From the NCBI RefSeq assembly GCF_001641285.1, contig NZ_CP014841.1, forward strand, positions 4,118,501 through 4,182,500: a stretch of DNA of 64,000 nucleotides. The letters run 5' to 3'. Source of the DNA: Dyella thiooxydans (lineage in GTDB: Bacteria > Pseudomonadota > Gammaproteobacteria > Xanthomonadales > Rhodanobacteraceae). The position numbers and the translations under genes were made by a program. Positions 1 through 64,000 of this stretch are shown in pieces (position 1 is the stretch's first letter; each line of letters starts with the position of its first letter). The notes beneath the pieces are model-generated. The model was not told the DNA's origin. It searched no databases and saw only the letters and a list, made by a program, of their open reading frames with translations.

Positions 1-1395
1 ACGCCGGCCGTGTTCCAGAAGGGCATGCGCGCGTACATCCAGGACCACAAGTTCGGCAACGCCACCGCCGATGACCTGGTCGACTCGATCGCCCGCGCCG
101 CCGACAAGGGCGAGGCGTTCAAGGACGCGTTCAAGAGCTTCCTCAACCAGTCCGGTGTGCCGTACGTGCAGACCAAGCTGGAGCAGAAGGACGGCCAGAC
201 CATCCTGCTCCTGAGCCAGAGCCGCTACCTGCCAGTCGGTTCCACCGGCGACAGCCACCGCGTGTGGGGCGTGCCGGTGTGCGTGCGCTACGGAGTCCCC
301 GGCGGCAGCAAGGTGAGCTGCGAGATGCTGGACAAGGCCGAGGGTTCGATGGTGCTGGCCGGTGCCAGCACGCCGACCTGGGTGATGCCCAATGCCGACG
401 CGCAGGGCTACTACCGCTTCGGCATGACCAAGGCGGGCCTCGCCGCGCTGGGCAAGCAGATCGGTTCGCTGGCCGACACCGAGCAGCTGGCCTACGCCGA
501 CGCGGTGGGCGCCAGCTTCCGCCACGGCGACATCGACGCGGCCGATGCGCTGGCGGCGCTCAAGCCGCTGGCCGCCTCGAAGACCGACGAGGTGGCCACC
601 GCGCCGCTGAACACCTTCGGCTGGATCTGGCGCCACCTCGCCGACACCGACGCCCAGCGCACGAAGCTCGCCGCCTGGGCGAAGGACGCCTACCTGCCGC
701 GGCTCGAGGCGCTGGGTTACCAGCGCAAGCCGGGCGAGGCCGACGGCGATTCGCTGATGCGCAGCACCCTGGCCGACTTCCTCGGCATGGACGTGAAGCT
801 GCCCGCGGTGCGCGCCGAACTGCTCAAGCAGGGGGACGCGGTGATGAAGCGCAAGCCGGACGGCAGCCTCGACTACGCCGCCGCCGATCCGGACCTGCTC
901 GGCGTGGCGCTGGGCGTGGCCGCGCAGGAGCACGGCAAGCCGGTGGTCGACGCGCTGATCGACACCCTGCCGAAGACCAGCGATCCGGCCACCCGCAACG
1001 CGATCCTCGCCGGCCTGGCCAGCGTGGAGGATCCGGCCCTGGTCGAGCAGATCCGCGACTTCGCGCTGAGCAAAGCGGTGAAAGTCGGCGAGATGGCGGC
1101 GTTGCTGCGCGGCGGCCGCGACACCGCGGCCGGGCGCGACGCGATGTGGCAGTGGTCGACCGCGCACTACGACCAGATCCTCGCCCGCACCGGCAGCTTT
1201 GCCGGCGGCCGCCTGCCCAGCCTGATGGGTGGCAATGGCTGCTCGCAGGCCGAGGCCGACCGCCTGCAGGCGTTCTTCAAGGACCGGTTGGACCAGGCGC
1301 CGGGAGCGGCCCGCGGCCTGGCACAGACCTCGGAATCCACGTTGCTGTGCGCTGCGTTGAAGAAGAAGCAGGACGCCTCGGCGATCATGCGCTGA
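1..1395 (+). CDS. M1 family aminopeptidase, C-terminal part (5' truncated by window)
   Basis: The frame is open from the first base and ends at TGA 1393-1395, so the gene begins before the window. About 464 residues are present. They read as the C-terminal half of a gluzincin aminopeptidase: the end of the catalytic thermolysin-like region, a small beta domain (SRYLPVGS, WGVPVCVRYG), then a long helical ERAP1-like domain (WIWRHLADTDAQRTKLAAWA, FALSKAVKVGEM). The HEXXH zinc site and GAMEN motif would lie upstream and cannot be checked. M1 enzymes remove N-terminal residues from peptides. An intrinsic terminator follows about 30 bp after the stop, so this is the last gene of its transcript. The family call is confident; the exact enzyme is not. 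Confidence 0.85.
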   Translation, partial: TPAVFQKGMRAYIQDHKFGNATADDLVDSIARAADKGEAFKDAFKSFLNQSGVPYVQTKLEQKDGQTILLLSQSRYLPVGSTGDSHRVWGVPVCVRYGVPGGSKVSCEMLDKAEGSMVLAGASTPTWVMPNADAQGYYRFGMTKAGLAALGKQIGSLADTEQLAYADAVGASFRHGDIDAADALAALKPLAASKTDEVATAPLNTFGWIWRHLADTDAQRTKLAAWAKDAYLPRLEALGYQRKPGEADGDSLMRSTLADFLGMDVKLPAVRAELLKQGDAVMKRKPDGSLDYAAADPDLLGVALGVAAQEHGKPVVDALIDTLPKTSDPATRNAILAGLASVEDPALVEQIRDFALSKAVKVGEMAALLRGGRDTAAGRDAMWQWSTAHYDQILARTGSFAGGRLPSLMGGNGCSQAEADRLQAFFKDRLDQAPGAARGLAQTSESTLLCAALKKKQDASAIMR

Positions 1396-1423
1396 TCGGT
1401 ACACCCCTCGCAGGGCAGACCGG

Positions 1424-1460
1424 AACGCCGGGCGGGCAACCGTCCGGCGTTTTCCTTTTC
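1424..1460 (+). terminator. Intrinsic terminator of the M1 peptidase gene
   Basis: A 12-bp stem (1424-1435 with 1440-1451, one G-T wobble) closes a GCAA tetraloop and is followed by a T-rich run (TTCCTTTTC). It ends exactly at the stop codon of the convergent esterase gene, so it separates the two transcripts. Confidence 0.85.
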
Positions 1461-2418
1461 AGCGCACTGTGGCGCAGGCGTTCATCGCCGTGGTGGCGGC
1501 CGGTTCGGCCCGGCTGCGGATGAAGCCAGCCACGTCCTCCAGCACCGGCGCCTTGCCGCGCAGCGGTCGCGACATCGCGAACAGGATCGCGAAGTGGCCG
1601 ATGTCCGGGTACAGCCTCAGCTCCGCCGTCTCGCCGGCGCGGGCCATCGCCGCCCCCAGCGAGCGCGCGTTGCGCGGCTGCACGATGCGGTCGGAGGTTC
1701 CCTGCAGCAGGAGCATTGGCGGCTCGTCGCCGTCGACGAAGTGCACCGGCTGCGAGCTGAGTTGCGCCGCATGGGTGGTACCGAACATGTCGATGAAATC
1801 CGGGTCGGTCAGCGGCAGGAAGTCGTAGGGGCCGGCCAGGCCGATGAAGCCCCGCAACTGCGCCGGCTGCATGCCGACCGCGCGCAGCCAGCGGTCGTCG
1901 GTGGACAGCAGGGCGCCGATGTGTGCGCCGGCCGAGTGGCCCATCACGAACAGCGCTGCCGGATCGCCGCCGTAGCCGGCCGCGTGCGCCTGCGCCCAGG
2001 CCGTGGCGTGCGCCGCGTCCTGCATGAACCCGGCCAGCCGCACCCGCGGCCACAGCCGGTAGTCCGGAATCACCACCACCAGGCCGCGCCGGGCCAGCGC
2101 CTCGCCGACCCATCGGTACCACTGGCGCTTGCCGGATTTCCAGCTGCCGCCGTGGAAGAACACCACCACCGGGGCACCGTGGGCGTCGGCCGGGCGGTAC
2201 ACGTCCAGCGCGAGCCGGTGGCGTGCGTCGTAGACGATGTCTCGTGTGGCGACCACGCCGTTGCTCCGCGCGGTGGCATTGAGCCCGGCGAACAGCGTGG
2301 CCTGGCAGCCGGCCAGCAGGCCGGTCGCCATCATCGCGAGCAGGGTGCGGCCGGCCGGACGTGCCGCTGCGCGGAGCGGCCTGGCGGTGGCGCGGAAAGA
2401 AGCGGGGGAACGTGGCAT
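1459..2418 (-). CDS. Lipoprotein alpha/beta hydrolase (esterase/lipase-like)
   Basis: This 319-residue protein has an N-terminal hydrophobic segment ending in a lipobox (LLAGC, Cys38), so a lipid-anchored periplasmic or outer-membrane location is likely. The hydrolase domain carries the oxyanion motif HGG (89-91), the nucleophile elbow GHSAG (Ser162), Asp243 in GTSDR and His275 in DIGHF, a complete catalytic triad. This layout matches the hormone-sensitive-lipase/BD-FAE type esterases acting on short acyl esters; the substrate cannot be read from sequence. The gene converges on the M1 peptidase gene and is divergent from the large membrane protein gene at 2583. A start nearer Met29 would shorten the signal peptide, but the arginine-rich stretch before it fits an n-region. 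Confidence 0.8.
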   Translation of the reverse strand: MPRSPASFRATARPLRAAARPAGRTLLAMMATGLLAGCQATLFAGLNATARSNGVVATRDIVYDARHRLALDVYRPADAHGAPVVVFFHGGSWKSGKRQWYRWVGEALARRGLVVVIPDYRLWPRVRLAGFMQDAAHATAWAQAHAAGYGGDPAALFVMGHSAGAHIGALLSTDDRWLRAVGMQPAQLRGFIGLAGPYDFLPLTDPDFIDMFGTTHAAQLSSQPVHFVDGDEPPMLLLQGTSDRIVQPRNARSLGAAMARAGETAELRLYPDIGHFAILFAMSRPLRGKAPVLEDVAGFIRSRAEPAATTAMNACATVR

Positions 2419-2542
2419 CGGCCATCCTGTCGGGACGAATCAACCCCGGGTGCGGTACGCGTGCGTTTCACCGGAGAGCTGATGTCCTGTACGAGGCAGC
2501 GGTCGTCCGGGATGCAGGGGCGGGCGACCGCGGGTCGGCGCC

Positions 2543-2548
2543 TATACA
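2543..2548 (+). promoter_or_regulatory. Putative -10 element (TATACA) for the large membrane protein gene
   Basis: TATACA lies 35 bp before the ATG at 2583, in otherwise GC-rich DNA, with an AAGGGGA ribosome-binding site between them. No good -35 hexamer is visible at the right spacing. This is a suggestion from pattern only. Confidence 0.3.
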
Positions 2549-2582
2549 CTGCCTGCGCCCACGAACCGGGAAGGGGAACATC

Positions 2583-5500
2583 ATGGACCGTCGTTCACGC
2601 GTGGCCGGCCTGCTGCTCGGCCTGCTGCTGGTCGCGCTGCCGCTGTGCGCGCAGGACATCCCGCCGGTGCTGCGGGACTGGCAGGGCTGGGTGTTGCACG
2701 GCGTGCAGCAGCAGACCTGCCCGCTGTTCAACAGCCCCGCTGCCGGACAGGGAGCCCGGCAATGCGTATGGTCCGGCGAACTGACCCTGACGGCCGATAC
2801 CCGCGGCGCGCACTTCGTCCTGCCGGTGCAGCTCGATGCGCCCGCCTGGGTCGCCCTGCCGGGCAGCGCGGCGGCCTGGCCGCAAGAGGTGAAGGTCGAC
2901 GGCCAGGAGCAACCGGTGCTCGCGCATGGCGGTACGCCGGCGGTCTGGCTGGCCGCGGGGACGCACCGCATCGAGGGTGACCTGGCGTGGACCTCGCGGC
3001 CAGCGTCGCTGGAGGTTCCCGCCTCGGTCGCCCTGCTGTCGCTGACCGTCGACGGCAAGCCGGTCAGCCGGATCGAGCGTCACGGCAATCGCCTGACCCT
3101 GGGCGAGGCCACGGCCAGCGCGCGCGCCGCCGATGCGCTGTCGATCCGCGTCTACCGCCATCTGCAGGATGGACATCCGGCGATGCTGGAAACCCTGTTG
3201 CAGCTCAACGTGGCCGGCTCGCCGCGCGAACAGCTGCTTGGCCCCGCCTTGCCGGACGGCTTCGTCGCCACGGCGCTGGCCGGCGAGCTGCCGGCGCGGC
3301 TGGAGGCGGACGGGCGCCTGCGCGTGCAGCTGCGCCCGGGCGAGTGGACGCTGGCCCTGCGGGCGCGCGACACCGCGCCGCTGCAGGCCGTCCACTGGAC
3401 CCCGCCCGGCGCGCCCTGGCCGGCGCAGGAGACCTGGAGCTACGACGACGCGCCCAGCCTGCGCAGCACCCGGGTGCAGGGTCTGGCAGTGGACGCCGGC
3501 CGCGCCGGGGTGCCGGACGACTGGTCCGAGCTGCCGGCCTTCCAGGTCGATGCGGGCCATGGCTTAACGGTGACCGAGAGTACCCGCGGTGACGCGAACG
3601 GTCGCGGCGACCAGCTGCGCCTGCGACGCACGCTGTGGCTGGACTTCGACGGCGGTGGCCTGTCCGTGCTCGATCGCCTGGTCGGCACCCTGCGCCATCC
3701 CGGACGACTCGACGTCGCGGCGCCCTGGCAACTGCTGCAGGCCAGCCAGGACGGCGAGCCGCTGCTGGTGACCACCGGTGCGCACGGCATGCGCGGGGTC
3801 GAGCTGCGCGAGCGCCGGGCCGATATCGAAGCCGGCCTGCGCCTGCCGTCGCACGCCGGCAGCCTGCCGGTGAACGGCTGGCAGGTGCCGCTGGATGCGA
3901 TCGACGCGACGTTGCAGTTGCCGGCGGGCTACCGCCTGCTCGGCGCGCCCGGGGCGGATCGCTCACCGGATTCCTGGATCGCCCAGTGGAGCCTGCTCGA
4001 CCTGTTCGTGGTCGCGCTGATCGCGCTGCTGGCGGGTCGCGCGCTGGGCTGGCCGTGGGCGGCGGTGGCCGCCGTGTTCCTGGTGCTGACCCAGCAGGAG
4101 AGTGGCGTGCCGCGCTGGACCCTGGCGGTCGCGCTGGCGCTTGCCCTGCTGCTGCGCGCACTGCCGGAAGGGCGGTTGCGGCTGGTGGTGCGGGCCGGTG
4201 CGCTGGCAGCCTTCGTGCTGGCGTTGCTGTGGACCCTCCCGTTCGCTGCCACGCAGCTGCAGTACGCGCTGCACCCTCAACTGGAGCGGAGTTCCCGCGT
4301 CGCCGTGGATTTCGCGCCCGAGACGGCCGGGCTGGCGGCGACGGTGGAGAAGAAAATGCAGGCGCCGATGCTCGAGGCCGCCGATGAGCAGCAGCAACGC
4401 GCGCTGCCGGCCCCCCCGCCCCCGCCGCCGCCACGCGAACCTGCGGCCCCGCCGGCGTTGGCGCTCAGCGCCGTCACGGGCAGCGGTTCGTCCATCGTCC
4501 CGCCGCTCGACGCCGCCAACCAGCAGCTGGACAGCCGCAGCGTGGTGCAGGCCGGCGACGGCACGCCGGCCTGGCGGATGGGCAACGCCTACCGGCTGGG
4601 CTGGTCCGGTCCGGTGACCGTGGGGCAGACCGCGCGCCTGCTGATCGCGCCGTCCTGGCTGGTGCGGCTGCTGCGCGTGCTGATGGTGGGCCTGCTGGCC
4701 GTGCTGCTGTCGCGGCTGGTGCCGCTGCTGGTGGTGCCCATGCGCGCGCACTGGAAGGAGTGGGTCCGCGGCGCGGCCGGCACGGCGCTGCTGCTGCTGG
4801 CGGTGCTGCCGCCGGCCGCGCACGCCCAGGCGGCGTCCTCAGCGCTGCCGGACCGACAGCTGCTGGAGCAGCTGCGCCAGCGGCTCACCGAGGCGCCGCG
4901 CTGCGCACCCTCGTGCATGGCCGTGGCCGGTGCCCAGGTGCAGGCCCAGGGCGACTCCCTGCTGGTGGTGCTGCAGGCCGATGCCGGTGCGGTCGGCGGC
5001 ATCGCGCTGCCGCGTACCGACGCGGCCGGCAGCCTATTGGACGTGTCGGTGGACGGCCATCCGGCGACGCTGGTGCAGCAGGGCGACGCGGTAGTTGCGC
5101 GGATCGACCGCGGCGTGCACCGGATCGCCCTGCGCTACCGACTGGACGGGCTGGATACTGGCTCGGTGTTCTTCCCGCTCCGTCCGGGGCGCGTGGTGTT
5201 CGCCGGCCAGGGCTGGACCGCCAGCGGCCTCGACGGCGACCGCCTGCTCGGCGACAGCCTCGGCCTCAGCCGGGTTCGTGCCGCCTCCGACGGCAGCGTG
5301 CAGACCGTGGCCCAGCGCTTCCCGCCGTACGTGACGGTGACCCGGCAGCTGGTGTTCGGCATCGACTGGACGGTGCAGACCACGGTCGAGCGCGTCGCGC
5401 CGGAATCGGGTGGCTTCAGCGTCGACATCCCGCTGCTCCCTGGCGAACACCCGCTGGGCGAGAACCTGCCGATCCACGACGGCAAGCTGCAGGTGAGCTT

Positions 5501-6695
5501 CACCGCCGACGCGCCGCGGGTGACCTGGCGCAGCCGGCTCGATCATGCCGACACGCTGACCCTCACCGCGCCGCCGCTGGCCGACCGCGCCGAGACCTGG
5601 CAGATAGACAGCGCGCCGATGTGGCACGTCGCGGCAAAGGGCGTGCCGACCAGCGCCAGCGACTCTGGCCTGAGCTTCGACCCGCTGCCGGGCGAGCAGC
5701 TGACCCTGGCCTTGTCCGAGCCGGACGCGGTCGCCGGCGACAGCCTGGCCTTCGACCAGGCGCGGGCAGCGCTGCAGGTGGGCGAGCGCTCCAGCGAGCT
5801 GAACCTGCAGCTGACCGCGCGCAGCACGCGCGGCGGCGAACATGCCATCACCCTGCCGACCGGCGCAGAGCTGCTGCAGTCCAGTCGCGACGGCCAGGCG
5901 CTGGACCTGGCGATCCGCGACGGCAAGCTGAGCCTGCCGCTGCTGCCCGGTAGCCACACCTACGCGCTGCAGCTGCGCATCCCCGTCGGGGTCGGTTTCC
6001 GCACGCTGATGAGTCGCGTCGACCTGCGCGCGCCAGTGGCCAACCTGTCGCTGGAGCTGGCTCCGCCGCAGGACCGCTGGGTGCTGTGGACCTGGGGGCC
6101 TCAGGACGGACCGGCGGTGCTGTACTGGTCGCAGCTGGCCGTGCTGCTGCTGGCCGCCTGGTTGCTGGCGCGGTTCGCGCCGACACCGCTGCGCTTCCAC
6201 CAGTGGCTGCTGCTGGGGCTGGGTTTCTCGGCGTTCGCCTGGGGCGCCTACGCGCTGGTGGTGGCCTGGCTGATCGCGCTGGGGCTACGGGCGCGTGGCG
6301 TGCGCCTGGGCAACACCGCCTTCAACCTCGTGCAGATCGGCCTGGCGGCGCTCACCGCGGTCGCGTTGCTTGCGCTGGTCGGCGCGGTGCCGAACGGCCT
6401 GCTCGGCCTGCCCGACATGCACGTGGCCGGCAACGGTTCGCGCGCGTTCGACCTGCGCTGGTTCGCCGATCGCAGCGCCGGGCAGTTGCCCGGCGCGGGC
6501 GTCGCCAGCGTGCCGCTGTGGGTCTACAAGCTGGCGATGCTGGCCTGGGCGCTGTGGTTGGCCAACGCGCTGATCGGCTGGCTGCGCTGGGCATTCGCGG
6601 CATGGAGCGAGGGCGGCTACTGGCGCGCCCGCGAGCGCCGGGCCAGCCCGCCGGACCTGCCGCCGGCCACGGGAGATCAAGCGACACATGACTGA
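2583..6695 (+). CDS. Very large exported multi-module membrane protein, function unknown
   Basis: This 1370-residue protein starts at ATG 2583 (AAGGGG upstream) with a clear signal peptide ([15 protein letters not shown]). Residues about 25-465 look periplasmic and rich in beta strands. A cluster of membrane helices follows at about 475-560. Next comes a proline run (about 609-630), another helix pair, and then at 720-750 an internal segment shaped like a second signal peptide ([26 protein letters not shown]). A second periplasmic beta-rich half (with CAPSC) leads to a final group of about six helices. The protein therefore looks like two exported modules joined in one chain. I do not recognise a named family. 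Its last 8 bp overlap prmC, so the two are co-translated. No catalytic motif was found. Confidence 0.7.
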
Positions 6696-7509
6696 AATCC
6701 GCCATGCCCTGGGCGATGCCGCGCGTCGTCTCGGCGATCGCGTCGATGCCGAGGTGCTGTTGCAGCACGTGCTGCGACGTCCGCCGAGCTGGCTGATCGC
6801 ACATGCCGACGACGTGCTGTCGCTGGGCGACGAGCAGGCGTTCGTCGAACTCGTGCGCCGGCGCCTCGCCGGCGAGCCGGTGGCCTATATCACCGGCCGG
6901 CGCGGATTCTGGTCGCTGGAGCTGGAGGTCACTCCGGCCACGCTGATCCCTCGGCCGGAGACCGAACTGCTGGTCGAGCTGGCGCTGGCGCGACTGCCGG
7001 ATGATCGTGCCGCCGGCGTTGCCGACCTCGGCACCGGCAGCGGTGCGATCGCCCTGGCGATCGGCACGGAGCGGCCGCATGCGCGCGTCCTCGCGGTGGA
7101 TGCGAGCGCGGCCGCACTCGAGGTGGCCCAGCGCAACGCGCGAAGGCTGTGCATCCCCAACGTTCGCTTCGTCGAGGGCGACTGGCTGGCACCGCTGGCC
7201 GGGCTGCGTTTCGACCTGGTCGTGTCCAACCCGCCGTACATCGAGGCGGATGATCCGCATCTGTCCCGGGGCGACCTGCGCTTCGAGCCGGCCAGCGCAC
7301 TGGCCTCGGGTACCGACGGCCTGGACGACATCCGGCGCATCGTGGCCGACGCCCGCGACGTGCTGGAACCCGGCGGCTGGCTGTTGTTCGAGCACGGCTG
7401 GAACCAGGGCGAAGACTGTCGCGCACTGCTGCAGGCGGCCGGCTATCGCGAGGTGTTCACCGCGCAGGATCTGGAGCAGCGCGACCGCGTCAGCGGTGGG
7501 CGGCGCTGA
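6688..7509 (+). CDS. prmC: Release factor glutamine methyltransferase PrmC (HemK)
   Basis: PrmC uses S-adenosylmethionine to methylate the glutamine of the GGQ motif in peptide-release factors RF1 and RF2 in the cytoplasm, which speeds termination of translation. The 273-residue length is typical. A helical N-terminal domain (1-85) is followed by RPETE (89-93), the SAM-binding DLGTGSGA (113-120) and the diagnostic catalytic NPPY (181-184). The ATG lies inside the end of the upstream membrane-protein gene (8-bp overlap), implying translational coupling. The usual partner prfA is not adjacent here. The gene runs convergent with dxs and the 15-bp gap holds no terminator. Confidence 0.95.
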
Positions 7510-7524
7510 GTCGCGTGCCCGTGC

Positions 7525-9420
7525 TCAGCCGGCGCTGGCGCTGGTGGCTACCAGATTTGGAAAGCGCGCGCGGATGGCGTTGCGGATCGAGGGCAGATCC
7601 AGCCCGGCCATGCTGAGCACTTCCTCGCGGCTGCCGTGCTCGAGGTACACGTCGGGCAGGCCCAGGTGGAGGATCGGCAGGGTGATGCCGTGTGCGGCCA
7701 GGCACTCGGCGACCGCCGAGCCGGCACCGCCGGCGACGGCGTTGTCCTCCAGCGTGACGAAGGCGTCGTGGGTCTTCGCCAGTTCCACCAGCATGGCCTC
7801 GTCAAGCGGTTTGACGAAGCGCATGTTGATTAGGGTGGCGTCCAGTTCGGCAGCGACCACGGCGGCCGGCGCCAGCATCGCGCCGAACGAGAGCAGCGCC
7901 AGTCCGCGGCCGCGGCGGCGCAGCTCGGCCTTGCCGATCGGCAGCGTGTCCAGCTCCGGCCGCAGTGCGGCGCCGGGGCCGGTGCCGCGCGGATAGCGCA
8001 CCGCGGCCGGGCCTTCGTAGGCGAAGCCGGTGGAGAGCATCGTGCGGCACTCGTTCTCGTCGGCCGGGGCCATGATCACCATGTTCGGCAGGCAGCGAAG
8101 GAACGACAGGTCGAAGCTGCCCGCGTGGGTGGCGCCATCCGGCCCGACCACGCCGGCGCGGTCGATCGCGAAGGTGACATCGAGATTCTGCAGCGCCACG
8201 TCGTGGATCGCCTGGTCGTAGGCGCGCTGCAGGAAGGTGGAGTAGATCGCCACCACCGGCTTGGCGCCCTCGCAGGCCATGCCGGCGGCGAGCGTCACCG
8301 CGTGCTGCTCGGCGATCGCCACGTCGAAGTAGCGCTCCGGGTATTCCTTCGAGAACCGCACCAGGCCCGAGCCTTCGCGCATCGCCGGGGTGATGCCCAT
8401 CAGCCGTTCGTCGGCCGCCGCCTGGTCGCACAGCCAGTCGCTGAACACGTCGGTGTAGGTGGGCTTGGCCGGGGCGGACTTCTTCGCCAGGCCGGCCTGC
8501 GGATCGAACGGGCCGACCGCGTGGTATTCGATCTGCGCCTGTTCGGCCGGGGCGTAGCCCTTGCCCTTGGTGGTGATCACGTGCAGCAGCTGCGGGCCGG
8601 GCAGGTCCTTTACCGTGCGCAGCGCGTGCAGCAGCGCAGGCAGGTCGTGGCCGTCGATCGGGCCGGTGTAGTGGAAGCCCAGCTCCTCGAACAGCGTGGA
8701 GGGCACGAACATGCCCTTGGCGTGTTCTTCCCAGCGCTTGAAGAAGCGGCCCATCAGCGACTGCTTGGGAATCGCCCGCTTGGCCCGCTCGCGCCACGCG
8801 TTGAGCGTGTGGCTGGCCATGGCGCGCGCCATCATCTTGGTCAGCGCACCGACGTTCTCGCTGATCGACATGCCGTTGTCGTTGAACACCACCAGCATGT
8901 TCGGCTCGACGTCGCCGCCGTGGTTGAGCGCCTCGAAGGCCATGCCGGCGGTCATCGCGCCGTCGCCGATCACCGCCACGAACTTGCGGTCGTCGCCGCG
9001 CCGCTGCGCGGCGATCGCCATGCCGAGCGCGGCCGAGATCGAGGTGGACGAGTGGCCGACGCCAAAGGTGTCGTATTCGCTCTCCTCGCGACGCGGGAAC
9101 GGCGCCAGGCCGTCCTTCTTCTTGATCGTGGTGATGCGGTCGCGGCGGCCGGTGAGGATCTTGTGCGGGTAGCACTGGTGGCCGACGTCCCAGACCAGCC
9201 GGTCGCGCGGCGTGTCGAACACGTGGTGCAGGGCCACGGTCAGCTCGACCACGCCCAGGCCCGCGCCGAAGTGGCCGCCGGAGCTGGCCACGGCTTCGAT
9301 CAGGTACTGGCGCAGCTCGTCGGCGACGGCCGGCAGCTCCTCCTCGGGAACGCGGCGCAGGTCGACGGGCGTGGCGATGGGCGCCAGGTGGGGATAGCGG
9401 GACAGGTCGATCATCCGCAT
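7525..9420 (-). CDS. dxs: 1-deoxy-D-xylulose-5-phosphate synthase
   Basis: Dxs condenses pyruvate and glyceraldehyde 3-phosphate to DXP, the first step of the MEP isoprenoid pathway, and feeds thiamine and pyridoxal synthesis as well. The 631 residues match the family (about 620). Visible are His50 ([10 protein letters not shown]), the thiamine-diphosphate/Mg site GDGAMTAG (152-159) through NDN (180-182), and the catalytic-Glu segment [14 protein letters not shown]. The open frame extends further upstream, but homology begins at the chosen ATG 9420 ([10 protein letters not shown]), with a weak AGG ahead of it; ATG 9414 is the alternative. The gene stands alone on the minus strand and its start is 136 bp from the divergent iron-permease-like gene. 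Confidence 0.96.
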
Positions 9421-9556
9421 ATTGTTGGCCTGCCGGGGAGGCGGGGCAAGGGCGGAGGGCGGGCCGTGTCGGGCGCCTTCACATTCACCGGCCCGTCCAC
9501 GACCACCCGGCATGCTGTGCAGCTGCCGACACCCAAGCCCCTGCAGGAGCCCGTAC

Positions 9557-9970
9557 ATGGCCGATTCCAAGCTGTTCCGCCGGTTCGCCGCGGCCACCTC
9601 GCGGGCCGCCGGCAAGCCTGCCGCCTTCATCACGGCCACGCTGATCATCGTGGTCTGGGCCCTCACCGGGCCGCTGTTCGGCTTCGGCGACACCTGGCAA
9701 CTGGTGATCAACACCGGCACCACGATCATCACCTTCCTGATGGTGTTCCTGATCCAGAACACCCAGAACCGGGACTCGGCGGCGCTGCAGATCAAGCTGG
9801 ACGAGCTGATCCGCTCCAGTCGGGCGCACAACGCCCTGCTGGCGCTGGAGGAGCTGGACGATGCGACACTCGACCGCATCCGCCGTCACTACAGCCGGCT
9901 GGCCGAACGCGACCGCAGCGAGCTGGGCAACGTGGAGGAGGCCCTCGGCGACGAGGACGACGAGATCTGA
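9557..9970 (+). CDS. Low-affinity iron permease family protein
   Basis: This is a 137-residue inner-membrane protein with two predicted helices ([17 protein letters not shown] and [18 protein letters not shown]) joined by the characteristic FGFGDTWQ loop, followed by [20 protein letters not shown] and a charged helical tail. The pattern fits the PF04120 family. That family is named for fungal Fet4 transporters, but bacterial members are much smaller and iron transport by them is not established. The chosen ATG has AGGAG 7 bp upstream (9545-9549); an upstream in-frame start at 9422 has no support. The very acidic C-terminus ([11 protein letters not shown]) is notable. It converges with the HNH gene. 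Confidence 0.75.
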
Positions 9971-9985
9971 CCGGGACCCGCAGGA

Positions 9986-10585
9986 TCAGGCGTGCGCGGC
10001 CCGGCGGTCGCGCGGCAGGTGGTTGACCAGGAATTCCATCTGGTCGGCCAGGATGTTGCGGTTGGACAGGATCAGGTGCTCCACCCAGCTCGGCCGGTAG
10101 GGCACCGCCAGCAGCGGCATGTGCGCCTGCTGCGGCGTGCGGTTGGCCTTGCGCAGGTTGCAGGCCAGGCAGGCGCTGACCACGTTTTCCCACTCGTCGC
10201 GCCCGCCCTTGGAGACCGGCTGCACGTGGTCGCGGGTCAGCTCGCCGCGGCTGTAGTGGTTGCCGCAATACAGGCAGAGGTGGCGGTCGCGGGCGAACAG
10301 CGCCGTGTTGGTGAGCGCCGGGGCCGGATCGATGGCGTGGTCGCGGCAGTGTCCGGTGCTGGCGATGATCGGGTGCAGGTCCAGCGTGCTCTGCGTGCCC
10401 AGTGCGCGGTTGATGCCGCCGTGGACGGTCAGGCAGGGTTCGCCGAGGGTCCACGCCACGGCCTCGCGGACGTAGAGGCAAGCCGCATCCTGCCAGCTGA
10501 TCCAGTCGAGGATCCGGCCGGAGGCGTCCAGCGACAGTACCCGGGTCGAATGCAGATCGGCCCGAAGCGGCACTTCCATCAGCAT
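9986..10585 (-). CDS. HNH endonuclease family protein
   Basis: This 199-residue protein has its HNH nuclease module in the second half: a CLYCG pair, then RDHVQPVSKGG, then the asparagine in ENVV and the second zinc pair ACLACN, followed by LRKANRT. This is the zinc-supported beta-beta-alpha metal fold of single HNH nucleases. The N-terminal 80 residues (VLSLDASGRILDWISWQDA) match the extension seen in many chromosomal HNH proteins in Xanthomonadales. The ATG at 10585 has AGGAAGGA upstream, and longer in-frame starts are rejected. It stands alone, with no methyltransferase or phage gene next to it, so a restriction role is not supported. Cellular function is unknown. Confidence 0.85.
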   Translation of the reverse strand: MLMEVPLRADLHSTRVLSLDASGRILDWISWQDAACLYVREAVAWTLGEPCLTVHGGINRALGTQSTLDLHPIIASTGHCRDHAIDPAPALTNTALFARDRHLCLYCGNHYSRGELTRDHVQPVSKGGRDEWENVVSACLACNLRKANRTPQQAHMPLLAVPYRPSWVEHLILSNRNILADQMEFLVNHLPRDRRAAHA

Positions 10586-10741
10586 GCAGTCCTTCCTTCG
10601 ATCAGGGGAAAACGCGCAGCGATGCAACCGTGTACTCCCGCCGAGCATAGCCCATCTTTGTTGCCGTTCGCATGCAAATCCTTGATGCGGCAGGGACAAG
10701 GGGGTGCCGCCCGGGCGTTCGCGGGCGGCCGTGGGCGCTGT

Positions 10742-10747
10742 TATAGT
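10742..10747 (+). promoter_or_regulatory. Putative -10 element (TATAGT) for the SapC-family gene
   Basis: TATAGT stands out in the GC-rich 247-bp divergent spacer between the HNH gene and the SapC-family gene. It would give a leader of about 80 bp containing a small ACCCG/CGGGT hairpin. The -35 region is poor, so the call is tentative. Confidence 0.3.
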
Positions 10748-10832
10748 GGCTGTTCGTCTTGAGACCCGGGCCGGGTTTGGGAGGGGGGGCCGACGGTGGC
10801 AACCCCGGCGCGGCTGGGCAGAGGTAAACAAC

Positions 10833-11600
10833 GTGGCAGAAGTCTTTTTCTACGAGCGCCCCGTGCCGCTCAACCGCACCGCCCACAAGGACCTGCGCCT
10901 GAAGGGCGTGCCGAGCCTGAAGTTCGCGGCCAACGTGCATTCGGTGCCGCTGACCGGCGTCGAGTTTCCCGCCGCAGCCCGCGACATGCCGATCCTGTTC
11001 GCCGGCACCGACGTCAAGGAAGCCGGTCCGATGGCCCTGCTTGGCCTGCGCCAGAACGAGAACCTGTTCGTCGACGCGAACGGCCAGTGGATCCCGGGCG
11101 CCTACGTGCCGGCCTTCATCCGCCGCTATCCGTTCATCCTGGCGGAGAAGCCGAAAGACCAGGAAGGCGACGATTTCACCGTGTTCCTGGACGAGGCCTA
11201 TGAAGGCTTCAGCAGTGAAGAGGGCGAGCGCCTGTTCAAGGAAGACGGCACCGATGCGGAGATGCTGACCAACGCCGTGAACTTCCTCGGCGAGTTCCAG
11301 CAGCATGTCGCCCGCACGCACTGGTTCATGGACCAGCTGCGCAAGCACGACCTGCTCGAGCCGCGCAACATCCGGCTGGAGAAGGACGGCAAGACGATCA
11401 ACCTCAATGGCCTGTTCGTGGTCAACGAGGAAAAGCTGCGCCAGCTCGACGAGAAGACCGCGCACGAGTTCCTGAAGGACGGCACGCTGGGCTGGATCTA
11501 CGCCCACCTGTTGTCGCTGGCCAACATCGATCGCGTGTCGGCCCGCCTGAACGACCGTGAACAGACCGAGGCGCCGACCGGCAGCACTGCAGTCAACTGA
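10833..11600 (+). CDS. SapC family protein
   Basis: This 255-residue protein starts at GTG 10833 with GAGGT 7 bp upstream; there is no signal peptide. The N-terminus (VAEVFFYERPVPLNR), the block LKFAANVHSVPLTGVEFP, the phrase PILFAG and the segment GAYVPAFIRRYPF are typical of the SapC family (PF07277). The family is named after a Campylobacter S-layer-associated gene, but its biochemical activity is unknown. The C-terminal part (TINLNGLFVVNEEKLRQL, LGWIYAHLLSLANIDR) is also a family hallmark. The gene has its own putative promoter and a strong terminator, so it is probably monocistronic. The family assignment is firm; no function is claimed. Confidence 0.85.
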   Translation: MAEVFFYERPVPLNRTAHKDLRLKGVPSLKFAANVHSVPLTGVEFPAAARDMPILFAGTDVKEAGPMALLGLRQNENLFVDANGQWIPGAYVPAFIRRYPFILAEKPKDQEGDDFTVFLDEAYEGFSSEEGERLFKEDGTDAEMLTNAVNFLGEFQQHVARTHWFMDQLRKHDLLEPRNIRLEKDGKTINLNGLFVVNEEKLRQLDEKTAHEFLKDGTLGWIYAHLLSLANIDRVSARLNDREQTEAPTGSTAVN

Positions 11601-11622
11601 TCGTCACGGTGATCGACCCGGA

Positions 11623-11656
11623 CCCGCGGCTGCCCGGCAGCCGCGGGTTTTTTTTT
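11623..11656 (+). terminator. Intrinsic terminator after the SapC-family gene
   Basis: A GC-rich stem of about 10 bp (from 11623 to 11647) with a CCCGG loop is followed by nine T (11648-11656). It abuts the stop codon of the convergent acetyltransferase gene. Confidence 0.9.
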
Positions 11657-11658
11657 GC

Positions 11659-12132
11659 TCAGCCCACCGGCTTGGCCATGCGCAGCAGGTCGGTGCCATA
11701 GCCGGCCGCCTCGTACAACGCGCGTGCCCCGTCGTTGCCGGGGAATACGGCCAGTGTGACCAGCGCGCAGCGGTGCTCGCGTGCCCACTCCTCGGCATGC
11801 TGCAGCAGGGCGCGTCCGATCCCCTGGCGCTCGTGGCCCGGCGCCACCGCCACGTCGGAGATGTGGCAGTTGGTGCGGCCGGTGAAGAAGTCCTGGGTCT
11901 TCTGCAGGTGCAGGAAGCCGACCCGCTCGCCGTCGGCATCCTCGGCCACGAACAGGAAGCTGTTCGGCGGCTGGTCGTCCAGGTGATGTGCGATGTCGCG
12001 GCGGATGCCTTCGATGCATTCGTGCCGCCGCCGCCAGGCCGGCAGGTCGAACTGGACGAAGCGCGGGACCAGGCCGAGGATGAAGTCGTCGTCGTCCTCG
12101 GCCAGGCGGATCAGGAGGGAGGGCTCGTTCAT
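11659..12132 (-). CDS. GNAT family N-acetyltransferase
   Basis: This is a 157-residue single-domain GNAT. The acetyl-CoA-binding motif A reads VAVAPGHERQGIGRALLQ (V/I-x-x-x-x-x-x-Q/R-x-x-G-x-G/A), preceded by the beta4 strand CHISDVAV and followed by GARALYEAAGYG, the usual C-terminal Tyr-containing motif B. The enzyme would transfer an acetyl group from acetyl-CoA to an amine; the substrate is not evident. The N-terminus (IRLAEDDDDFILGLVPRF) resembles stand-alone GNATs acting on small molecules or protein N-termini. It converges on the SapC-family gene. The 80 bp upstream, before the outer-membrane protein stop at 12213, hold no further gene. Confidence 0.85.
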   Translation of the reverse strand: MNEPSLLIRLAEDDDDFILGLVPRFVQFDLPAWRRRHECIEGIRRDIAHHLDDQPPNSFLFVAEDADGERVGFLHLQKTQDFFTGRTNCHISDVAVAPGHERQGIGRALLQHAEEWAREHRCALVTLAVFPGNDGARALYEAAGYGTDLLRMAKPVG

Positions 12133-12212
12133 GCGTTCGGGTCGCAGCCGGATGTACTTCTGGTTCTACACCGACGCGCGGGTGCGACGGAAGCCCTGGC
12201 TGCGGTCCGTGG

Positions 12213-13175
12213 CTAGAGGCGGAGCTGCACGCCGGCCGACCACAGCCGTCCCGGTTCGATCTGCAGCCCGTTGACGTGCTCGTGCACCGGCACCTGCATG
12301 AACACGAAGGCGTCCACGCGACGGCCCAGCTTCACGCCCAGCCCGGGACTGAGATAGGCCAGTGTGGCGCCGCTGTTGGCGCGGTCGGCGAAGGCGCCGC
12401 TCTCGCGCTGTTCGCCGTGCAGGTTGAGCTGTACCTGCGGCACGAACATGCCGGCGTCGAGATAGCGCAGACCAAGGTTCACGTTGAGCGAGTTGCCCGG
12501 GCGGAAGCCGTCGCGGGCGTTCATCGCCACCTCGCCCATGGCCTGGCCGAAATAGCCGACCGAGTCGCTGAGGTAGCCGAACTTGTAGACGCCGAACAGT
12601 GCGTCGGTGGTGCCGGTGCCGCGCTGCAGGCCGCGATCCAGCAGCTCGCCGGCGGCGCTGCCGGCGTCGAAGGTCTGCTTGAACGTGCCGGTGGCCAGCT
12701 TCACGCCGAACTGCACGCCCAGGCCCGCATCCGGGCTGAAGCCCTGGTAGCGGGCGACCACGCGGATGTCGCCGATGCCCTGTCCCCTGGAAGACGACAA
12801 CGTGGTTTCGCCTTCCGGCCAGGTCTCGTGGTACCGGCTGAACCAGGGCAGCTGCACCGACAGGCCCCAGGCCCGGTTGAAGCTGTAGTCCAGGCCGAGC
12901 AGGGTATTGCGGTTGATGGTCTTGCGCTGCAGCTCGTCCTCGCTGGGCAGGGGGATGCTGCCGAAGGCGACACGGTCGGAGCCGGACACCAGCCGGGATT
13001 GGTTGAAATAGTCCTGACGCAGGCTCAGGTGCAGCCCGCGCGAGGTGGCATAGCCCTGGCTGGCCCAGTCGGAGTTGAGCGAGCAGCCGCAGGTGGAACA
13101 GGCGGCGGCAACGCCGGGCAGCGTGGCAAGCGCGGCCGCGGCGAGGGAAGCGAGGGGGCGTGACAGGCGACTCAT
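12213..13175 (-). CDS. Outer-membrane barrel protein with N-terminal Cys cluster, last gene of putative copper operon
   Basis: This 320-residue protein has a signal peptide (SLAAAALATLPGVAAA). The mature start carries a cysteine cluster, CSTCGCSLNSDW (CxxCxC), a likely metal-binding or disulfide patch. The rest is alternating beta-strand sequence with a terminal leucine (GVQLRL), fitting an outer-membrane barrel of the broad transporter/MetA-pathway family. The ATG at 13175 has AAGGAAA ahead of it. It lies 64 bp downstream of the TonB copper receptor with a hairpin between them, in an operon with DUF2946 and TlpA-like proteins. A role in copper handling is inferred from this context and the cysteines; I do not know a characterised member. 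Confidence 0.7.
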   Translation of the reverse strand: MSRLSRPLASLAAAALATLPGVAAACSTCGCSLNSDWASQGYATSRGLHLSLRQDYFNQSRLVSGSDRVAFGSIPLPSEDELQRKTINRNTLLGLDYSFNRAWGLSVQLPWFSRYHETWPEGETTLSSSRGQGIGDIRVVARYQGFSPDAGLGVQFGVKLATGTFKQTFDAGSAAGELLDRGLQRGTGTTDALFGVYKFGYLSDSVGYFGQAMGEVAMNARDGFRPGNSLNVNLGLRYLDAGMFVPQVQLNLHGEQRESGAFADRANSGATLAYLSPGLGVKLGRRVDAFVFMQVPVHEHVNGLQIEPGRLWSAGVQLRL

Positions 13176-13202
13176 GGCGGTTTCCTTGGAATGCGGGGCC
13201 AA

Positions 13203-13222
13203 GGTACGCCTTGCGGCGTACC
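13203..13222 (-). other. Intercistronic hairpin between oprC and the Cys-cluster barrel gene
   Basis: A perfect 8-bp inverted repeat (13203-13210 and 13215-13222) with a 4-base loop lies between the two genes, without a T-run on either side. It could stabilise the upstream message or reduce read-through into the last gene. Confidence 0.5.
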
Positions 13223-13239
13223 CGTGGGTCTGATCTGGG

Positions 13240-15357
13240 TCAGAGGTGGATGGCGAGCTTCATCCAGGCGGTGCGCCCGGGCTCGTTCACGCGGACGGTG
13301 CTGACGTAGCCGACCAGTCCGGTCGGGGCGGCGTTGAGGTGCTCGGCGTAGGTCCTGTCCAGCAGGTTGTCGATGCCGGCGCTCAGCGTCAGATGCCGGC
13401 CGAGACGGTAGCTGCCGTTGAGCGAGAGCACGCCGAAGCCGCCGCTGGTCCCCAGGTCCTGGCCGACGATGTTGCCTTCGCCGACCGCCACCCGACGCTG
13501 GGCGGCGGCGACGCGCCAGAGTGCGCCCACCGACCATGCATCGCGTGCATAGGTGAGCCCGAAGCGGGCTTCCAGCGGCGGCATCTGCGGCAGCGGGCGA
13601 TGCTCGGTGCGGTTCTGGCCCCAGGCAGTGCTGAGCGAGGCATCGCCGCTCCAGTGCGGATCGAATGCATAACTCACGCCGGCTTCGCCGCCGGCAATGC
13701 GCGCCTGCACGTTGCTGGCCGTCCCCGTGCCCATGGCGCTGGCCGGGTAACGCATCAGGATGAAGTCCTGCACCATGCCGGCGTAGCCGGAGACCCAGGC
13801 CTTCATGCGGGCGTCGTGGTACTGCAGGCCGATGTCCAGCTGGGCAGTGCGTTCCGGTTGCAGGTTGCGGAAGCTGGTGACGGAGGTGTCCACGTGCCCG
13901 CCGAACAGCTCCCAGTAGTCGGGGAAACGCTCGACATGGCCGATGCCGGCGTAGAACGTGGCCGGCGCGGAGGCGAGGTCCCTTTCGTAGCGCACGAAAC
14001 CCGAGGGCAGTGTGTCGGAGCGGCTCGCCGTGACCTTGGTCGTGCTGCTGCCCATGCCACCACTCATACCGCCGCCCATGCCGCTGGTGCCGGCGGAAGG
14101 CAGGGTGAGCTGGTAGCCGCGGGCCTGTGCGCGGTCCAGCCGGATGCCGCTGATCACGCGCTGGCGGGGCGCAAGGGTCCAGCGCAGCTCGCCGAACGCG
14201 CCGACGTCGCTCATGCGGGCGTCGCGCAGGCGCGGCAGCAGACCGTAGTAGATCATGCTGTCCGGCGGGCCGCCGTTGCGCAAGGTGTGTGCGTTGGTCG
14301 AGCCGTCCATGCCGGCGACCAGCTCCAGCACCTCGTCCCAGCGCCAGGTGCCGGCGATGCGCCCGCCGCGGGTGCGCCGGGCCACGTTGGAGGCCATCGC
14401 CATCGGCATCATGCTGGCCGGATCGGGCTGGCGCAGCGTGTAGTTGTCCATCACGTGGTCGGCGTAATGGGTGTACGCCTGCACTTCCAGCGTGTCCCAA
14501 TGATGCGTGAGGTGCTGCTGCACGAGCGTCAGGCCGGCGCTTTCGCGCAGGAACTGCGAGCCATCCATGCCGCTGAAGGCATAGGCGGCCTGGCCGTTGC
14601 CCTTGCCGACGGCCAGTTCCAGCCGGGTGTCGTCACTGGGCGTCCAGCCCACGGTGGTGTCGACGTTCCAGCGGTCGTAGCGCGAGTGCACGCGGTGGCC
14701 GGCGCCGTCGGCGTAGTCCTGCGAATGGGTGTGGTTGGCGGCAACCCCCAGGTAGCCGGTCGGGGCGCCGGTGCGCAGGTCCAGGTTCTGGTCGTTGCGG
14801 CCCCAGGAGCCGCCGAGCACGCTGGCGTCGACGCGGTAACCCGGTTCGGCGTAGCGGCTGAAGTCGCGGTCGAAGCGCACCACGCCGGCCGAGTTGCCGG
14901 GCCCGTAGATCACCGTTTCCGGGCCCTTGATCACGGTGACGCGATCGTAGTTTTCCGGCGCGATGTAGGCGGTCGGCGGGTCCATGCGTGACGGGCAGCC
15001 GCCGGCGATCTGGCCGCCGTCCATCAGGATGCCCAGTCGCGAGCCGCTCATGCCGCGCAGCACCGGATCGCCGTTGCTGCCGCCTTTGCGGATCACCGAG
15101 AAGCCGGGAATGCTCCTGAGCAGGTCGGCGCCGTCGCTGGCCGGCACCGGCTGGCGCGGGGCCTTCGGGTCGGTCACGACGGTGAGCGGGCTATCCTGCA
15201 TCGGTGCGGTGACCACGACCGGCGCCAGTTCGGTCGCCGGGTCCGCGTCGGTGGCGAGTGCGGGGCCGGCAAGCGCCAGCGCGATGGCGCCGACAAGGGC
15301 GCGCGGCAGGAAGTGGGCGTGCGCAGGCGCACGCCGATGAAGCGTCGGATGAGTCAT
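13240..15357 (-). CDS. oprC: TonB-dependent copper receptor (OprC/NosA type)
   Basis: This is a 705-residue outer-membrane receptor taking up copper with energy from TonB. After a signal peptide (about 1-36), the plug holds the TonB-box-like APVVVTAP and the family signature GGQIAGGCPSRMDPP. Its Cys121-x3-Met125 pair matches the CxxxM copper site described for Pseudomonas OprC. The barrel contains two methionine-rich stretches (SMMPMAMA, and GMGGGMSGGMG), unusual for TonB receptors in general but fitting soft-metal binding. The ATG 15357 follows AGGGA. The barrel ends in VRVNEPGRTAWMKLAIHL. Genes on both sides (DUF2946 upstream, Cys-cluster barrel downstream) support a copper role. Annotation as copper receptor is confident; direction and ligand state are inferred. 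Confidence 0.9.
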   Translation of the reverse strand: MTHPTLHRRAPAHAHFLPRALVGAIALALAGPALATDADPATELAPVVVTAPMQDSPLTVVTDPKAPRQPVPASDGADLLRSIPGFSVIRKGGSNGDPVLRGMSGSRLGILMDGGQIAGGCPSRMDPPTAYIAPENYDRVTVIKGPETVIYGPGNSAGVVRFDRDFSRYAEPGYRVDASVLGGSWGRNDQNLDLRTGAPTGYLGVAANHTHSQDYADGAGHRVHSRYDRWNVDTTVGWTPSDDTRLELAVGKGNGQAAYAFSGMDGSQFLRESAGLTLVQQHLTHHWDTLEVQAYTHYADHVMDNYTLRQPDPASMMPMAMASNVARRTRGGRIAGTWRWDEVLELVAGMDGSTNAHTLRNGGPPDSMIYYGLLPRLRDARMSDVGAFGELRWTLAPRQRVISGIRLDRAQARGYQLTLPSAGTSGMGGGMSGGMGSSTTKVTASRSDTLPSGFVRYERDLASAPATFYAGIGHVERFPDYWELFGGHVDTSVTSFRNLQPERTAQLDIGLQYHDARMKAWVSGYAGMVQDFILMRYPASAMGTGTASNVQARIAGGEAGVSYAFDPHWSGDASLSTAWGQNRTEHRPLPQMPPLEARFGLTYARDAWSVGALWRVAAAQRRVAVGEGNIVGQDLGTSGGFGVLSLNGSYRLGRHLTLSAGIDNLLDRTYAEHLNAAPTGLVGYVSTVRVNEPGRTAWMKLAIHL

Positions 15358-15484
15358 GGAAATCCCTGGAGTCGGCAACGACGCGCGGCACGCAGGCCGC
15401 GCGCGATCACGGGGCGGATGCGCTGGCCAGTCGGCGGTCCGGAAGGGCCGGCGACGGGCGGTCAGCTATTCGCGTGGCGTGGGT

Positions 15485-15853
15485 TCAGGCGTGCGCGACG
15501 ACAGGAGGACCGCGGGGTGCGGCCGCGAGCAGCACGATCGTGCTGCGTTCGGGCGGCCGGACGGCAGTGGGCGACGGACCGGCCAGCGCAAGCCCTGGAA
15601 CCTGTACCGGCGATGCGTCGGGCAGCATCGAATGCCCGGCCATCATGCCGCAGTAGCCGCACTTCTCCAGCAGGTGGCCGGCCGGCGGCGTCTGCGTGCC
15701 GTCCGGGTGGTGCACGCCGCAGGCACCGATGCTGACCAGCGAATCCAGCGGGTTCGCCAGCGTCTGCGACACCACGGGCGCGACGATCGTCAGCCACAGG
15801 GCGACGATGGCGAGCCAGGCGACGAAGCCTCGTTGGCGGCGTGGAATGGGCAC
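15485..15853 (-). CDS. DUF2946 family protein (copper-operon associated)
   Basis: This small 122-residue protein has one N-terminal hydrophobic segment (GFVAWLAIVALWLTIVAP) and a periplasmic Cys/His-rich motif ACGVHH...HLLEKCGYCGMMAGH, the hallmark of DUF2946. A Pro/Ala-rich tail follows. The start is GTG 15853 and no convincing ribosome-binding site is visible, so translation may be coupled to or depend on the upstream gene. DUF2946 genes are recurrently found next to copper receptors and cupredoxins; the C-x2-C plus histidines suggest metal binding, which is inference. It sits between the TlpA-like gene (86-bp gap) and oprC (127-bp gap), all on the same strand. Confidence 0.75.
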   Translation of the reverse strand: MPIPRRQRGFVAWLAIVALWLTIVAPVVSQTLANPLDSLVSIGACGVHHPDGTQTPPAGHLLEKCGYCGMMAGHSMLPDASPVQVPGLALAGPSPTAVRPPERSTIVLLAAAPRGPPVVAHA

Positions 15854-15939
15854 GGAAAGGCGGTCTCGCGATCTCGGCGACCCGGCATCTTGTCACGGTC
15901 GCCGGGGCGACCGTAAGCCACTGCGGCAGGGTGCCGCTG

Positions 15940-16479
15940 TCAGTGTGGGACGGCGGCCTGGGGCTTGGTGGCGTCGGCCAGCAGGCCGTTGATCTCGGCG
16001 AGGATCCCGTCGAGATCGCTCTCGTCGTAACCCACGTGCAGGTTGGCCAGCGTGCCGTCCGGATGGAAGATCGCCATCACCGGGATGCCGTCGTCGCTGC
16101 CGTAGGGGCGCCCGACCCTGCCGTCACCGTCGCGGCTCATCAGCAGGGTCGGCAGGATGCGATGCATGTTGCGCGACACCGCGGCGAACGTCCGCACACT
16201 CTCACGGTGATTCACCGCCACGATCTGCAGCGGCAGGTGCTTCTGGATCGCCACCTGCTGGATGTTGCCCAGGGTGGGCATCTCCTTCATGCAGTAGCCG
16301 CACCAGGTGGCCCAGAAGCTCACCACCACCTTGCCGCGCAGGGGCGAAAGCGTGAGATGGGTGCCGTCGCGAGTGATGCCCAGTGCGTCCGGTGGCGTGT
16401 CGCCGGGTTTCAGTGTCGCCCCGGCGAAGGTGGGGGTGCAGGCGAGCAGGCAGGCGAACAGCACGGCAATCCGACGCAT
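15940..16479 (-). CDS. TlpA/ResA-like periplasmic thiol-disulfide oxidoreductase
   Basis: This 179-residue protein has a signal peptide (RRIAVLFACLLACTPTFAGA) and a thioredoxin fold with the active site WCGYC (Cys60, Cys63) in FWATWCGYCMKEMP. The strand IVAVNHRES and the cis-proline region GIPVMAIFHPDG follow, then a C-terminal helix. TlpA-like proteins reduce disulfides in periplasmic clients, including apocytochromes and copper-site proteins. As first gene of a minus-strand run leading into DUF2946, oprC and the Cys-cluster barrel, it probably keeps their cysteines reduced; this is inferred from context. The ATG at 16479 (GGGGAA upstream) is preferred to a longer frame reaching 16668. The upstream 77 bp to the acyl-CoA dehydrogenase terminator must hold the promoter. 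Confidence 0.85.
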   Translation of the reverse strand: MRRIAVLFACLLACTPTFAGATLKPGDTPPDALGITRDGTHLTLSPLRGKVVVSFWATWCGYCMKEMPTLGNIQQVAIQKHLPLQIVAVNHRESVRTFAAVSRNMHRILPTLLMSRDGDGRVGRPYGSDDGIPVMAIFHPDGTLANLHVGYDESDLDGILAEINGLLADATKPQAAVPH

Positions 16480-16556
16480 GGATTTTCCCCGATGAAGGCC
16501 CGCGGCGTAGCAATCGCCTGGCCCTGCGACAGTGGCCGCGAGATCGGCTGTCGCGC

Positions 16557-16587
16557 AAAAAAAAGCGCCCGGCAGGGCCGGGCGCTT
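16557..16587 (-). terminator. Intrinsic terminator of the acyl-CoA dehydrogenase transcript
   Basis: Read on the minus strand, an 11-bp stem (16577-16587 with 16563-16573) and 3-base loop are followed by a T-run (16557-16564 on the complement). It lies 20 bp after the acyl-CoA dehydrogenase stop and insulates the copper operon. Confidence 0.9.
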
Positions 16588-16607
16588 CGGAAGGGGCGTC
16601 GACGGCG

Positions 16608-18398
<1,791 letters not shown>

Positions 18399-18440
18399 GG
18401 CGATGTCCTTCGGTGGAATGGGTGGGATGTGAGGAGCGGA

Positions 18441-18920
18441 TCAGCGGAAGGTGCCGGGTATCCCGGGCACGGGCGACAGCCAGTCGTTGCCGCTGAAGTC
18501 GAAATCGCGGGCCTGCTTTTCCTGCTCGGGCTTGGCTCGGGCGGTGCCGCTCACCCGGTAGGCGAGCGAACCGGCGCTGCCCTTGGCCGCGACGGCGGCC
18601 AGCGCGGCGGTCATCTGTGAGGTCGGCAGCACGTCAATGTCCACCACGTCGCCGGAGAGGGCAGGGATATCGCGCTTGAAGGTGCCGTGCAGGCGCACCG
18701 GCTCGAGCTGCGCCACCTGCAGCGTGCCCTCCAGCGAGGTGAAGTCCATCTCGCCGTAGCTGTTGTTCTGGATGCGCACGGTGAGGTGCCATCCGCCGCC
18801 GGGCTGAACCTGCAACTGCTGGATGCTGACCGCTGGCGGGAACACGCTCTTGCGCGGCGGCCCGCAGGCGACCAGGCCCAGGGCGAGCACGGCGGGGGCG
18901 ATCCAGCGGGGCAGGCGCAT
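18441..18920 (-). CDS. LEA type 2 family lipoprotein
   Basis: This 159-residue protein has a lipoprotein signal (APAVLALGLVACG). The mature domain has the WHy/LEA-2 beta-sandwich pattern (VSIQQLQVQPGGGWHLTVRI, FTSLEGTLQVAQ, SGDVVDIDVLP). These domains in eukaryotes act in stress tolerance; bacterial lipoprotein versions have no firm role. Two start codons adjoin, GTG 18923 and ATG 18920, both in range of GGAG; ATG is chosen. The 42-bp gap to the acyl-CoA dehydrogenase on the same strand and the single upstream operator suggest one transcript, perhaps linking envelope lipid status to fatty-acid degradation, which is inference. Confidence 0.75.
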   Translation of the reverse strand: MRLPRWIAPAVLALGLVACGPPRKSVFPPAVSIQQLQVQPGGGWHLTVRIQNNSYGEMDFTSLEGTLQVAQLEPVRLHGTFKRDIPALSGDVVDIDVLPTSQMTAALAAVAAKGSAGSLAYRVSGTARAKPEQEKQARDFDFSGNDWLSPVPGIPGTFR

Positions 18921-18931
18921 CACGGCTTCTC

Positions 18932-18945
18932 CAAACGATCGTTTG
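18932..18945 (-). promoter_or_regulatory. Palindromic operator matching the PsrA (TetR-family) consensus
   Basis: CAAACGATCGTTTG is a perfect 14-bp palindrome and fits the published PsrA pattern (G/C)AAAC-N2-4-GTTT(G/C) with N4. It sits directly before the ribosome-binding site of the lipoprotein-acyl-CoA dehydrogenase pair, and a TAGAAT -10-like hexamer lies just upstream (minus strand, about 18953-18958). Binding would repress until long-chain acyl ligands are present. The match is seen; regulator identity is inferred. Confidence 0.65.
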
Positions 18946-19099
18946 AATCTCTGATTCTAACCACCTTTGCATGGCGGCCGAAACCGTCCACGCCGTCGCA
19001 GCCGAAAACCCGCTGCCGGCCAGCGACGCGCGCCGTCGCGGTTCCCACGTTCATGCCGAACGGGCATGATCGGGGTTTGCCTGTCACCGGAATGTCCGC

Positions 19100-19567
19100 A
19101 TGCCCGCACGCTTCGTCGCCCGCCGTTCGCCGATCCACGGCAACGGTGTCTTCGCCACCGATGTGATCCGCAAGGGGGAGGAGATCGTCCAGTACAAGGG
19201 CACGCTGATGACCCACGCCGAGGCCGACGAGATGTACGGCGACGGCGGCGAGACCGGGCACACCTTCCTGTTCACCCTCAACGACGACTACATCATCGAC
19301 GCCAACCGCAACGGCAACACGGCGCGCTGGATCAACCACAGCTGCGATCCGAACTGCCGCGCCGTGGTGGAGGAAAGCGCCAACGGCGACCTGCGCAAGG
19401 ACAAGGTGATGATCGAGGCGATCCGCACGATCAGGCCCGGCGAGGAACTCACCTACAACTACGGCATCGTGCTGGAAGTGCCGCACACCGCGCGGCTGAA
19501 GAAGCTGTGGAAGTGCCTGTGCGGTTCGCCGAAGTGCACCGGCACGCTGCTGCAGCCCAAGCGCTGA
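19100..19567 (+). CDS. SET domain protein-lysine N-methyltransferase
   Basis: This 155-residue protein is almost entirely a SET domain. The SAM-binding start reads RRSPIHGNGVFA, the knot-forming motif is WINHSCDPNC, and ELTYNYG carries the catalytic tyrosine. A post-SET zinc cluster (CLCGSPKCTG) closes the active site. SET enzymes transfer methyl groups to lysine side chains of proteins. Bacterial stand-alone SET proteins occur across Xanthomonadales, Legionella and Chlamydia, with targets including nucleoid proteins or host histones; the target here is unknown. There is no secretion signal. It is a single gene with the repeat array directly 3' to it, convergent with glpK. Confidence 0.9.
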   Translation: MPARFVARRSPIHGNGVFATDVIRKGEEIVQYKGTLMTHAEADEMYGDGGETGHTFLFTLNDDYIIDANRNGNTARWINHSCDPNCRAVVEESANGDLRKDKVMIEAIRTIRPGEELTYNYGIVLEVPHTARLKKLWKCLCGSPKCTGTLLQPKR

Positions 19568-19607
19568 GGGTCGCGGCCGGCTTTTGTCCCGCCGCGTCGA
19601 CGTTCAT

Positions 19608-19930
19608 GTAGGAGCCCACCCTGTGGGCGATCGATGCAGCGGCGTGGCGGGGCCGGATCGCGCACAGGGTGCGCTCCTACAGGGCCATGTTTCGCAGGAG
19701 CCCATCTTGTGGGCGATCGATGCAGCGGCGTGGCGAGGCCGGATCGCGCACAGGGTGCGCTCCTGCAGGGGCATGTTTCGTAGGAGCCCATCTTGTGGGC
19801 GATCGATGCAGCGTCGTGGCGAGGCCGGATCGCGCACAGGGTGCGCTCCTACAGGGGCATGTTTCGTAGGAGCCCACCCTGTGGGCGATCGATGCAGCGG
19901 CGTGGCGAGGCTGGCCGCCCACAGGGAGCA
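19608..19930. repeat. Tandem array of 86-bp palindromic (REP-like) units
   Basis: Units begin at 19608, 19694, 19780 and 19866, a period of exactly 86 bp: three full copies and one degenerate copy ending near 19930. Each has arms starting GTAGGAGC and ending GCTCCTAC about 73 bp apart, with inner CCCTGTG/CACAGGG arms, so each can fold into a long imperfect hairpin. A 13-bp spacer (AGGGGCATGTTTC in the later copies) joins them. The array fills the gap between the convergent SET and glpK genes. A single perfect version lies at 49211-49282. Such elements are typical of Xanthomonadales intergenic regions and are normally mobilised by RAYT-type transposases; none is in this window. Confidence 0.9.
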
Positions 19931-19943
19931 AGGGCGCGAAGAT

Positions 19944-21524
<1,581 letters not shown>

Positions 21525-21608
21525 TCACGCCGGGGTAACGCGACGACGACGCCCCGGCGATGCGCGACCTGCGACATTCATCCTCCCCACTTGCCGAGGA
21601 TCCCCGCC

Positions 21609-22154
21609 ATGAGCCCCAACGATCTGCACGGCCGTCGCATCGCCGTCCTGGCGACCGACGGCTTCGAGCACAGCGAGCTGACCGAACCCAAGCGCCTGCT
21701 GGAGGCTGCCGGCGCGCGCGTGGACGTGGTCGCGCCGGACGGATCGAAGCAGATCCGCGGCTGGACGGGCGGCGACTGGGCCGGCTCGGTGAAGGTGGAC
21801 ATGCCGCTGGCCAAGGCGCACGTCGGGGATTTCGACGCGCTGGTGCTGCCCGGCGGAGTGATCAATCCGGACCAGTTGCGGCTGCGCGAGGAGGCGATCG
21901 CCTTCATCCGCGACTTCGGCGCCTCCGGCAAGCCGGTGGCCGCGATCTGCCACGGGCCGTGGACGCTGATTGACGCCGGCCTGGTGATGGGGCGCAAGGT
22001 CACCTCGTGGCCGTCGCTGCGCAACGACCTGGAGAATGCCGGCGCGCAATGGCGGGACAAGGCGGTGGTGGCCGACGGCACGCTGATCACCAGCCGCAAG
22101 CCGGACGACATCCCGGCCTTCACCGAGGCACTGATCGAACGGCTGGCCGCCTGA
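21609..22154 (+). CDS. DJ-1/PfpI family protein (YhbO/PfpI-like)
   Basis: This 181-residue class-I-glutamine-amidotransferase-like protein has the nucleophile elbow AAICHGPW (Cys114), the supporting glutamate in DGFEHSE (Glu20), and the PfpI-type sequences VDVVAPDG and LPGGVINPDQLR. Relatives have been reported as proteases, chaperones or protein/nucleic-acid deglycases acting on methylglyoxal adducts; the true activity is disputed. ATG 21609 has GAGGA 8 bp upstream and a longer frame from 21147 is rejected. It is divergent from glpK and convergent with the EF-G-like gene, with a GC hairpin at 22156-22179 between the latter pair. Confidence 0.88.
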   Translation: MSPNDLHGRRIAVLATDGFEHSELTEPKRLLEAAGARVDVVAPDGSKQIRGWTGGDWAGSVKVDMPLAKAHVGDFDALVLPGGVINPDQLRLREEAIAFIRDFGASGKPVAAICHGPWTLIDAGLVMGRKVTSWPSLRNDLENAGAQWRDKAVVADGTLITSRKPDDIPAFTEALIERLAA

Positions 22155-22155
22155 G

Positions 22156-22179
22156 GCCGGCGCCCGGGCGGGCGCCGGC
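22156..22179. other. GC-rich hairpin between convergent genes
   Basis: A perfect 9-bp inverted repeat (22156-22164 and 22171-22179) with a 6-base loop follows the DJ-1/PfpI stop codon at once. No T-run is present, so it is not a standard intrinsic terminator but may block converging transcription or protect 3' ends. Confidence 0.45.
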
Positions 22180-22188
22180 GGTCCCGGC

Positions 22189-24240
22189 TCAGTCCTCGTC
22201 CGGGTGCGGGCGCCAGGTTTCGCGCAGTTGCTTCTGCATCGCCGGCGGCGCCGGTTCGTAATGACTTAGCTCCATGCCGTAGCGGCCGCGCCCGGCGGTG
22301 ACGGCGCGCAGTTCGGTGGCGTAGTCGGCCAGCTCGGCCAGCGGCGCCAGGGCGCGGATCAGCAGCTCGCCGCCGCGCTGCAGGTCGGTGCCGAGGATGC
22401 GCGCGCGCTTGCCGGCCAGGCCGCCGGTGATGTCGCCCACGTGCGCCTCGGGGATCGCCACCTCCAGCGACACGATCGGTTCCAGCACCACCGGCTGCGC
22501 CTTGCCCACCGCATCGAGGAAGGCCTTGCGTCCGGCGGTGATGAAGGCGACCTCCTTCGAGTCGACCGAGTGGTGCTTGCCGTCGAGCACGGTCACGCGC
22601 ACGTCCTGCAGCGGGAAGCCGGCGATCGCGCCGTGGTCCATCGCCTGGCGCACGCCCTTCTCGATCGCCGGCAGGAACTGGCCGGGAATCGCGCCGCCTT
22701 TCACCGAATCGACGAAAGCAAAGCCGGCGCCGCGCTCCAGTGGCTCGACCCGCAGCAGCACTTCGCCGAACTGGCCGGCGCCACCGGTCTGCTTCTTGTG
22801 CCGGTGGTGGCCATCGGCGCTGGCGGTGATGGTTTCGCGATAGGCGATCCGCGGAGGGTGGGTGATCACCTCCACGCCATAGCGTTCGCGCATGCGCTCC
22901 AGCGCGATCGACAGGTGCAGCTCGGAGAGCCCGCGCAGTACGGTCTCGTTGAGTTCGCGCCGATGCTCCACGCGCAGGCAGGGATCCTCCTCGGCCAGTC
23001 GCCCCAGCGCCAGCGCCAGCTTCTGTTCCTGGCCCTTGTGCTTCGGCTCCAGCGCCAGTCCGGCCATCGGCTGCGGGTAGGCCATCGGCACCAGGTGGAT
23101 GCGGTCCTCGTCGTGGGAGTCGTGCAGCACGGCGTCGAAGTGGATCTCCTCCACCTTGGCCACCGCCGCCATGTCGCCGGGGACGGCCTGGTCGATCTCG
23201 ACGTGGCGGTTGCCCTCGATCCGCAGCAGGTGGGCGACGCGGAACGGCTTGCGGCCGTCGTCGACGAACAGCTGCGTGTCGCGGCGCACCGTGCCCTGCC
23301 ACACGCGGAACACGCCGAGCTTGCCGACGAACGGGTCGTTGACGATCTTGAACACGTCGGCGATCACGTGCTGCGCCGGGTCGGCGGCGACCGGCACCGG
23401 CTTGTCCTGGGCATCGAGGAAGGGCGGCGGGTTGGCTTCGCCCGGATGCGGCAGCAGCCGCACGGCCAAGTCCAGGAATTCGCGCACGCCGGCGCCCGAG
23501 CGCGCGCTCATGAAACAGATCGGCACCAGGTGCCGTTCGCGCAGGCACTGCTCGAAGGCATCGTGCAGCTGCTGCGGCGTGATCGCGTCCTCGCCGGTGT
23601 CCAGGTAGGCGCCCATCACCGTCTCGTTGATCTCCACCACCTGGTCGATCAGCTGCTGGTGCGCCTCGGCCAGCGAGGAGAAGTCGGTGTCGCCCTCGCG
23701 CTGGAAGAACGCGTCGCGTACTTCGGTGCCGCCCGCGGCGGGCAGGTTCACCGGCAGGCACTCGCGGCCGAACGCCTCGCGCAGTTCCTCCACCAGCGCG
23801 GGCAGCGCGGCGGCGTCGCTGTCGATGCGGTTGATCACCAGCACGCAGGCCAGGCCGCGCTGGCGCGCGTGCTCGATCATGCGGCGCGCGCCGTGCTCGA
23901 TGCCGTTGGCGGCGTTGACCACTACCGCGACCGTGTCCACCGCGGCCAGCGCGGCGAGGGCCGGGCCGCGGAAATCGGCGTAGCCGGGGGTGTCGATCAG
24001 CTGGATGCGGCAGTCGCCGTGCATCAGCGAAGCCAGGCAGGTGTCGATGGAGTGGCCGCGTGCCTTCTCCTGCACGTCGGTGTCGGAGAAAGTGTTGCCG
24101 CGCTCGATCGTGCCCTGGGCCTGGATCACGCCGGCGGCGTACAGCAGGGCTTCGAAGAGGCTGGTCTTGCCGCTGCCGGCGTGGCCGGCCAGGGCGATGT
24201 TGCGGATGTTTTCGGTAGGAACGAGGCGCGGCGCGTTCAT
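22189..24240 (-). CDS. EF-G2-like translation GTPase (FusA paralogue)
   Basis: This 683-residue protein has all EF-G domains. The G1 P-loop reads GHAGSGKT (19-26) instead of the AHIDAGKT of canonical EF-G; G3 is DTPGYADF, with tyrosine replacing the catalytic histidine of DTPGH; G4 is NRID. Domain II (DVFKIVNDPFVGKLGVFRVW), domain IV (KKQTGGAGQFGEV) and domain V (PEAHVGDITGGLAGKRARIL) are intact. This pattern marks the EF-G2 subfamily, members of which bind the ribosome but can lack ribosome-stimulated GTPase; the role is unsettled. ATG 24240 with GGGAG upstream is preferred over a 59-residue upstream extension. Canonical fusA must lie elsewhere in the genome. Confidence 0.88.
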   Translation of the reverse strand: MNAPRLVPTENIRNIALAGHAGSGKTSLFEALLYAAGVIQAQGTIERGNTFSDTDVQEKARGHSIDTCLASLMHGDCRIQLIDTPGYADFRGPALAALAAVDTVAVVVNAANGIEHGARRMIEHARQRGLACVLVINRIDSDAAALPALVEELREAFGRECLPVNLPAAGGTEVRDAFFQREGDTDFSSLAEAHQQLIDQVVEINETVMGAYLDTGEDAITPQQLHDAFEQCLRERHLVPICFMSARSGAGVREFLDLAVRLLPHPGEANPPPFLDAQDKPVPVAADPAQHVIADVFKIVNDPFVGKLGVFRVWQGTVRRDTQLFVDDGRKPFRVAHLLRIEGNRHVEIDQAVPGDMAAVAKVEEIHFDAVLHDSHDEDRIHLVPMAYPQPMAGLALEPKHKGQEQKLALALGRLAEEDPCLRVEHRRELNETVLRGLSELHLSIALERMRERYGVEVITHPPRIAYRETITASADGHHRHKKQTGGAGQFGEVLLRVEPLERGAGFAFVDSVKGGAIPGQFLPAIEKGVRQAMDHGAIAGFPLQDVRVTVLDGKHHSVDSKEVAFITAGRKAFLDAVGKAQPVVLEPIVSLEVAIPEAHVGDITGGLAGKRARILGTDLQRGGELLIRALAPLAELADYATELRAVTAGRGRYGMELSHYEPAPPAMQKQLRETWRPHPDED

Positions 24241-24627
24241 GACGCTCTCCCGTGCCGTTCGATCACGGTTGGTCGGCGGCCGGTCCACCGCGCTGGACGC
24301 GGCGACCGGCGTGCTTGGCTGGCGGGAAGCTTGCTCCTCGATACGGACATGACAGGACCCTCCTGCGCGCGAACGCGGGTCCCGAGCCGGCGTCGACGGC
24401 GCCGCACGAGGCCGCATGGCGCGGCGAACGTTGACGGGCCGTCATGGTCGTCCGCGGCGCGCGTGCGTCCGGGCGGTCATGGCGGAGAGAAGCGGCGTAA
24501 GCCGCCCGGCGAGGGTTCTCCCATCGGGCGCCGCGGTCAAGGGGCCAGGGCGTCGCAGGGAACCCGGCGCGCTGCCCAGGGTCCGTAAGACCTCGCGGTT
24601 CGACCGGGGCGGAGTCCGATCCGCGCG
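24241..24627. other. 387-bp divergent spacer without recognised feature
   Basis: This GC-rich spacer lies between the EF-G2-like gene (minus) and the first TonB-shaped gene (plus). It must contain both promoters, but I find no convincing -35/-10 pair, RNA gene, terminator or conserved ORF. Several in-frame extensions of both flanking genes reach into it without ribosome-binding sites and were rejected. Confidence 0.5.
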
Positions 24628-25728
24628 TTGCCGGAAACCGCCTCATCGCCCCCGAGGTCGCCCATCGAACCCACGCCTTCGCCCGACCCGCACCGCTGGA
24701 CGCCGCCGCCCGGGCTGGCTCCACTGGACGATGACACGCGTGCCCTGCTGCAGCGCCTGCGCCGTCGTCCCTGGCCGCGCGGGCGTCGTCGGCGGCTGTT
24801 CGCCTGGGTCGCGGTGGCCCTGCTGCACGGGTTCTTCGCGCTGGTGCTGTGGCAGGTCATGCAACCGCCGCCGGCGGCGCCGTTCGACGGCGGCGAGGTG
24901 GCTACGGATGCATCGGTGCTGCAGGTGCGGTTCATCCCCCGGGCGAGCCAGCCGGCCCCGCCCCCGCCCCTGGCCCTGCAGGCACCGCGGCGAGCACCGC
25001 CGGTGCACGAGGCACCCAGGCACGATGCCATGCAGGTGGAGCCGACCGCGGCCGCACCGGCACCGGCACCGGCACCGGCCACGAGCGTGGCGCCGCGCCT
25101 GCCCTCGTTGTTCGACCGCGACGGTGTGGCGCGCCTGCCCGCGGCTTCGGCCAGCGCGTCCGCATCCGTGCCGGAGTACATCCAGCGCAAGCCCACCGGC
25201 GATATGCAGGTGATGCAGCACACCTCGCCGGTGCCCTACCGTTCGACCCGCTTCGAGCAGTATTTCCCGCCGCCGGGCGAGAACGCCGCGCAGGCGGGGC
25301 TGCGCAAACTGGTCGGAGCACTGCAGGGCAAGGGGCCGAGCAGCAAGACGGTGAATCTCCCGCGCGGTGTGCACCTGAAGTGCAAGACCCTGCTGGGCGT
25401 TCCCACGCCGTTCTGCGGCCTGCCGCCGGCCCCGCCGCCGCCCAACGATGGCGATGAGCGCCTGAACATGCCGCCGCCACCGCTGGCGAAGGATCCGCAT
25501 GCGCCGGCCCCGCCGTCGCTGGCCACCTGCATCGCGGCCTATCGTGCGCAGGGGCCGCTGCCCTACGGCTGCCCGGTCGACACGCCGGCACGTGCGGTGG
25601 ACGAGGAGATGCGCGATTGTGTCGCGCGCTATCGCGCCGGCAAGCGGCTGCCGACCTGGTGCCCGACCGATACCGCGCAACGCGCCAAGGGCCCGCCGGG
25701 CAGGGGAGGCAGCGGCACGCCGCCCTGA
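24628..25728 (+). CDS. TonB-shaped proline-rich membrane protein A with C-x13-C repeats
   Basis: This 366-residue protein has a cytoplasmic basic N-terminus (RLRRRPWPRGRRRR), one membrane helix (about 57-79, LFAWVAVALLHGFFALVLWQ), a Pro/Ala-rich periplasmic linker (about 105-180) and a globular module from residue 183 (EYIQRKPTGDMQVMQH ... LPRGVHLKCK). The end holds two copies of a cysteine microrepeat, C-x13-C: CIAAYRAQGPLPYGC and CVARYRAGKRLPTWC, each followed by P-x-DT. The topology is that of TonB/TolA proteins, but the C-terminal domain is not TonB. The next gene is a paralogue. The only in-frame start before the helix is TTG 24628, so the start is uncertain. I do not recognise the family; no ExbB/ExbD lies nearby. 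Confidence 0.65.
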   Translation: MPETASSPPRSPIEPTPSPDPHRWTPPPGLAPLDDDTRALLQRLRRRPWPRGRRRRLFAWVAVALLHGFFALVLWQVMQPPPAAPFDGGEVATDASVLQVRFIPRASQPAPPPPLALQAPRRAPPVHEAPRHDAMQVEPTAAAPAPAPAPATSVAPRLPSLFDRDGVARLPAASASASASVPEYIQRKPTGDMQVMQHTSPVPYRSTRFEQYFPPPGENAAQAGLRKLVGALQGKGPSSKTVNLPRGVHLKCKTLLGVPTPFCGLPPAPPPPNDGDERLNMPPPPLAKDPHAPAPPSLATCIAAYRAQGPLPYGCPVDTPARAVDEEMRDCVARYRAGKRLPTWCPTDTAQRAKGPPGRGGSGTPP

Positions 25729-25760
25729 GCGCGTCGCCCGTCGCCCGCTACACTTCCGGC

Positions 25761-27776
25761 ATGCCGCCCCCGCCCCCGGATCGCGACGTCCCTCGCGCCA
25801 TCGTCCTGTTGCAGTCGCCACGCGAAGCGGCCGAACAGGCGCGCGTGTATCGGCGGCGCACCCGGCAGAAACCGCGCGACCGCTGGCTGCGCATCGTTGC
25901 GCTGGTGGGCAGTCTGTGCGTGCACTTCGGCTTCCTGCTCGGCGTGATACTGGGGCCGGTCTACGTGCCCGACATACCCCCCGAGCAGCCCGGCGATGCG
26001 CTGCAGGTGCGGCTCATCGAGAAGAAGAAGGACGAGCCGCCGCCTCCGCCTCCGCCTCCGCCCCCGCTCGGCGCGCTGCCGAAGAAGGTCGGGCCGGTAC
26101 ACCGCGGCACCGCTAGTCGCGGCGCGGTGCGCGTCGCCCGTACCGCATCGCCCGCCTTGCCGGCGGTACCCGCACCGAGCCCGCTGCCCGTGCCGGCGAT
26201 CGAACCGCCGGTGATCGACGCCGTGAAGCACACCGTGGTCCCCCGACCGGACAAGGCCGTCGCCGCCAAGGCGCCGCCGGTTACCGTGCCGAGGCCGGCG
26301 CCGACGCCGGACCTGCAGCCCGTGCCGCTGGTCGGTGAGCCGCCCACGGTCACCCTCGATTCGCCGCCGATGCCGAAGCCGGTGCCGCCGAAGTTCCAGC
26401 CCGAGCCGCCGCGCAAGCCGCAACTGGAGGGCAACCGGCCGATCCCGCCGCCCGCGTCCCTGGCGATGCCGGAGTTGCCACCGCAGTCGCCGCCGAAGCT
26501 GGCACCGCCCACCCTGGCGCTGGATACCCGCGTGCCGGTGAGCCCCGCGCCGGCCAGCCTCGTCGTCGCCCGCCCCGAGGTGACCGCCGCGCCGCCGGTC
26601 CCGGAACTGGCGCCGGTGCCGCTGCCGGCCCAGGCGGCACCGACGGTGAACCTCGCGCCGCAGTTGACTCCGCCGAGTCCGGTGGTGGCCGTGCAGCGTC
26701 CGTCGATCCAGGCCCCCGCGGTCGCCGTCGCCCCAGCCGAGGAGCCTGAGCTGGCCGCGGTGCCGGTGGCGCCGAGGGCGCCGACCCTGAGCGACCAGCC
26801 GACGCCACCGGCGTTCACCGCGCCGCAGGTGGCGCCGCCGGCGGCGAAAGTCGCGGTGACCGTGGCCCGGCCGGAGCTGTCGCCGGAGCCCGCCGAGGCG
26901 CCGCCGAAGCCCGCCAGCGTTCCTGCCGTACCGGCGGTGGCTGCGAAGGCGGCAGTTGCGAGCGCACCCGCCGCCGAGGCGTCGTCACCCGCCAGTGCTG
27001 CGCACGCGGGCCAGACCGACGTGAGTTCCTCCCCCGATGCCACGCCGCAGGGCAGCGATACCGCCACGCCCGGGGCGCCGCAGGGCGTGAAGCAGCCGTC
27101 GTCGCTGTTGATCGGCAAGGACGGCAGCATCGTGCTGCCGGCGCCCGGGCCAAGTGCAGGCAAGGCCCCCGGCGCGGTGGCGCAGGGCAGTTCGGCGCAG
27201 GGTGCCGACCACGGCATCGAGGGCAATCCGGCGCTGGGCCAGTACATCCAGCTGAAGCCGCATGGCGATACGCAGATCATGCGCCACCGCGCGCCCGACA
27301 TCGGCTATCGGCCGACCCGCTTCGACCAGGACTGGGCGCCGGAAGGCGAGAGTTCGATCGACAGCGCGCTGCGCCACGCGGTGGAGAAGACCACGGTCAA
27401 GCACACCTTCCACCTGCCGCGCGGCGTGCGGATCCAGTGCGTGGCGATGCCCTTGCTGCCGGTGGCGCTGCTGGGTTGCCGCAACCCCGATCCGCCCGCG
27501 AAACCGCTGGAGCAGGCGATCTACAACCGGCTCAACCTGCCCGCCACGCCGCTGGCGCCACCCCCGCCTGCGCCTGCCACCGCGCCCGCGCCCGCGCCGG
27601 TGACGCCGATCCGGCTGGACAACACGGTGCAGTGCGCCAGCGCCCGGGTCGCCGGAGCGCCGCTGCCGCCGGGCTGCGAGGATCCACTGGCTTCACCCCG
27701 CACCGCGCCATTGCCCGCGCCTGCCAGTTCCTCCAACTGGGTGCCGGCCAGCGACCAGTTCCAGCCCGCGCACTGA
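25761..27776 (+). CDS. TonB-shaped proline-rich membrane protein B (paralogue of A)
   Basis: This 671-residue protein has a basic N-terminus (YRRRTRQKPRDRWLR), one helix (IVALVGSLCVHFGFLLGVIL), acidic/proline segments (PPPPPPPPPPLG) and about 420 residues of Pro/Ala/Val linker. A C-terminal module (QYIQLKPHGDTQIMRH ... FHLPRGVRIQC) aligns with protein A over its whole length, and a single C-x13-C unit (CASARVAGAPLPPGC) lies near the end. It starts 32 bp after protein A. No ribosome-binding site precedes ATG 25761, but TACACT sits six bases upstream, so a leaderless message is possible. The linker could span the periplasm, as in TonB or TolA. Function unknown; the fold and partner are matters for structure prediction. 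Confidence 0.65.
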   Translation: MPPPPPDRDVPRAIVLLQSPREAAEQARVYRRRTRQKPRDRWLRIVALVGSLCVHFGFLLGVILGPVYVPDIPPEQPGDALQVRLIEKKKDEPPPPPPPPPPLGALPKKVGPVHRGTASRGAVRVARTASPALPAVPAPSPLPVPAIEPPVIDAVKHTVVPRPDKAVAAKAPPVTVPRPAPTPDLQPVPLVGEPPTVTLDSPPMPKPVPPKFQPEPPRKPQLEGNRPIPPPASLAMPELPPQSPPKLAPPTLALDTRVPVSPAPASLVVARPEVTAAPPVPELAPVPLPAQAAPTVNLAPQLTPPSPVVAVQRPSIQAPAVAVAPAEEPELAAVPVAPRAPTLSDQPTPPAFTAPQVAPPAAKVAVTVARPELSPEPAEAPPKPASVPAVPAVAAKAAVASAPAAEASSPASAAHAGQTDVSSSPDATPQGSDTATPGAPQGVKQPSSLLIGKDGSIVLPAPGPSAGKAPGAVAQGSSAQGADHGIEGNPALGQYIQLKPHGDTQIMRHRAPDIGYRPTRFDQDWAPEGESSIDSALRHAVEKTTVKHTFHLPRGVRIQCVAMPLLPVALLGCRNPDPPAKPLEQAIYNRLNLPATPLAPPPPAPATAPAPAPVTPIRLDNTVQCASARVAGAPLPPGCEDPLASPRTAPLPAPASSSNWVPASDQFQPAH

Positions 27777-27780
27777 CGCG

Positions 27781-28347
27781 TCAGCGCGCGCTCAGTGCGA
27801 GCATGGCGCTCTCCAGCGCGAACACGTGGGTATCGTCGGCGCCGAGCGTGCGCAGCGACGCGGCCAGCCCGAGCAGGTAGTCGCGGTTGGGGCCACTGGG
27901 GCCTTTGGCGTTCGCGATCTGCCGGGCAATCACCGGCTCGGGTGCCGGCCCCAGCCATGCGCCATTGCCGGGCGGGGCGATGTAGCTAACCGCCCTGGCG
28001 CGGCTGCCGCCGTCCATTTCGAGCTCGACGGTCTCGCGCAGATAGCCGTTCTTTTCCCGCACGTCGAGGGCCGCAAGCGTGGCCGGGCGGATGCGGAAGG
28101 CCACGCCCAGGCAGCGCGCGCCGGCCTCGCGGACAAGTGTGACCACCCGGCCCGGCGCCTCGGGCGTGCCGCGGTGGTCGTGCGACCCCTGCCAGAAGCG
28201 GCGCGCCCAGCCATGCAGTGACGCCGGTCGTCGCTCCAGGCAGTCGAAGCCGGTCTTGTAGAGGATCGAGCCATAGCCGAACAGCCAGACGCTGTCGCGG
28301 TCGAGCAGGTCGGTCCGGTGTCGGTTGGCCAGGGTGGTGTCCAGCAT
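27781..28347 (-). CDS. chaC: ChaC-like gamma-glutamylcyclotransferase
   Basis: This 188-residue enzyme cleaves glutathione to 5-oxoproline and Cys-Gly. The substrate-binding loop WLFGYGSILYKTGF (GYGSI at 24-28) and the catalytic glutamate in DVREKNGY (Glu98) are intact, as is the family sequence RRFWQGSHDHRGTPEAPGRVVTL. It lies 19 bp downstream of the OhrR gene on the same strand, so it probably belongs to a peroxide/electrophile-responsive unit with the ene-reductase. Glutathione breakdown under that control would be unusual and could serve thiol turnover after adduct formation; that link is inferred. No clear ribosome-binding site was found. Confidence 0.9.
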   Translation of the reverse strand: MLDTTLANRHRTDLLDRDSVWLFGYGSILYKTGFDCLERRPASLHGWARRFWQGSHDHRGTPEAPGRVVTLVREAGARCLGVAFRIRPATLAALDVREKNGYLRETVELEMDGGSRARAVSYIAPPGNGAWLGPAPEPVIARQIANAKGPSGPNRDYLLGLAASLRTLGADDTHVFALESAMLALSAR

Positions 28348-28366
28348 GGGCGGCAGGGGCGGAGGA

Positions 28367-28840
28367 TCAGTCGGCGGCGCGCGGGTGCATCGCCTCCACC
28401 AGCGCCAGCAGCTGGTCGCGAAGCTGATCCATGCGGGCCGGCGGCAACTCGACCTGGCAGCGCATGTACGAGGGCAGGCCGGCGGCCCGCTGTTTCAGCA
28501 CGCGGCCGCGCGGCGACAGTGCGACGCGCACGCGGCGCTCGTCCTCGGGGTCGCGCCGGCGGGCAAGCAGGCCGTTCGCCTCCATCCGCTTGAGCAGCGG
28601 GGTGAGCGTGCCCGAATCCAGCAGCAGCGCCTCGCCGATCTCGCCGACGGTGCGCGTCCCGTGTTCCCACAGCACCAGCATCACCAGGTACTGCGGGTAG
28701 GTCAGTCCCAGTTCGTCGAGCATGGGGCGGGCCAGCCGGGTCATCTGGTTGCTGGCTGCGTAGAGCGCGAAGCACAGGTGCTGCTTGAGGCACAGCGGGG
28801 GCTGCGGATCAGGGGCGGGCAGGGCGGGGCGGCGTGGCAT
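28367..28840 (-). CDS. ohrR: OhrR-type MarR family peroxide/electrophile sensor
   Basis: This 157-residue winged-helix regulator has the OhrR signature around the sensing cysteine (LKQHLCFALYAASNQMTR, Cys23) and a second cysteine near the C-terminus (YMRCQVEL, Cys128). These correspond in spacing to Cys22 and Cys127 of the two-cysteine Xanthomonas OhrR, which forms an intersubunit disulfide on oxidation by organic hydroperoxides. The recognition helix region is DSGTLTPLLKRMEANG with wing RRRDPEDERRVRVALS. An alternative ATG at 28909 overlaps the ene-reductase stop (TGATG) and would add 23 residues; the shorter start fits homologues better. No ohr gene is adjacent, so the targets are likely its own operon. 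Confidence 0.88.
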   Translation of the reverse strand: MPRRPALPAPDPQPPLCLKQHLCFALYAASNQMTRLARPMLDELGLTYPQYLVMLVLWEHGTRTVGEIGEALLLDSGTLTPLLKRMEANGLLARRRDPEDERRVRVALSPRGRVLKQRAAGLPSYMRCQVELPPARMDQLRDQLLALVEAMHPRAAD

Positions 28841-28908
28841 GGGCGGCAGGGTGGCCCAGACCGGCGACGCGGACAAGTCGTGACGACCGGTCCGCGCCAT
28901 CGGCTTCA

Positions 28909-30003
28909 TCACGCCAGCGCGGGATAGTCGGTATAGCCCTTGGCACCACCGCCATACAGCGTATTGCCGTCCAGCGGGTTCAGCGGCGCGTCTTCGCGCA
29001 GCCGGTGCGGCAGGTCCGGATTGGCGATGAAGGCGCGGCCGAACGCCACCAGGTCGGCCTTGCCGCTGGCCACCGCATCGATCGCCATGGCGCGGTCGTA
29101 GCCGTTGTTGACGATCCACGCGCCTTTGAACGGCCTGCGCATCGCGGCGTAGTCGAACGGCTGCGGCGCGCGGTTGCCGCCGGTTTCGCCCTCGATCACG
29201 TGGATGAAGGCCAGGTCCAGCGTGGCCAGCCGCTCCACCGCGCGGTTGAACAACGCCTGGGGGTCGCTGTCGGCGATGTCGCCGAACGGGGTCAGCGGCG
29301 ACAGGCGCACGCCGGTGCGGCCGGCGCCGATCTCCTTCGCCACCGTCTCGCACACCTCGAACAGCAGGCGCGTGCGGTTCTCGATGCTGCCGCCGTAGGC
29401 GTCGGTGCGCCGGTTGGTCTTGTCGCGCAGGAACTGATCGATCAGGTAGCCGTTGGCGCCGTGCACCTCGACGCCGTCGAAGCCCGCCTCGATCGCGCGG
29501 CGCGCGGCCACGCGATAGCTGTCGATCAGCGCGGGGATCTCCGCCAGCTCCAGCGCGCGAGGTTCGGAGACGTCGCTGAAACCCTCGGCGGTGAACACCT
29601 TGGCGTCGGCGCGGATCGCCGACGGCGCCACCGGCGCCTGGCCGCCGGGCTGCAGCGAGGTGTGCGAGATGCGCCCCACGTGCCACAGCTGCAGCACGAT
29701 GCGGCCGCCGGCCGCGTGCACCGCGTCGGTCACTTCCTTCCAGCTGGCCACCTGGGCGTCCGAATGGATGCCGGGGGTGGCGATGTAGCCTTGGCCCTCG
29801 GGCACCACCTGGGTGGCCTCGGCGATGATCAGGCCGGCGCTGGCGCGCTGGCTGTAGTAGGTGGCCTGCAGCGCGCCCACGGTGTTGCCCTCGCCCGCGC
29901 GGTTGCGGGTGAGCGGCGCCATCACGATGCGGTTGGGCAGCTTCAGGTCGCCGACGGTGATCGGCTGGAACAACACGGAAACGTCGGCCGGACGGTCGGT
30001 CAT
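28909..30003 (-). CDS. Old yellow enzyme family alkene reductase (NemA-like)
   Basis: This 364-residue FMN enzyme reduces activated C=C bonds (enones, maleimides, nitro compounds) with NAD(P)H in the cytoplasm, detoxifying electrophiles. Visible are the TIM-barrel start LFQPITVGDLKLPNRIVMAPLTR, the substrate-anion pair HGAN (His181, Asn184), the proton-donor Tyr186, and the typical YLIDQFLRD and NRRTDAYGGSIENR. ATG 30003 has GAGGAG 6 bp upstream. It leads a unit with the OhrR-type regulator and ChaC; NemA in E. coli is likewise controlled by a redox-sensing repressor (NemR), which supports an electrophile-defence role. An AT-rich dyad upstream is a candidate operator. Confidence 0.93.
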   Translation of the reverse strand: MTDRPADVSVLFQPITVGDLKLPNRIVMAPLTRNRAGEGNTVGALQATYYSQRASAGLIIAEATQVVPEGQGYIATPGIHSDAQVASWKEVTDAVHAAGGRIVLQLWHVGRISHTSLQPGGQAPVAPSAIRADAKVFTAEGFSDVSEPRALELAEIPALIDSYRVAARRAIEAGFDGVEVHGANGYLIDQFLRDKTNRRTDAYGGSIENRTRLLFEVCETVAKEIGAGRTGVRLSPLTPFGDIADSDPQALFNRAVERLATLDLAFIHVIEGETGGNRAPQPFDYAAMRRPFKGAWIVNNGYDRAMAIDAVASGKADLVAFGRAFIANPDLPHRLREDAPLNPLDGNTLYGGGAKGYTDYPALA

Positions 30004-30081
30004 GGGGACTCCTCGGGATGGGGTGGAAAAGACGGGGCGCGAAGGCGCTGCATGGCAGGTGGGGAATGCCATTCGTATTTC

Positions 30082-30104
30082 AAGCAATTTGATTGTATGC
30101 AATA
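30082..30104 (-). promoter_or_regulatory. AT-rich dyad, candidate OhrR operator and promoter
   Basis: In GC-rich surroundings, GCAAT-TTG-ATTGT (30084-30096) and TTGTATGCAA (30094-30103) form overlapping imperfect palindromes about 80 bp upstream of the ene-reductase ATG. They resemble the ACAAT-n-ATTGT core of OhrR boxes. A minus-strand TTGCAT and AATACG at 17-bp spacing could be the promoter. Pattern-based only. Confidence 0.4.
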
Positions 30105-30130
30105 CAAGTGTGGGCGGTGCGTGAGCGCGC

Positions 30131-31300
30131 TCAGCCGGCCAGCCGGGTGCGTCGCCACCACTGCGAGAAGCTGGCGCAGGTGGTCGCCACCGGCGCGAAC
30201 AGGCGGGGCGCGGGGCGCCAGCGGATCGCCTCGGCGGCCGGGCCGAGCGCCTGGCGCAGGTGCGGATCGTCGACGGCATGCACGTCTCGCGCGCCAGCCA
30301 GCGCGGCGACCAGAGCCGGAGCGGGAGCCAGCCAGAGCAGCGACGCCAGCGCGCGCTGCCGTTCGGCGACGAACGACCAGCGTCGCGCCGACCACGGCCA
30401 CCGCCGATGCCAGTCGGCGATCGCCACGGCCACGCGGAGGGTGTCCCCGGGCAGGTCCGCCGGTGCCGCGCCCAGCGACCAGGGATGCACCAGCCACACG
30501 TCGCGCCCGTGCACCGCGGCGGGATCCGGCGCGACGTAGCCGTGTGCGGCGGGCGGGCCGTCGAGAAGCGGTGGTTCGCGCTCGCCCCGCGCATCGCCGC
30601 GGGCCTCCGCGGCCACGGCTGCCGGGTCGCGGGCGATCCGGTCCAGCGCCTCGTAGCTGCAGTCGATGGCGGTGCCGGTGCTGTGCCAGTCGCGCGGGGC
30701 GTACTTCGCCACGTTGGCCGCGTTGAACAGGTACGGCTTGTGGCTGCCGGTGCCGGCCACCCACTGCCAGCTCAGGTGGTTGCTGGCCAGGTCGCCATCG
30801 AGCAGGTGCCCGTAGAGCCAGTCCGCGCCGGCGCGCCAGCGCACCTTGCGCAGGTGCACCACGTAGCTGGCCAGCCACATGCGGGCGTGGTTGTGCAGGT
30901 AGCCGGTGGCGTACAGCGCGGCCACCGCGCGGTCGATCGCCGGCACCCCGGTGTGGCCTTCGCGGATGTCCTGCGGCAGGGCGCTGGCATACGCGGCGTC
31001 GGGCAGCGGCCCGGGGTGCAGCGAAGCGAAGATCGCCTCGCCGCGTTGCTGCCACACGTGCTGGAAGTACTCGCGCCAGCCGAACTCGTAGACCAGCTTG
31101 TGCTGCGGATCCAGCCGATGGCGGTCGGCGATCCCGGCGTGGGCTTCCGGCAGCGTGAGCACGCCATGGGTGAGGTACGGCGACAGCCGCGTGACCGCGC
31201 CTTCCAGCGCGTTGCGGCTCCGTGCGTAGTCGGCCGGACGCACCGCGGCAAGGCGGGCGAGGGCGGCCTCGCGGGTGGGCGGGAAGTCGTCGGGAGTCAT
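30131..31300 (-). CDS. Photolyase-like FAD domain protein lacking the N-terminal antenna domain
   Basis: This 389-residue protein begins directly with the helical FAD domain of DNA photolyases, skipping the usual 130-residue alpha/beta domain. Conserved features are SRLSPYLTHG-like VTRLSPYLTHG, the active-site FGWREYFQH (Trp75-Glu77), TGVPAIDRAVAALYATGYLHNHARM and the FAD motif DGDLASN (168-174) with SWQWVAGTG. After about residue 260 comes a region with an alpha/beta flavour (DVWLVHPWSLG, LRVAVAIADWH) that might be a displaced antenna-like domain. It overlaps the full-length homologue by 4 bp (ATGA) and is thus co-translated. CPD repair is plausible because the active-site glutamate is kept, but unproven. 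The alternative is a cryptochrome-like sensor. Confidence 0.8.
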   Translation of the reverse strand: MTPDDFPPTREAALARLAAVRPADYARSRNALEGAVTRLSPYLTHGVLTLPEAHAGIADRHRLDPQHKLVYEFGWREYFQHVWQQRGEAIFASLHPGPLPDAAYASALPQDIREGHTGVPAIDRAVAALYATGYLHNHARMWLASYVVHLRKVRWRAGADWLYGHLLDGDLASNHLSWQWVAGTGSHKPYLFNAANVAKYAPRDWHSTGTAIDCSYEALDRIARDPAAVAAEARGDARGEREPPLLDGPPAAHGYVAPDPAAVHGRDVWLVHPWSLGAAPADLPGDTLRVAVAIADWHRRWPWSARRWSFVAERQRALASLLWLAPAPALVAALAGARDVHAVDDPHLRQALGPAAEAIRWRPAPRLFAPVATTCASFSQWWRRTRLAG

Positions 31301-32823
31301 TCGAACAGGTCGGCCTGGGGCGACGGCACCGAGGTGCGGTGACGTCGGGTGGTGGGCGGCAGCCCGCTGCGGCGCGAGCCGTGGCGGGCCTGGATTGCAT
31401 CGGCCTCGCGGCGTGCCAGCGGATCGCGTCGCGCCGCGTACAGCCGGTCGCGCGCGTGGGTCAGCGCGGCCTTTTCCTCGACCAGCGGGGCTGGATAGTC
31501 GCGGCCGATCACGCAACCGGCGGCGCGCTGCTGCGACGGCTCCATCCGCCACGGCTCGGCCAGCAGCGGCAGCGGCACGCGCGCCAGCTCCGGCACCCAG
31601 CGGCGGATGAAGCGGCCGTCCGGATCGTGGTCGCGCGCCTGCTTGGTCGGCGAGTACATGCGCAGCGTGTTGATGCCGGTGGTCCCGCTCTGCATCTGCA
31701 TCTGGCTCCAGTGGATGCCGGCCTCGTAATCGAGGAACTGGCGCGCCAGGAACAGCCCCGGTTCGCGCCAGTGCAGCCACAGGTGGTAGGCGGCGAAACT
31801 CACCAGCATCGCCCGCATGCGGAAGTTGAGCCAGCCGGTGGCGCGCAGCGAGCGCATGCAGGCGTCGACCATCGGATAGCCGGTGGCGCCGGCGCACCAC
31901 GCCTCGAAGCGCGCGCGGTCGAATTCGCCCTCGCGCAGGCCGTCGGTCGCCCGGGCCAGGTTGCGGAACTCCAGCGAGGGCTGGCTCTCCAGCTTCTGCA
32001 CGAAGTGGCAGTGCCAGCGCAGCCGCCCGGCGAAACCGCGCAGGGCGCGGCGCACGCCGGTGTCTTCCCGGGTTGCGATGGCCGCCACGGTAGCCTGGTG
32101 CACCTGGCGCATCGACAGCATGCCGAAGGCGAGGTAGGGGCTGAGCCGGCTGCCGCCGCGCTCGGCGCGCAGGGGACTGGAGATCGACTTGAGGTAGTCG
32201 TGGCCGCGGTGGGCCAGGAAGCTCGCGAGCGTTGCTTCGGCCGTGGCCTCGCCGGCCATCTGCAGCTGCTTGCCGTGCGGTTCGAGGCCCAGCCGGGCGA
32301 GGTCGGGAAGATCCTGCGGCTCGAGACACGCTTCGCCGCGGAAGCCCGTGGGCGAGGGCACCTGCGGGGCGTCCATTCGTGCCTGCCAGCGCCGGGCCCA
32401 GCCATCGCGCGAGCGCAGGCCGCGCACCGCGCCGGTCTGGGGGAACTCCGTCCAAGCCACGCTATGGCGACGGCACCAGGCGGCCACGACCTGGTCGCGG
32501 CGGTAGCTCCAGCCGGAGCCGGTTTCCTCGTGGCTGAGCAGCTCGTCGAAGGGGAACCGCGCGCGCAGCCGCTCGAACACGCTGCACGCCTCGCCCACCT
32601 CGACCAGCAACGGCAGGCCGCGGGCGGCGAGCGCCCGTCGCAGTTGTGCCAGGCCCTCCAGTGCGAACGCGACGTGGGCGGACGAGCCCTCCGGGCTGGC
32701 CAGCCAGTCCGGCTCGATCAGGTAGATCGCCGCGGCCGCGTCGGCCTGTGCCGCCGTAGCCAGCGGGGCGTGGTCACGCAGGCGCAGGTCGCGCTTGAAC
32801 CAGACAAGGGAGCGTTGAGACAT
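31297..32823 (-). CDS. Divergent cryptochrome/photolyase family protein with C-terminal clamp-binding-like motif
   Basis: This 508-residue protein has an N-terminal antenna domain (SLVWFKRDLRLRDHAPLATA), a linker and a FAD domain (SRLSPYLAFGMLS, TGYPMVDACMRSLRATGWLNFRMRAML, PTKQARDHDPDGRFIRRWVPEL). The active-site WREF of classical photolyases is WHCH here (270-273), and the AANNGGWQW segment is replaced by HWSQMQMQSG. It therefore belongs to a divergent clade whose repair activity cannot be assumed. The tail is basic and disordered and ends PQADLFE; QADLF (503-507) fits the beta-clamp-binding pentapeptide. ATG 32823 follows GGGGTG. Its stop overlaps the short photolyase-like gene. Confidence 0.85.
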   Translation of the reverse strand: MSQRSLVWFKRDLRLRDHAPLATAAQADAAAAIYLIEPDWLASPEGSSAHVAFALEGLAQLRRALAARGLPLLVEVGEACSVFERLRARFPFDELLSHEETGSGWSYRRDQVVAAWCRRHSVAWTEFPQTGAVRGLRSRDGWARRWQARMDAPQVPSPTGFRGEACLEPQDLPDLARLGLEPHGKQLQMAGEATAEATLASFLAHRGHDYLKSISSPLRAERGGSRLSPYLAFGMLSMRQVHQATVAAIATREDTGVRRALRGFAGRLRWHCHFVQKLESQPSLEFRNLARATDGLREGEFDRARFEAWCAGATGYPMVDACMRSLRATGWLNFRMRAMLVSFAAYHLWLHWREPGLFLARQFLDYEAGIHWSQMQMQSGTTGINTLRMYSPTKQARDHDPDGRFIRRWVPELARVPLPLLAEPWRMEPSQQRAAGCVIGRDYPAPLVEEKAALTHARDRLYAARRDPLARREADAIQARHGSRRSGLPPTTRRHRTSVPSPQADLFE

Positions 32824-32874
32824 GCACCCCGATACGCGCGTGACGCTCCTTCCGATGCCTGCGGCCGCCTGCGC

Positions 32875-35121
32875 TCAGAGCAGCCGCAGCAGCTCCTTCA
32901 TCAGCGGCAGCCGGCGGACGCGTACCGCGGTGGCGCGGAAGACCGCGTTGGCGAGCGCTGGTGCGGCGGTCGGCATGGCCAGGAAACTGGCACCGGCGGG
33001 CGGTCGGTCATTGTCCGCGATCACCACGACTTCCACCGCATCCGGCAATTGCGCCATGCCGGCCAGGCCGTAGGCGCTCCAGTCCCGCTGCTGCACCTGG
33101 CCATCCCTGATGGTTATCGCCTGGTTCAGTGCCTGGCCGAATGCGTCCAGCGTGGCGCCGGCAAGCTGGCCTTCCAGCCCGGTGGGGTTGATCGCGCGAC
33201 CGATGTCGGCCACGCAGACTGCGCGCTCGATGGTGAGCTGCTCGCCCTGCATCGAAGCTTCCACCGCGTGTGCGACATAGGCGCCGTCCATGTACCAGGC
33301 GGCAATGCCCAGGCCGTTGACGGTATGCAGCCAGGTCGCCCAGTCGATGCGTTCGGCGGCCAGTTTAAGCACGTTGGCCAGCCGGCCGGTGTCCAGCGCA
33401 CCGCCGCCGGGCAGCGGCAGCTGGCGCGGCTCGCCGATCACCCGCAGGCGGGTATCCAGCGGGTTTTCGCGCATCACGTGGGCGATCTCGTCGATGAAGC
33501 TTTCCACGGCGAAGGCCTGTGCCGTATCGGGCATGCCGCGCATGGGGCCGCGCGGCGTGGTGGCCTGCAGTGCGTACCAGTCCAGCCGGAAGTTCGGCAC
33601 CAGGCCGGCCGGGAGGTGGCCCGGGTTGGCTTCGGCGATCCCCAGCCGGTCGTCCGGCACGCCACGGCCGGCCAGTGCCGGTGCGGTGGCGAAGCGATGG
33701 TTCCAGGCCAGCAGCTGGCGCCTGCGGCCGATGATCGCCTGCATCGCATGCACGCTGCCGGAGCGGTAGAAGTCGTGCGCGAGATCGTCCTCGCGCGTCC
33801 ACAGCAGCCGCACCGGCTTGTCCAGCATCTTGCCCAGCATCACCGCCTCGGCCACGTAATCGTGGTCGAGCCGGCGGCCGTAGCCACCGCCGACACGCGG
33901 CACGCGGATGGTGATCTGCGCGGGCGACAGGCCGGTGAGCCGCTGCACCACGGCCAGCGCCTGCTGCGGTGCCTGGGTCGGGATGACCAGCTCGGCGCGA
34001 TCCTTGTCGATCCGCGCGAAACAGTTCATCGGCTCGGCCGTGGCATGCGCCAGCCACGGCTGAACGTAGGTGGCCTCGATGCGACGGGCGGCCTTCTTGC
34101 TGGCGGCGTCGACATCGCCGTCGTTGCGCATGCGCAGGGCAGGCGCGCCGTCACCGGCGAGCAGGGTCTGCGCCTGCTGCTCGATGGCAGCGGTGGACTC
34201 GCCCGCGGATGCGCCGGGCTTCCATTTCAGTTCGAGTGCGGCGCGACCACGCAGTGCCGCCCAGGTGTTTTCCGCCACCACCGCGACGGCGACACAGCGC
34301 GGCGTGGTGCCAAGGGGCTGATCTTTTTCCGGGGCCAGACGCAGGATCTTCTGCACGCCCTTGATCGCCAGTGCCTTGGCCGTATCGATCCGGTCGAGGC
34401 TGCCATCCGGCCACGGGCAGTGCGCCATCACGGCCACCAGGGCGTCGTCGCTGGCGTGGTCGATGCCGAAGCGGGCCTGCCCGGTGACTACCGCGCGGGC
34501 ATTGGCGTCACCGGCGCCCTTGCCGATCAGGGTGAAGCGGTCGGGCGTCTTCAGCGGCACCGGTGCCTTGGGCGGATCGATCTTCGCGGCTGCCGCGGCG
34601 AGCTGGCCGTAGCCGAGGCGGCGGCCATCGCCGCTGATCACGTGGCCGGCCTCGCAGCGGAGCTGGTCGGCCGGCACGCCGAGCTGGCGTGCCGCCGCCT
34701 GCAGCAGCAGCCAGCGGGCCAGTGCACCCGCCGGGCGCAGATCGTTCCATGCCGACGGTACCGAGGTGCCGGTGCCGCCGAGCTGGTGGCCGTAGACGAA
34801 ACGGGTCTTGCCGCCAACCTGGGTCGTGTCCGGCCCCAGGGCGATCACCCTCACGCTGGACCAGTCGGCATCCATCTCGTCGGCGATGATGCGGGCCAGC
34901 GCGGTCGCGGCACCGGTGCCGGTTTCCGGGTCGCGCGCGCCGATCAGCACGCTGCCATCGGCGTCCACGCGCACGTAGGCACCGAGACCGTAGATCTGGT
35001 CGCCGAGCCAGCCGGTGGGTACCGGTGCATCGGCGGCATCGACCAGGGGAATGCCCACCACCAGCGCTCCCGTGGCGCCGGCCAGTACCTGCAGGAAGCG
35101 GCGACGTGACAGCCGGATCAT
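32875..35121 (-). CDS. Isoquinoline 1-oxidoreductase-like molybdenum subunit (IorB type), catalytic Glu apparently missing
   Basis: This 748-residue protein has a Tat signal (SRRRFLQVLAG) for export of folded cofactor proteins, then the xanthine-oxidase-family molybdopterin domains: RDPETGTGAATALARIIADE, HATAEPMNCFARI, RVGGGYGRRLDHDYVAEA and RGPMRGMPDT. Near the C-terminus, homologues carry P-x-G-x-GE-PG before APALANA, the E being the catalytic base; here the segment is PAGASFLAMPTAAPALANA, placing Phe713 at the glutamate position. The start overlaps the [2Fe-2S] partner by 4 bp. Function may be altered or lost despite a fully open frame. No cofactor-insertion gene such as xdhC is adjacent. 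Confidence 0.85.
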   Translation of the reverse strand: MIRLSRRRFLQVLAGATGALVVGIPLVDAADAPVPTGWLGDQIYGLGAYVRVDADGSVLIGARDPETGTGAATALARIIADEMDADWSSVRVIALGPDTTQVGGKTRFVYGHQLGGTGTSVPSAWNDLRPAGALARWLLLQAAARQLGVPADQLRCEAGHVISGDGRRLGYGQLAAAAAKIDPPKAPVPLKTPDRFTLIGKGAGDANARAVVTGQARFGIDHASDDALVAVMAHCPWPDGSLDRIDTAKALAIKGVQKILRLAPEKDQPLGTTPRCVAVAVVAENTWAALRGRAALELKWKPGASAGESTAAIEQQAQTLLAGDGAPALRMRNDGDVDAASKKAARRIEATYVQPWLAHATAEPMNCFARIDKDRAELVIPTQAPQQALAVVQRLTGLSPAQITIRVPRVGGGYGRRLDHDYVAEAVMLGKMLDKPVRLLWTREDDLAHDFYRSGSVHAMQAIIGRRRQLLAWNHRFATAPALAGRGVPDDRLGIAEANPGHLPAGLVPNFRLDWYALQATTPRGPMRGMPDTAQAFAVESFIDEIAHVMRENPLDTRLRVIGEPRQLPLPGGGALDTGRLANVLKLAAERIDWATWLHTVNGLGIAAWYMDGAYVAHAVEASMQGEQLTIERAVCVADIGRAINPTGLEGQLAGATLDAFGQALNQAITIRDGQVQQRDWSAYGLAGMAQLPDAVEVVVIADNDRPPAGASFLAMPTAAPALANAVFRATAVRVRRLPLMKELLRLL

Positions 35122-35648
35122 GCCTGGCCTCCCCTGGCGGCGCGCTGGATCGCCTTGCGCACCCGGGTCTGGCAGCCGCAGCGGCAGAGGTTGGGCAGGG
35201 TGTCGATATCGGCGTCGGAGGGATGCGGCTTGCGGCGCAGCAGGTCGACGCCGGCGATCAGCCAGCCCGGCGTGCAGTAGCCGCAGCCGATCGCGTCCTC
35301 GTCGATGAAGGCCTGCTGCAGCGGGTGCAACTGGCCGTCGGGGCCGGCCAGTCCCTCCACGGTCACCACGGATTTGCCGGCCAGCCGGGCCATCGGCAGC
35401 GTGATTGCCGAAATCGCCTTGCCGTCGACCAGCACGAGATCGGCGCCGCCGGTGCCTTTGGCATCGGCGTACTTGGTGCCGGTCAGGCGCAGCACGTCCC
35501 GCAGATACCAGAGCAGCGGCAGCTCGGGGTCGCCGGTGTGGCGGAAGTCCTCGCCGTTGATGCGCAACCCGATGCCGTCACGGACCTTTTCCGGCGTGAC
35601 GGAGGTGTCCGGTTTCGCCAGCAGACCCTGGTCCTGCAACTGCGCCAT
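35118..35648 (-). CDS. IorA-type [2Fe-2S] subunit lacking the plant-ferredoxin cluster cysteines
   Basis: This 176-residue small subunit partners the molybdenum subunit downstream (4-bp overlap, ATGA). The C-terminal helical cluster domain is intact (GCGYCTPGW, Cys122 and Cys125; LCRCGC, Cys155 and Cys157). The N-terminal ferredoxin-like domain keeps its frame (LTGTKYADAKGTGGADLVLV, DGK) but every cluster cysteine is replaced: Asp62, Gly67, Asp70 and Ile82 stand where the family has Cys. The outer electron-transfer cluster should therefore be absent. ATG 35648 has GGGAG 7 bp upstream; a TTG three bases earlier is less likely. It follows the permease gene on the same strand after 49 bp. Confidence 0.85.
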   Translation of the reverse strand: MAQLQDQGLLAKPDTSVTPEKVRDGIGLRINGEDFRHTGDPELPLLWYLRDVLRLTGTKYADAKGTGGADLVLVDGKAISAITLPMARLAGKSVVTVEGLAGPDGQLHPLQQAFIDEDAIGCGYCTPGWLIAGVDLLRRKPHPSDADIDTLPNLCRCGCQTRVRKAIQRAARGGQA

Positions 35649-35697
35649 CAAACCGCTCCCGAGGATGATCCGGGCATTCTCGCATCCCCTGCGAGGC

Positions 35698-37023
35698 TTA
35701 GGGATGGGCGGGCCTGAACAGACGCTGCCAGACGAAATACACCGGTGCGCCGGCCAGCATGATCAGCACGCCGATGCCGGCATTGCGCGGATTGCTGCGC
35801 ATGGTCTCGACCACCACCCAGCCGATCACGCCCACGAACAGCAGCGGCAGCAGCGGGTAGCCCGGCACCCGGAAGCTGGCGCCGGCGCCATCGTGGCGCC
35901 GGTACCAGAACAGCGTCAGCACGCCGATCGCGCAGGCCAGCCAGTCGGCGAAGGTGGCGTAGTCCAGCAGCTGGCCGTAGCTGCCCGAAGCCACGAGCAC
36001 GATCGACCATCCGGCCAGCAGCACGATCGCCAGGTTCGGCGTGCGATGCACCGGGTGCAGCCGTGCCACCGAGCGGAAGAACAGCCCGTCCTCGCCCATC
36101 ACCTGCAGCACGCGGGCGCCCGCCACCACGGTGATGTTGCAGAAGCCCAGGGTGGAGATCGCCACGCCCAGCGAGATCGCCTTGGCGCCGACGGTGCCGA
36201 ACACCCGCTGCATCACGTCCGCTGCCGGGGCATGGCTGGCGGCCAGCCCCTCGTGACCGAGCGCGGCCAGGTAGGCCACGTTGACCAGCGCGTAGGCGAC
36301 GATCACCCCGAGCATGCCGAGGAACAGCGCGCGGGGCAGGGTGCGCTGCGGCTGGTCGACTTCGCCGGCGAGGTTGTTGAGGTAGGTGAATCCGGAATAG
36401 GCGAACAGCACCGGCAACGCCGCACCCATGAAGCCCACGCCGCGCCGTGCTTCGTCCACCCCCAGCACCGCATGCGCGCCCTGACCCACACCGGCCAGGT
36501 AGAGGCCGCAGCCGACCAGCACGGCGACTGCCGCCAGCTTGAGCACGGAGAAGGTGTTCTGGATGGTCGCGCCCAGGCGGATCCCGAACAGGTTGATGCC
36601 GGCGACGAAGGCCAGTGCGGCGACTGCCAGCGGCGTGGCCGCCCGTGGCGGCAGGTCGAACAGGGCCGAGGCATAGCTGGCGAAGATGGTGGCCACCGCC
36701 GCGGTGGATCCGGAGTAGATCACCAGCAGCATGGTCCAGCCGAACAGGAAGCCGGCCAGCGGACCGAAGGCTTCGCGCAGGTAGACGTAGATGCCGCCGG
36801 CGTTCGGTCGCCGCGCGCCGAGCTCGGCATAGCACAGCGCGCCGACAAGGGTCAGCAGTCCTGCCCCGACCCATATCGCCAGCAGCGCGATGCCCGATTC
36901 GGTACGCGCCGCGGCCACGCCCGGATTGAGGAAGATGCCGCCACCGATGATGCCGCCGATGACGACCATCGCCGCGTCGCCCAGGCGCATGTTGCGCAGG
37001 TATCCGTTCGGGGTATTGGGCAT
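35698..37023 (-). CDS. APC superfamily amino acid permease
   Basis: This 441-residue inner-membrane transporter has about twelve predicted helices. TM1 carries the unwound substrate-binding motif GGIIGGGIFLNPG; TM2-TM3 (GIALLAIWVGAGLLTLVGALCYAELGARRPNAGGIY) and PVLFAYSGFTYLNNLAGEV in TM6 are typical of the LAT/YjeH-like branch. It would move amino acids or related compounds using ion gradients or exchange; the substrate is not evident. ATG 37023 lacks a strong ribosome-binding site. The gene precedes the molybdenum hydroxylase pair on the same strand, so a shared transcript is possible but the functions do not obviously connect. Confidence 0.9.
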   Translation of the reverse strand: MPNTPNGYLRNMRLGDAAMVVIGGIIGGGIFLNPGVAAARTESGIALLAIWVGAGLLTLVGALCYAELGARRPNAGGIYVYLREAFGPLAGFLFGWTMLLVIYSGSTAAVATIFASYASALFDLPPRAATPLAVAALAFVAGINLFGIRLGATIQNTFSVLKLAAVAVLVGCGLYLAGVGQGAHAVLGVDEARRGVGFMGAALPVLFAYSGFTYLNNLAGEVDQPQRTLPRALFLGMLGVIVAYALVNVAYLAALGHEGLAASHAPAADVMQRVFGTVGAKAISLGVAISTLGFCNITVVAGARVLQVMGEDGLFFRSVARLHPVHRTPNLAIVLLAGWSIVLVASGSYGQLLDYATFADWLACAIGVLTLFWYRRHDGAGASFRVPGYPLLPLLFVGVIGWVVVETMRSNPRNAGIGVLIMLAGAPVYFVWQRLFRPAHP

Positions 37024-37088
37024 GCGCGGGCGATCCGTTCGCGGGAGGCGGGAGAGGAGGCCGCATCATGTCGGTCCGCGGCAAGGGC

Positions 37089-37171
37089 GGCAAGCGCCTA
37101 CGCGCCATGTAGGCGCTTGCCGACAGGCTCGCTGCCTGCGGCTGCCCATACTCCCGCGGCTGCTGCCGCGG
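37089..37171. repeat. Cluster of three short hairpins
   Basis: Three perfect inverted repeats follow closely: 13-bp arms at 37089-37101/37109-37121, 5-bp arms at 37124-37128/37134-37138, and 6-bp arms at 37154-37159/37166-37171. They lie in the divergent spacer between the permease gene and the first barrel gene. None has a T-run. They may form a structured 5' leader for the barrel gene or be a remnant of a palindromic repeat. Confidence 0.5.
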
Positions 37172-37217
37172 TCATGAGGCCGAGGTGCAGAAATCGCCAA
37201 CCACAGGGGAGTCACCG

Positions 37218-37802
37218 ATGAGCAAGCGCTTCACCATCGCCGTTGCGGCGATGGCCCTTTCCTGCATCTCCGCCGGCTCGCTGGCCGCGACCACCTCGGG
37301 CCAGTTCTTTCTCAATGGCACGGTGGGTCAGTCGACCTGGCACGATGACGGCTTCAACACGAGCAAGACGGACACCGCCACGGCGTGGCGCTTTGGCTAC
37401 GCGTGGAACATCGATCAGGTGAGCTACGGCTTCGAGGCCGGCTATGCCGACTTGGGCAAGGGCAAGGGAACCTACTATTCCGGCGTCGGCAGCAGTGACC
37501 TGTCGGGCGGCGCCACCGGACCGCTGGCGGGCGTCAACATGACCTACCGCTTCCGCAACCGCATGTTCGTCAATGCCCGCCTCGGCTGGATGCACGACAA
37601 CGTCGACTTCAAGATCGGCGGATCCAGCTCGAGCTATTCCGGTGATGGTGGTTACGCGGGTGTCGGCGTGGGCTACGACATCAACGAGAACTTCGGCGTT
37701 GGCGTGGCTTACGACCGCTACAACGTGCGCGCCCAGATCAACGGCTCACGGTCGCAGGACGGCGTGGACGTATTCTCCGGGTTCGCCGAAGTGCGCTTCT
37801 GA
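37218..37802 (+). CDS. Small outer-membrane beta-barrel protein (paralogue 1)
   Basis: This 194-residue protein has a signal peptide (IAVAAMALSCISAGSLAA) and eight predicted amphipathic strands, ending in Phe (FAEVRF), the usual signal for the BAM complex. Repeated motifs such as YGFEAGYADLGKG, ARLGWMHDNVDFK and AGVGVGYDINENFGVGVAYD match the OmpX/Ail/OmpW-like opacity family (PF13505). Three tandem relatives lie at 41086-43239 on the same strand. ATG 37218 follows GGGGAG. It ends at a strong terminator and is monocistronic. Function is unknown; such barrels act in adhesion, membrane integrity or small-molecule passage. Confidence 0.82.
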   Translation: MSKRFTIAVAAMALSCISAGSLAATTSGQFFLNGTVGQSTWHDDGFNTSKTDTATAWRFGYAWNIDQVSYGFEAGYADLGKGKGTYYSGVGSSDLSGGATGPLAGVNMTYRFRNRMFVNARLGWMHDNVDFKIGGSSSSYSGDGGYAGVGVGYDINENFGVGVAYDRYNVRAQINGSRSQDGVDVFSGFAEVRF

Positions 37803-37826
37803 GCACTCTTCGCCGGCAGCGAACGA

Positions 37827-37860
37827 CAACGGCCGCCCCATGGGGCGGCCGTTGCTTTTC
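37827..37860 (+). terminator. Intrinsic terminator after the first barrel gene
   Basis: A perfect 13-bp inverted repeat (37827-37839 and 37842-37854) with a two-base centre is followed by CTTTTC. It separates the barrel gene from the convergent sedolisin gene. Confidence 0.85.
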
Positions 37861-37874
37861 CACTGGCCGGTGGC

Positions 37875-39803
37875 TTACCAGCGGAACCGCATGAATGCGT
37901 CCAGGTTGCTCACGTCCAGCGTGCCGATGCCGGCGCCCGGGGTGTAGTGCGGTGCACCCTGGTAGAACCAGTTGTCGCCGCCGTTGACGCTGTTGAACGG
38001 CGAGTAGCGGCCATAGCCGAACACCGCCTGCAGGAAGTACATCTGCGGATTCCACAGGCCGATGCGATGGCCCGAGCTCTGCCGCAGCAGCGCGGTGATG
38101 CCGTTGAGCTGTGGCGCCACGAAGCTGGTGCCGCCCTGGCCGGCGGTCGCGCCGCCATCGGTGCTGGAGTACACCAGATAGCCCGTCTCCGGGTCCGCGT
38201 TGAGTGAGATGTCCGGCAGGTTGCGGCCGGCGAAGTGCGAGGGCAGCTTCAGCAGCGTGGTCGGGCCGGCCGTCGGGTCGTTGTAGTCCAGCGACTGGTG
38301 GCCTTCGGTGCGACGGATGCCGCGGGTGAAGTACTGGTAGAACGGCTTGCGCCAGTAGCTGCTGACGCCGCCGCCGCCACCCACCGAGAACAGGTCCACC
38401 ACACCCTGGCCGAAGTTGGTGTCGAAGTAGGTCTGCAGGTAGTCCCAGCCCCACACGCTCTCCTGCGAGACCGAGGCCACCGGGCCGTTGCCGAAGGCGA
38501 AGCTGAAGGGCGTGGTGGTGCCGCCGGCCGCGGTGATGTACGGATCGGATGCCGGCGAGTCCACCGTCAGCGGTGCGCTGAATTCACCGGGACCGGTGCC
38601 ATGACCGAGCCCGCGCACGGTGTCGTAGGCCCCCGAGTCGCCGGCCGCGGCGAACACCGACTGTCCCTGCACCGCCGCTTCCATCAGCAGCGTGTGGAAC
38701 GCTTGCAGCGTGCCGACGTCGCGGGTGTCGTTGACGCGTGCGCCGTCCACGTTGAGTGCCGCGAAGTTGTAGATCTCCGGGGCGCCCCAGCTGGTGGAGA
38801 TGGCGTCGGCGCGGTTGTCCACCACCGCCTGCGCCAGGGCATTGACGAAGCTGGCGTTGGTGTTCGGCGCGTCGTAGACGAGGATGTCGGCATCCGGCGC
38901 CAGGCCACCTGCCTGTTCCACGTCCAGCGCGGTCTCGCCGCTGCCGCTGTTGATCGGGCCGCCGCCATCGACGTGGATCTGCTCGATGCGGTGCGGTTTG
39001 GTGGTCAGGCCGATGGCACTCCAGTAGGCCTCGGCATCGGCCGGGTCGAAGTTGGCCAGCGTCACGATGGCGACCGTGGAGCCCTTGCCGGTGATGCCGC
39101 GCTGATACAGCGGATTGATGTTGTAGAAGTTGGCCACGTCGCCGACGGTGTACTCGCCGGGCTGTCCCGACGCGGTCGGATTGCTGTCGGCGCTCTTCGC
39201 GCGGTTGGCACCGATTGCGTTGAGGCTGGCCAGCTTGGGGGCGGCCTGGGGCAGGTGCGGCGAGCTCAGCCGGTGCGACAGGAAGCTCGATTCGTTGTCC
39301 AGGCCGACGATCGCGTCCACCTGTCCGACCAGCCCGGCCGGCATCACCACGTCACCGGTCGGACGGTGGTAGAGGCGACCGTTGGAGCGCAGCCGGTAGC
39401 TGTGGATAGGGGTGCCGAAGGCGGCGCTGAACTGGGCCAGCGTACCGCTGACCTGGAGCGTGATGCGGTTGGCCATCACGTCGCCGCGCAGTCCCTGCGA
39501 GGCCAGGTAATGCTGGACACGGGCGATCTCGGCGTCGGAGGCGCCGTAGCGCCGGGCGAAATCCGCGGTGCTGAGGAAGCGCTGGAAGTTCGGACTGCCG
39601 GGGGTGACGGTCTGCTGGATGTAGTTGGCCAGTCCGTGCTCGTCGCGCAGGTGGAGCATCAGCGTGACGTTGACGGTCTGCGAGGCGTCGGTAGCACTCG
39701 TGGTGGTCGCCTGTGGCGCATCCGCGGCGCTGGCAAGCGATGCGCCGGCGAAGAACAGTGCGAGGGTGGCGGCGAGGGTGGTGCGGTGAAGCGTGGATCG
39801 CAT
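37875..39803 (-). CDS. Sedolisin family (S53) serine-carboxyl peptidase, xanthomonalisin-like
   Basis: This 642-residue secreted acid protease has a signal peptide (1-27), an activation propeptide (about 30-200, with RFLSTADFARRYGASD) and a catalytic domain. The triad Glu290 and Asp294 (SGSGETALDVEQ) and Ser560 (GGTSFVAPQ) is complete, with the oxyanion aspartate Asp389 (AAAGDSGA). The C-terminal calcium site is represented by NADPETGYLVY and GAGIGTLDVSNL. Family members work at low pH, insensitive to pepstatin, and digest proteins outside the cell. ATG 39803 has AAGGAGAG 5 bp upstream. It is monocistronic and convergent with the barrel gene. Confidence 0.93.
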   Translation of the reverse strand: MRSTLHRTTLAATLALFFAGASLASAADAPQATTTSATDASQTVNVTLMLHLRDEHGLANYIQQTVTPGSPNFQRFLSTADFARRYGASDAEIARVQHYLASQGLRGDVMANRITLQVSGTLAQFSAAFGTPIHSYRLRSNGRLYHRPTGDVVMPAGLVGQVDAIVGLDNESSFLSHRLSSPHLPQAAPKLASLNAIGANRAKSADSNPTASGQPGEYTVGDVANFYNINPLYQRGITGKGSTVAIVTLANFDPADAEAYWSAIGLTTKPHRIEQIHVDGGGPINSGSGETALDVEQAGGLAPDADILVYDAPNTNASFVNALAQAVVDNRADAISTSWGAPEIYNFAALNVDGARVNDTRDVGTLQAFHTLLMEAAVQGQSVFAAAGDSGAYDTVRGLGHGTGPGEFSAPLTVDSPASDPYITAAGGTTTPFSFAFGNGPVASVSQESVWGWDYLQTYFDTNFGQGVVDLFSVGGGGGVSSYWRKPFYQYFTRGIRRTEGHQSLDYNDPTAGPTTLLKLPSHFAGRNLPDISLNADPETGYLVYSSTDGGATAGQGGTSFVAPQLNGITALLRQSSGHRIGLWNPQMYFLQAVFGYGRYSPFNSVNGGDNWFYQGAPHYTPGAGIGTLDVSNLDAFMRFRW

Positions 39804-39978
39804 GAGACTCTCCTTAGAACACGACCGGGATCGGAGGCCACGACAGTCCGCGCAAGGCGCGACCTGCCGCGCTTCAACCCGATGGGCGAGCGCGTCATCC
39901 GTAGCGATGACTTCATTGTTTCCCTGTACGCCGTCGTGTCCCCCGCAGACCACGATGGCGTTCTGTGAGCTTGCACCC

Positions 39979-39999
39979 AAAAACACTTCAAGTGAAGTG
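39979..39999 (-). terminator. Weak intrinsic terminator of the PhzF gene
   Basis: On the minus strand a 6-bp stem (CACTTC/GAAGTG, 39984-39999) is followed by five T (39983 to 39979). It lies about 20 bp after the PhzF stop and upstream of the sedolisin promoter region. Confidence 0.5.
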
Positions 40000-40019
40000 C
40001 TAGGCACTCGGCATTTTTC

Positions 40020-40904
40020 CTAGAGCGTCGGTGCCAGGTTCAACTCGCCACGCACGGTGAGTGCGCAGGCGCCGCCAATGGTGACGGTGCCTGTCGTGTC
40101 GTCGCGGGCGACATCGACCATCCCGTCGCGTCCGACCTCACGCCCCTGGCTGGCCCGGTAGCGGGTGCCGTACAGGTTGTCGCCGCGGAGGCCCAGCCAG
40201 GCCATGATCGCTGCATTGGCACTGCCGGTGACCGGGTCCTCCGGAATGCCGTCGGCGGGGCAGAACGCACGCACGGCCATCGCCGCGGTGCCGTCGGTCT
40301 CGTGGCCGAACACGCTGACGCCCACGGCTGCGTTGTGCCCGCACAGCGCAGCCACCGCGGCGAGATCCGGCTGCAGCGCGCGCACGGCGCCGGCTTCGCG
40401 CAGGTCGCAGACCAGCCAGTGCGGACCGTTGTCGACCAGTCGCACCTCGTCCCGTTCCAGCCTGGCCGGCAAGGCCGCGGCCAGCCGCTCGCGCAGGTCG
40501 TCCCCGATCTCGAGGATCCGCGCCGGTGGCGCCTGGACGTGGATCCGGCGGGCGCGGCCATGCCCCTCCACGCGAACCGGCAGCAGCCCCGCCGCACATT
40601 CCTGCACGAGCGAGCTCTTGCCGGTATCGACCAGTCCCGCCTCGATCGCGGCATAGGCGCTGCCGACACTGGGGTGTCCGGCGAACGGCAGCTCCTGGCG
40701 CGGGGTGAAGATACGCACGCGGTAGTCCGCTTCCGACCTGGTCGGCGGCAGCAGGAAGGTAGTTTCCGAGAGGTTGGTCCAGCGGGCGAAGGCCTGCATC
40801 GACGCGTCGTCCAGGTCCTGGGCGTCGATCACGACGGCGAGCGGATTACCCAGCATCGGGCGATCGGCGAAGACATCCAGTTGCATGAAACGACGGGCGG
40901 TCAT
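40020..40904 (-). CDS. PhzF family isomerase-like protein
   Basis: This 294-residue protein has the two-lobed diaminopimelate-epimerase-like fold. It shows the PhzF start (FMQLDVFADRPMLGNPLAVV), the catalytic glutamate in NLSETTF (Glu47), the phosphate-like binding GHPSVGSA, and the second-lobe PEDPVTGSANAA. PhzF isomerises an intermediate in phenazine synthesis; no other phz genes are nearby, so the substrate here is different and unknown. ATG 40904 is chosen by homology; the longer frame to 40961 and the ATG at 40886 are less likely. It is divergent from the barrel cluster. Confidence 0.88.
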   Translation of the reverse strand: MTARRFMQLDVFADRPMLGNPLAVVIDAQDLDDASMQAFARWTNLSETTFLLPPTRSEADYRVRIFTPRQELPFAGHPSVGSAYAAIEAGLVDTGKSSLVQECAAGLLPVRVEGHGRARRIHVQAPPARILEIGDDLRERLAAALPARLERDEVRLVDNGPHWLVCDLREAGAVRALQPDLAAVAALCGHNAAVGVSVFGHETDGTAAMAVRAFCPADGIPEDPVTGSANAAIMAWLGLRGDNLYGTRYRASQGREVGRDGMVDVARDDTTGTVTIGGACALTVRGELNLAPTL

Positions 40905-41085
40905 GGCGGGTCCGTACGAGGGTGAGGGATGCACCATGCCAGTGGGGTGCGGCATCGGCAATCCGGTGCCTGGATGTCACAAGCGCGAGTCGCGCACGGC
41001 CCGGGCCGTCGTGTTTCTGCTACGGTGCCGGGCCCTTCGGCGCGGCCCGCTGCGGGGAATCCAATGAACCACACAAGGAAGCAGG

Positions 41086-41691
41086 ATGAGCAGGAAGCTT
41101 GCCGCGGCGTGCCTCGCCGCGTTGATGCTGTCGTCCGTCGTTCACGCGGAAGGCAATGTATATTTCGTCAACGGCGCACTGGGTGCGTCCGATGGCCACC
41201 TGGACGGTAGTTACCGATACGGCGACCGCTTGCGCGGCACCGACGCCGCCGGTGCCGTGCGCGTCGGCGTGATGTGGCAAGACCCGGTCGACCGGGGCAT
41301 CGAGGTCGGCTACGTCGATCTCGGGCAGGTATCGGACCGGTACGTTGTCTTTCCGTCCAACGTCAGGAACGAGGCTCGCACCCGCGGCATGCTGCTGGGT
41401 GGCAACTTCACCTACCGCTTCGATGCGCCCTGGTACCTGTCGATGCGTGGCGGCTGGCTGCATGCCTGGACTGATCTGCGGACCCGCGTCGATGGCCCCT
41501 ATGGCGTGGCCCCCTCCGCTTCGGCCAGTGGCGATGGCTTCTACGTTGGTGTGGGCGGAGGCTGCGACATCAGCGAACGCCTCAGCGTTGGCCTACATTA
41601 CGACCTCTATCACGTCCGGGCGTCGGGTGGTGGTGCTGATCTCGGTGGCGACATCGGCACGGCGATGGTTCAGCTCGAATACCGATATTGA
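41086..41691 (+). CDS. Small outer-membrane beta-barrel protein (paralogue 2)
   Basis: This 201-residue protein is the first of three tandem barrels. The signal peptide (LAAACLAALMLSSVVHA) is followed by eight predicted strands with the same landmarks as the 37218 gene: YRYGDRLRGTDAAGAVRVGV, GIEVGYVDLGQV, MRGGWLHAW, and VGVGGGCDISERLSVGLHYDLYHVRA, ending QLEYRY. ATG 41086 has AAGGAAG upstream. Its neighbour paralogues are separated by 107 and 193 bp, so each may have its own promoter. The call as an outer-membrane barrel is confident; the physiological role is unknown. Confidence 0.82.
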   Translation: MSRKLAAACLAALMLSSVVHAEGNVYFVNGALGASDGHLDGSYRYGDRLRGTDAAGAVRVGVMWQDPVDRGIEVGYVDLGQVSDRYVVFPSNVRNEARTRGMLLGGNFTYRFDAPWYLSMRGGWLHAWTDLRTRVDGPYGVAPSASASGDGFYVGVGGGCDISERLSVGLHYDLYHVRASGGGADLGGDIGTAMVQLEYRY

Positions 41692-41798
41692 GGATGTGAT
41701 GCCAAGGCGTTGGACTGGGAGGTCTCTTTTCAGTAATTCATAAATCCCGCTTGCTACGATTTGCGGCACTCCGAAAAGGAAGATCGAGGGAAAATGGA

Positions 41799-42437
41799 AT
41801 GAATAGATTACTTTTAGTCGTATTGGCCCTGGGCTCGGTCGCTGCGTCAGCATCGGTCAGGGCGGATTCTCAAGAGGGGGGCTATTTCCTGAGCGTGGGT
41901 CTGGGAGGGTCGGTCTATCATTCGTTCGGGCGACCAAGCATCCCTGGTTATGTCAAGAAAAACAGCTCCGGCGCCGGGGCCATCCGCTTCGGTTACCAGT
42001 GGAATAACGCTGCGCATCTCGGTATCGAGACGGGTTACGTCAATCTGGGCCAGATGAAGTCCCGGTACAGTTTTGGCGATTACTCGCTCAACGAGAAACT
42101 GCGGGCATCGGGTTGGATGTTGGGTCTGAACAGTGCCTTTCGTTTCGACAGTCCCTGGTACGTATCCCTGAGAGGGGGACTGCTCCGATCCTTGCAAGAG
42201 TCCAGATACAGCTATCAGAACCTGCCCTATGGCCCTGCCTACGGAAGCTCCGGCTATGGCAGTGACAGCGGCACTGGTGCGGGTTGGTATGCAGGCCTGG
42301 GTGTCGGATACGACCTCACCGAGCGTTCGAGCATTGGTGTTCAGTACGACAACTATCACCTCCGGGCCACACTTGATGGGGCGTCGAGCGACGGAAACGT
42401 ATCGGCTTTTACGATCCAGTTCGAGTACCACTTCTGA
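41799..42437 (+). CDS. Small outer-membrane beta-barrel protein (paralogue 3, less GC-rich)
   Basis: This 212-residue barrel has a signal peptide (LLLVVLALGSVAASASVRA). GIETGYVNLGQMKSRYS, VSLRGGLLRSLQESRYS and YAGLGVGYDLTERSSIGVQYD show kinship with its neighbours; it ends IQFEYHF. A Gly/Ser/Tyr-rich insertion (YGPAYGSSGYGSDSG) is expected in an extracellular loop. The gene and the 100 bp before it are visibly richer in A and T than the flanks (for instance AATAGATTACTTTTAG at the start), hinting at a different history or relaxed codon choice. ATG 41799 follows GAGGG. Function unknown. Confidence 0.8.
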   Translation: MNRLLLVVLALGSVAASASVRADSQEGGYFLSVGLGGSVYHSFGRPSIPGYVKKNSSGAGAIRFGYQWNNAAHLGIETGYVNLGQMKSRYSFGDYSLNEKLRASGWMLGLNSAFRFDSPWYVSLRGGLLRSLQESRYSYQNLPYGPAYGSSGYGSDSGTGAGWYAGLGVGYDLTERSSIGVQYDNYHLRATLDGASSDGNVSAFTIQFEYHF

Positions 42438-42604
42438 GGGATGGCAGTGCCGCGCGGTGAGGTGCCTCGCGGCCTGCTCCTATCTTGAGCCCGGTGTGGA
42501 TTGGGTTGCCGCGGGCTATTGGCGGAACCGGGAACTGGCCAACAGACCCGCGGCGGCGCCTCGGCTACCTTGTGAGTGCGTCATGACGGCGTTCATGCGC
42601 GGAT

Positions 42605-42620
42605 CGTGATCCAGCTCACA
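42605..42620 (+). promoter_or_regulatory. CRP/Clp-like binding site before paralogue 4
   Basis: CGTGA-TCCAGC-TCACA differs at one position from the CRP/Clp consensus TGTGA-N6-TCACA. It ends 10 bp before the ATG at 42631 and touches the ribosome-binding site, so bound protein would more likely repress than activate. Sequence match only. Confidence 0.45.
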
Positions 42621-42630
42621 GGGGTGTTCG

Positions 42631-43239
42631 ATGTTCCGGAAAATGGCGGTGGCGTTCCTCGCCGCTACGACCTTCGCGTCCGCTGCGCAGGCGGCCGGGC
42701 CACAGTATTTCGTCGATATCGGCGCGGGCAGTGCGCGCGCGCAGCTCGGCCAGCCGGCCGGTACCGGTTATCGCCGCGACGGCAGCGACGTGGCCAGCGC
42801 GCTCCGCGTGGGCGTGCAGTGGCGCGGTCCGGTCAGCTGGGGTGTGGAGACCGGGCTGATCTACCTGGGCAAGTTCTCGGACAGCTACAACCTGCCGGGC
42901 GCCACCGTGCAGGACCAGGTGCAGGTATCGGCGGGCCTGCTGGGCGCGACGGCGACCTGGCGCGCCGATGCACCCTGGTATGTCACCGCCCATGCCGGTC
43001 TGCTGCATGGCTGGCTGGATGTCAGCTCGCAGGTCAGGCCGCCGATCTACGTGGCCAGCAGCAACGGGATGACGGCGGGTAACGGCTGGTACGCCGGTGT
43101 GGGCGGCGGTTACGACCTCAGCGACCGGTTCAGCGTCGGCCTGCATTACGACTTCCATCACCTGAACGCCTCGCGCAACGGCGTCCGCATGGACGGCCAT
43201 GTCGGCACGCTGATGCTTCAGCTCGAATACCGCTACTGA
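42631..43239 (+). CDS. Small outer-membrane beta-barrel protein (paralogue 4)
   Basis: This 202-residue barrel has a signal peptide (MAVAFLAATTFASAAQA). It shows the shared blocks GVETGLIYLGKFSDSYN, WYVTAHAGLLHGWLDVSS and YAGVGGGYDLSDRFSVGLHYDFHHLNA, and the end LQLEYRY. ATG 42631 follows AGGGG and a CRP/Clp-like site. It is the last of the tandem trio. GC-rich hairpins lie between its stop and the fumarase promoter region, with no clear T-run. The family is typically surface exposed and variable in the loops, which fits the low conservation between the four copies here. Confidence 0.82.
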   Translation: MFRKMAVAFLAATTFASAAQAAGPQYFVDIGAGSARAQLGQPAGTGYRRDGSDVASALRVGVQWRGPVSWGVETGLIYLGKFSDSYNLPGATVQDQVQVSAGLLGATATWRADAPWYVTAHAGLLHGWLDVSSQVRPPIYVASSNGMTAGNGWYAGVGGGYDLSDRFSVGLHYDFHHLNASRNGVRMDGHVGTLMLQLEYRY

Positions 43240-43274
43240 GTGGGCAGGCCGGGCGCGGCCCGGCGCCATGTGGT

Positions 43275-43304
43275 TTGGCCGGGTCGCGCCCGATGCGGCA
43301 AAAT
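43275..43304 (+). promoter_or_regulatory. Putative promoter of the fumarase gene
   Basis: TTGGCC (43275-43280) and CAAAAT (43299-43304) are separated by 18 bp and lie about 57 bp upstream of the fumarase ATG. This is the best sigma70-like pair in the spacer. Unverified. Confidence 0.35.
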
Positions 43305-43360
43305 AGCGGGCTGGCGCCGCCGAGATTCCCCCGGTGGGCCCTTATCCCCGCGAGCTGCCC

Positions 43361-44878
43361 ATGACCGCCATCCAGCAGGAAGACCTGATCCAGTCCGTCG
43401 CCGACGCGCTGCAGTACATCAGCTACTACCACCCGGTCGACTACATCACCAACCTCGCCGCCGCCTACGAGCGCGAGGAGTCGCCCGCGGCCAAGGACGC
43501 GATGGCGCAGATCCTGATCAACTCGCGCATGGCCGCCGAAGGCCATCGGCCGCTGTGCCAGGACACCGGCATCGTCACGGTGTTTCTGAAGGTCGGCATG
43601 GGCGTGCGCTGGGAGGGCTTCACCGGCTCGCTGGAAGACGCCGTCAACGAGGGCGTGCGCCGCGCCTACAACGACCCGGACAACAAGCTGCGCGCCAGCG
43701 TGCTGGCCGATCCGGCCGGCAAGCGCAGCAACACCAGGGACAACACCCCGGCGGTGATCAACGTCTCGATCGTGCCCGGCGACAAGCTCGACGTGATCGT
43801 CGCCGCCAAGGGTGGCGGTTCGGAAGCGAAGTCGAAGTTCGTGATGCTCAACCCGTCCGACTCCATCGTCGACTGGGTGCTGAAGACCGTGCCGACCATG
43901 GGCGCCGGCTGGTGCCCGCCGGGCATGCTCGGCATCGGCATCGGCGGCACCGCCGAGAAGGCGATGCTGCTGGCGAAGGAGTCGCTGATGGAGCACATCG
44001 ACATCCAGGAGCTGATTGCCCGCGGCCCGAGCAACCGCGCCGAGGAGCTGCGCATCGAGCTGTATGAGAAGGTCAACGCGCTCGGCATCGGCGCGCAGGG
44101 CCTGGGTGGCCTGACCACGGTGCTCGACGTGAAGATCAAGGACTACCCGACCCACGCGGCCAACCTGCCGGTGGCGATGATCCCGAACTGCGCCGCGACC
44201 CGCCATGCGCACTTCACCCTCGACGGCTCCGGCCCGGTGGCGCTTGCGGCCCCCTCGCTGGAGGACTGGCCCAAGCTCACCTACAACCCGGCCAACGCAC
44301 GGCGGGTGAACCTCGACACCATCACTCCCGAGGAAGTCGCCAGCTTCAAGCCGGGCGAGGTGCTGCTGCTCAACGGCAAGCTGCTGACCGGTCGCGACGC
44401 CGCGCACAAGCGCATGGTCGACATGCTCAACAAGGGCGAGAGGCTGCCGGTCGATTTCACCGGCCGCTTCATCTATTACGTCGGCCCGGTCGACCCGGTG
44501 CGCGACGAGGTGGTGGGTCCGGCCGGTCCCACCACTGCCACCCGCATGGACAAGTTCACCGAACAGGTCTTGGCGCAGACCGGCTTGCTCGGCATGGTCG
44601 GCAAGGCCGAGCGCGGCCCGGCGGCGATCGAGGCGATCAAGAAGCATCGGTCGGTGTACCTGATGGCGGTCGGTGGCGCGGCCTACCTGGTGTCCAAGGC
44701 GATCAAGGCCTCCAAGGTGCTGGCCTTCGCGGACCTTGGCATGGAGGCGATCTACGAGTTCGAGGTGCAGGATATGCCGGTGACCGTGGCGGTCGACTCG
44801 GCCGGCACGTCGGTTCACAAGACCGGGCCGCGCGAGTGGCAGGCGCGGATCGGCAAGATTCCGGTCGTGGTGGAGTGA
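43361..44878 (+). CDS. fumA: Class I (iron-sulfur) fumarate hydratase
   Basis: This 505-residue enzyme interconverts fumarate and malate in the TCA cycle using an oxygen-sensitive [4Fe-4S] cluster. The three candidate cluster cysteines are in RPLCQDTG (Cys66), AGWCPPGM (Cys185) and PNCAATRH (Cys277). The C-terminal beta domain carries the catalytic segment GRFIYYVGPVDPV. Length and both fused domains (alpha and beta subunit types in one chain) match FumA/FumB. ATG 43361 is preferred over GTG 43334. The gene has its own putative promoter and a strong terminator, so it is monocistronic. Confidence 0.95.
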   Translation: MTAIQQEDLIQSVADALQYISYYHPVDYITNLAAAYEREESPAAKDAMAQILINSRMAAEGHRPLCQDTGIVTVFLKVGMGVRWEGFTGSLEDAVNEGVRRAYNDPDNKLRASVLADPAGKRSNTRDNTPAVINVSIVPGDKLDVIVAAKGGGSEAKSKFVMLNPSDSIVDWVLKTVPTMGAGWCPPGMLGIGIGGTAEKAMLLAKESLMEHIDIQELIARGPSNRAEELRIELYEKVNALGIGAQGLGGLTTVLDVKIKDYPTHAANLPVAMIPNCAATRHAHFTLDGSGPVALAAPSLEDWPKLTYNPANARRVNLDTITPEEVASFKPGEVLLLNGKLLTGRDAAHKRMVDMLNKGERLPVDFTGRFIYYVGPVDPVRDEVVGPAGPTTATRMDKFTEQVLAQTGLLGMVGKAERGPAAIEAIKKHRSVYLMAVGGAAYLVSKAIKASKVLAFADLGMEAIYEFEVQDMPVTVAVDSAGTSVHKTGPREWQARIGKIPVVVE

Positions 44879-44883
44879 TCGAA

Positions 44884-44908
44884 AAGGCCGGCATCCGCCG
44901 GCCTTTTT
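44884..44908 (+). terminator. Intrinsic terminator after the fumarase gene
   Basis: A 9-bp stem (44884-44892 with 44897-44905) closing an ATCC loop is followed by a run of T ending at 44908, six bases after the fumarase stop. Confidence 0.92.
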
Positions 44909-45014
44909 CATGGCGGCGTCGCGGTGGTGGCTGCTCCTGTGCTGCCTTCCGGCGTCGTCCGGGAAGCTGCGGTTGGCCGGCAGCTCGGCGGTTGTTGCAT
45001 CGGAAACGATGAAC

Positions 45015-45030
45015 GGACGTCTGGACGTCC
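45015..45030 (+). promoter_or_regulatory. Perfect dyad upstream of lysAC, resembling tandem Met boxes
   Basis: GGACGTC-TG-GACGTCC is a perfect 7-bp inverted repeat with a 2-bp centre, about 90 bp upstream of the lysAC start. It also reads as two 8-mers close to the MetJ box AGACGTCT. A regulator of aspartate-family amino-acid genes could bind here. MetJ itself is not expected in Xanthomonadales, so identity is open. Confidence 0.4.
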
Positions 45031-45120
45031 AAACTCCAAGGTATGGCTGGCCTGTTGCAATCCCCTTGCGGCAGCGCAACACTGGCGGGATTCGTCTTCC
45101 CCACAACCACCAAGAGTCTC

Positions 45121-47748
45121 GTGAACTCCCAAGCCCCCGCGCCGCTTTCCGCGGACGCCCCCTGGATCGTGATGAAGTTCGGCGGCACCTCCGTCGCCAC
45201 GCTTCCCCGTTGGCAGAACATTCGTGAGCTGGTCGCCAGCCGCCGCGCCGAAGGCGCCCGCGTGCTGGTGGTCGTCTCCGCGCTGACCGGTATCACGGAC
45301 GCACTGAAACAGCTGTGCGGCGAGGGCGACCGGGCGAAACGGATGGCGGCGGCCGACGCGATCGCGCAGCGCCACTATGACCTGTTGGCGCACATGCAGC
45401 TGGAGACGCCGCCGACGCTGGCCGAACGGCTGCGCACGCTGGCCGAACTGGCCGACAAGGGTCCGGCCGAGCTGGGCGAGTTGGCCTGGTCGGCGCAGGT
45501 GCAGGCGCACGGCGAGCTGATGTCCAGCGCGCTGGGCGCGGCCTTTCTCAGCCACAGCGGCGTGCCGACCGAGTGGGTCGACGCGCGCGAGTGCCTGAGC
45601 GCGATCGCGCTGCCCAACCAGAACGAACGCACCCGGCTGCTCTCGGCGATGGTCGATGCCCGCCCCGATCCGGCGCTCAACGCCCGGCTGGCCGAGCGTG
45701 GCGAGGTGTTCATCACCCAGGGCTTCATCGCCCGCGAGGCGGACGTCGAAGGCAGCCGCCGACGCACGGTACTGCTCGGCCGCGGCGGCTCGGACACCTC
45801 GGCCTCGTACTTCGGCGCGCTGCTGAAGGCGGCGCGGGTGGAGATCTGGACCGACGTGGCCGGCATGTTCACCGCCAATCCGCGCCAGGTGCCGGGTGCA
45901 CGCCTGCTGCAGAAGCTGGACTACGAGGAGGCGCAGGAAATCGCCTCCACCGGTGCCAAGGTGCTGCACCCTCGCTGCCTGTCGCCGCTGCGCGAGCCGC
46001 GCGTGCCGCTGCTGATCAAGGACACCAACCGGCCCGAGCTGGAAGGCACCGTGATCGGCCCGGAGGTGCGCGAGCACGCGCCCAGCGTGAAGGCGATCAG
46101 CGCCCGCAAGGGCATCACCCTGGTGTCGATGGAGTCGGTCGGCATGTGGCAGCAGGTCGGCTTCCTCGCCGACGTGTTCGCGCAGTTCAAGCAGCATGGC
46201 CTGTCGGTGGACCTGATCGGCTCGGCCGAGACCAACGTCACCGTGTCGCTGGATCCGACCGAGAACCTGCTCGATTCCGACGCGGTCGCCGCGCTCGCCG
46301 CCGACCTGGCCAAGGTGTGCCGGGTCAAGGTGATCGCGCCTTGCGCGGCGATCACCCTGGTCGGACGCGGCATGCGCTCGATGCTGCACACGCTGTCCGG
46401 CGTGCTGGCCGAGTTCGGCCAGCTGCGCGTGCACCTGATCTCGCAGTCGTCGAACAACCTCAACCTGACCTTCGTGGTCGACGAGAGCGTGGTCGACGAA
46501 CTGCTGCCGCACCTGCACGAACTGCTGATCGCCGCCGGCGCGCTGCGCACCGACGACAGCGCGCTGTTCGGCCCGAGCTGGCAGGCGCTGTACGGCAGCG
46601 GCGAGACGCCGGTGGCGGCCTCTGCCTGGTGGCGCGAGGCCGAACGCGAGCGGCTGTTGGCGATCGCCGCCGAGGCGACCCCGCGCTACGTCTACCACCT
46701 GCCCACGGTGCGCGCGCAGGCACGCGAGCTGAAGACGCTGGCCGCGGTGGATCGCCTGCACTACGCGGTGAAGGCCAACACGCATCCGGCGATCCTGAAA
46801 GCCATTGCCGAGGAGGGCTTCGGCTTCGAGTGCGTCTCGCCGGGCGAACTGAAGGCGGTGATGGCGGCGGTGCCGGAGAGCGCGCCGCTGCTGTTCACGC
46901 CGAACTTCGCCCCGCGCGAGGACTACGCCTGGGCCCTGACCACCCGGGCCACCGTCTCGCTGGACTCGCTCTATCCGTTGGAACACTGGGGCGACACCTT
47001 CCGCGGCCGCGAGATCGTGCTGCGGCTGGACCTGGGTCGCGGCCTGGGCCATCACGAAAAGGTGCGCACCGGCGGCAGCGGCAGCAAGTTCGGCCTGCCG
47101 GTGGAGCAGCTCGATGCCTTCCTGCGCCTGGCCGACCGCCATGGCGTGACCGTGCGCGGCCTGCACGCGCACCTGGGCTCGGGCATCCTCGACGCCGGCC
47201 ACTGGGGTGAGGTCTATGCCCAGCTGGCCAGCCTGGCCGAACGCATCGGCAGCGTGGCCTTCCTCGACATCGGTGGCGGTCTCGGCGTGCCGTCGCACCC
47301 GGGTGAGGCGCGGCTGGACATCGCCGCGCTGGACAAGGTGCTGCGTGAGGTGAAGGCCGCCTATCCGCACTACCAGCTGTGGATGGAACCGGGCCGCTAC
47401 CTGGTGGCCGACGCCGGTGTGCTGCTGGCGAAAGTTACCCAGCAGAAGGGCAAGGGCGCGCTGCGCTACCTCGGCGTGGACACCGGCATGAACAGCCTGA
47501 TCCGGCCGGCGCTGTACGACGCCTGGCACGAGATCGTGAACCTCAGCCGCCTCGACGAGCCGGCCACCGCGCTCTATCAGGTGGTCGGTCCGATCTGCGA
47601 GAGCGGCGACGTGCTCGGCAGCGACCGCCGCCTGCCCGAGGCCAGCGAGGGCGACGTGGTGCTGATCGCCCAGGCCGGCGCCTACGGCAAGGTGATGTCC
47701 TCGCCGTACAACCTGCGTGACGATGCAGGGGAAGTGATCCTCGACTGA
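45121..47748 (+). CDS. lysAC: Bifunctional aspartate kinase / diaminopimelate decarboxylase
   Basis: This single 875-residue chain carries the first and last enzymes of lysine synthesis. The N-terminal aspartokinase has KFGGTS (19-24), RGGSDTSA and two ACT regulatory domains (QHGLSVDLIGSAETNVTVSL; VHLISQSSNNLNLTFVV). The C-terminal PLP enzyme has the lysine in HYAVKANTH (Lys551), SGSKFGLP, LHAHLGSG, the PLP-phosphate loop and QAGAYGKVMSSPYN. It supplies DAP for peptidoglycan and lysine for protein. The fusion is a marker of Xanthomonadales. GTG 45121 is chosen because homology begins there; ATG 45043 would add 26 residues. A dyad and a 212-bp spacer precede it; feedback control through the ACT domains is expected. 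Confidence 0.95.
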   Translation: MNSQAPAPLSADAPWIVMKFGGTSVATLPRWQNIRELVASRRAEGARVLVVVSALTGITDALKQLCGEGDRAKRMAAADAIAQRHYDLLAHMQLETPPTLAERLRTLAELADKGPAELGELAWSAQVQAHGELMSSALGAAFLSHSGVPTEWVDARECLSAIALPNQNERTRLLSAMVDARPDPALNARLAERGEVFITQGFIAREADVEGSRRRTVLLGRGGSDTSASYFGALLKAARVEIWTDVAGMFTANPRQVPGARLLQKLDYEEAQEIASTGAKVLHPRCLSPLREPRVPLLIKDTNRPELEGTVIGPEVREHAPSVKAISARKGITLVSMESVGMWQQVGFLADVFAQFKQHGLSVDLIGSAETNVTVSLDPTENLLDSDAVAALAADLAKVCRVKVIAPCAAITLVGRGMRSMLHTLSGVLAEFGQLRVHLISQSSNNLNLTFVVDESVVDELLPHLHELLIAAGALRTDDSALFGPSWQALYGSGETPVAASAWWREAERERLLAIAAEATPRYVYHLPTVRAQARELKTLAAVDRLHYAVKANTHPAILKAIAEEGFGFECVSPGELKAVMAAVPESAPLLFTPNFAPREDYAWALTTRATVSLDSLYPLEHWGDTFRGREIVLRLDLGRGLGHHEKVRTGGSGSKFGLPVEQLDAFLRLADRHGVTVRGLHAHLGSGILDAGHWGEVYAQLASLAERIGSVAFLDIGGGLGVPSHPGEARLDIAALDKVLREVKAAYPHYQLWMEPGRYLVADAGVLLAKVTQQKGKGALRYLGVDTGMNSLIRPALYDAWHEIVNLSRLDEPATALYQVVGPICESGDVLGSDRRLPEASEGDVVLIAQAGAYGKVMSSPYNLRDDAGEVILD

Positions 47749-47756
47749 CCGCGTTC

Positions 47757-47798
47757 CGCCCCCGCCCTGCCCGTACGTCGACGGGCAGGGCGGGGGCG
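47757..47798. other. Very stable 18-bp hairpin between lysAC and murL
   Basis: A perfect 18-bp GC-rich stem (47757-47774 with 47781-47798) with a 6-base loop follows the lysAC stop. It has no T-run, so it may be a 3' stabiliser or rho-associated pause rather than a classical terminator. A TAGAAT -10-like hexamer (47806-47811) just after it could start murL. Confidence 0.6.
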
Positions 47799-47851
47799 GC
47801 GCCGTTAGAATCTGCGCTTGCGCCGAGCCGCGGCCGGCGAGGGAGAACTAC

Positions 47852-49207
47852 GTGAGCCAACCGATCCAACCGCGCCTGACCCAGGTGTTCCGTTTTCTGC
47901 ATGCCCGTTATGCCGACGGCGTGGCCGAACTGGCCTATGCCTTCGACGAGGGAGAGCCGCTGGTCGAACGCATCCGCTTCCCTGCCGCCCCCGCCCTCCC
48001 GCCGGCGCGGCAGGCGGCGTTCGACGCGGCACTCAAGCTGCTGCACCTGATCGCCGGCGTGAGCTACTACAAGGCCGGCGTGCCGCCGACCATCGCCGTC
48101 GACGATGGTCCGCTGGACGATGCCACCGCCGACCTGCTTGACGCGCTGTACCTGAACGGCCTGGCCGAATTCGCCTACCGCAACGGGCTGGATCTGCGCG
48201 GTCGCATCCGTTTTCCGCGTGGCGGCCAGTCCTTGTCGGTGGCGCCGGTGCTGGGCCTGCCGAAGCGCACCCTGGTGCCGATCGGCGGCGGCAAGGATTC
48301 GCTGGTGGCGGTCGAGGCGATCAAATCCATCGGCGGTGACGCCACCGCGGTGTGGGTCGGCAACTCGCCGCTGATCGCCGCCTGTGCCGAGCGCACTAGC
48401 CTGCCCACGCTGAACATCCAGCGCGAGCTGGCGCCGGGCCTGTTCGAGCTGAACCGGCTCGGCGCGTGGAACGGCCACATCCCGGTCACCGCGGTGAACT
48501 CGGCGATCCTCGCCGTGGCGGCGATCCTCTACGGGCACGATTCCATCGCCTTCGCCAATGAGCGATCGGCCTCGGCGGCGACGCTGGAATACGAAGGGCA
48601 GCAGGTGAACCACCAGTGGAGCAAGGGCTACGCGTTCGAGACGCTGCTGTCGGACTGGCTGCACAGCCATGTGGCAGCGGATCTCGATTACTGCTCGCTG
48701 CTGCGTCCGTATTCGGAACTGGCGATCACCCGCGCCTTCGCGAAACTCACGCCGTACTTCGACAGCTTCTCCAGCTGCAACCGCAATTTCCGCATCCTCG
48801 GCCCGAAGCCCGCCGACCGCTGGTGCGGGCAGTGCCCGAAGTGCCATTTCGTGTTCCTCGCGCTGGCGCCGTTCCTGCCCAAGCCGCGGCTCCTTACCAT
48901 CTTCGGCCGCAACCTGCTGGACGACGAGTCGCAGGCGGCCGGCTTCGACGCGCTGCTCGAGTACCAGGACCACAAACCGTTCGAATGCGTGGGCGAGGGC
49001 GCCGAGGCACGGGCGGCGATGTACGCGCTGAGCCAGCGGCCGGAGTGGGCGGAGGATGCGCTCGTCGCACGCTTCCGCAGCGAGATCCTGCCGCAGCTCG
49101 ACGCATCGCAGCTGGCGCTGGAGCCGTGGCTGCAGCCGTCGGGCGAGCACCGCGTACCTGCACGGTTGCAGGGCGCCCTGGCGGCGATCGGCGGACCCAA
49201 CCCATGA
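47852..49207 (+). CDS. murL: UDP-MurNAc-L-Ala-L-Glu epimerase MurL
   Basis: MurL converts the terminal L-Glu of UDP-MurNAc-L-Ala-L-Glu to D-Glu in an ATP-dependent reaction, replacing the MurI/MurD route in Xanthomonas relatives. The 451-residue protein has a nucleotide-binding loop IGGGKDSLVAVEAIK (GGGKDS at 145-150), the conserved AVNSAILAVAAILYGHDSIAFANERSA region, NHQWSKGYAFE, and a cysteine cluster (FSSCNRNFR, WCGQCPKCHFVFL). GTG 47852 has GGGAG 6 bp upstream. The next gene is its functional partner murD2, separated by one palindromic repeat. The match in length, motifs and partner makes the call strong, although it is by recognition rather than alignment. Confidence 0.9.
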   Translation: MSQPIQPRLTQVFRFLHARYADGVAELAYAFDEGEPLVERIRFPAAPALPPARQAAFDAALKLLHLIAGVSYYKAGVPPTIAVDDGPLDDATADLLDALYLNGLAEFAYRNGLDLRGRIRFPRGGQSLSVAPVLGLPKRTLVPIGGGKDSLVAVEAIKSIGGDATAVWVGNSPLIAACAERTSLPTLNIQRELAPGLFELNRLGAWNGHIPVTAVNSAILAVAAILYGHDSIAFANERSASAATLEYEGQQVNHQWSKGYAFETLLSDWLHSHVAADLDYCSLLRPYSELAITRAFAKLTPYFDSFSSCNRNFRILGPKPADRWCGQCPKCHFVFLALAPFLPKPRLLTIFGRNLLDDESQAAGFDALLEYQDHKPFECVGEGAEARAAMYALSQRPEWAEDALVARFRSEILPQLDASQLALEPWLQPSGEHRVPARLQGALAAIGGPNP

Positions 49208-49210
49208 TCT

Positions 49211-49282
49211 GTAGGAGCGCACCCTGTGCGCGACTGCATTTCCCGGGATCCACGTCCGGTCGCGCACAGGGTGCGCTCCTAC
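49211..49282. repeat. Single REP-like palindrome inside the murL-murD2 operon
   Basis: Perfect 23-bp arms (49211-49233 and 49260-49282) surround 26 bp. The arms share the GTAGGAGC...CCCTGTG sequence with the 86-bp array at 19608-19930, so both belong to one repeat family. The flank after the right arm (AGGGG) doubles as the ribosome-binding site of murD2. Confidence 0.9.
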
Positions 49283-49294
49283 AGGGGCTGGGCC

Positions 49295-50650
49295 GTGCGT
49301 ATCGCTGACCTGGTGGGACGGCGCGTCGCGATCTGGGGCTTTGGCCGCGAGGGGCGGGCGGCGATCACCGCGATCCGCGCGCAGCTGCCGGCGTTGCCGT
49401 TGGCGCTGTACTGCAGCGAGGCCGAGGTGGATGCGGCACGGGCCTTCGATCCGGCGCTGACCGTGCATGGCATCGAGCCTGACGCGGTGGCGCTGTCCGC
49501 CTGCGACGTGGTGGTGAAGTCGCCGGGCATCTCGATCTACAAGCCGGCAGTGACCACGGCGCAGGCGCAGGGCACGGTATTCACCTCCGGCACCGCGCTG
49601 TGGTTCGGCGGGCATCCGGACGCCCGCGTGGTCGCGGTCACCGGCACCAAGGGCAAAAGCACCACCACCGCGTTGCTGGCTCACCTTGCGCGAAGTCTTG
49701 ATGTTCGCACCGCGCTGGCCGGCAACATCGGCTTGCCGTTGCTGGAGCTGGATGGCCAGTCGGCTGATCTGTGGGCGATCGAGCTTTCCAGCTTCCAGAC
49801 CGGTGAGGCCGGCCCGCTGGAGCTGGCCGTGGTGACCAGCCTGTACGAGGAGCACCTGGACTGGCACGGCTCGCGCGAGCGCTACGTGGCTGACAAGCTC
49901 AGGCTCGGCGACCGGGCACGCACCCTGCTGGTGAACGGCCAGCAGGCCAACCTGTTGGCGCTGACGACCGCGCACGCGGACCGTCGCTTGTTCGGCGAGC
50001 CGGATGGCTGGCATGTCGCCGACGGTTTCATCCGCCGCGGCAAGCGCGAGGTCTTCCCGGTGGCGCAGCTCGGCGTGCCCGGCCTGCACAACGCACTCAA
50101 TGCCAGCGCCGCGCTGGCCGCGCTGGAGCTGCTCGGTTACGACGCGCTGGCCGCGGCGCCGGCGCTGGCCACCTTCCGCCCTTTGCCGCACCGGCTGCAG
50201 CCGCTGGGACGGCGGGATGGGCTGGACTGGATCAACGATTCCATCGCCACCACGCCTCCGGCGGTGGTGGCGGCGCTGGAGAGCCTGCCGGGGCGCGAGA
50301 TCAGCGTGCTGGTGGGCGGCTACGACCGGGGCGTGGACTGGGCGCCGTTCGTCACGCACGTGCAGGCGCATCCGCCGCGGGCGATCGTCTGCATGGGGGC
50401 GAACGGTCCGCGCATCGAAGCGGCGCTCGTCGCCGGCAACGTCGCCTGCCCGGTGTCGCGCGTGGCTGACCTGGCCGCGGCGGTGGAGGCAGGGCGTGCC
50501 GCTACGCCCGCGGGCGGCGTGGTGCTGATGTCGCCCGGCGCGCCGAGCTTCGACCAGTTCAAGGACTACGCCGAGCGCGGCCGCCGCTTCGCCACGCTGG
50601 CTGGCTTCGAGGCCGACGCCACCGGCATCGATGGCCTCGGCATCCGCTGA
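49295..50650 (+). CDS. murD2: UDP-N-acetylmuramoyl-L-alanine--L-glutamate ligase MurD2
   Basis: MurD2 adds L-Glu (rather than D-Glu) to UDP-MurNAc-L-Ala, giving the substrate of MurL. The 451-residue Mur ligase has an N-terminal Rossmann domain (VAIWGFGREGRAA), the ATP-binding loop GTKGKSTT (117-124), the ELSSFQ metal-binding segment, the LYEEHLDWHGS motif, the ligase-domain core PHRLQPLGRRDGLDWINDSIATTP and the C-terminal VGGYDRG. GTG 49295 is preceded by AGGGG from the repeat flank. It follows murL directly and overlaps the next gene by 20 bp. A separate ordinary MurD may exist elsewhere. Specificity for L-Glu is inferred from the pairing with murL. Confidence 0.9.
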   Translation: MRIADLVGRRVAIWGFGREGRAAITAIRAQLPALPLALYCSEAEVDAARAFDPALTVHGIEPDAVALSACDVVVKSPGISIYKPAVTTAQAQGTVFTSGTALWFGGHPDARVVAVTGTKGKSTTTALLAHLARSLDVRTALAGNIGLPLLELDGQSADLWAIELSSFQTGEAGPLELAVVTSLYEEHLDWHGSRERYVADKLRLGDRARTLLVNGQQANLLALTTAHADRRLFGEPDGWHVADGFIRRGKREVFPVAQLGVPGLHNALNASAALAALELLGYDALAAAPALATFRPLPHRLQPLGRRDGLDWINDSIATTPPAVVAALESLPGREISVLVGGYDRGVDWAPFVTHVQAHPPRAIVCMGANGPRIEAALVAGNVACPVSRVADLAAAVEAGRAATPAGGVVLMSPGAPSFDQFKDYAERGRRFATLAGFEADATGIDGLGIR

Positions 50651-51287
50651 GGTGCCGGTCGCTTGCCCGCTGTGCGGGGCGGCGACCGGTGCGCCGTGGC
50701 GCGAGGCTACCGGCGTCTACCGGCACTGTCCCAGGTGCGACCTGGTCAGCCGCGATCGCGCGACCTGGCTCGATGCCGAGGCCGAGCGCGCGTATTACGG
50801 CACGCACGACAACCGCGTCGATGATCCGGGTTACCGGCGCTTCCTGGGTCAGCTCGCCGATCCACTGATCGCCTGCCTCGCGCCCGGTGCGCGCGGTCTG
50901 GACTACGGCTGCGGCGCGGCGCCAGCGCTGGCCTCGATGCTCACCGATGCCGGCTTTCCCGCCGTCGGCTACGACCCGTTCTTCGCGGCCGACGACACCC
51001 TGCTCGACGCACGCTACGACTTCGTCACCTGCACCGAGGTGCTCGAGCACATGCACGATCCGCTGCGCGACCTGACGCGCATCGATGCGCTGCTGAAGCC
51101 CGGCGGCTGGCTCGGCCTGATGACCGAACTGCGCCCGCCGATGGCCGACTTCGCCCGCTGGCACTACCACCGCGATCCGACCCACGTCGGTTTTCATTCC
51201 GAAGCGTCGCTGCGCTGGATTGCGGCCCGCTTCGGCTGGACGGTGACGGCGATCGGACGCCGCGTCAGCCTGTTCCGGCGGGTGTAA
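50631..51287 (+). CDS. Class I SAM-dependent methyltransferase with N-terminal zinc-ribbon-like Cys pairs
   Basis: This 218-residue protein opens with two cysteine pairs (CPLCG, Cys12 and Cys15; CPRCDLVS, Cys33 and Cys36) resembling a zinc ribbon, then a Rossmann methyltransferase: LDYGCGAAPALASML (SAM loop), VGYDPFFAADD, TEVLEHMHDPLRDL and LLKPGGWLGLMTE. The substrate is unknown; such proteins often modify lipids, sugars or small molecules. It overlaps murD2 by 20 bp, which implies coupling to the cell-wall genes. A GTG at 50652, just after the murD2 stop, is an alternative start that would still keep the cysteines. The downstream hairpin serves the opposite strand. Confidence 0.82.
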   Translation: MASASAEVPVACPLCGAATGAPWREATGVYRHCPRCDLVSRDRATWLDAEAERAYYGTHDNRVDDPGYRRFLGQLADPLIACLAPGARGLDYGCGAAPALASMLTDAGFPAVGYDPFFAADDTLLDARYDFVTCTEVLEHMHDPLRDLTRIDALLKPGGWLGLMTELRPPMADFARWHYHRDPTHVGFHSEASLRWIAARFGWTVTAIGRRVSLFRRV

Positions 51288-51319
51288 CGCCACCCGGCCG
51301 GCCCGACGCGACGGGGACG

Positions 51320-51348
51320 AAAAAGGGCGCGACGTTGCCGTCGCGCCC
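51320..51348 (-). terminator. Intrinsic terminator of the M13 peptidase gene
   Basis: On the minus strand a perfect 10-bp stem (51348-51339 with 51334-51325) and 4-base loop are followed by five T (51324 to 51320). It lies 25 bp after the original M13 stop codon. Confidence 0.88.
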
Positions 51349-51373
51349 CGGGGGTGTCACGGCCGGTCGGGCC

Positions 51374-53486
51374 TTACCAGATCTTCACGCGCTGGTCCGG
51401 ATCCAGGTACATCGTCTGGCCCGGCTTCACGTCGAACGCCTTGTACCAGTCGTCCATGTTGCGCACGGTCTCGGCGCGGAACTGCGCCGGGGCGTGCACG
51501 TCGGTCGCCGCGCGCACGCGGGCGGCGGCATCGCGGGTCTTCGAGCGCCAGGTCTCGCCGAAGGCGATGAAGAAGCGCTGGTCGCCGGTCAGGCCGTCGA
51601 TCACCGGCGCCGGCTTGCCGCCGAGCGAGGCGTGGTAGGCGGCCAGCGCGGCGGTGAGGCCGGACACGTCGGCGATGTTCTCGCCCAGTGTCTGCTGCCC
51701 GTTCACGTGCAGGCCCGGCAGGATCTCGTATGCCGTCGTACTGCTTGACCAGCTTCTGGCCCGCGGCCTCGAAGTGCTTGAGGTCGTCCGGCGTCCACCA
51801 GTTGGCCAGCTTGCCCTGCGCGTCGAAATCGGCGCCGGTGTTGTCGAAGCTGTGGCTGATCTCGTGGCCGATCACTGCGCCGATCGAGCCGTAGTTGGCG
51901 GCCGGGTCGGCCTTCGGATCGAAGAACGGCGCCTCGAGGATCGCCGCCGGGAAGTTCAGCGCGTTCTGCAGCGGCAGGTTCACCGCATTGACCGTCTGCG
52001 GGGTCATCCACCACTCGCCGCGGTCGACCGGCTGGCCGATCTTGGCGCGCTGGTGCTGGTACTCCAGTTCCACGGCGCGCAGGTGGTTGCCTAGCGCATC
52101 GTCCGGCTTGACCGTCAGCGAGCTGTAGTCGCGCCAGGTATCCGGATAGCCCACGCTGACGCGCAGCGTCTTGATCTTCTCTTTGGCCTTTCCCTTGGTG
52201 GCAGGAGTCATCCAGGTCAGCGTGTCGATGCGCTGGTCGAAGGCGTTGACGATGTTCTTCACCATCGTTTCGACTTCGGCCTTGGACGAGGCCGGGAAGT
52301 AGTTCTTCACGTAGATCTGGCCCACCGCATCACCGAGGTCGGTGCTGGTGGCGTCGATCGCATCCTTGGCGCGCGGGCGCTGCTGCGGGATGCCCTGCAG
52401 GTCGTGGCCGTAGAAGCCGAACGCAAGGTCGGCGTAGCCCTTGGGCAGCAGGCTCGCGCTGCTGTTGATGGTGTGGAAGCGCAGCAGGGTCTTCCAGGCG
52501 GACAGCGGCTCGCTGCCGACCAGCTTCGCCAGGCCGGTGACGGCATCCGGCTGCCACACGTCGATGGTCTTCACGCCGTCGAGGCCGGCGGCCTTGAAGT
52601 AGGCCGGCCAGTCCAGCCCAGGAGCCTTCTTGGCGAAGTCGGCGGTCGGCCACAGGTTGTTCGCCTTGTGCACGTCCTGGCTGTCGACCAGGCTGGTCTG
52701 TGCCTTGGCGATCTTGGTTTCCAGCGCGAGGATGGTGTTCGCTTCGGCCTCGGCGTTCTTGTCGCCGGCCTGCTTGAGCAGGGCCACGACATACGCGTGG
52801 TACTGGTCGCGGGTGGTCTTGGTCGCGGCGTCATCGGACAGGTAATAGTCGCGGCTGGGCAGGGCCAGGCCGCCCTGCAGCAGGTAGGCAATGTTCTGCG
52901 ACGGGTCTTCCAGGCCCTGGGTGACGAACAGGCCGAACAGGTGGCTGGTGTGGAAGTTGGTGGCGTTGATCGGATCGACGTCGGCGCGCAGGCGGCTGCC
53001 GAGCACCTTGGCCAGGTCGGCGCGGGACTTGATGCCTTCGATCGCCGACAGCTCCGGCTCGAGCGGCTTCAGGCCGGCCTTTTCGATCGCATCGGTGTTC
53101 ATGTACGCGGCGTAGTAGTCGGCGATCTTGCGCGCGTTCGAGCCGGCGGCCGGATTGCCCTCGCCGGCTTTCTGGATCAGCTCGGCGGTGCGCTTCTGGG
53201 CCAATTCGTAGAGCTTGAGGAACGAGCCGGTGCTGGAGCGGTCCGCCGGAATCTGCGTGTCCTTGAACCAGGTGCCATTGGTGTACTGGAAGAAGCCGTC
53301 ACCGGCGGGCTTGGACTTGTCCATGCCGGCCAGGTCGATGCCGATCGGTGCCGGCGCGGGCGCGGCGGCGGTCTTCGGCGCGGTGCTTGCCGGGGCGGGG
53401 GCCTTCGACGAGGGGGCTTCGGAATGACCGCACGCGGCGAGCGCGGCGCAGACAGCGGTGGCAAGCATCCAGCGGGTGGGCTTCAT
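51374..53486 (-). pseudogene. M13 family metallopeptidase, frameshifted near the C-terminus
   Basis: A lipoprotein zinc peptidase of the neprilysin/PepO family, normally about 700 residues. From ATG 53486 (GGAG upstream) the frame runs through a lipobox (LAACG), the N-lobe and the zinc site HEISH (541-545). At 51731-51734 one extra base appears: KLVKQYDG should continue YEILPGLHVNGQQTLGENIADVSG, split here as YEILPGLHVNG then QQTLGENIAD, but shifts into an unrelated Arg-rich frame. The remaining original frame (51374 to about 51730) keeps the third zinc ligand (GENIAD) and the typical end KIW. A translated product from the shifted frame would lack this glutamate and be inactive. Either a true recent frameshift or an assembly error in a GC-rich stretch. 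Confidence 0.85.
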
Positions 53487-53573
53487 CGGAGAACTCCGGG
53501 TGGGAAAATCCCCACACCATACGCTCCCTTTCCGGGCCCTGCAGCATGACCGACGACGCATGCGCCGGTGGCG

Positions 53574-56500
53574 TCAGCGCTCCAGCCGGTAGTTGAAGCT
53601 GGCGCGGCTGAAGGTCGTGGCATCTTGCGCCTCGAAGCTCCAGCGCTTGCTCAGCCGGTAGCGCAGGGTGATCACCTGGCCCGGTTCGAACAACCCCACG
53701 CCGTAGCTCAGGTACAGCCGCGGCGAGAGGTACTTGCCGACGGTGAACGCCGAGCTGCCGTTGAGTGCGTCGCTGCTGGACACGCCGATGTCGTCCACGC
53801 CGAGCTGCGAGCCGATGCGCTTGGCCAGCAGGTCGCCGCCGGCCGAGCCGAGCGCCTGTGCGGCGGAATTCACCATCGAGCCCTCGCCGCCCTTCACCTC
53901 CGACAGCGGCTTGCCGGTGATCAGGTAGGACAGCGCATCGGATTGCTCCATCACCGGCTGCGAGAACACGCTGAGCACCGGCCGCTGCGCGGTGCCGGAC
54001 ACGTAGAGGCCGACCTTCTGGCCCTCGTCGACGGTCGCGTTCGGGTTGAGCCGGCGCACCGCGCGGATGTCCAGCCGCGGGTTGTCGATCGGGGTGGTGG
54101 CGAACAGCAGCTGGCCGCGCTCGATCGACAGATTCTGGCCGTAGGCCCGGTAGGTGCCGGAGACGTCGACCTGACCCTGGCCGGTGGTGGCGCGGCCGGG
54201 ACGCTCGCGTACCACCAGCTGGCCGCGCAGGTTGCCGTCCAGTCCCATGCCGACCAGGTGGGTGCGCTCGCCCAGGTCCACCGCCACGGTGGCGCTGATC
54301 GGCATGGCCTTCGCCTTCGCCTCCTGCTGCCGCTCGTCCATCACCACCACGTCGGGCGACGCCTTCGTGGCGCCCGCGCCGGGCAGGCGCGAGACGTCGA
54401 TGTCGGCGCTGTCCAGCGCGACGCGGCCGGTGACGTCCATGCCCTGTGCGTCCTGCTTGAGCACCAGCGTGGGCGATACCACCACCCGCGCCGCGGGAAT
54501 GTCGGCGGCGGTGACCTGCTGCCCCTGGAACACCAGTTCGGTGGATGCGTCGGTGCCGAAGCCGACCGTGCCGCGCACGCCCAGCGTGCCCTTGCCCGAA
54601 CGCAGCGTCCCGTCCAGATGCAGCTGCCGGGCGTCGTCGGCCGCCAGCGTCAGGTGGCCGTCGGCGAGCTTTAGGCCGGCGGCGGGGATCTCCGCGGCGA
54701 GACCATCGACGGTCGCGCTGCCGGCCAGCTTGGGCGAGGCGAGTGTGCCGCCGACCTGGAAGCGCCCGGCCAGCGAGCCCTTCACGTTGGCCAGTTCGGT
54801 GGTGAGCAGTTCGACGAAGCCGAGCTGGCCGAGCTGCACGTCCACGTTGCCGGCCAGCGTCTGCCCGGGACCGGACATCGTCACCTGGCCATCGACGTGG
54901 CCGCCGCCGTCGAGCAGTGCGTGTACGGTGGCGTGCCGACTGCCGGGGACAAGGCGGGCGTCCAGGGCGAGGTCGCGGTAGGCGAGCAGCGGATGATCGC
55001 CGTGGTCGCTGTAGTTGATGGCGCCGCGGGCGGAGCGGATCGTTGCGTGGCCATCGAGCGTGCCGTCGGCCTTGCGTTCGAGCGCACCGTCGCCCTCGAG
55101 GGTGCCGTCGGCGCGCATCGGCAGGTCAGCCAGTCCGGCGGCGTTGAGAATCAGCGCCAGCGGCAGCGCGTGCAGGCGGTAGCTGGCGTCGAGCGTGCCG
55201 GCCCGGTCCTGGCTGGCCGAGGCGCACAGCAGCGGCTCGCCGGCAGACAGGCACAGTTCGCCGGCCCGCCAGCCGCCATCGCGGTAGGCCAGTGCCGTGG
55301 CCTGCTGCAGCTGCCAGCGAGGCAGGCCCTCCGGGGCCAGGTCGAGCGTGCGGAGGGTGCCGGTCCAGGCACCGTTGCGCAGCGAGCCGTCGAGTGCCAG
55401 CCGGCCGCTCAACTGGCGTCCGGTGGCATCGACGGCAAGCCGGTGAGTCGCCTCGCTGCCCTCGGCCAGCAGGTGCAGGCGGTCGAACGCCAGCCCACTT
55501 GCGAGCAGGCCCTGGCCCTGCACGTCGAGCTTGCCGGCCAGTCGGCTCAGGTCGGGCAGGCCGACGACCAGCTGCAGGTGGTCCAGCCGATCCTGGCGCC
55601 AGCCCAGCCGGTCGCCCTGCAGCGTGCCGTTGACGCTCAGCCGCGGCGCCAGCCCACGCACGACCAGATGTCCCTGCAGGTGGCCGCTGGCGTCGGGCAG
55701 CCAGTCGGACAGCGAGGCGATCGCCAGCCGCAGCTCGGCGTCGTTCTGCGCGCCCGGCTTGGCCGCCACGTGCAGGCGGCTGTTGCCGGAGGAGAGGTCC
55801 AGCGTGCCGTCCAGCACCCCGCGGGGCGACAGGTGCAGCGTGCCCTTGCCTCGCAGCATCCGCTGGCGCAGCGTGCCGGTCAGCCGCTGCAGCGCCAGCG
55901 AGCCTTCCCAGCCGTTCACCTGCCGCCGGCCGCGCGTATGCAGCTCGGCGTCGATGGCGCCGGGCCAGCCGGCGACCACTTCGCCGGGATCGAAATGCTG
56001 CGCCTGCATGTCCAACTGCCAGCCCAGGGACGGCTGCAGGTTGACGGTGCCGCTGGCGACCAGCTGTCCGTTTTTCTCCTTCAGGGCGAGCGTGTGCAGC
56101 GCGATCGAGGCCGGTGTGCCGGCCAGGTCGACGGCCAGGTGGGCCGGTTGCCCGGGCGGTCCGAGTGAGACGTCGCCATGGGCCTGGAAGTGCTCCGTGC
56201 TGCCCTTGGCGCTCAGCGAGCCATCCGTGGCCAGCACCTGGCCGACCAGCTCCTTCGGCAGCGTGACGCCCTTCCACTGCACCTTCAGATCGGCGCTGAG
56301 CGGCGTTGCGGACAGTTGCACCAGACCACTGGCCTGCAGCGAGCCCGGGATCTGCGGCGAGGCAAGGGCGAGTTGCTCGAGCTGCAGCGTGTCGAGGCTG
56401 TCGCTCAGACGCGCGCGCAGCGGCTGCAGCTGCAAGGTGGTGTCGTTCAGCTGCACGGTGCCGTCGATGCGGCCGCCGCGATGATCGCCGCTGGCCTTCA

Positions 56501-57350
56501 GCGACAACGCCAGCGCGTGCAGCGCTCCGGGGCCGAGGATGGGCGAGGGATCGAAGCGCGGTGCCTGCAGCGTGGCGGTCCATGGATAGTCGCCGTGCTG
56601 CTCCAGCGACACTTCGAGGGTGGCCGCGGCCGGGCTGGCCAGGGCCAGTTCGAGCTGTGCCGTGTGGCCATCGCCGCGGGCCTGCAGCTGGCCGCTCCAG
56701 GTGGTGTCGCCGAGCTTCCAGCGGAAGCGGCCCTGGCCCTGGCCGCGATAGTCGGCCGAGGCCAGTTCGCCGGACAGGTGCACCTCGCCATCCGGGCCGG
56801 CCAGATCGAACTGCCGCAGCGCGATGCCGCGCCCGGTCCAGCGGCCGGCGAGGTCGATGCGGTCGGCGGCGAATATGGATTGCCCCTGCCGAGTGATGCG
56901 CAACTGGCCGGTATGCAGGCGGTCGACCTGCACATCCAGCGGCGGCTGCAGGTCGAAGCCGCTGCCCGCCGCAGGTCGCGGCGAGGGTGGCGGCAGCGCC
57001 AACGCGATGCCGTCCGCGTCCAGCTCCAGCACGTGCAGGCGCTTGCGCAGCAGGGCAGCGAGGGACAGATCCAGCCGCGCCCGCGCGACCTGCACGTCCA
57101 GCCCCTGCTTGTCGCGGTAGCGCAGGCGCTGCACCGTCAGCGGGCCAAGCAGGCGGCCTTCGGCGCGGGCGACGCTCAGTGCGCCGCCCGTCGCGGCACT
57201 GGCGCGGGCGATGGCGAAGCGCAGGCCGCTCCCGGTACCGAGCAGCCAGCCCAGCGCCAGCGCGATCGCCAGCACGACAGCGAGCAGGCCGAACGCCAGT
57301 GCGCGCAGCCAGCGGCGGCGGGGACGGGCGGGGCGTGCTGTGTCGATCAT
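53574..57350 (-). CDS. tamB: TamB-like inter-membrane bridge protein
   Basis: This 1258-residue protein is anchored in the inner membrane by one N-terminal helix (about 16-38, LRALAFGLLAVVLAIALALGW) and spans the periplasm as a long beta-taco of repeated strands. The C-terminal DUF490 domain (from about residue 930) contains VKGSLAGRFQVGGTLASPKL, GTYRAYGQNLSIERGQLLF, NPRLDIRAVR and YLSPRLYLSYGVGLFEPGQV. With TamA it forms the TAM complex; roles in outer-membrane protein assembly and phospholipid transport have been proposed. Its ATG lies 10 bp after the tamA stop with GGAGG between, so they are one operon. Confidence 0.93.
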   Translation of the reverse strand: MIDTARPARPRRRWLRALAFGLLAVVLAIALALGWLLGTGSGLRFAIARASAATGGALSVARAEGRLLGPLTVQRLRYRDKQGLDVQVARARLDLSLAALLRKRLHVLELDADGIALALPPPSPRPAAGSGFDLQPPLDVQVDRLHTGQLRITRQGQSIFAADRIDLAGRWTGRGIALRQFDLAGPDGEVHLSGELASADYRGQGQGRFRWKLGDTTWSGQLQARGDGHTAQLELALASPAAATLEVSLEQHGDYPWTATLQAPRFDPSPILGPGALHALALSLKASGDHRGGRIDGTVQLNDTTLQLQPLRARLSDSLDTLQLEQLALASPQIPGSLQASGLVQLSATPLSADLKVQWKGVTLPKELVGQVLATDGSLSAKGSTEHFQAHGDVSLGPPGQPAHLAVDLAGTPASIALHTLALKEKNGQLVASGTVNLQPSLGWQLDMQAQHFDPGEVVAGWPGAIDAELHTRGRRQVNGWEGSLALQRLTGTLRQRMLRGKGTLHLSPRGVLDGTLDLSSGNSRLHVAAKPGAQNDAELRLAIASLSDWLPDASGHLQGHLVVRGLAPRLSVNGTLQGDRLGWRQDRLDHLQLVVGLPDLSRLAGKLDVQGQGLLASGLAFDRLHLLAEGSEATHRLAVDATGRQLSGRLALDGSLRNGAWTGTLRTLDLAPEGLPRWQLQQATALAYRDGGWRAGELCLSAGEPLLCASASQDRAGTLDASYRLHALPLALILNAAGLADLPMRADGTLEGDGALERKADGTLDGHATIRSARGAINYSDHGDHPLLAYRDLALDARLVPGSRHATVHALLDGGGHVDGQVTMSGPGQTLAGNVDVQLGQLGFVELLTTELANVKGSLAGRFQVGGTLASPKLAGSATVDGLAAEIPAAGLKLADGHLTLAADDARQLHLDGTLRSGKGTLGVRGTVGFGTDASTELVFQGQQVTAADIPAARVVVSPTLVLKQDAQGMDVTGRVALDSADIDVSRLPGAGATKASPDVVVMDERQQEAKAKAMPISATVAVDLGERTHLVGMGLDGNLRGQLVVRERPGRATTGQGQVDVSGTYRAYGQNLSIERGQLLFATTPIDNPRLDIRAVRRLNPNATVDEGQKVGLYVSGTAQRPVLSVFSQPVMEQSDALSYLITGKPLSEVKGGEGSMVNSAAQALGSAGGDLLAKRIGSQLGVDDIGVSSSDALNGSSAFTVGKYLSPRLYLSYGVGLFEPGQVITLRYRLSKRWSFEAQDATTFSRASFNYRLER

Positions 57351-57360
57351 GCGCGCCTCC

Positions 57361-59133
57361 TCACAGGTCCGGTCCGATCACGATGTGCAGCTCGATGCCG
57401 TGCTTCTCGCGACTGTGCACCGGCGTGCCGAAGTCGACACGGATCATCCCCACTGGCGACAGCCAGCGCACGCCGAGGCCGGCGCCGATCTTCGGCCGGT
57501 AGTCGGTGCCGGTGAAGGCGTTGCCGGCGTCGACGAAGGCGGCAATACCCCATTTTCTCGTGAAGTAGTGCTCGACCTCGGTGCTGGCCACCAGCAGGTT
57601 GCGACCGCCGATCACGCGACCATAGCTGTTGGTCGGACCGATCGACTGGAAGCCGTAGCCGCGCACCGAGCGGTCGCCGCCGGCGAAGAAGCGCAGCTGC
57701 GGCGGCAGCGCATCGAAGTTGCCGGTGGTGGTCATGCCGGCGCTGCCGCGCAGGATCAGCCGGTTGCGTCCGAGGAAGGCGCGGATCCATTTCGCATCGA
57801 CGGTGAACTGGGCGAAGCGGGTGTCCGAAAGCAGCGTGCCGGCGGTGCTGCGCACGGCCAGGTTGATCGACCAGCCCTTGCGCACGAAGGTCGGGTTGTC
57901 GCCGCGCTTGCGGCCCAGCGAGGCTTCGGCGAACACCAGCGTGCTGCGGCCGTGGTCGACGCCCGGTGCGTTGTCGGGTTCGCCGCTGCGCTTGCCCACG
58001 GTGAAGGTGCCGGACAGCGCGTGCACCCCCAGCGTGCGCGTCCAGCCGTGCCACAGCCGGGTGTCGTTGCCGACCAGCTCCAGCGTGCGCGACTGCGAGG
58101 TGTCGGTGTTGGCGTCGCGGTAGTTGGCGCCGAAGTTCAGGCTGTGCTGGTTCTTGCCGGGGCGGGGGATGGAGTAGAAGGTGGAGAGCGTCTTCAGCCG
58201 CTGCGCCACCACCAGTTCGTTCTTCCATTTGTGGCCAAGGCGGTTGACCCAGCGCTTTTCCACCCCGCCACGCAGGCCGAAGCCGGTGTCGGTGCCGATG
58301 AACGGGCCGCCGGTGTAGACCGTGCGCTTGGCCGGTACCAGCTGCACGCGCACGTTCACCGTGCCGTCCTTCGCATCGTCGACGTCCGGCTGCACGTTGA
58401 CCACCGAGAAGTAGTCGGCGCCGTTGAGCGCCTGCTGCAGGTCGAGCAGCTTGTCCTGCGAGAAATAGTCGCCAGGCTTGAACGGCACGTAGCGGTCGAG
58501 GAAGCCGTCGCGGAACTGCGAGCCCTCGAACTGCACTGGACCGAAGCGGTAGCGCGGGCCGGCCTCCCAGGCGAGGCGAATCACCGCGCTGCGGTCCGCG
58601 CGCGTCACCTCGACGCGATGGGTGAGCAGCTTGGCGGCGAGGAAGCCGTTCGCGGTGAGCTGGCCGCTCAGCGCGTCGCGCGCGGCGTCGTAAGCGCCGT
58701 CGTTGAGGGTCTGCCCCTTCAGCTGTTCGATCGCCCGTTCCGCGCGCCGGATCGGCGCGATCGCCCGCGCCGCCTGATCGAGGTCGACGTGCACGGCGGT
58801 GATCTTCACCGGTTCGCCCGGCTTGATGTGCAGGGTGACGCGCCAGTCGTTGCCCTGCTGGGCGAGGTCGGCATCGACGGTGGCCTCGTAATAGCCGTAA
58901 GGGCGCAGCGCCGCCTGCACCTGGTCGGGTGCGCGGGCGTACAGCCGGCGCACCTGGGCGGCGCTGACCTCGCGCGTGGCGTACTGCGACAGCTCCACCC
59001 CGGAGATCACCGCCGACTTCAGCGGATCGTCCACGCCATCGACCACCAGCTTCACGCCGGCATGCGCCGCCGTGGCGCCGGCAAAAAGCAGGAGCGCGAT
59101 GGCCAGGCGGCGGATGCGGTGCCACGGGGTCAG
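57361..59133 (-). CDS. tamA: TamA, Omp85-family outer-membrane assembly protein
   Basis: This 590-residue protein (E. coli TamA 577) has a signal peptide (RLAIALLLFAGATAAHA), three POTRA domains (about 27-260, with RYRFGPVQFEG) and a 16-strand barrel with the Omp85 lid-lock and terminal motifs (FFAGGDRSVRGYGFQS, WLSPVGMIRVDFGTPV). No ATG, GTG or TTG lies in frame near the signal peptide: the nearest upstream start is ATG 59295, which would add 54 unlikely residues. CTG 59133 has AGGAGT 8 bp upstream and gives a normal-length protein, so I choose it. The partner tamB follows at 10 bp. Confidence 0.9.
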   Translation of the reverse strand: MTPWHRIRRLAIALLLFAGATAAHAGVKLVVDGVDDPLKSAVISGVELSQYATREVSAAQVRRLYARAPDQVQAALRPYGYYEATVDADLAQQGNDWRVTLHIKPGEPVKITAVHVDLDQAARAIAPIRRAERAIEQLKGQTLNDGAYDAARDALSGQLTANGFLAAKLLTHRVEVTRADRSAVIRLAWEAGPRYRFGPVQFEGSQFRDGFLDRYVPFKPGDYFSQDKLLDLQQALNGADYFSVVNVQPDVDDAKDGTVNVRVQLVPAKRTVYTGGPFIGTDTGFGLRGGVEKRWVNRLGHKWKNELVVAQRLKTLSTFYSIPRPGKNQHSLNFGANYRDANTDTSQSRTLELVGNDTRLWHGWTRTLGVHALSGTFTVGKRSGEPDNAPGVDHGRSTLVFAEASLGRKRGDNPTFVRKGWSINLAVRSTAGTLLSDTRFAQFTVDAKWIRAFLGRNRLILRGSAGMTTTGNFDALPPQLRFFAGGDRSVRGYGFQSIGPTNSYGRVIGGRNLLVASTEVEHYFTRKWGIAAFVDAGNAFTGTDYRPKIGAGLGVRWLSPVGMIRVDFGTPVHSREKHGIELHIVIGPDL

Positions 59134-59323
59134 GGCGGGGACTCCTGTCGGTCGCGGGGAGGGTCCGCGCAGCTTAGCCAGCGCCGGGTTCCGGCGGGGT
59201 GAACGGCCGGCGGCGGCGCCGCCGCTTCGGGACTCCGGCGGGGGCCGTCGGCAGATACCGTTGGCGGACGGCTTGAAGGTGACGCGCCACTCCATGGCCG
59301 ATGTCCCTACGCCCCGGGCGGGC

Positions 59324-61942
59324 TCAGCCCGCCTTGTCGCCGGCCTTGTGCGCGATCCAGGCACCGATCACCGCGGAGAAATACGGGATCGACTGCGCGC
59401 CCAGGATGAACATCCACAGCGTGCCCTCGATGTAGCGCGTGCCGTAGGACAGCGCCATGCCGACGATGCAGCCGACCAGCGCGATCGCCATCAGCAGCTC
59501 TTCGCGCACCGGCGCGAACGCGGCGAAGCCGGATTCGCCCAGCCGGCGGCTCTTGGCGGTGACCACGAACGAGGTCTTCTCGCGGGTCAGCCCGTGCAGG
59601 ATGCCGCGGGCGATGGCGTGGGACAGGCTCATGCTGGCCAGCGAGGCCATCAGCGTGTCGTACCAGCCGCAGGGGACGCGGGCGCGGTACAGCACGATGC
59701 CGAAGATCGCCTTGGCGAAGAAGAAGCCGATCACCGGGATCAGGAACAGCTGCATCGGCAGGCTGAAGTACTGCGGGAAGGCCACCATACCGGCGGTCCA
59801 GAACAATGCCATCAGGGTGAAGATCAGGTGCAGCGCGTCGGCGAACCAGCTGAACCAGCCGGTGAGGAAGTGGAAGCGCTGGCCGGCTGAGAGCGGGCCC
59901 TTCTTCACCATCCAGCTCCAGCGGCCCTTGAGGATCTGCATCGCGCCGAAGGCCCAGCGGTAGCGCTGGCTCTTGTACGCCTTGAAGTCGGCCGGGGTCA
60001 GGCCCTTGCCCATCAGCTCGTCGACGTAGACCAGCTCGTAGCCGGCGTGCATCAGGCGCAGGCCGAGCTCGGCGTCCTCGCAGATGGTCCATTCCGACCA
60101 GCCGCCGGTGCCTTCCAGCGCGCTCCGCCGCACCATGGTCATGGTGCCGTGCTGGATGATCGCGTTGCGCTCGTTGCGGTGGTGCATGCCGATGCGGAAG
60201 AAGCCGTCGAACTCCCACGCGGTCATGCGGCGGAAGCGGTTGTGCTCGAAGTCGCGATGCGCCTGCGGGCACTGCACCACGGCCACCTTCGGGTCGTGGA
60301 AATGGCCGGTGAGGGTGGACAGCCAGTCGTGGCGCACCTCGTAGTCGGCGTCGATCACCGCCACCACGTCGGCGCGCGGGTCGGTTTCCTTCAGGCCGAA
60401 GTTCAGCGCGCCGGCCTTGAAGCCGGGCCACGGTTCGAGATGGAAGAAGCGGAAGCGCGGGCCCAGCTTTTCGCAATACGCCTGCACCGGCTTCCACACG
60501 TCCGGGTTCTTGGTGTTGTTGTCGATCACCAGCACTTCGAAGTTGTCGTAGTCGAGTGCGGCGAGCGAGTCGAGCGTGACCTGCACCATCTCCGGCGGCT
60601 CGTTGTAGCAGGCCAGGTGGATCGACACGAACGGCTGCTTTTCCGGCGGATCCGGGCGCAGCATGCCGGCGCTGCGGATCCAGTCCTTCTGCCACAGGAC
60701 CTCGGTGAATTCGAAGCCGTTGATCAGCAGGATCGCCAGGATCGCGATCTGCGCCGGGAACAGCAGGGTGAGCATGGTCCAGTCGACCCAGCTCAGGTAG
60801 AAATTGAACGGCAGCGTGGCCGACCAGACGACCAGGCCACAGGCCAGCTGGATCAGCGCGGCGAAGAAGAACCGGCCCATCAGCTTGAAGCGGCTGAAGC
60901 GGCGGCCGAACCAGATCATCGGCAGCAGCGCCAGCAGGCTGGCCGCCAGCGCCTTGGCCGGCCACGAGGTGTCCTCCACCACCGGTCCGGTGAACGGGAA
61001 CTTCGGCTGCCGGTCGGCGTTGAAGATGCCCCAGTAGGCGCCGGTACGGCCTTCGCCGAGGGCCTCCTTCCACGGCTGGTCGAACGCTTCCAGTAGGTAG
61101 TAGTCGATGTGGCGCGCCTGGGCGGCGTTGAGCCAGTGGCGGATGAAGATCGCCTCGTTGGACACCGACGGCAGCGCGTATTTCTGGCGGTCGCCGTTGG
61201 ACGGCCAGCCGATCTCGCCCACCACGATGTGCTTGGTCGGGTACATCCGCTGGATGTTGTCGTAGGCGCCGAGCGCCGCATTCAGCGCGTTGTCGCGGTC
61301 CGGGTCGACGCTGGTGCCGATGCCGTTCCAGAACGGGAACAGGTGGATGGTGATGAAATCGACGTGCTGGGCCAGTTCCGGGTACTTGATCCAGATGTAG
61401 TCCGGCTCGGCGATCGACACCGGCTGGCGCACGTGGGCGCGTACGCGGTCGAGGTAGCGGATCATCTGGTCCAGCGTCTGGTCGCCGCGGAACAGCACTT
61501 CGTTGCCCACGATCACCTTGTCGATGGTGTCCGGATAGCGGTTGGCCAGCGCGATCAGCTGGTCGATCTCGCGCTCGTTGTTGCCGCGGCGGGTGTCGAT
61601 GTTGGCGCCGGCCATCACCTTCAGGCCGTCCTGGTGCGCCAGCCGGTAGACCTGCGGGTTCTCCTGGGTGGAGTAGGTGCGGATGTGCCCGGTGTACTTG
61701 CGCAGCAGCTTCAGGTCGCTGTCGATCTGCTCGTCGCTGGGGAAGTCCTGCTTGAGCGGGTTCTGGTAGCGCTGGAAGAACGACACCGAGAAGCCGTTGA
61801 TCGGCCCGCGCCAGTCGTCTGGGCCATGCGGTCGGTTGCCCCACCACCACAGGCCGAGGTTCATGGCGGCCACGAGAACCGCAAGCAGGAGGGCTACCAG
61901 CAGGGGATGGCGACTGTCGTTCGTGGCTTGGGTGGCGCTCAA
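59324..61942 (-). CDS. ndvB: NdvB-like beta-1,3-glucan synthase with fused GH17 and GT2 domains
   Basis: This 872-residue inner-membrane enzyme has an N-terminal helix (13-33) and a periplasmic GH17 domain with both catalytic glutamates (VIVGNEVLFR, Glu148; VVGEIGWPS, Glu243). Membrane helices (about 330-412) follow, then a cytoplasmic GT2 domain with DAD (531-533), CED (621-623) and QRYRW (659-663), then more helices. The same GH17-GT2 plan is found in Pseudomonas aeruginosa NdvB, which makes cyclic beta-1,3-glucans of the periplasm linked to biofilm antibiotic tolerance. GH17 would transglycosylate or cyclise the chain. The only plausible start is TTG 61942 with GGGGAT upstream. It lies upstream of tamA on the same strand (190-bp gap). 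Confidence 0.88.
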   Translation of the reverse strand: MSATQATNDSRHPLLVALLLAVLVAAMNLGLWWWGNRPHGPDDWRGPINGFSVSFFQRYQNPLKQDFPSDEQIDSDLKLLRKYTGHIRTYSTQENPQVYRLAHQDGLKVMAGANIDTRRGNNEREIDQLIALANRYPDTIDKVIVGNEVLFRGDQTLDQMIRYLDRVRAHVRQPVSIAEPDYIWIKYPELAQHVDFITIHLFPFWNGIGTSVDPDRDNALNAALGAYDNIQRMYPTKHIVVGEIGWPSNGDRQKYALPSVSNEAIFIRHWLNAAQARHIDYYLLEAFDQPWKEALGEGRTGAYWGIFNADRQPKFPFTGPVVEDTSWPAKALAASLLALLPMIWFGRRFSRFKLMGRFFFAALIQLACGLVVWSATLPFNFYLSWVDWTMLTLLFPAQIAILAILLINGFEFTEVLWQKDWIRSAGMLRPDPPEKQPFVSIHLACYNEPPEMVQVTLDSLAALDYDNFEVLVIDNNTKNPDVWKPVQAYCEKLGPRFRFFHLEPWPGFKAGALNFGLKETDPRADVVAVIDADYEVRHDWLSTLTGHFHDPKVAVVQCPQAHRDFEHNRFRRMTAWEFDGFFRIGMHHRNERNAIIQHGTMTMVRRSALEGTGGWSEWTICEDAELGLRLMHAGYELVYVDELMGKGLTPADFKAYKSQRYRWAFGAMQILKGRWSWMVKKGPLSAGQRFHFLTGWFSWFADALHLIFTLMALFWTAGMVAFPQYFSLPMQLFLIPVIGFFFAKAIFGIVLYRARVPCGWYDTLMASLASMSLSHAIARGILHGLTREKTSFVVTAKSRRLGESGFAAFAPVREELLMAIALVGCIVGMALSYGTRYIEGTLWMFILGAQSIPYFSAVIGAWIAHKAGDKAG

Positions 61943-62144
61943 GAAAGATCCCCGTGAAAGCCTCCACGACGAAGGCCGGAAAGCCCGCGGAGCTTACCGA
62001 AACCCGGGCGACGGGCCAATAAAACCGCGGTCGCGTGGTCAGCCGCGCCTCAGGCCCGGCGGCCGCTTCCGGGGGCGGCTACCTGTCGCGGGCGTTGCGT
62101 CGCGCGCCCACTGGGCCGATCCTCTGTCCCATCGTCGAAAAGGC

Positions 62145-64000
62145 ATGCAAACGATGCAGGAGCCACCGCACGAACCGGTGCACCTGTCCGGGGAACAACT
62201 GGTCCGCCTGATGGAGCTGCAGCGTCGGCTGCTCGACCTGGTGGCGCGCGGGGGACCGTTGTCGGAGCGGCTGGACGAGGCTTGCCGCCTGTTCGAGTCC
62301 TTCGTGCCGGGCGCCATGGCCACGGTGATGCGGCTGGGGCCTTCCGGGCGGCTGCACTTCGTCAGCGCTCCCAGCGTACCCGTCGCCGTCCAGACGCTGC
62401 TGGACGGCGTCGTTCCGGGCCCGGACTCCGGCTCCTGCGCATGCGCGGCCTGGACCGGCGAACCCGCCTTCGTCAGCGATGCCCGTGAGGATCCACGCTG
62501 GGCCTCGCTGCGCGACGTGGCGGCGGAGCACGGAATCGGCGCCTGCTGGTCGGCCCCGGTGCGACTGCGTTCGCGGGAAGTGGCCGGCACGTTTGCGTTG
62601 ACCTCCTTCGAACGTCGCCTGCCCGACGTGCTTCATCGCCAGCTGATGGAGCTGGGCGCCGGCGTGGCCGGTCTCCTGTTCGACCAGGCGGCGGAGCATG
62701 AGCGCCAGGAGGCCGATGGCGCGGAACTGCGACGCATGGCGCTGGTGGCATCCCGGGTGCCGGTCGGGGTGGCGATCACCGATCTCGACGGGCGCATCCA
62801 GTGGGTGAATGAGGGCTTCCGCAGCCTCGGGGGCCTCGGCGACGAGGACTTGCTCGGGCACCTCCGCGGCGAGGTGATGCTGGGCGAGCGCACCGACCGG
62901 AAGGCCCTGCAGGCCCTGCATGAGGCGATCGCTGCGTGCCAGCCATTCGCCGGGATGCTGGTGGACTACCGGCGGGACGGTGGTTTCGCCATCGTGCAGG
63001 TGGCCAGCACGCCACGGCGCGACGCCGCGGGCCGCTGCGAGGGGGCACTGCTGGTGGAGACCGACGTAACCGCCAGCCGCCGCCTGGCCGACTTCAATGC
63101 CCTGCTGGCCGAGGTCACCGAGTGCGCCTCCGCCTACGACGATGCCCTGCCGCTGTTGCAGCGCGTCTGCGAGCTCGCGGTAGCGCACGCGGGGCTGTGT
63201 CTGGCCTGGGTCGGCCAGCCGGGACCGGATGGCTGGTTCGAGTTCCTTGCCAGCGCCGGCCCGGCGATCGGCTACATGGAGGGTCTTCGGATCAGCGCGG
63301 ATCCGGAGCTGCCGGAAGGCGGCGGATCCACCGGGCGCACCTGGCGCGAGGGGGGCGGCTACTACAACCGCTCGTTCGCCCACGCCGGCTTTCTGGCTCC
63401 TTGGCGGGAGCGCGCCGCGCGCTTCGCGATCGGCGCCAGCGCCACGCTGCCGATCCGCCGGGGTGGCCGCATGTGGGCGGTGCTTACCGTCTACCACCTG
63501 CGTGAGGACATGTTCGATACCGAGCTGCGGACGGTGCTCGAAGCCATCGCCGGCAGCATCTCGAGGGGGCTGGACCGGCTCGACCTGGTCCACCGCGAAC
63601 GCGAGATCCAGGCGCTCAACCAGTCCATGCTCGACAGCACCACGGTGGGGGTTCTGCTGCTGCGTGAGCGGGTCGTGGCGCGGGCCAACGAACGCGCCGC
63701 CCAACTGCTCGGGGCCGCCGGTGCGCAGGCGCTGCTCGGCACGCGCGCGATCGATCTCTACGCCGACCGTGCGCAGGGCGAGGCCATGCCCGGGCGCATC
63801 GCGGAGGCGTTCGCGAAGGACGGGCGCGCGGTGATGGAGGTGGCGGCCCGCCGCCTCGACGGCGACCAGGTCTGGCTGCGGATCGAGGGGGCTCCGTTCC
63901 TGCGGGCGGGCTTCGACCAGATCTGGACCCTGGTCGACATCAGCGGGCAGCGCGAGGCGCTGGCCTCCCAGGCGCTGCTGGCGCGCGCGCTCGCCTCGGT
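62145..64000 (+). CDS. Multi-domain GAF/PAS signalling protein (3' truncated by window)
   Basis: The frame is open from ATG 62145 (or ATG 62154) to the last base, about 618 residues. Order: GAF-like domain (about 15-160, PGPDSGSCACAAWTGEPAFV), PAS domain (about 205-325, VGVAITDLDGRIQWVNEGF ... LVETDVTASRR), a second GAF-like domain (about 335-485, CLAWVGQPGPDGWFEF ... YYNRSFAHAGF), and a second PAS (about 495-612, LLLRERVVARANERAAQLLG ... WTLVDISGQREAL). No membrane helix is seen, so it is cytoplasmic. The output domain lies beyond the window; in Xanthomonadales such chains usually end in GGDEF and/or EAL, or a histidine kinase. It is divergent from ndvB. Confidence 0.8.
   Translation, partial: MQTMQEPPHEPVHLSGEQLVRLMELQRRLLDLVARGGPLSERLDEACRLFESFVPGAMATVMRLGPSGRLHFVSAPSVPVAVQTLLDGVVPGPDSGSCACAAWTGEPAFVSDAREDPRWASLRDVAAEHGIGACWSAPVRLRSREVAGTFALTSFERRLPDVLHRQLMELGAGVAGLLFDQAAEHERQEADGAELRRMALVASRVPVGVAITDLDGRIQWVNEGFRSLGGLGDEDLLGHLRGEVMLGERTDRKALQALHEAIAACQPFAGMLVDYRRDGGFAIVQVASTPRRDAAGRCEGALLVETDVTASRRLADFNALLAEVTECASAYDDALPLLQRVCELAVAHAGLCLAWVGQPGPDGWFEFLASAGPAIGYMEGLRISADPELPEGGGSTGRTWREGGGYYNRSFAHAGFLAPWRERAARFAIGASATLPIRRGGRMWAVLTVYHLREDMFDTELRTVLEAIAGSISRGLDRLDLVHREREIQALNQSMLDSTTVGVLLLRERVVARANERAAQLLGAAGAQALLGTRAIDLYADRAQGEAMPGRIAEAFAKDGRAVMEVAARRLDGDQVWLRIEGAPFLRAGFDQIWTLVDISGQREALASQALLARALAS

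Follow-up and report, generated by a model that had tools for sequence, protein, structure and literature searches.

A molybdenum hydroxylase-type protein pair of Dyella and its relatives that lacks the catalytic glutamate and the distal iron-sulfur ligands

Three genes follow one another on the minus strand of the window (the whole 64,000-nucleotide stretch of Dyella thiooxydans DNA that was analysed): an APC-type amino-acid permease (35698..37023), the small, iron-sulfur subunit of a xanthine-oxidase-family pair (35118..35648; 176 aa, ATG at 35648, stop at 35118), and its large, former molybdenum cofactor (Moco) subunit (32875..35121; 748 aa), which carries a twin-arginine signal at its N terminus (TIGR01409, above its cut-off). 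The permease lies 49 bp upstream of the small subunit and is its probable operon partner. It matches AA_permease_2 above the cut-off of that model, and its best NCBIfam model is an L-type amino acid transporter, with a score under the cut-off. The two subunit frames are both open and overlap by four bases, as the initial annotation of this DNA had stated. A search for sigma-70 promoters near the pair gave no match, in GC-rich DNA that makes such a search uninformative. A photolyase gene is found downstream of the pair and, among the loci compared, is confined to the genus of the window.

Alignment of the small subunit with three solved relatives (5y6q_A, 4zoh_C, and 8gy3_B) places Asp62, Gly67, Asp70, and Ile82 at the positions where those proteins have the cysteines of the distal [2Fe-2S] cluster. 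These four codons span 35403..35465 on the minus strand (D62, 35463-35465; G67, 35448-35450; D70, 35439-35441; I82, 35403-35405). The ligands of the proximal [2Fe-2S] cluster, C122, C125, C155, and C157, are all present, in a minus-strand region (35172..35288; Fer2_2, 5.2e-22) that also holds the clade-typical residues G121, W129, and C159, the last encoded at 35172-35174. The initial annotation had described just this loss of cysteines 62, 67, 70, and 82 beside an intact second cluster, and the alignment with structural relatives bears it out. Pfam matches Fer2_2, MoCoBD_1, and MoCoBD_2 on the window pair, and Fer2 is absent from the small subunit at E 0.001; in an intact family relative (L128), Fer2 is recognised besides Fer2_2. 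The model of the small subunit (pLDDT 88.8) retains the fold of the plant-ferredoxin-like N-terminal and helical C-terminal cluster domains, which makes the protein a member of the xanthine oxidase family by descent, and its nearest solved folds are the small subunits of CODH, 4-hydroxybenzoyl-CoA reductase, and aldehyde oxidase. An active molybdenum hydroxylase should have ligands for two [2Fe-2S] clusters; here the proximal set alone is intact.

In the large subunit, GASF stands where 8gy3_C has GLGE, and this alignment confirms the earlier placing of Phe713 (32983..32985, minus strand) at the position of the catalytic glutamate. The subunit therefore fails the GxGE test for an active molybdenum hydroxylase. 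Neither Glu nor Asp is present in its GASFLAMPTAAPA stretch, and a shifted catalytic glutamate is ruled out by a loop without an acidic residue. The Moco-loop motif GGGYGRR (residues 411–417; 33871..33891, minus strand) is kept despite the lost base, and the Tat export and molybdopterin motifs reported at the outset are both still there. Residues 413–415 of this loop have a pLDDT below 50 in a model that scores 86.3 as a whole. The best solved relative, both by sequence (residues 3–741 aligned) and by fold (TM 0.83), is 8gy3_C, of the Gluconobacter membrane-bound aldehyde dehydrogenase. MoCoBD_1, MoCoBD_2, and the large-subunit fold of the molybdenum hydroxylases again indicate membership in the xanthine oxidase family by descent.

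Both genes were extracted from 186 loci, and removal of repeats and four short rows left 162 rows, 131 from the family and 31 from outside it. The 131 family rows comprise 72 of a main clade to which the window pair belongs, 25 intact, and 34 other. Rows were assigned to the main clade by having D70 together with F or L at 713 (F in 71 rows, L in one), so the facts about it that are not circular are the lack of distal cysteines, the intact proximal set, and the grouping on the tree. None of the 72 distinct main-clade loci retains any distal cysteine, and all 72 have the four proximal ones. Named records in this clade include Rhodanobacter, Dyella, Frateuria, and Fulvimonas, among others. The same losses in 72 loci rule out sequencing error, and the lack of any cysteine in the region aligned to residues 26–95 (72/72 loci) rules out a distal cluster supplied by shifted cysteines. 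The initial annotation had proposed a search for a clade with the same substitutions, which these loci constitute; it had also named cysteines or a glutamate at shifted positions as evidence against its reading, and neither was found. Both genes were also read in 31 relatives from outside the family: all have the eight cysteines, 30 have the glutamate, and one has Asp in its place.

A family search with a threshold of E 1e-30 scored hits in 227 of 233 genomes, some of the weaker ones possibly being paralogues. The pair is not family-wide: the other six genomes yielded nothing at that threshold, and G091, although complete, gave only a distant match.

A tree of 93 rows, made with the trait columns removed and by a quick method without bootstrap, unites the 31 sampled main-clade rows with an SH-aLRT of 100, and the distal cysteines vanish on one branch, also with an SH-aLRT of 100. 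Lineages along the path to the window clade have intact distal cysteines and already carry Ala or Asp (g2), Ile, Thr, or Gly (g19), or Val (g16 and g20) at residue 713. The losses are thus sequential, the glutamate going first and the distal cluster later, and the coordinated loss in both partners that was first suggested gives way to this order. The fewest changes on the tree are six at the glutamate position and two for the full distal cysteine set, the second of which comes from L194, where one Cys has become Ser. The loss count is uncertain, as seven terminal branches are long and the outgroup is attached by a doubtful long-branch join. The glutamate has been replaced separately elsewhere, by Asp, Asn, Thr, His, or a gap in parts of g4, g5, g17, and g24. 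One g4 locus, L143, is a mirror image of the window pair in having lost three proximal ligands. A first tblastn reading of L143 as a loss of distal cysteines was rejected, since the full protein and a MAFFT alignment show these cysteines with altered spacing.

Of the 233 family genomes, 176 have the Moco biosynthesis protein MoaA (PF06463), and fewer (132) have the XdhC sulfuration chaperone (PF02625). Of the 57 genomes without MoaA, five draft assemblies have MoeA and 52 do not; 51 of these 52 also lack MoaC. The exception, G147 (85% complete), does have MoaC, along with a sulfite-oxidase-family protein, and its missing Moco genes are probably assembly gaps. None of the 51 Moco-less genomes has a sulfite-oxidase-family domain over the cut-off, G153 giving a weak match below it. 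In a control of five Moco-positive genomes, MoeA and MoaC were found in all five and PF00174 in three. Of the 51 genomes that lack MoaA, MoeA, and MoaC, 49 have the large subunit, with E values no worse than 7.1e-156. All 42 genomes with a completeness of 90% or more are among them; the two without the subunit (G131 and G096) both fall below that completeness. Both subunits were read in 29 of these 49 genomes. Hence co-occurrence with Moco biosynthesis, as expected of an active molybdenum hydroxylase, breaks down in these relatives; the window's own genome has MoaA, MoeA, and MoaC, and one other XDH-type locus, which is accompanied by the genome's only XdhC.

The state of the pair was read in 104 of the 233 genomes. 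In genomes at least 90% complete, Moco genes accompany 17 of 17 intact pairs (Glu and eight Cys), and are missing beside 27 of 74 pairs that have lost the glutamate (p = 0.0022, Fisher test, kinship ignored). A kinship-aware test had no power, yielding five independent pairs, with one or two in the same direction and none in the opposite one. Three draft genomes (G132, G147, and G230) have an intact pair and no MoaA; all are less than 90% complete, and each has another Moco gene.

The steady neighbour of the pair is the permease, which precedes it in the same orientation in 62 of 72 main-clade, 10 of 25 intact, 18 of 34 other family, and none of 31 non-family loci, counts in which many loci have ~1 kb or less of upstream DNA. 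As it also stands beside intact pairs, the association probably predates the loss of catalysis. It is missing in ten of the 72 main-clade loci, and five of these (L054, L060, L066, L074, and L077) had ~6 kb of upstream DNA. The pair can therefore exist without the permease.

Given that the glutamate is gone, the distal cluster is gone, and the Moco genes are gone in many relatives, hydroxylation is not credible. We think it likely that the pair is a pseudo-hydroxylase that is exported by the Tat route, holds one [2Fe-2S] cluster and no Moco, and would serve a non-hydroxylase role in the periplasm, perhaps one tied to the permease. It would descend from a molybdenum hydroxylase of the periplasm, of aldehyde dehydrogenase or isoquinoline oxidoreductase type, that had the glutamate and both clusters. 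The catalytic glutamate would have been lost first and the distal cysteines second, and Moco biosynthesis would then have been dropped several times, so far only beside pairs without the glutamate, where the pair was read. The present heterodimer would fold as a Moco-free complex with one [2Fe-2S] cluster. That such a complex can form is indicated by XDH from an xdhC mutant, in which, in the excerpted text of PMC2997495, Moco is absent and the FeS centres and FAD are present. The job of the complex might be ligand binding, redox-responsive or structural, in the periplasm. In the window species, whose genome makes Moco and whose large subunit keeps GGGYGRR, Q383, and R528, the pair may still bind the cofactor, to judge from these residues.

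The synteny described above suggests a tie between the pair and the upstream amino-acid permease, which we hold tentatively, as the less probable outcome. Rather doubtful is the more specific proposal that these proteins make up a molybdenum-independent class, in which the vacated Moco pocket, its lining conserved in Moco-less species too, would be reused for another ligand and the exported one-cluster complex would serve the permease as a binding or regulatory partner in the periplasm.

Another reading, on which we would likewise not wager, dispenses with the permease and takes the pair for a redox sensor or electron carrier of the periplasm with a single cluster. The proximal cluster, perhaps with the new Cys159, would directly exchange electrons with a partner, and the large subunit would be a scaffold. 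The constancy of the proximal cysteines (72/72 loci) speaks for it, as does the clustering of main-clade changes around the proximal site (Q121G, Q126T, Q129W, and T159C [92%], together with C70D at the distal site), where the fixed changes to G121, W129, and mostly C159 look as if the cluster had been retuned. However, T126 and F114, which are also near the cluster, are found in non-family relatives too, T126 commonly, and the proximal cluster may be structural only. Nor was a conserved gene for an electron-transfer partner detected next to the pair. The commonest downstream frames (37 loci), with two clusters of 20 and 12 loci, are on the opposite strand at variable distance, which rules out a conserved downstream operon partner; the first cluster, proline-rich with one membrane segment, looks TonB-like by its sequence features.

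It is unlikely that the pair is still a molybdoenzyme that, where Moco is made, carries out a different reaction needing neither the glutamate nor the distal cluster. The window species does make Moco, and the pocket is well kept: among the 41 of 72 main-clade rows with a genome handle (23 Moco-bearing and 18 Moco-less), GGGYGRR and Q383 are unchanged in all 41 and R528 in 40. These kept Moco-site residues presumably correspond to bovine Q767, F798, and R912. Yet the pocket is equally conserved in the 18 Moco-less loci, where columns invariant in intact relatives are retained at 0.853, versus 0.854 in the 23 Moco-bearing rows, and the large subunit persists in 49 genomes that lack MoaA, MoeA, and MoaC. 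Furthermore, the conserved glutamate activates the oxygen ligand of the molybdenum, and Glu1261 of bovine xanthine oxidase is termed essential to hydroxylation in the excerpted text of PMC10420851.

Slow decay, in which a permease operon would carry a dead enzyme as a passenger, is very unlikely, although constraint on the pair has weakened. Median dN/dS values, taken over pairs whose large subunits share at least 80% identity and which are not independent of one another, are 0.31 (small subunit) and 0.26 (large subunit) in the Moco-less main clade (35 pairs), 0.32 and 0.27 in the Moco-bearing main clade (44 pairs), 0.22 and 0.18 in other members without the glutamate (24 pairs), and 0.18 and 0.14 in intact relatives (15 pairs). 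The main-clade values are about twice those of intact relatives, which suggests weaker constraint, and the highest single main-clade pairs reach 0.67 for the small and 0.44 for the large subunit. Frame-broken copies, which the initial annotation would have read as simple decay, do occur among the loci read, in L146 (g2) and L148 (g4), both outside the main clade; within it there are none. Against decay, every frame among the family-search matches listed is open without stops, and dN/dS lies well below 1. By NG86 it is 0.07–0.13 (small) and 0.09–0.13 (large) within the genus of the window; it is 0.06–0.27 and 0.10–0.16 in three Moco-less close pairs, and 0.30–0.42 and 0.26–0.29 in two others. 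The pair thus fails the pseudogene test on both broken frames and neutral evolution, and the purifying selection that the initial annotation had proposed to test for is upheld. The proximal ligands, moreover, persist in all 72 main-clade loci, and the pair is retained in the five loci, noted above, that have long upstream DNA and no permease.

A store or chaperone for Moco (or the cytosine dinucleotide cofactor), an early suggestion with which the kept Moco-loop motifs would agree, is extremely improbable: the absence of MoaA, MoeA, and MoaC rules out Moco storage in the Moco-less species and so contradicts the idea for the many relatives that keep the large subunit there, the window genome being one that makes Moco, and Tat export would remove the protein from the cytoplasm, the site of cofactor insertion.

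The pseudo-hydroxylase that we favour resembles several known systems in part. The Gluconobacter oxydans membrane-bound aldehyde dehydrogenase (8gy3, chains C and B) is like the window pair in the folds of both subunits, but it keeps the distal cysteines and GLGE, of which the window pair has neither, and the steady neighbour of the window-type pair is a permease. Intact family relatives (for example L128, L139, and L140) fall in the same tree group as the window pair, with the permease upstream in the share of loci given above; unlike the window pair, they keep Glu713 and the eight cysteines. Similarity alone should not be used to name such pairs isoquinoline oxidoreductase or aldehyde dehydrogenase. 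Xanthine oxidase-family complexes formed without Moco are represented by the xdhC-mutant XDH, as excerpted, and by 1ffu, according to its title a CODH lacking the Mo-pyranopterin moiety. These are catalytic enzymes caught without their cofactor, whereas the window pair has lost catalytic and electron-exit residues. Among openly licensed PMC papers we found no report of, nor direct data on, a dead or Moco-free hydroxylase of the window type.

A 2018 survey (PMC6147048, as excerpted) counted several hundred organisms that have homologues of Moco enzymes, mostly of the DMSO reductase and xanthine oxidase families, and an incomplete Moco pathway. By its criterion, the relatives without a Moco pathway hold orphan molybdoproteins; the window genome does not. 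Like the orphans of that survey, these relatives have kept a xanthine oxidase-family protein without Moco biosynthesis. The excerpted text leaves open whether orphans use molybdenum and calls for tests. The family described here forms a graded series, from intact to glutamate-less to cluster-less, in which well-assembled genomes show Moco loss only where the pair lacks the glutamate, and this makes the use of molybdenum by orphan molybdoproteins directly testable. It also supplies a candidate sequence signature for the orphans: where the survey, in the portion excerpted, found no sequence feature to mark them, the pairs studied here have a residue-level signature and an order in which the losses occurred.

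The genome to which the window belongs (G000) carries a separate XDH-type locus (G000:C1:1096028-1100090), which includes an XdhC gene and whose small subunit has intact distal cysteines. The Moco genes of this genome lie close to that locus, at 1.128–1.134 Mb. One genome of genus g23 (G199), a 1.5-Mb draft that is 85% complete and smaller than the assemblies of its kin, gave no matches to MoaA, MoeA, or MoaC. The pair is retained there (L124).

Beside the permease gene, the window encodes an outer-membrane beta-barrel protein (37185–37802, forward strand) and a protein that carries a pro-kumamolisin activation domain (37875–40007, reverse strand). Several loci of Dyella and Rhodanobacter also have, close to the pair, genes resembling the pro-kumamolisin-domain and beta-barrel ones (23 and 11 loci). 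In five main-clade loci (L054, L060, L066, L074, and L077), the pair has no permease within ~6 kb of upstream DNA. Downstream of the pair, on the opposite strand and at a variable distance, 20 of the 37 loci with downstream DNA have a proline-rich open frame (for example, L044:9999–12047, reverse strand), which looks TonB-like.

Two pairs from genus g4 represent a separate degeneration, the mirror image of the main-clade loss. At L143 (genome G022), three proximal cluster ligands are gone, replaced by Thr, Ala, and Asp, and the distal cysteines are still present with altered spacing; L148 (genome G024) is similarly degenerate and, in addition, has a broken frame. Near the proximal cluster of the window's small subunit there is a new cysteine, C159 (motif LCRCGCQTR; codon at 35172–35174, reverse strand), two residues past the last proximal ligand. 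Cysteine occupies this position in 92% of main-clade loci, compared to threonine in intact family relatives.
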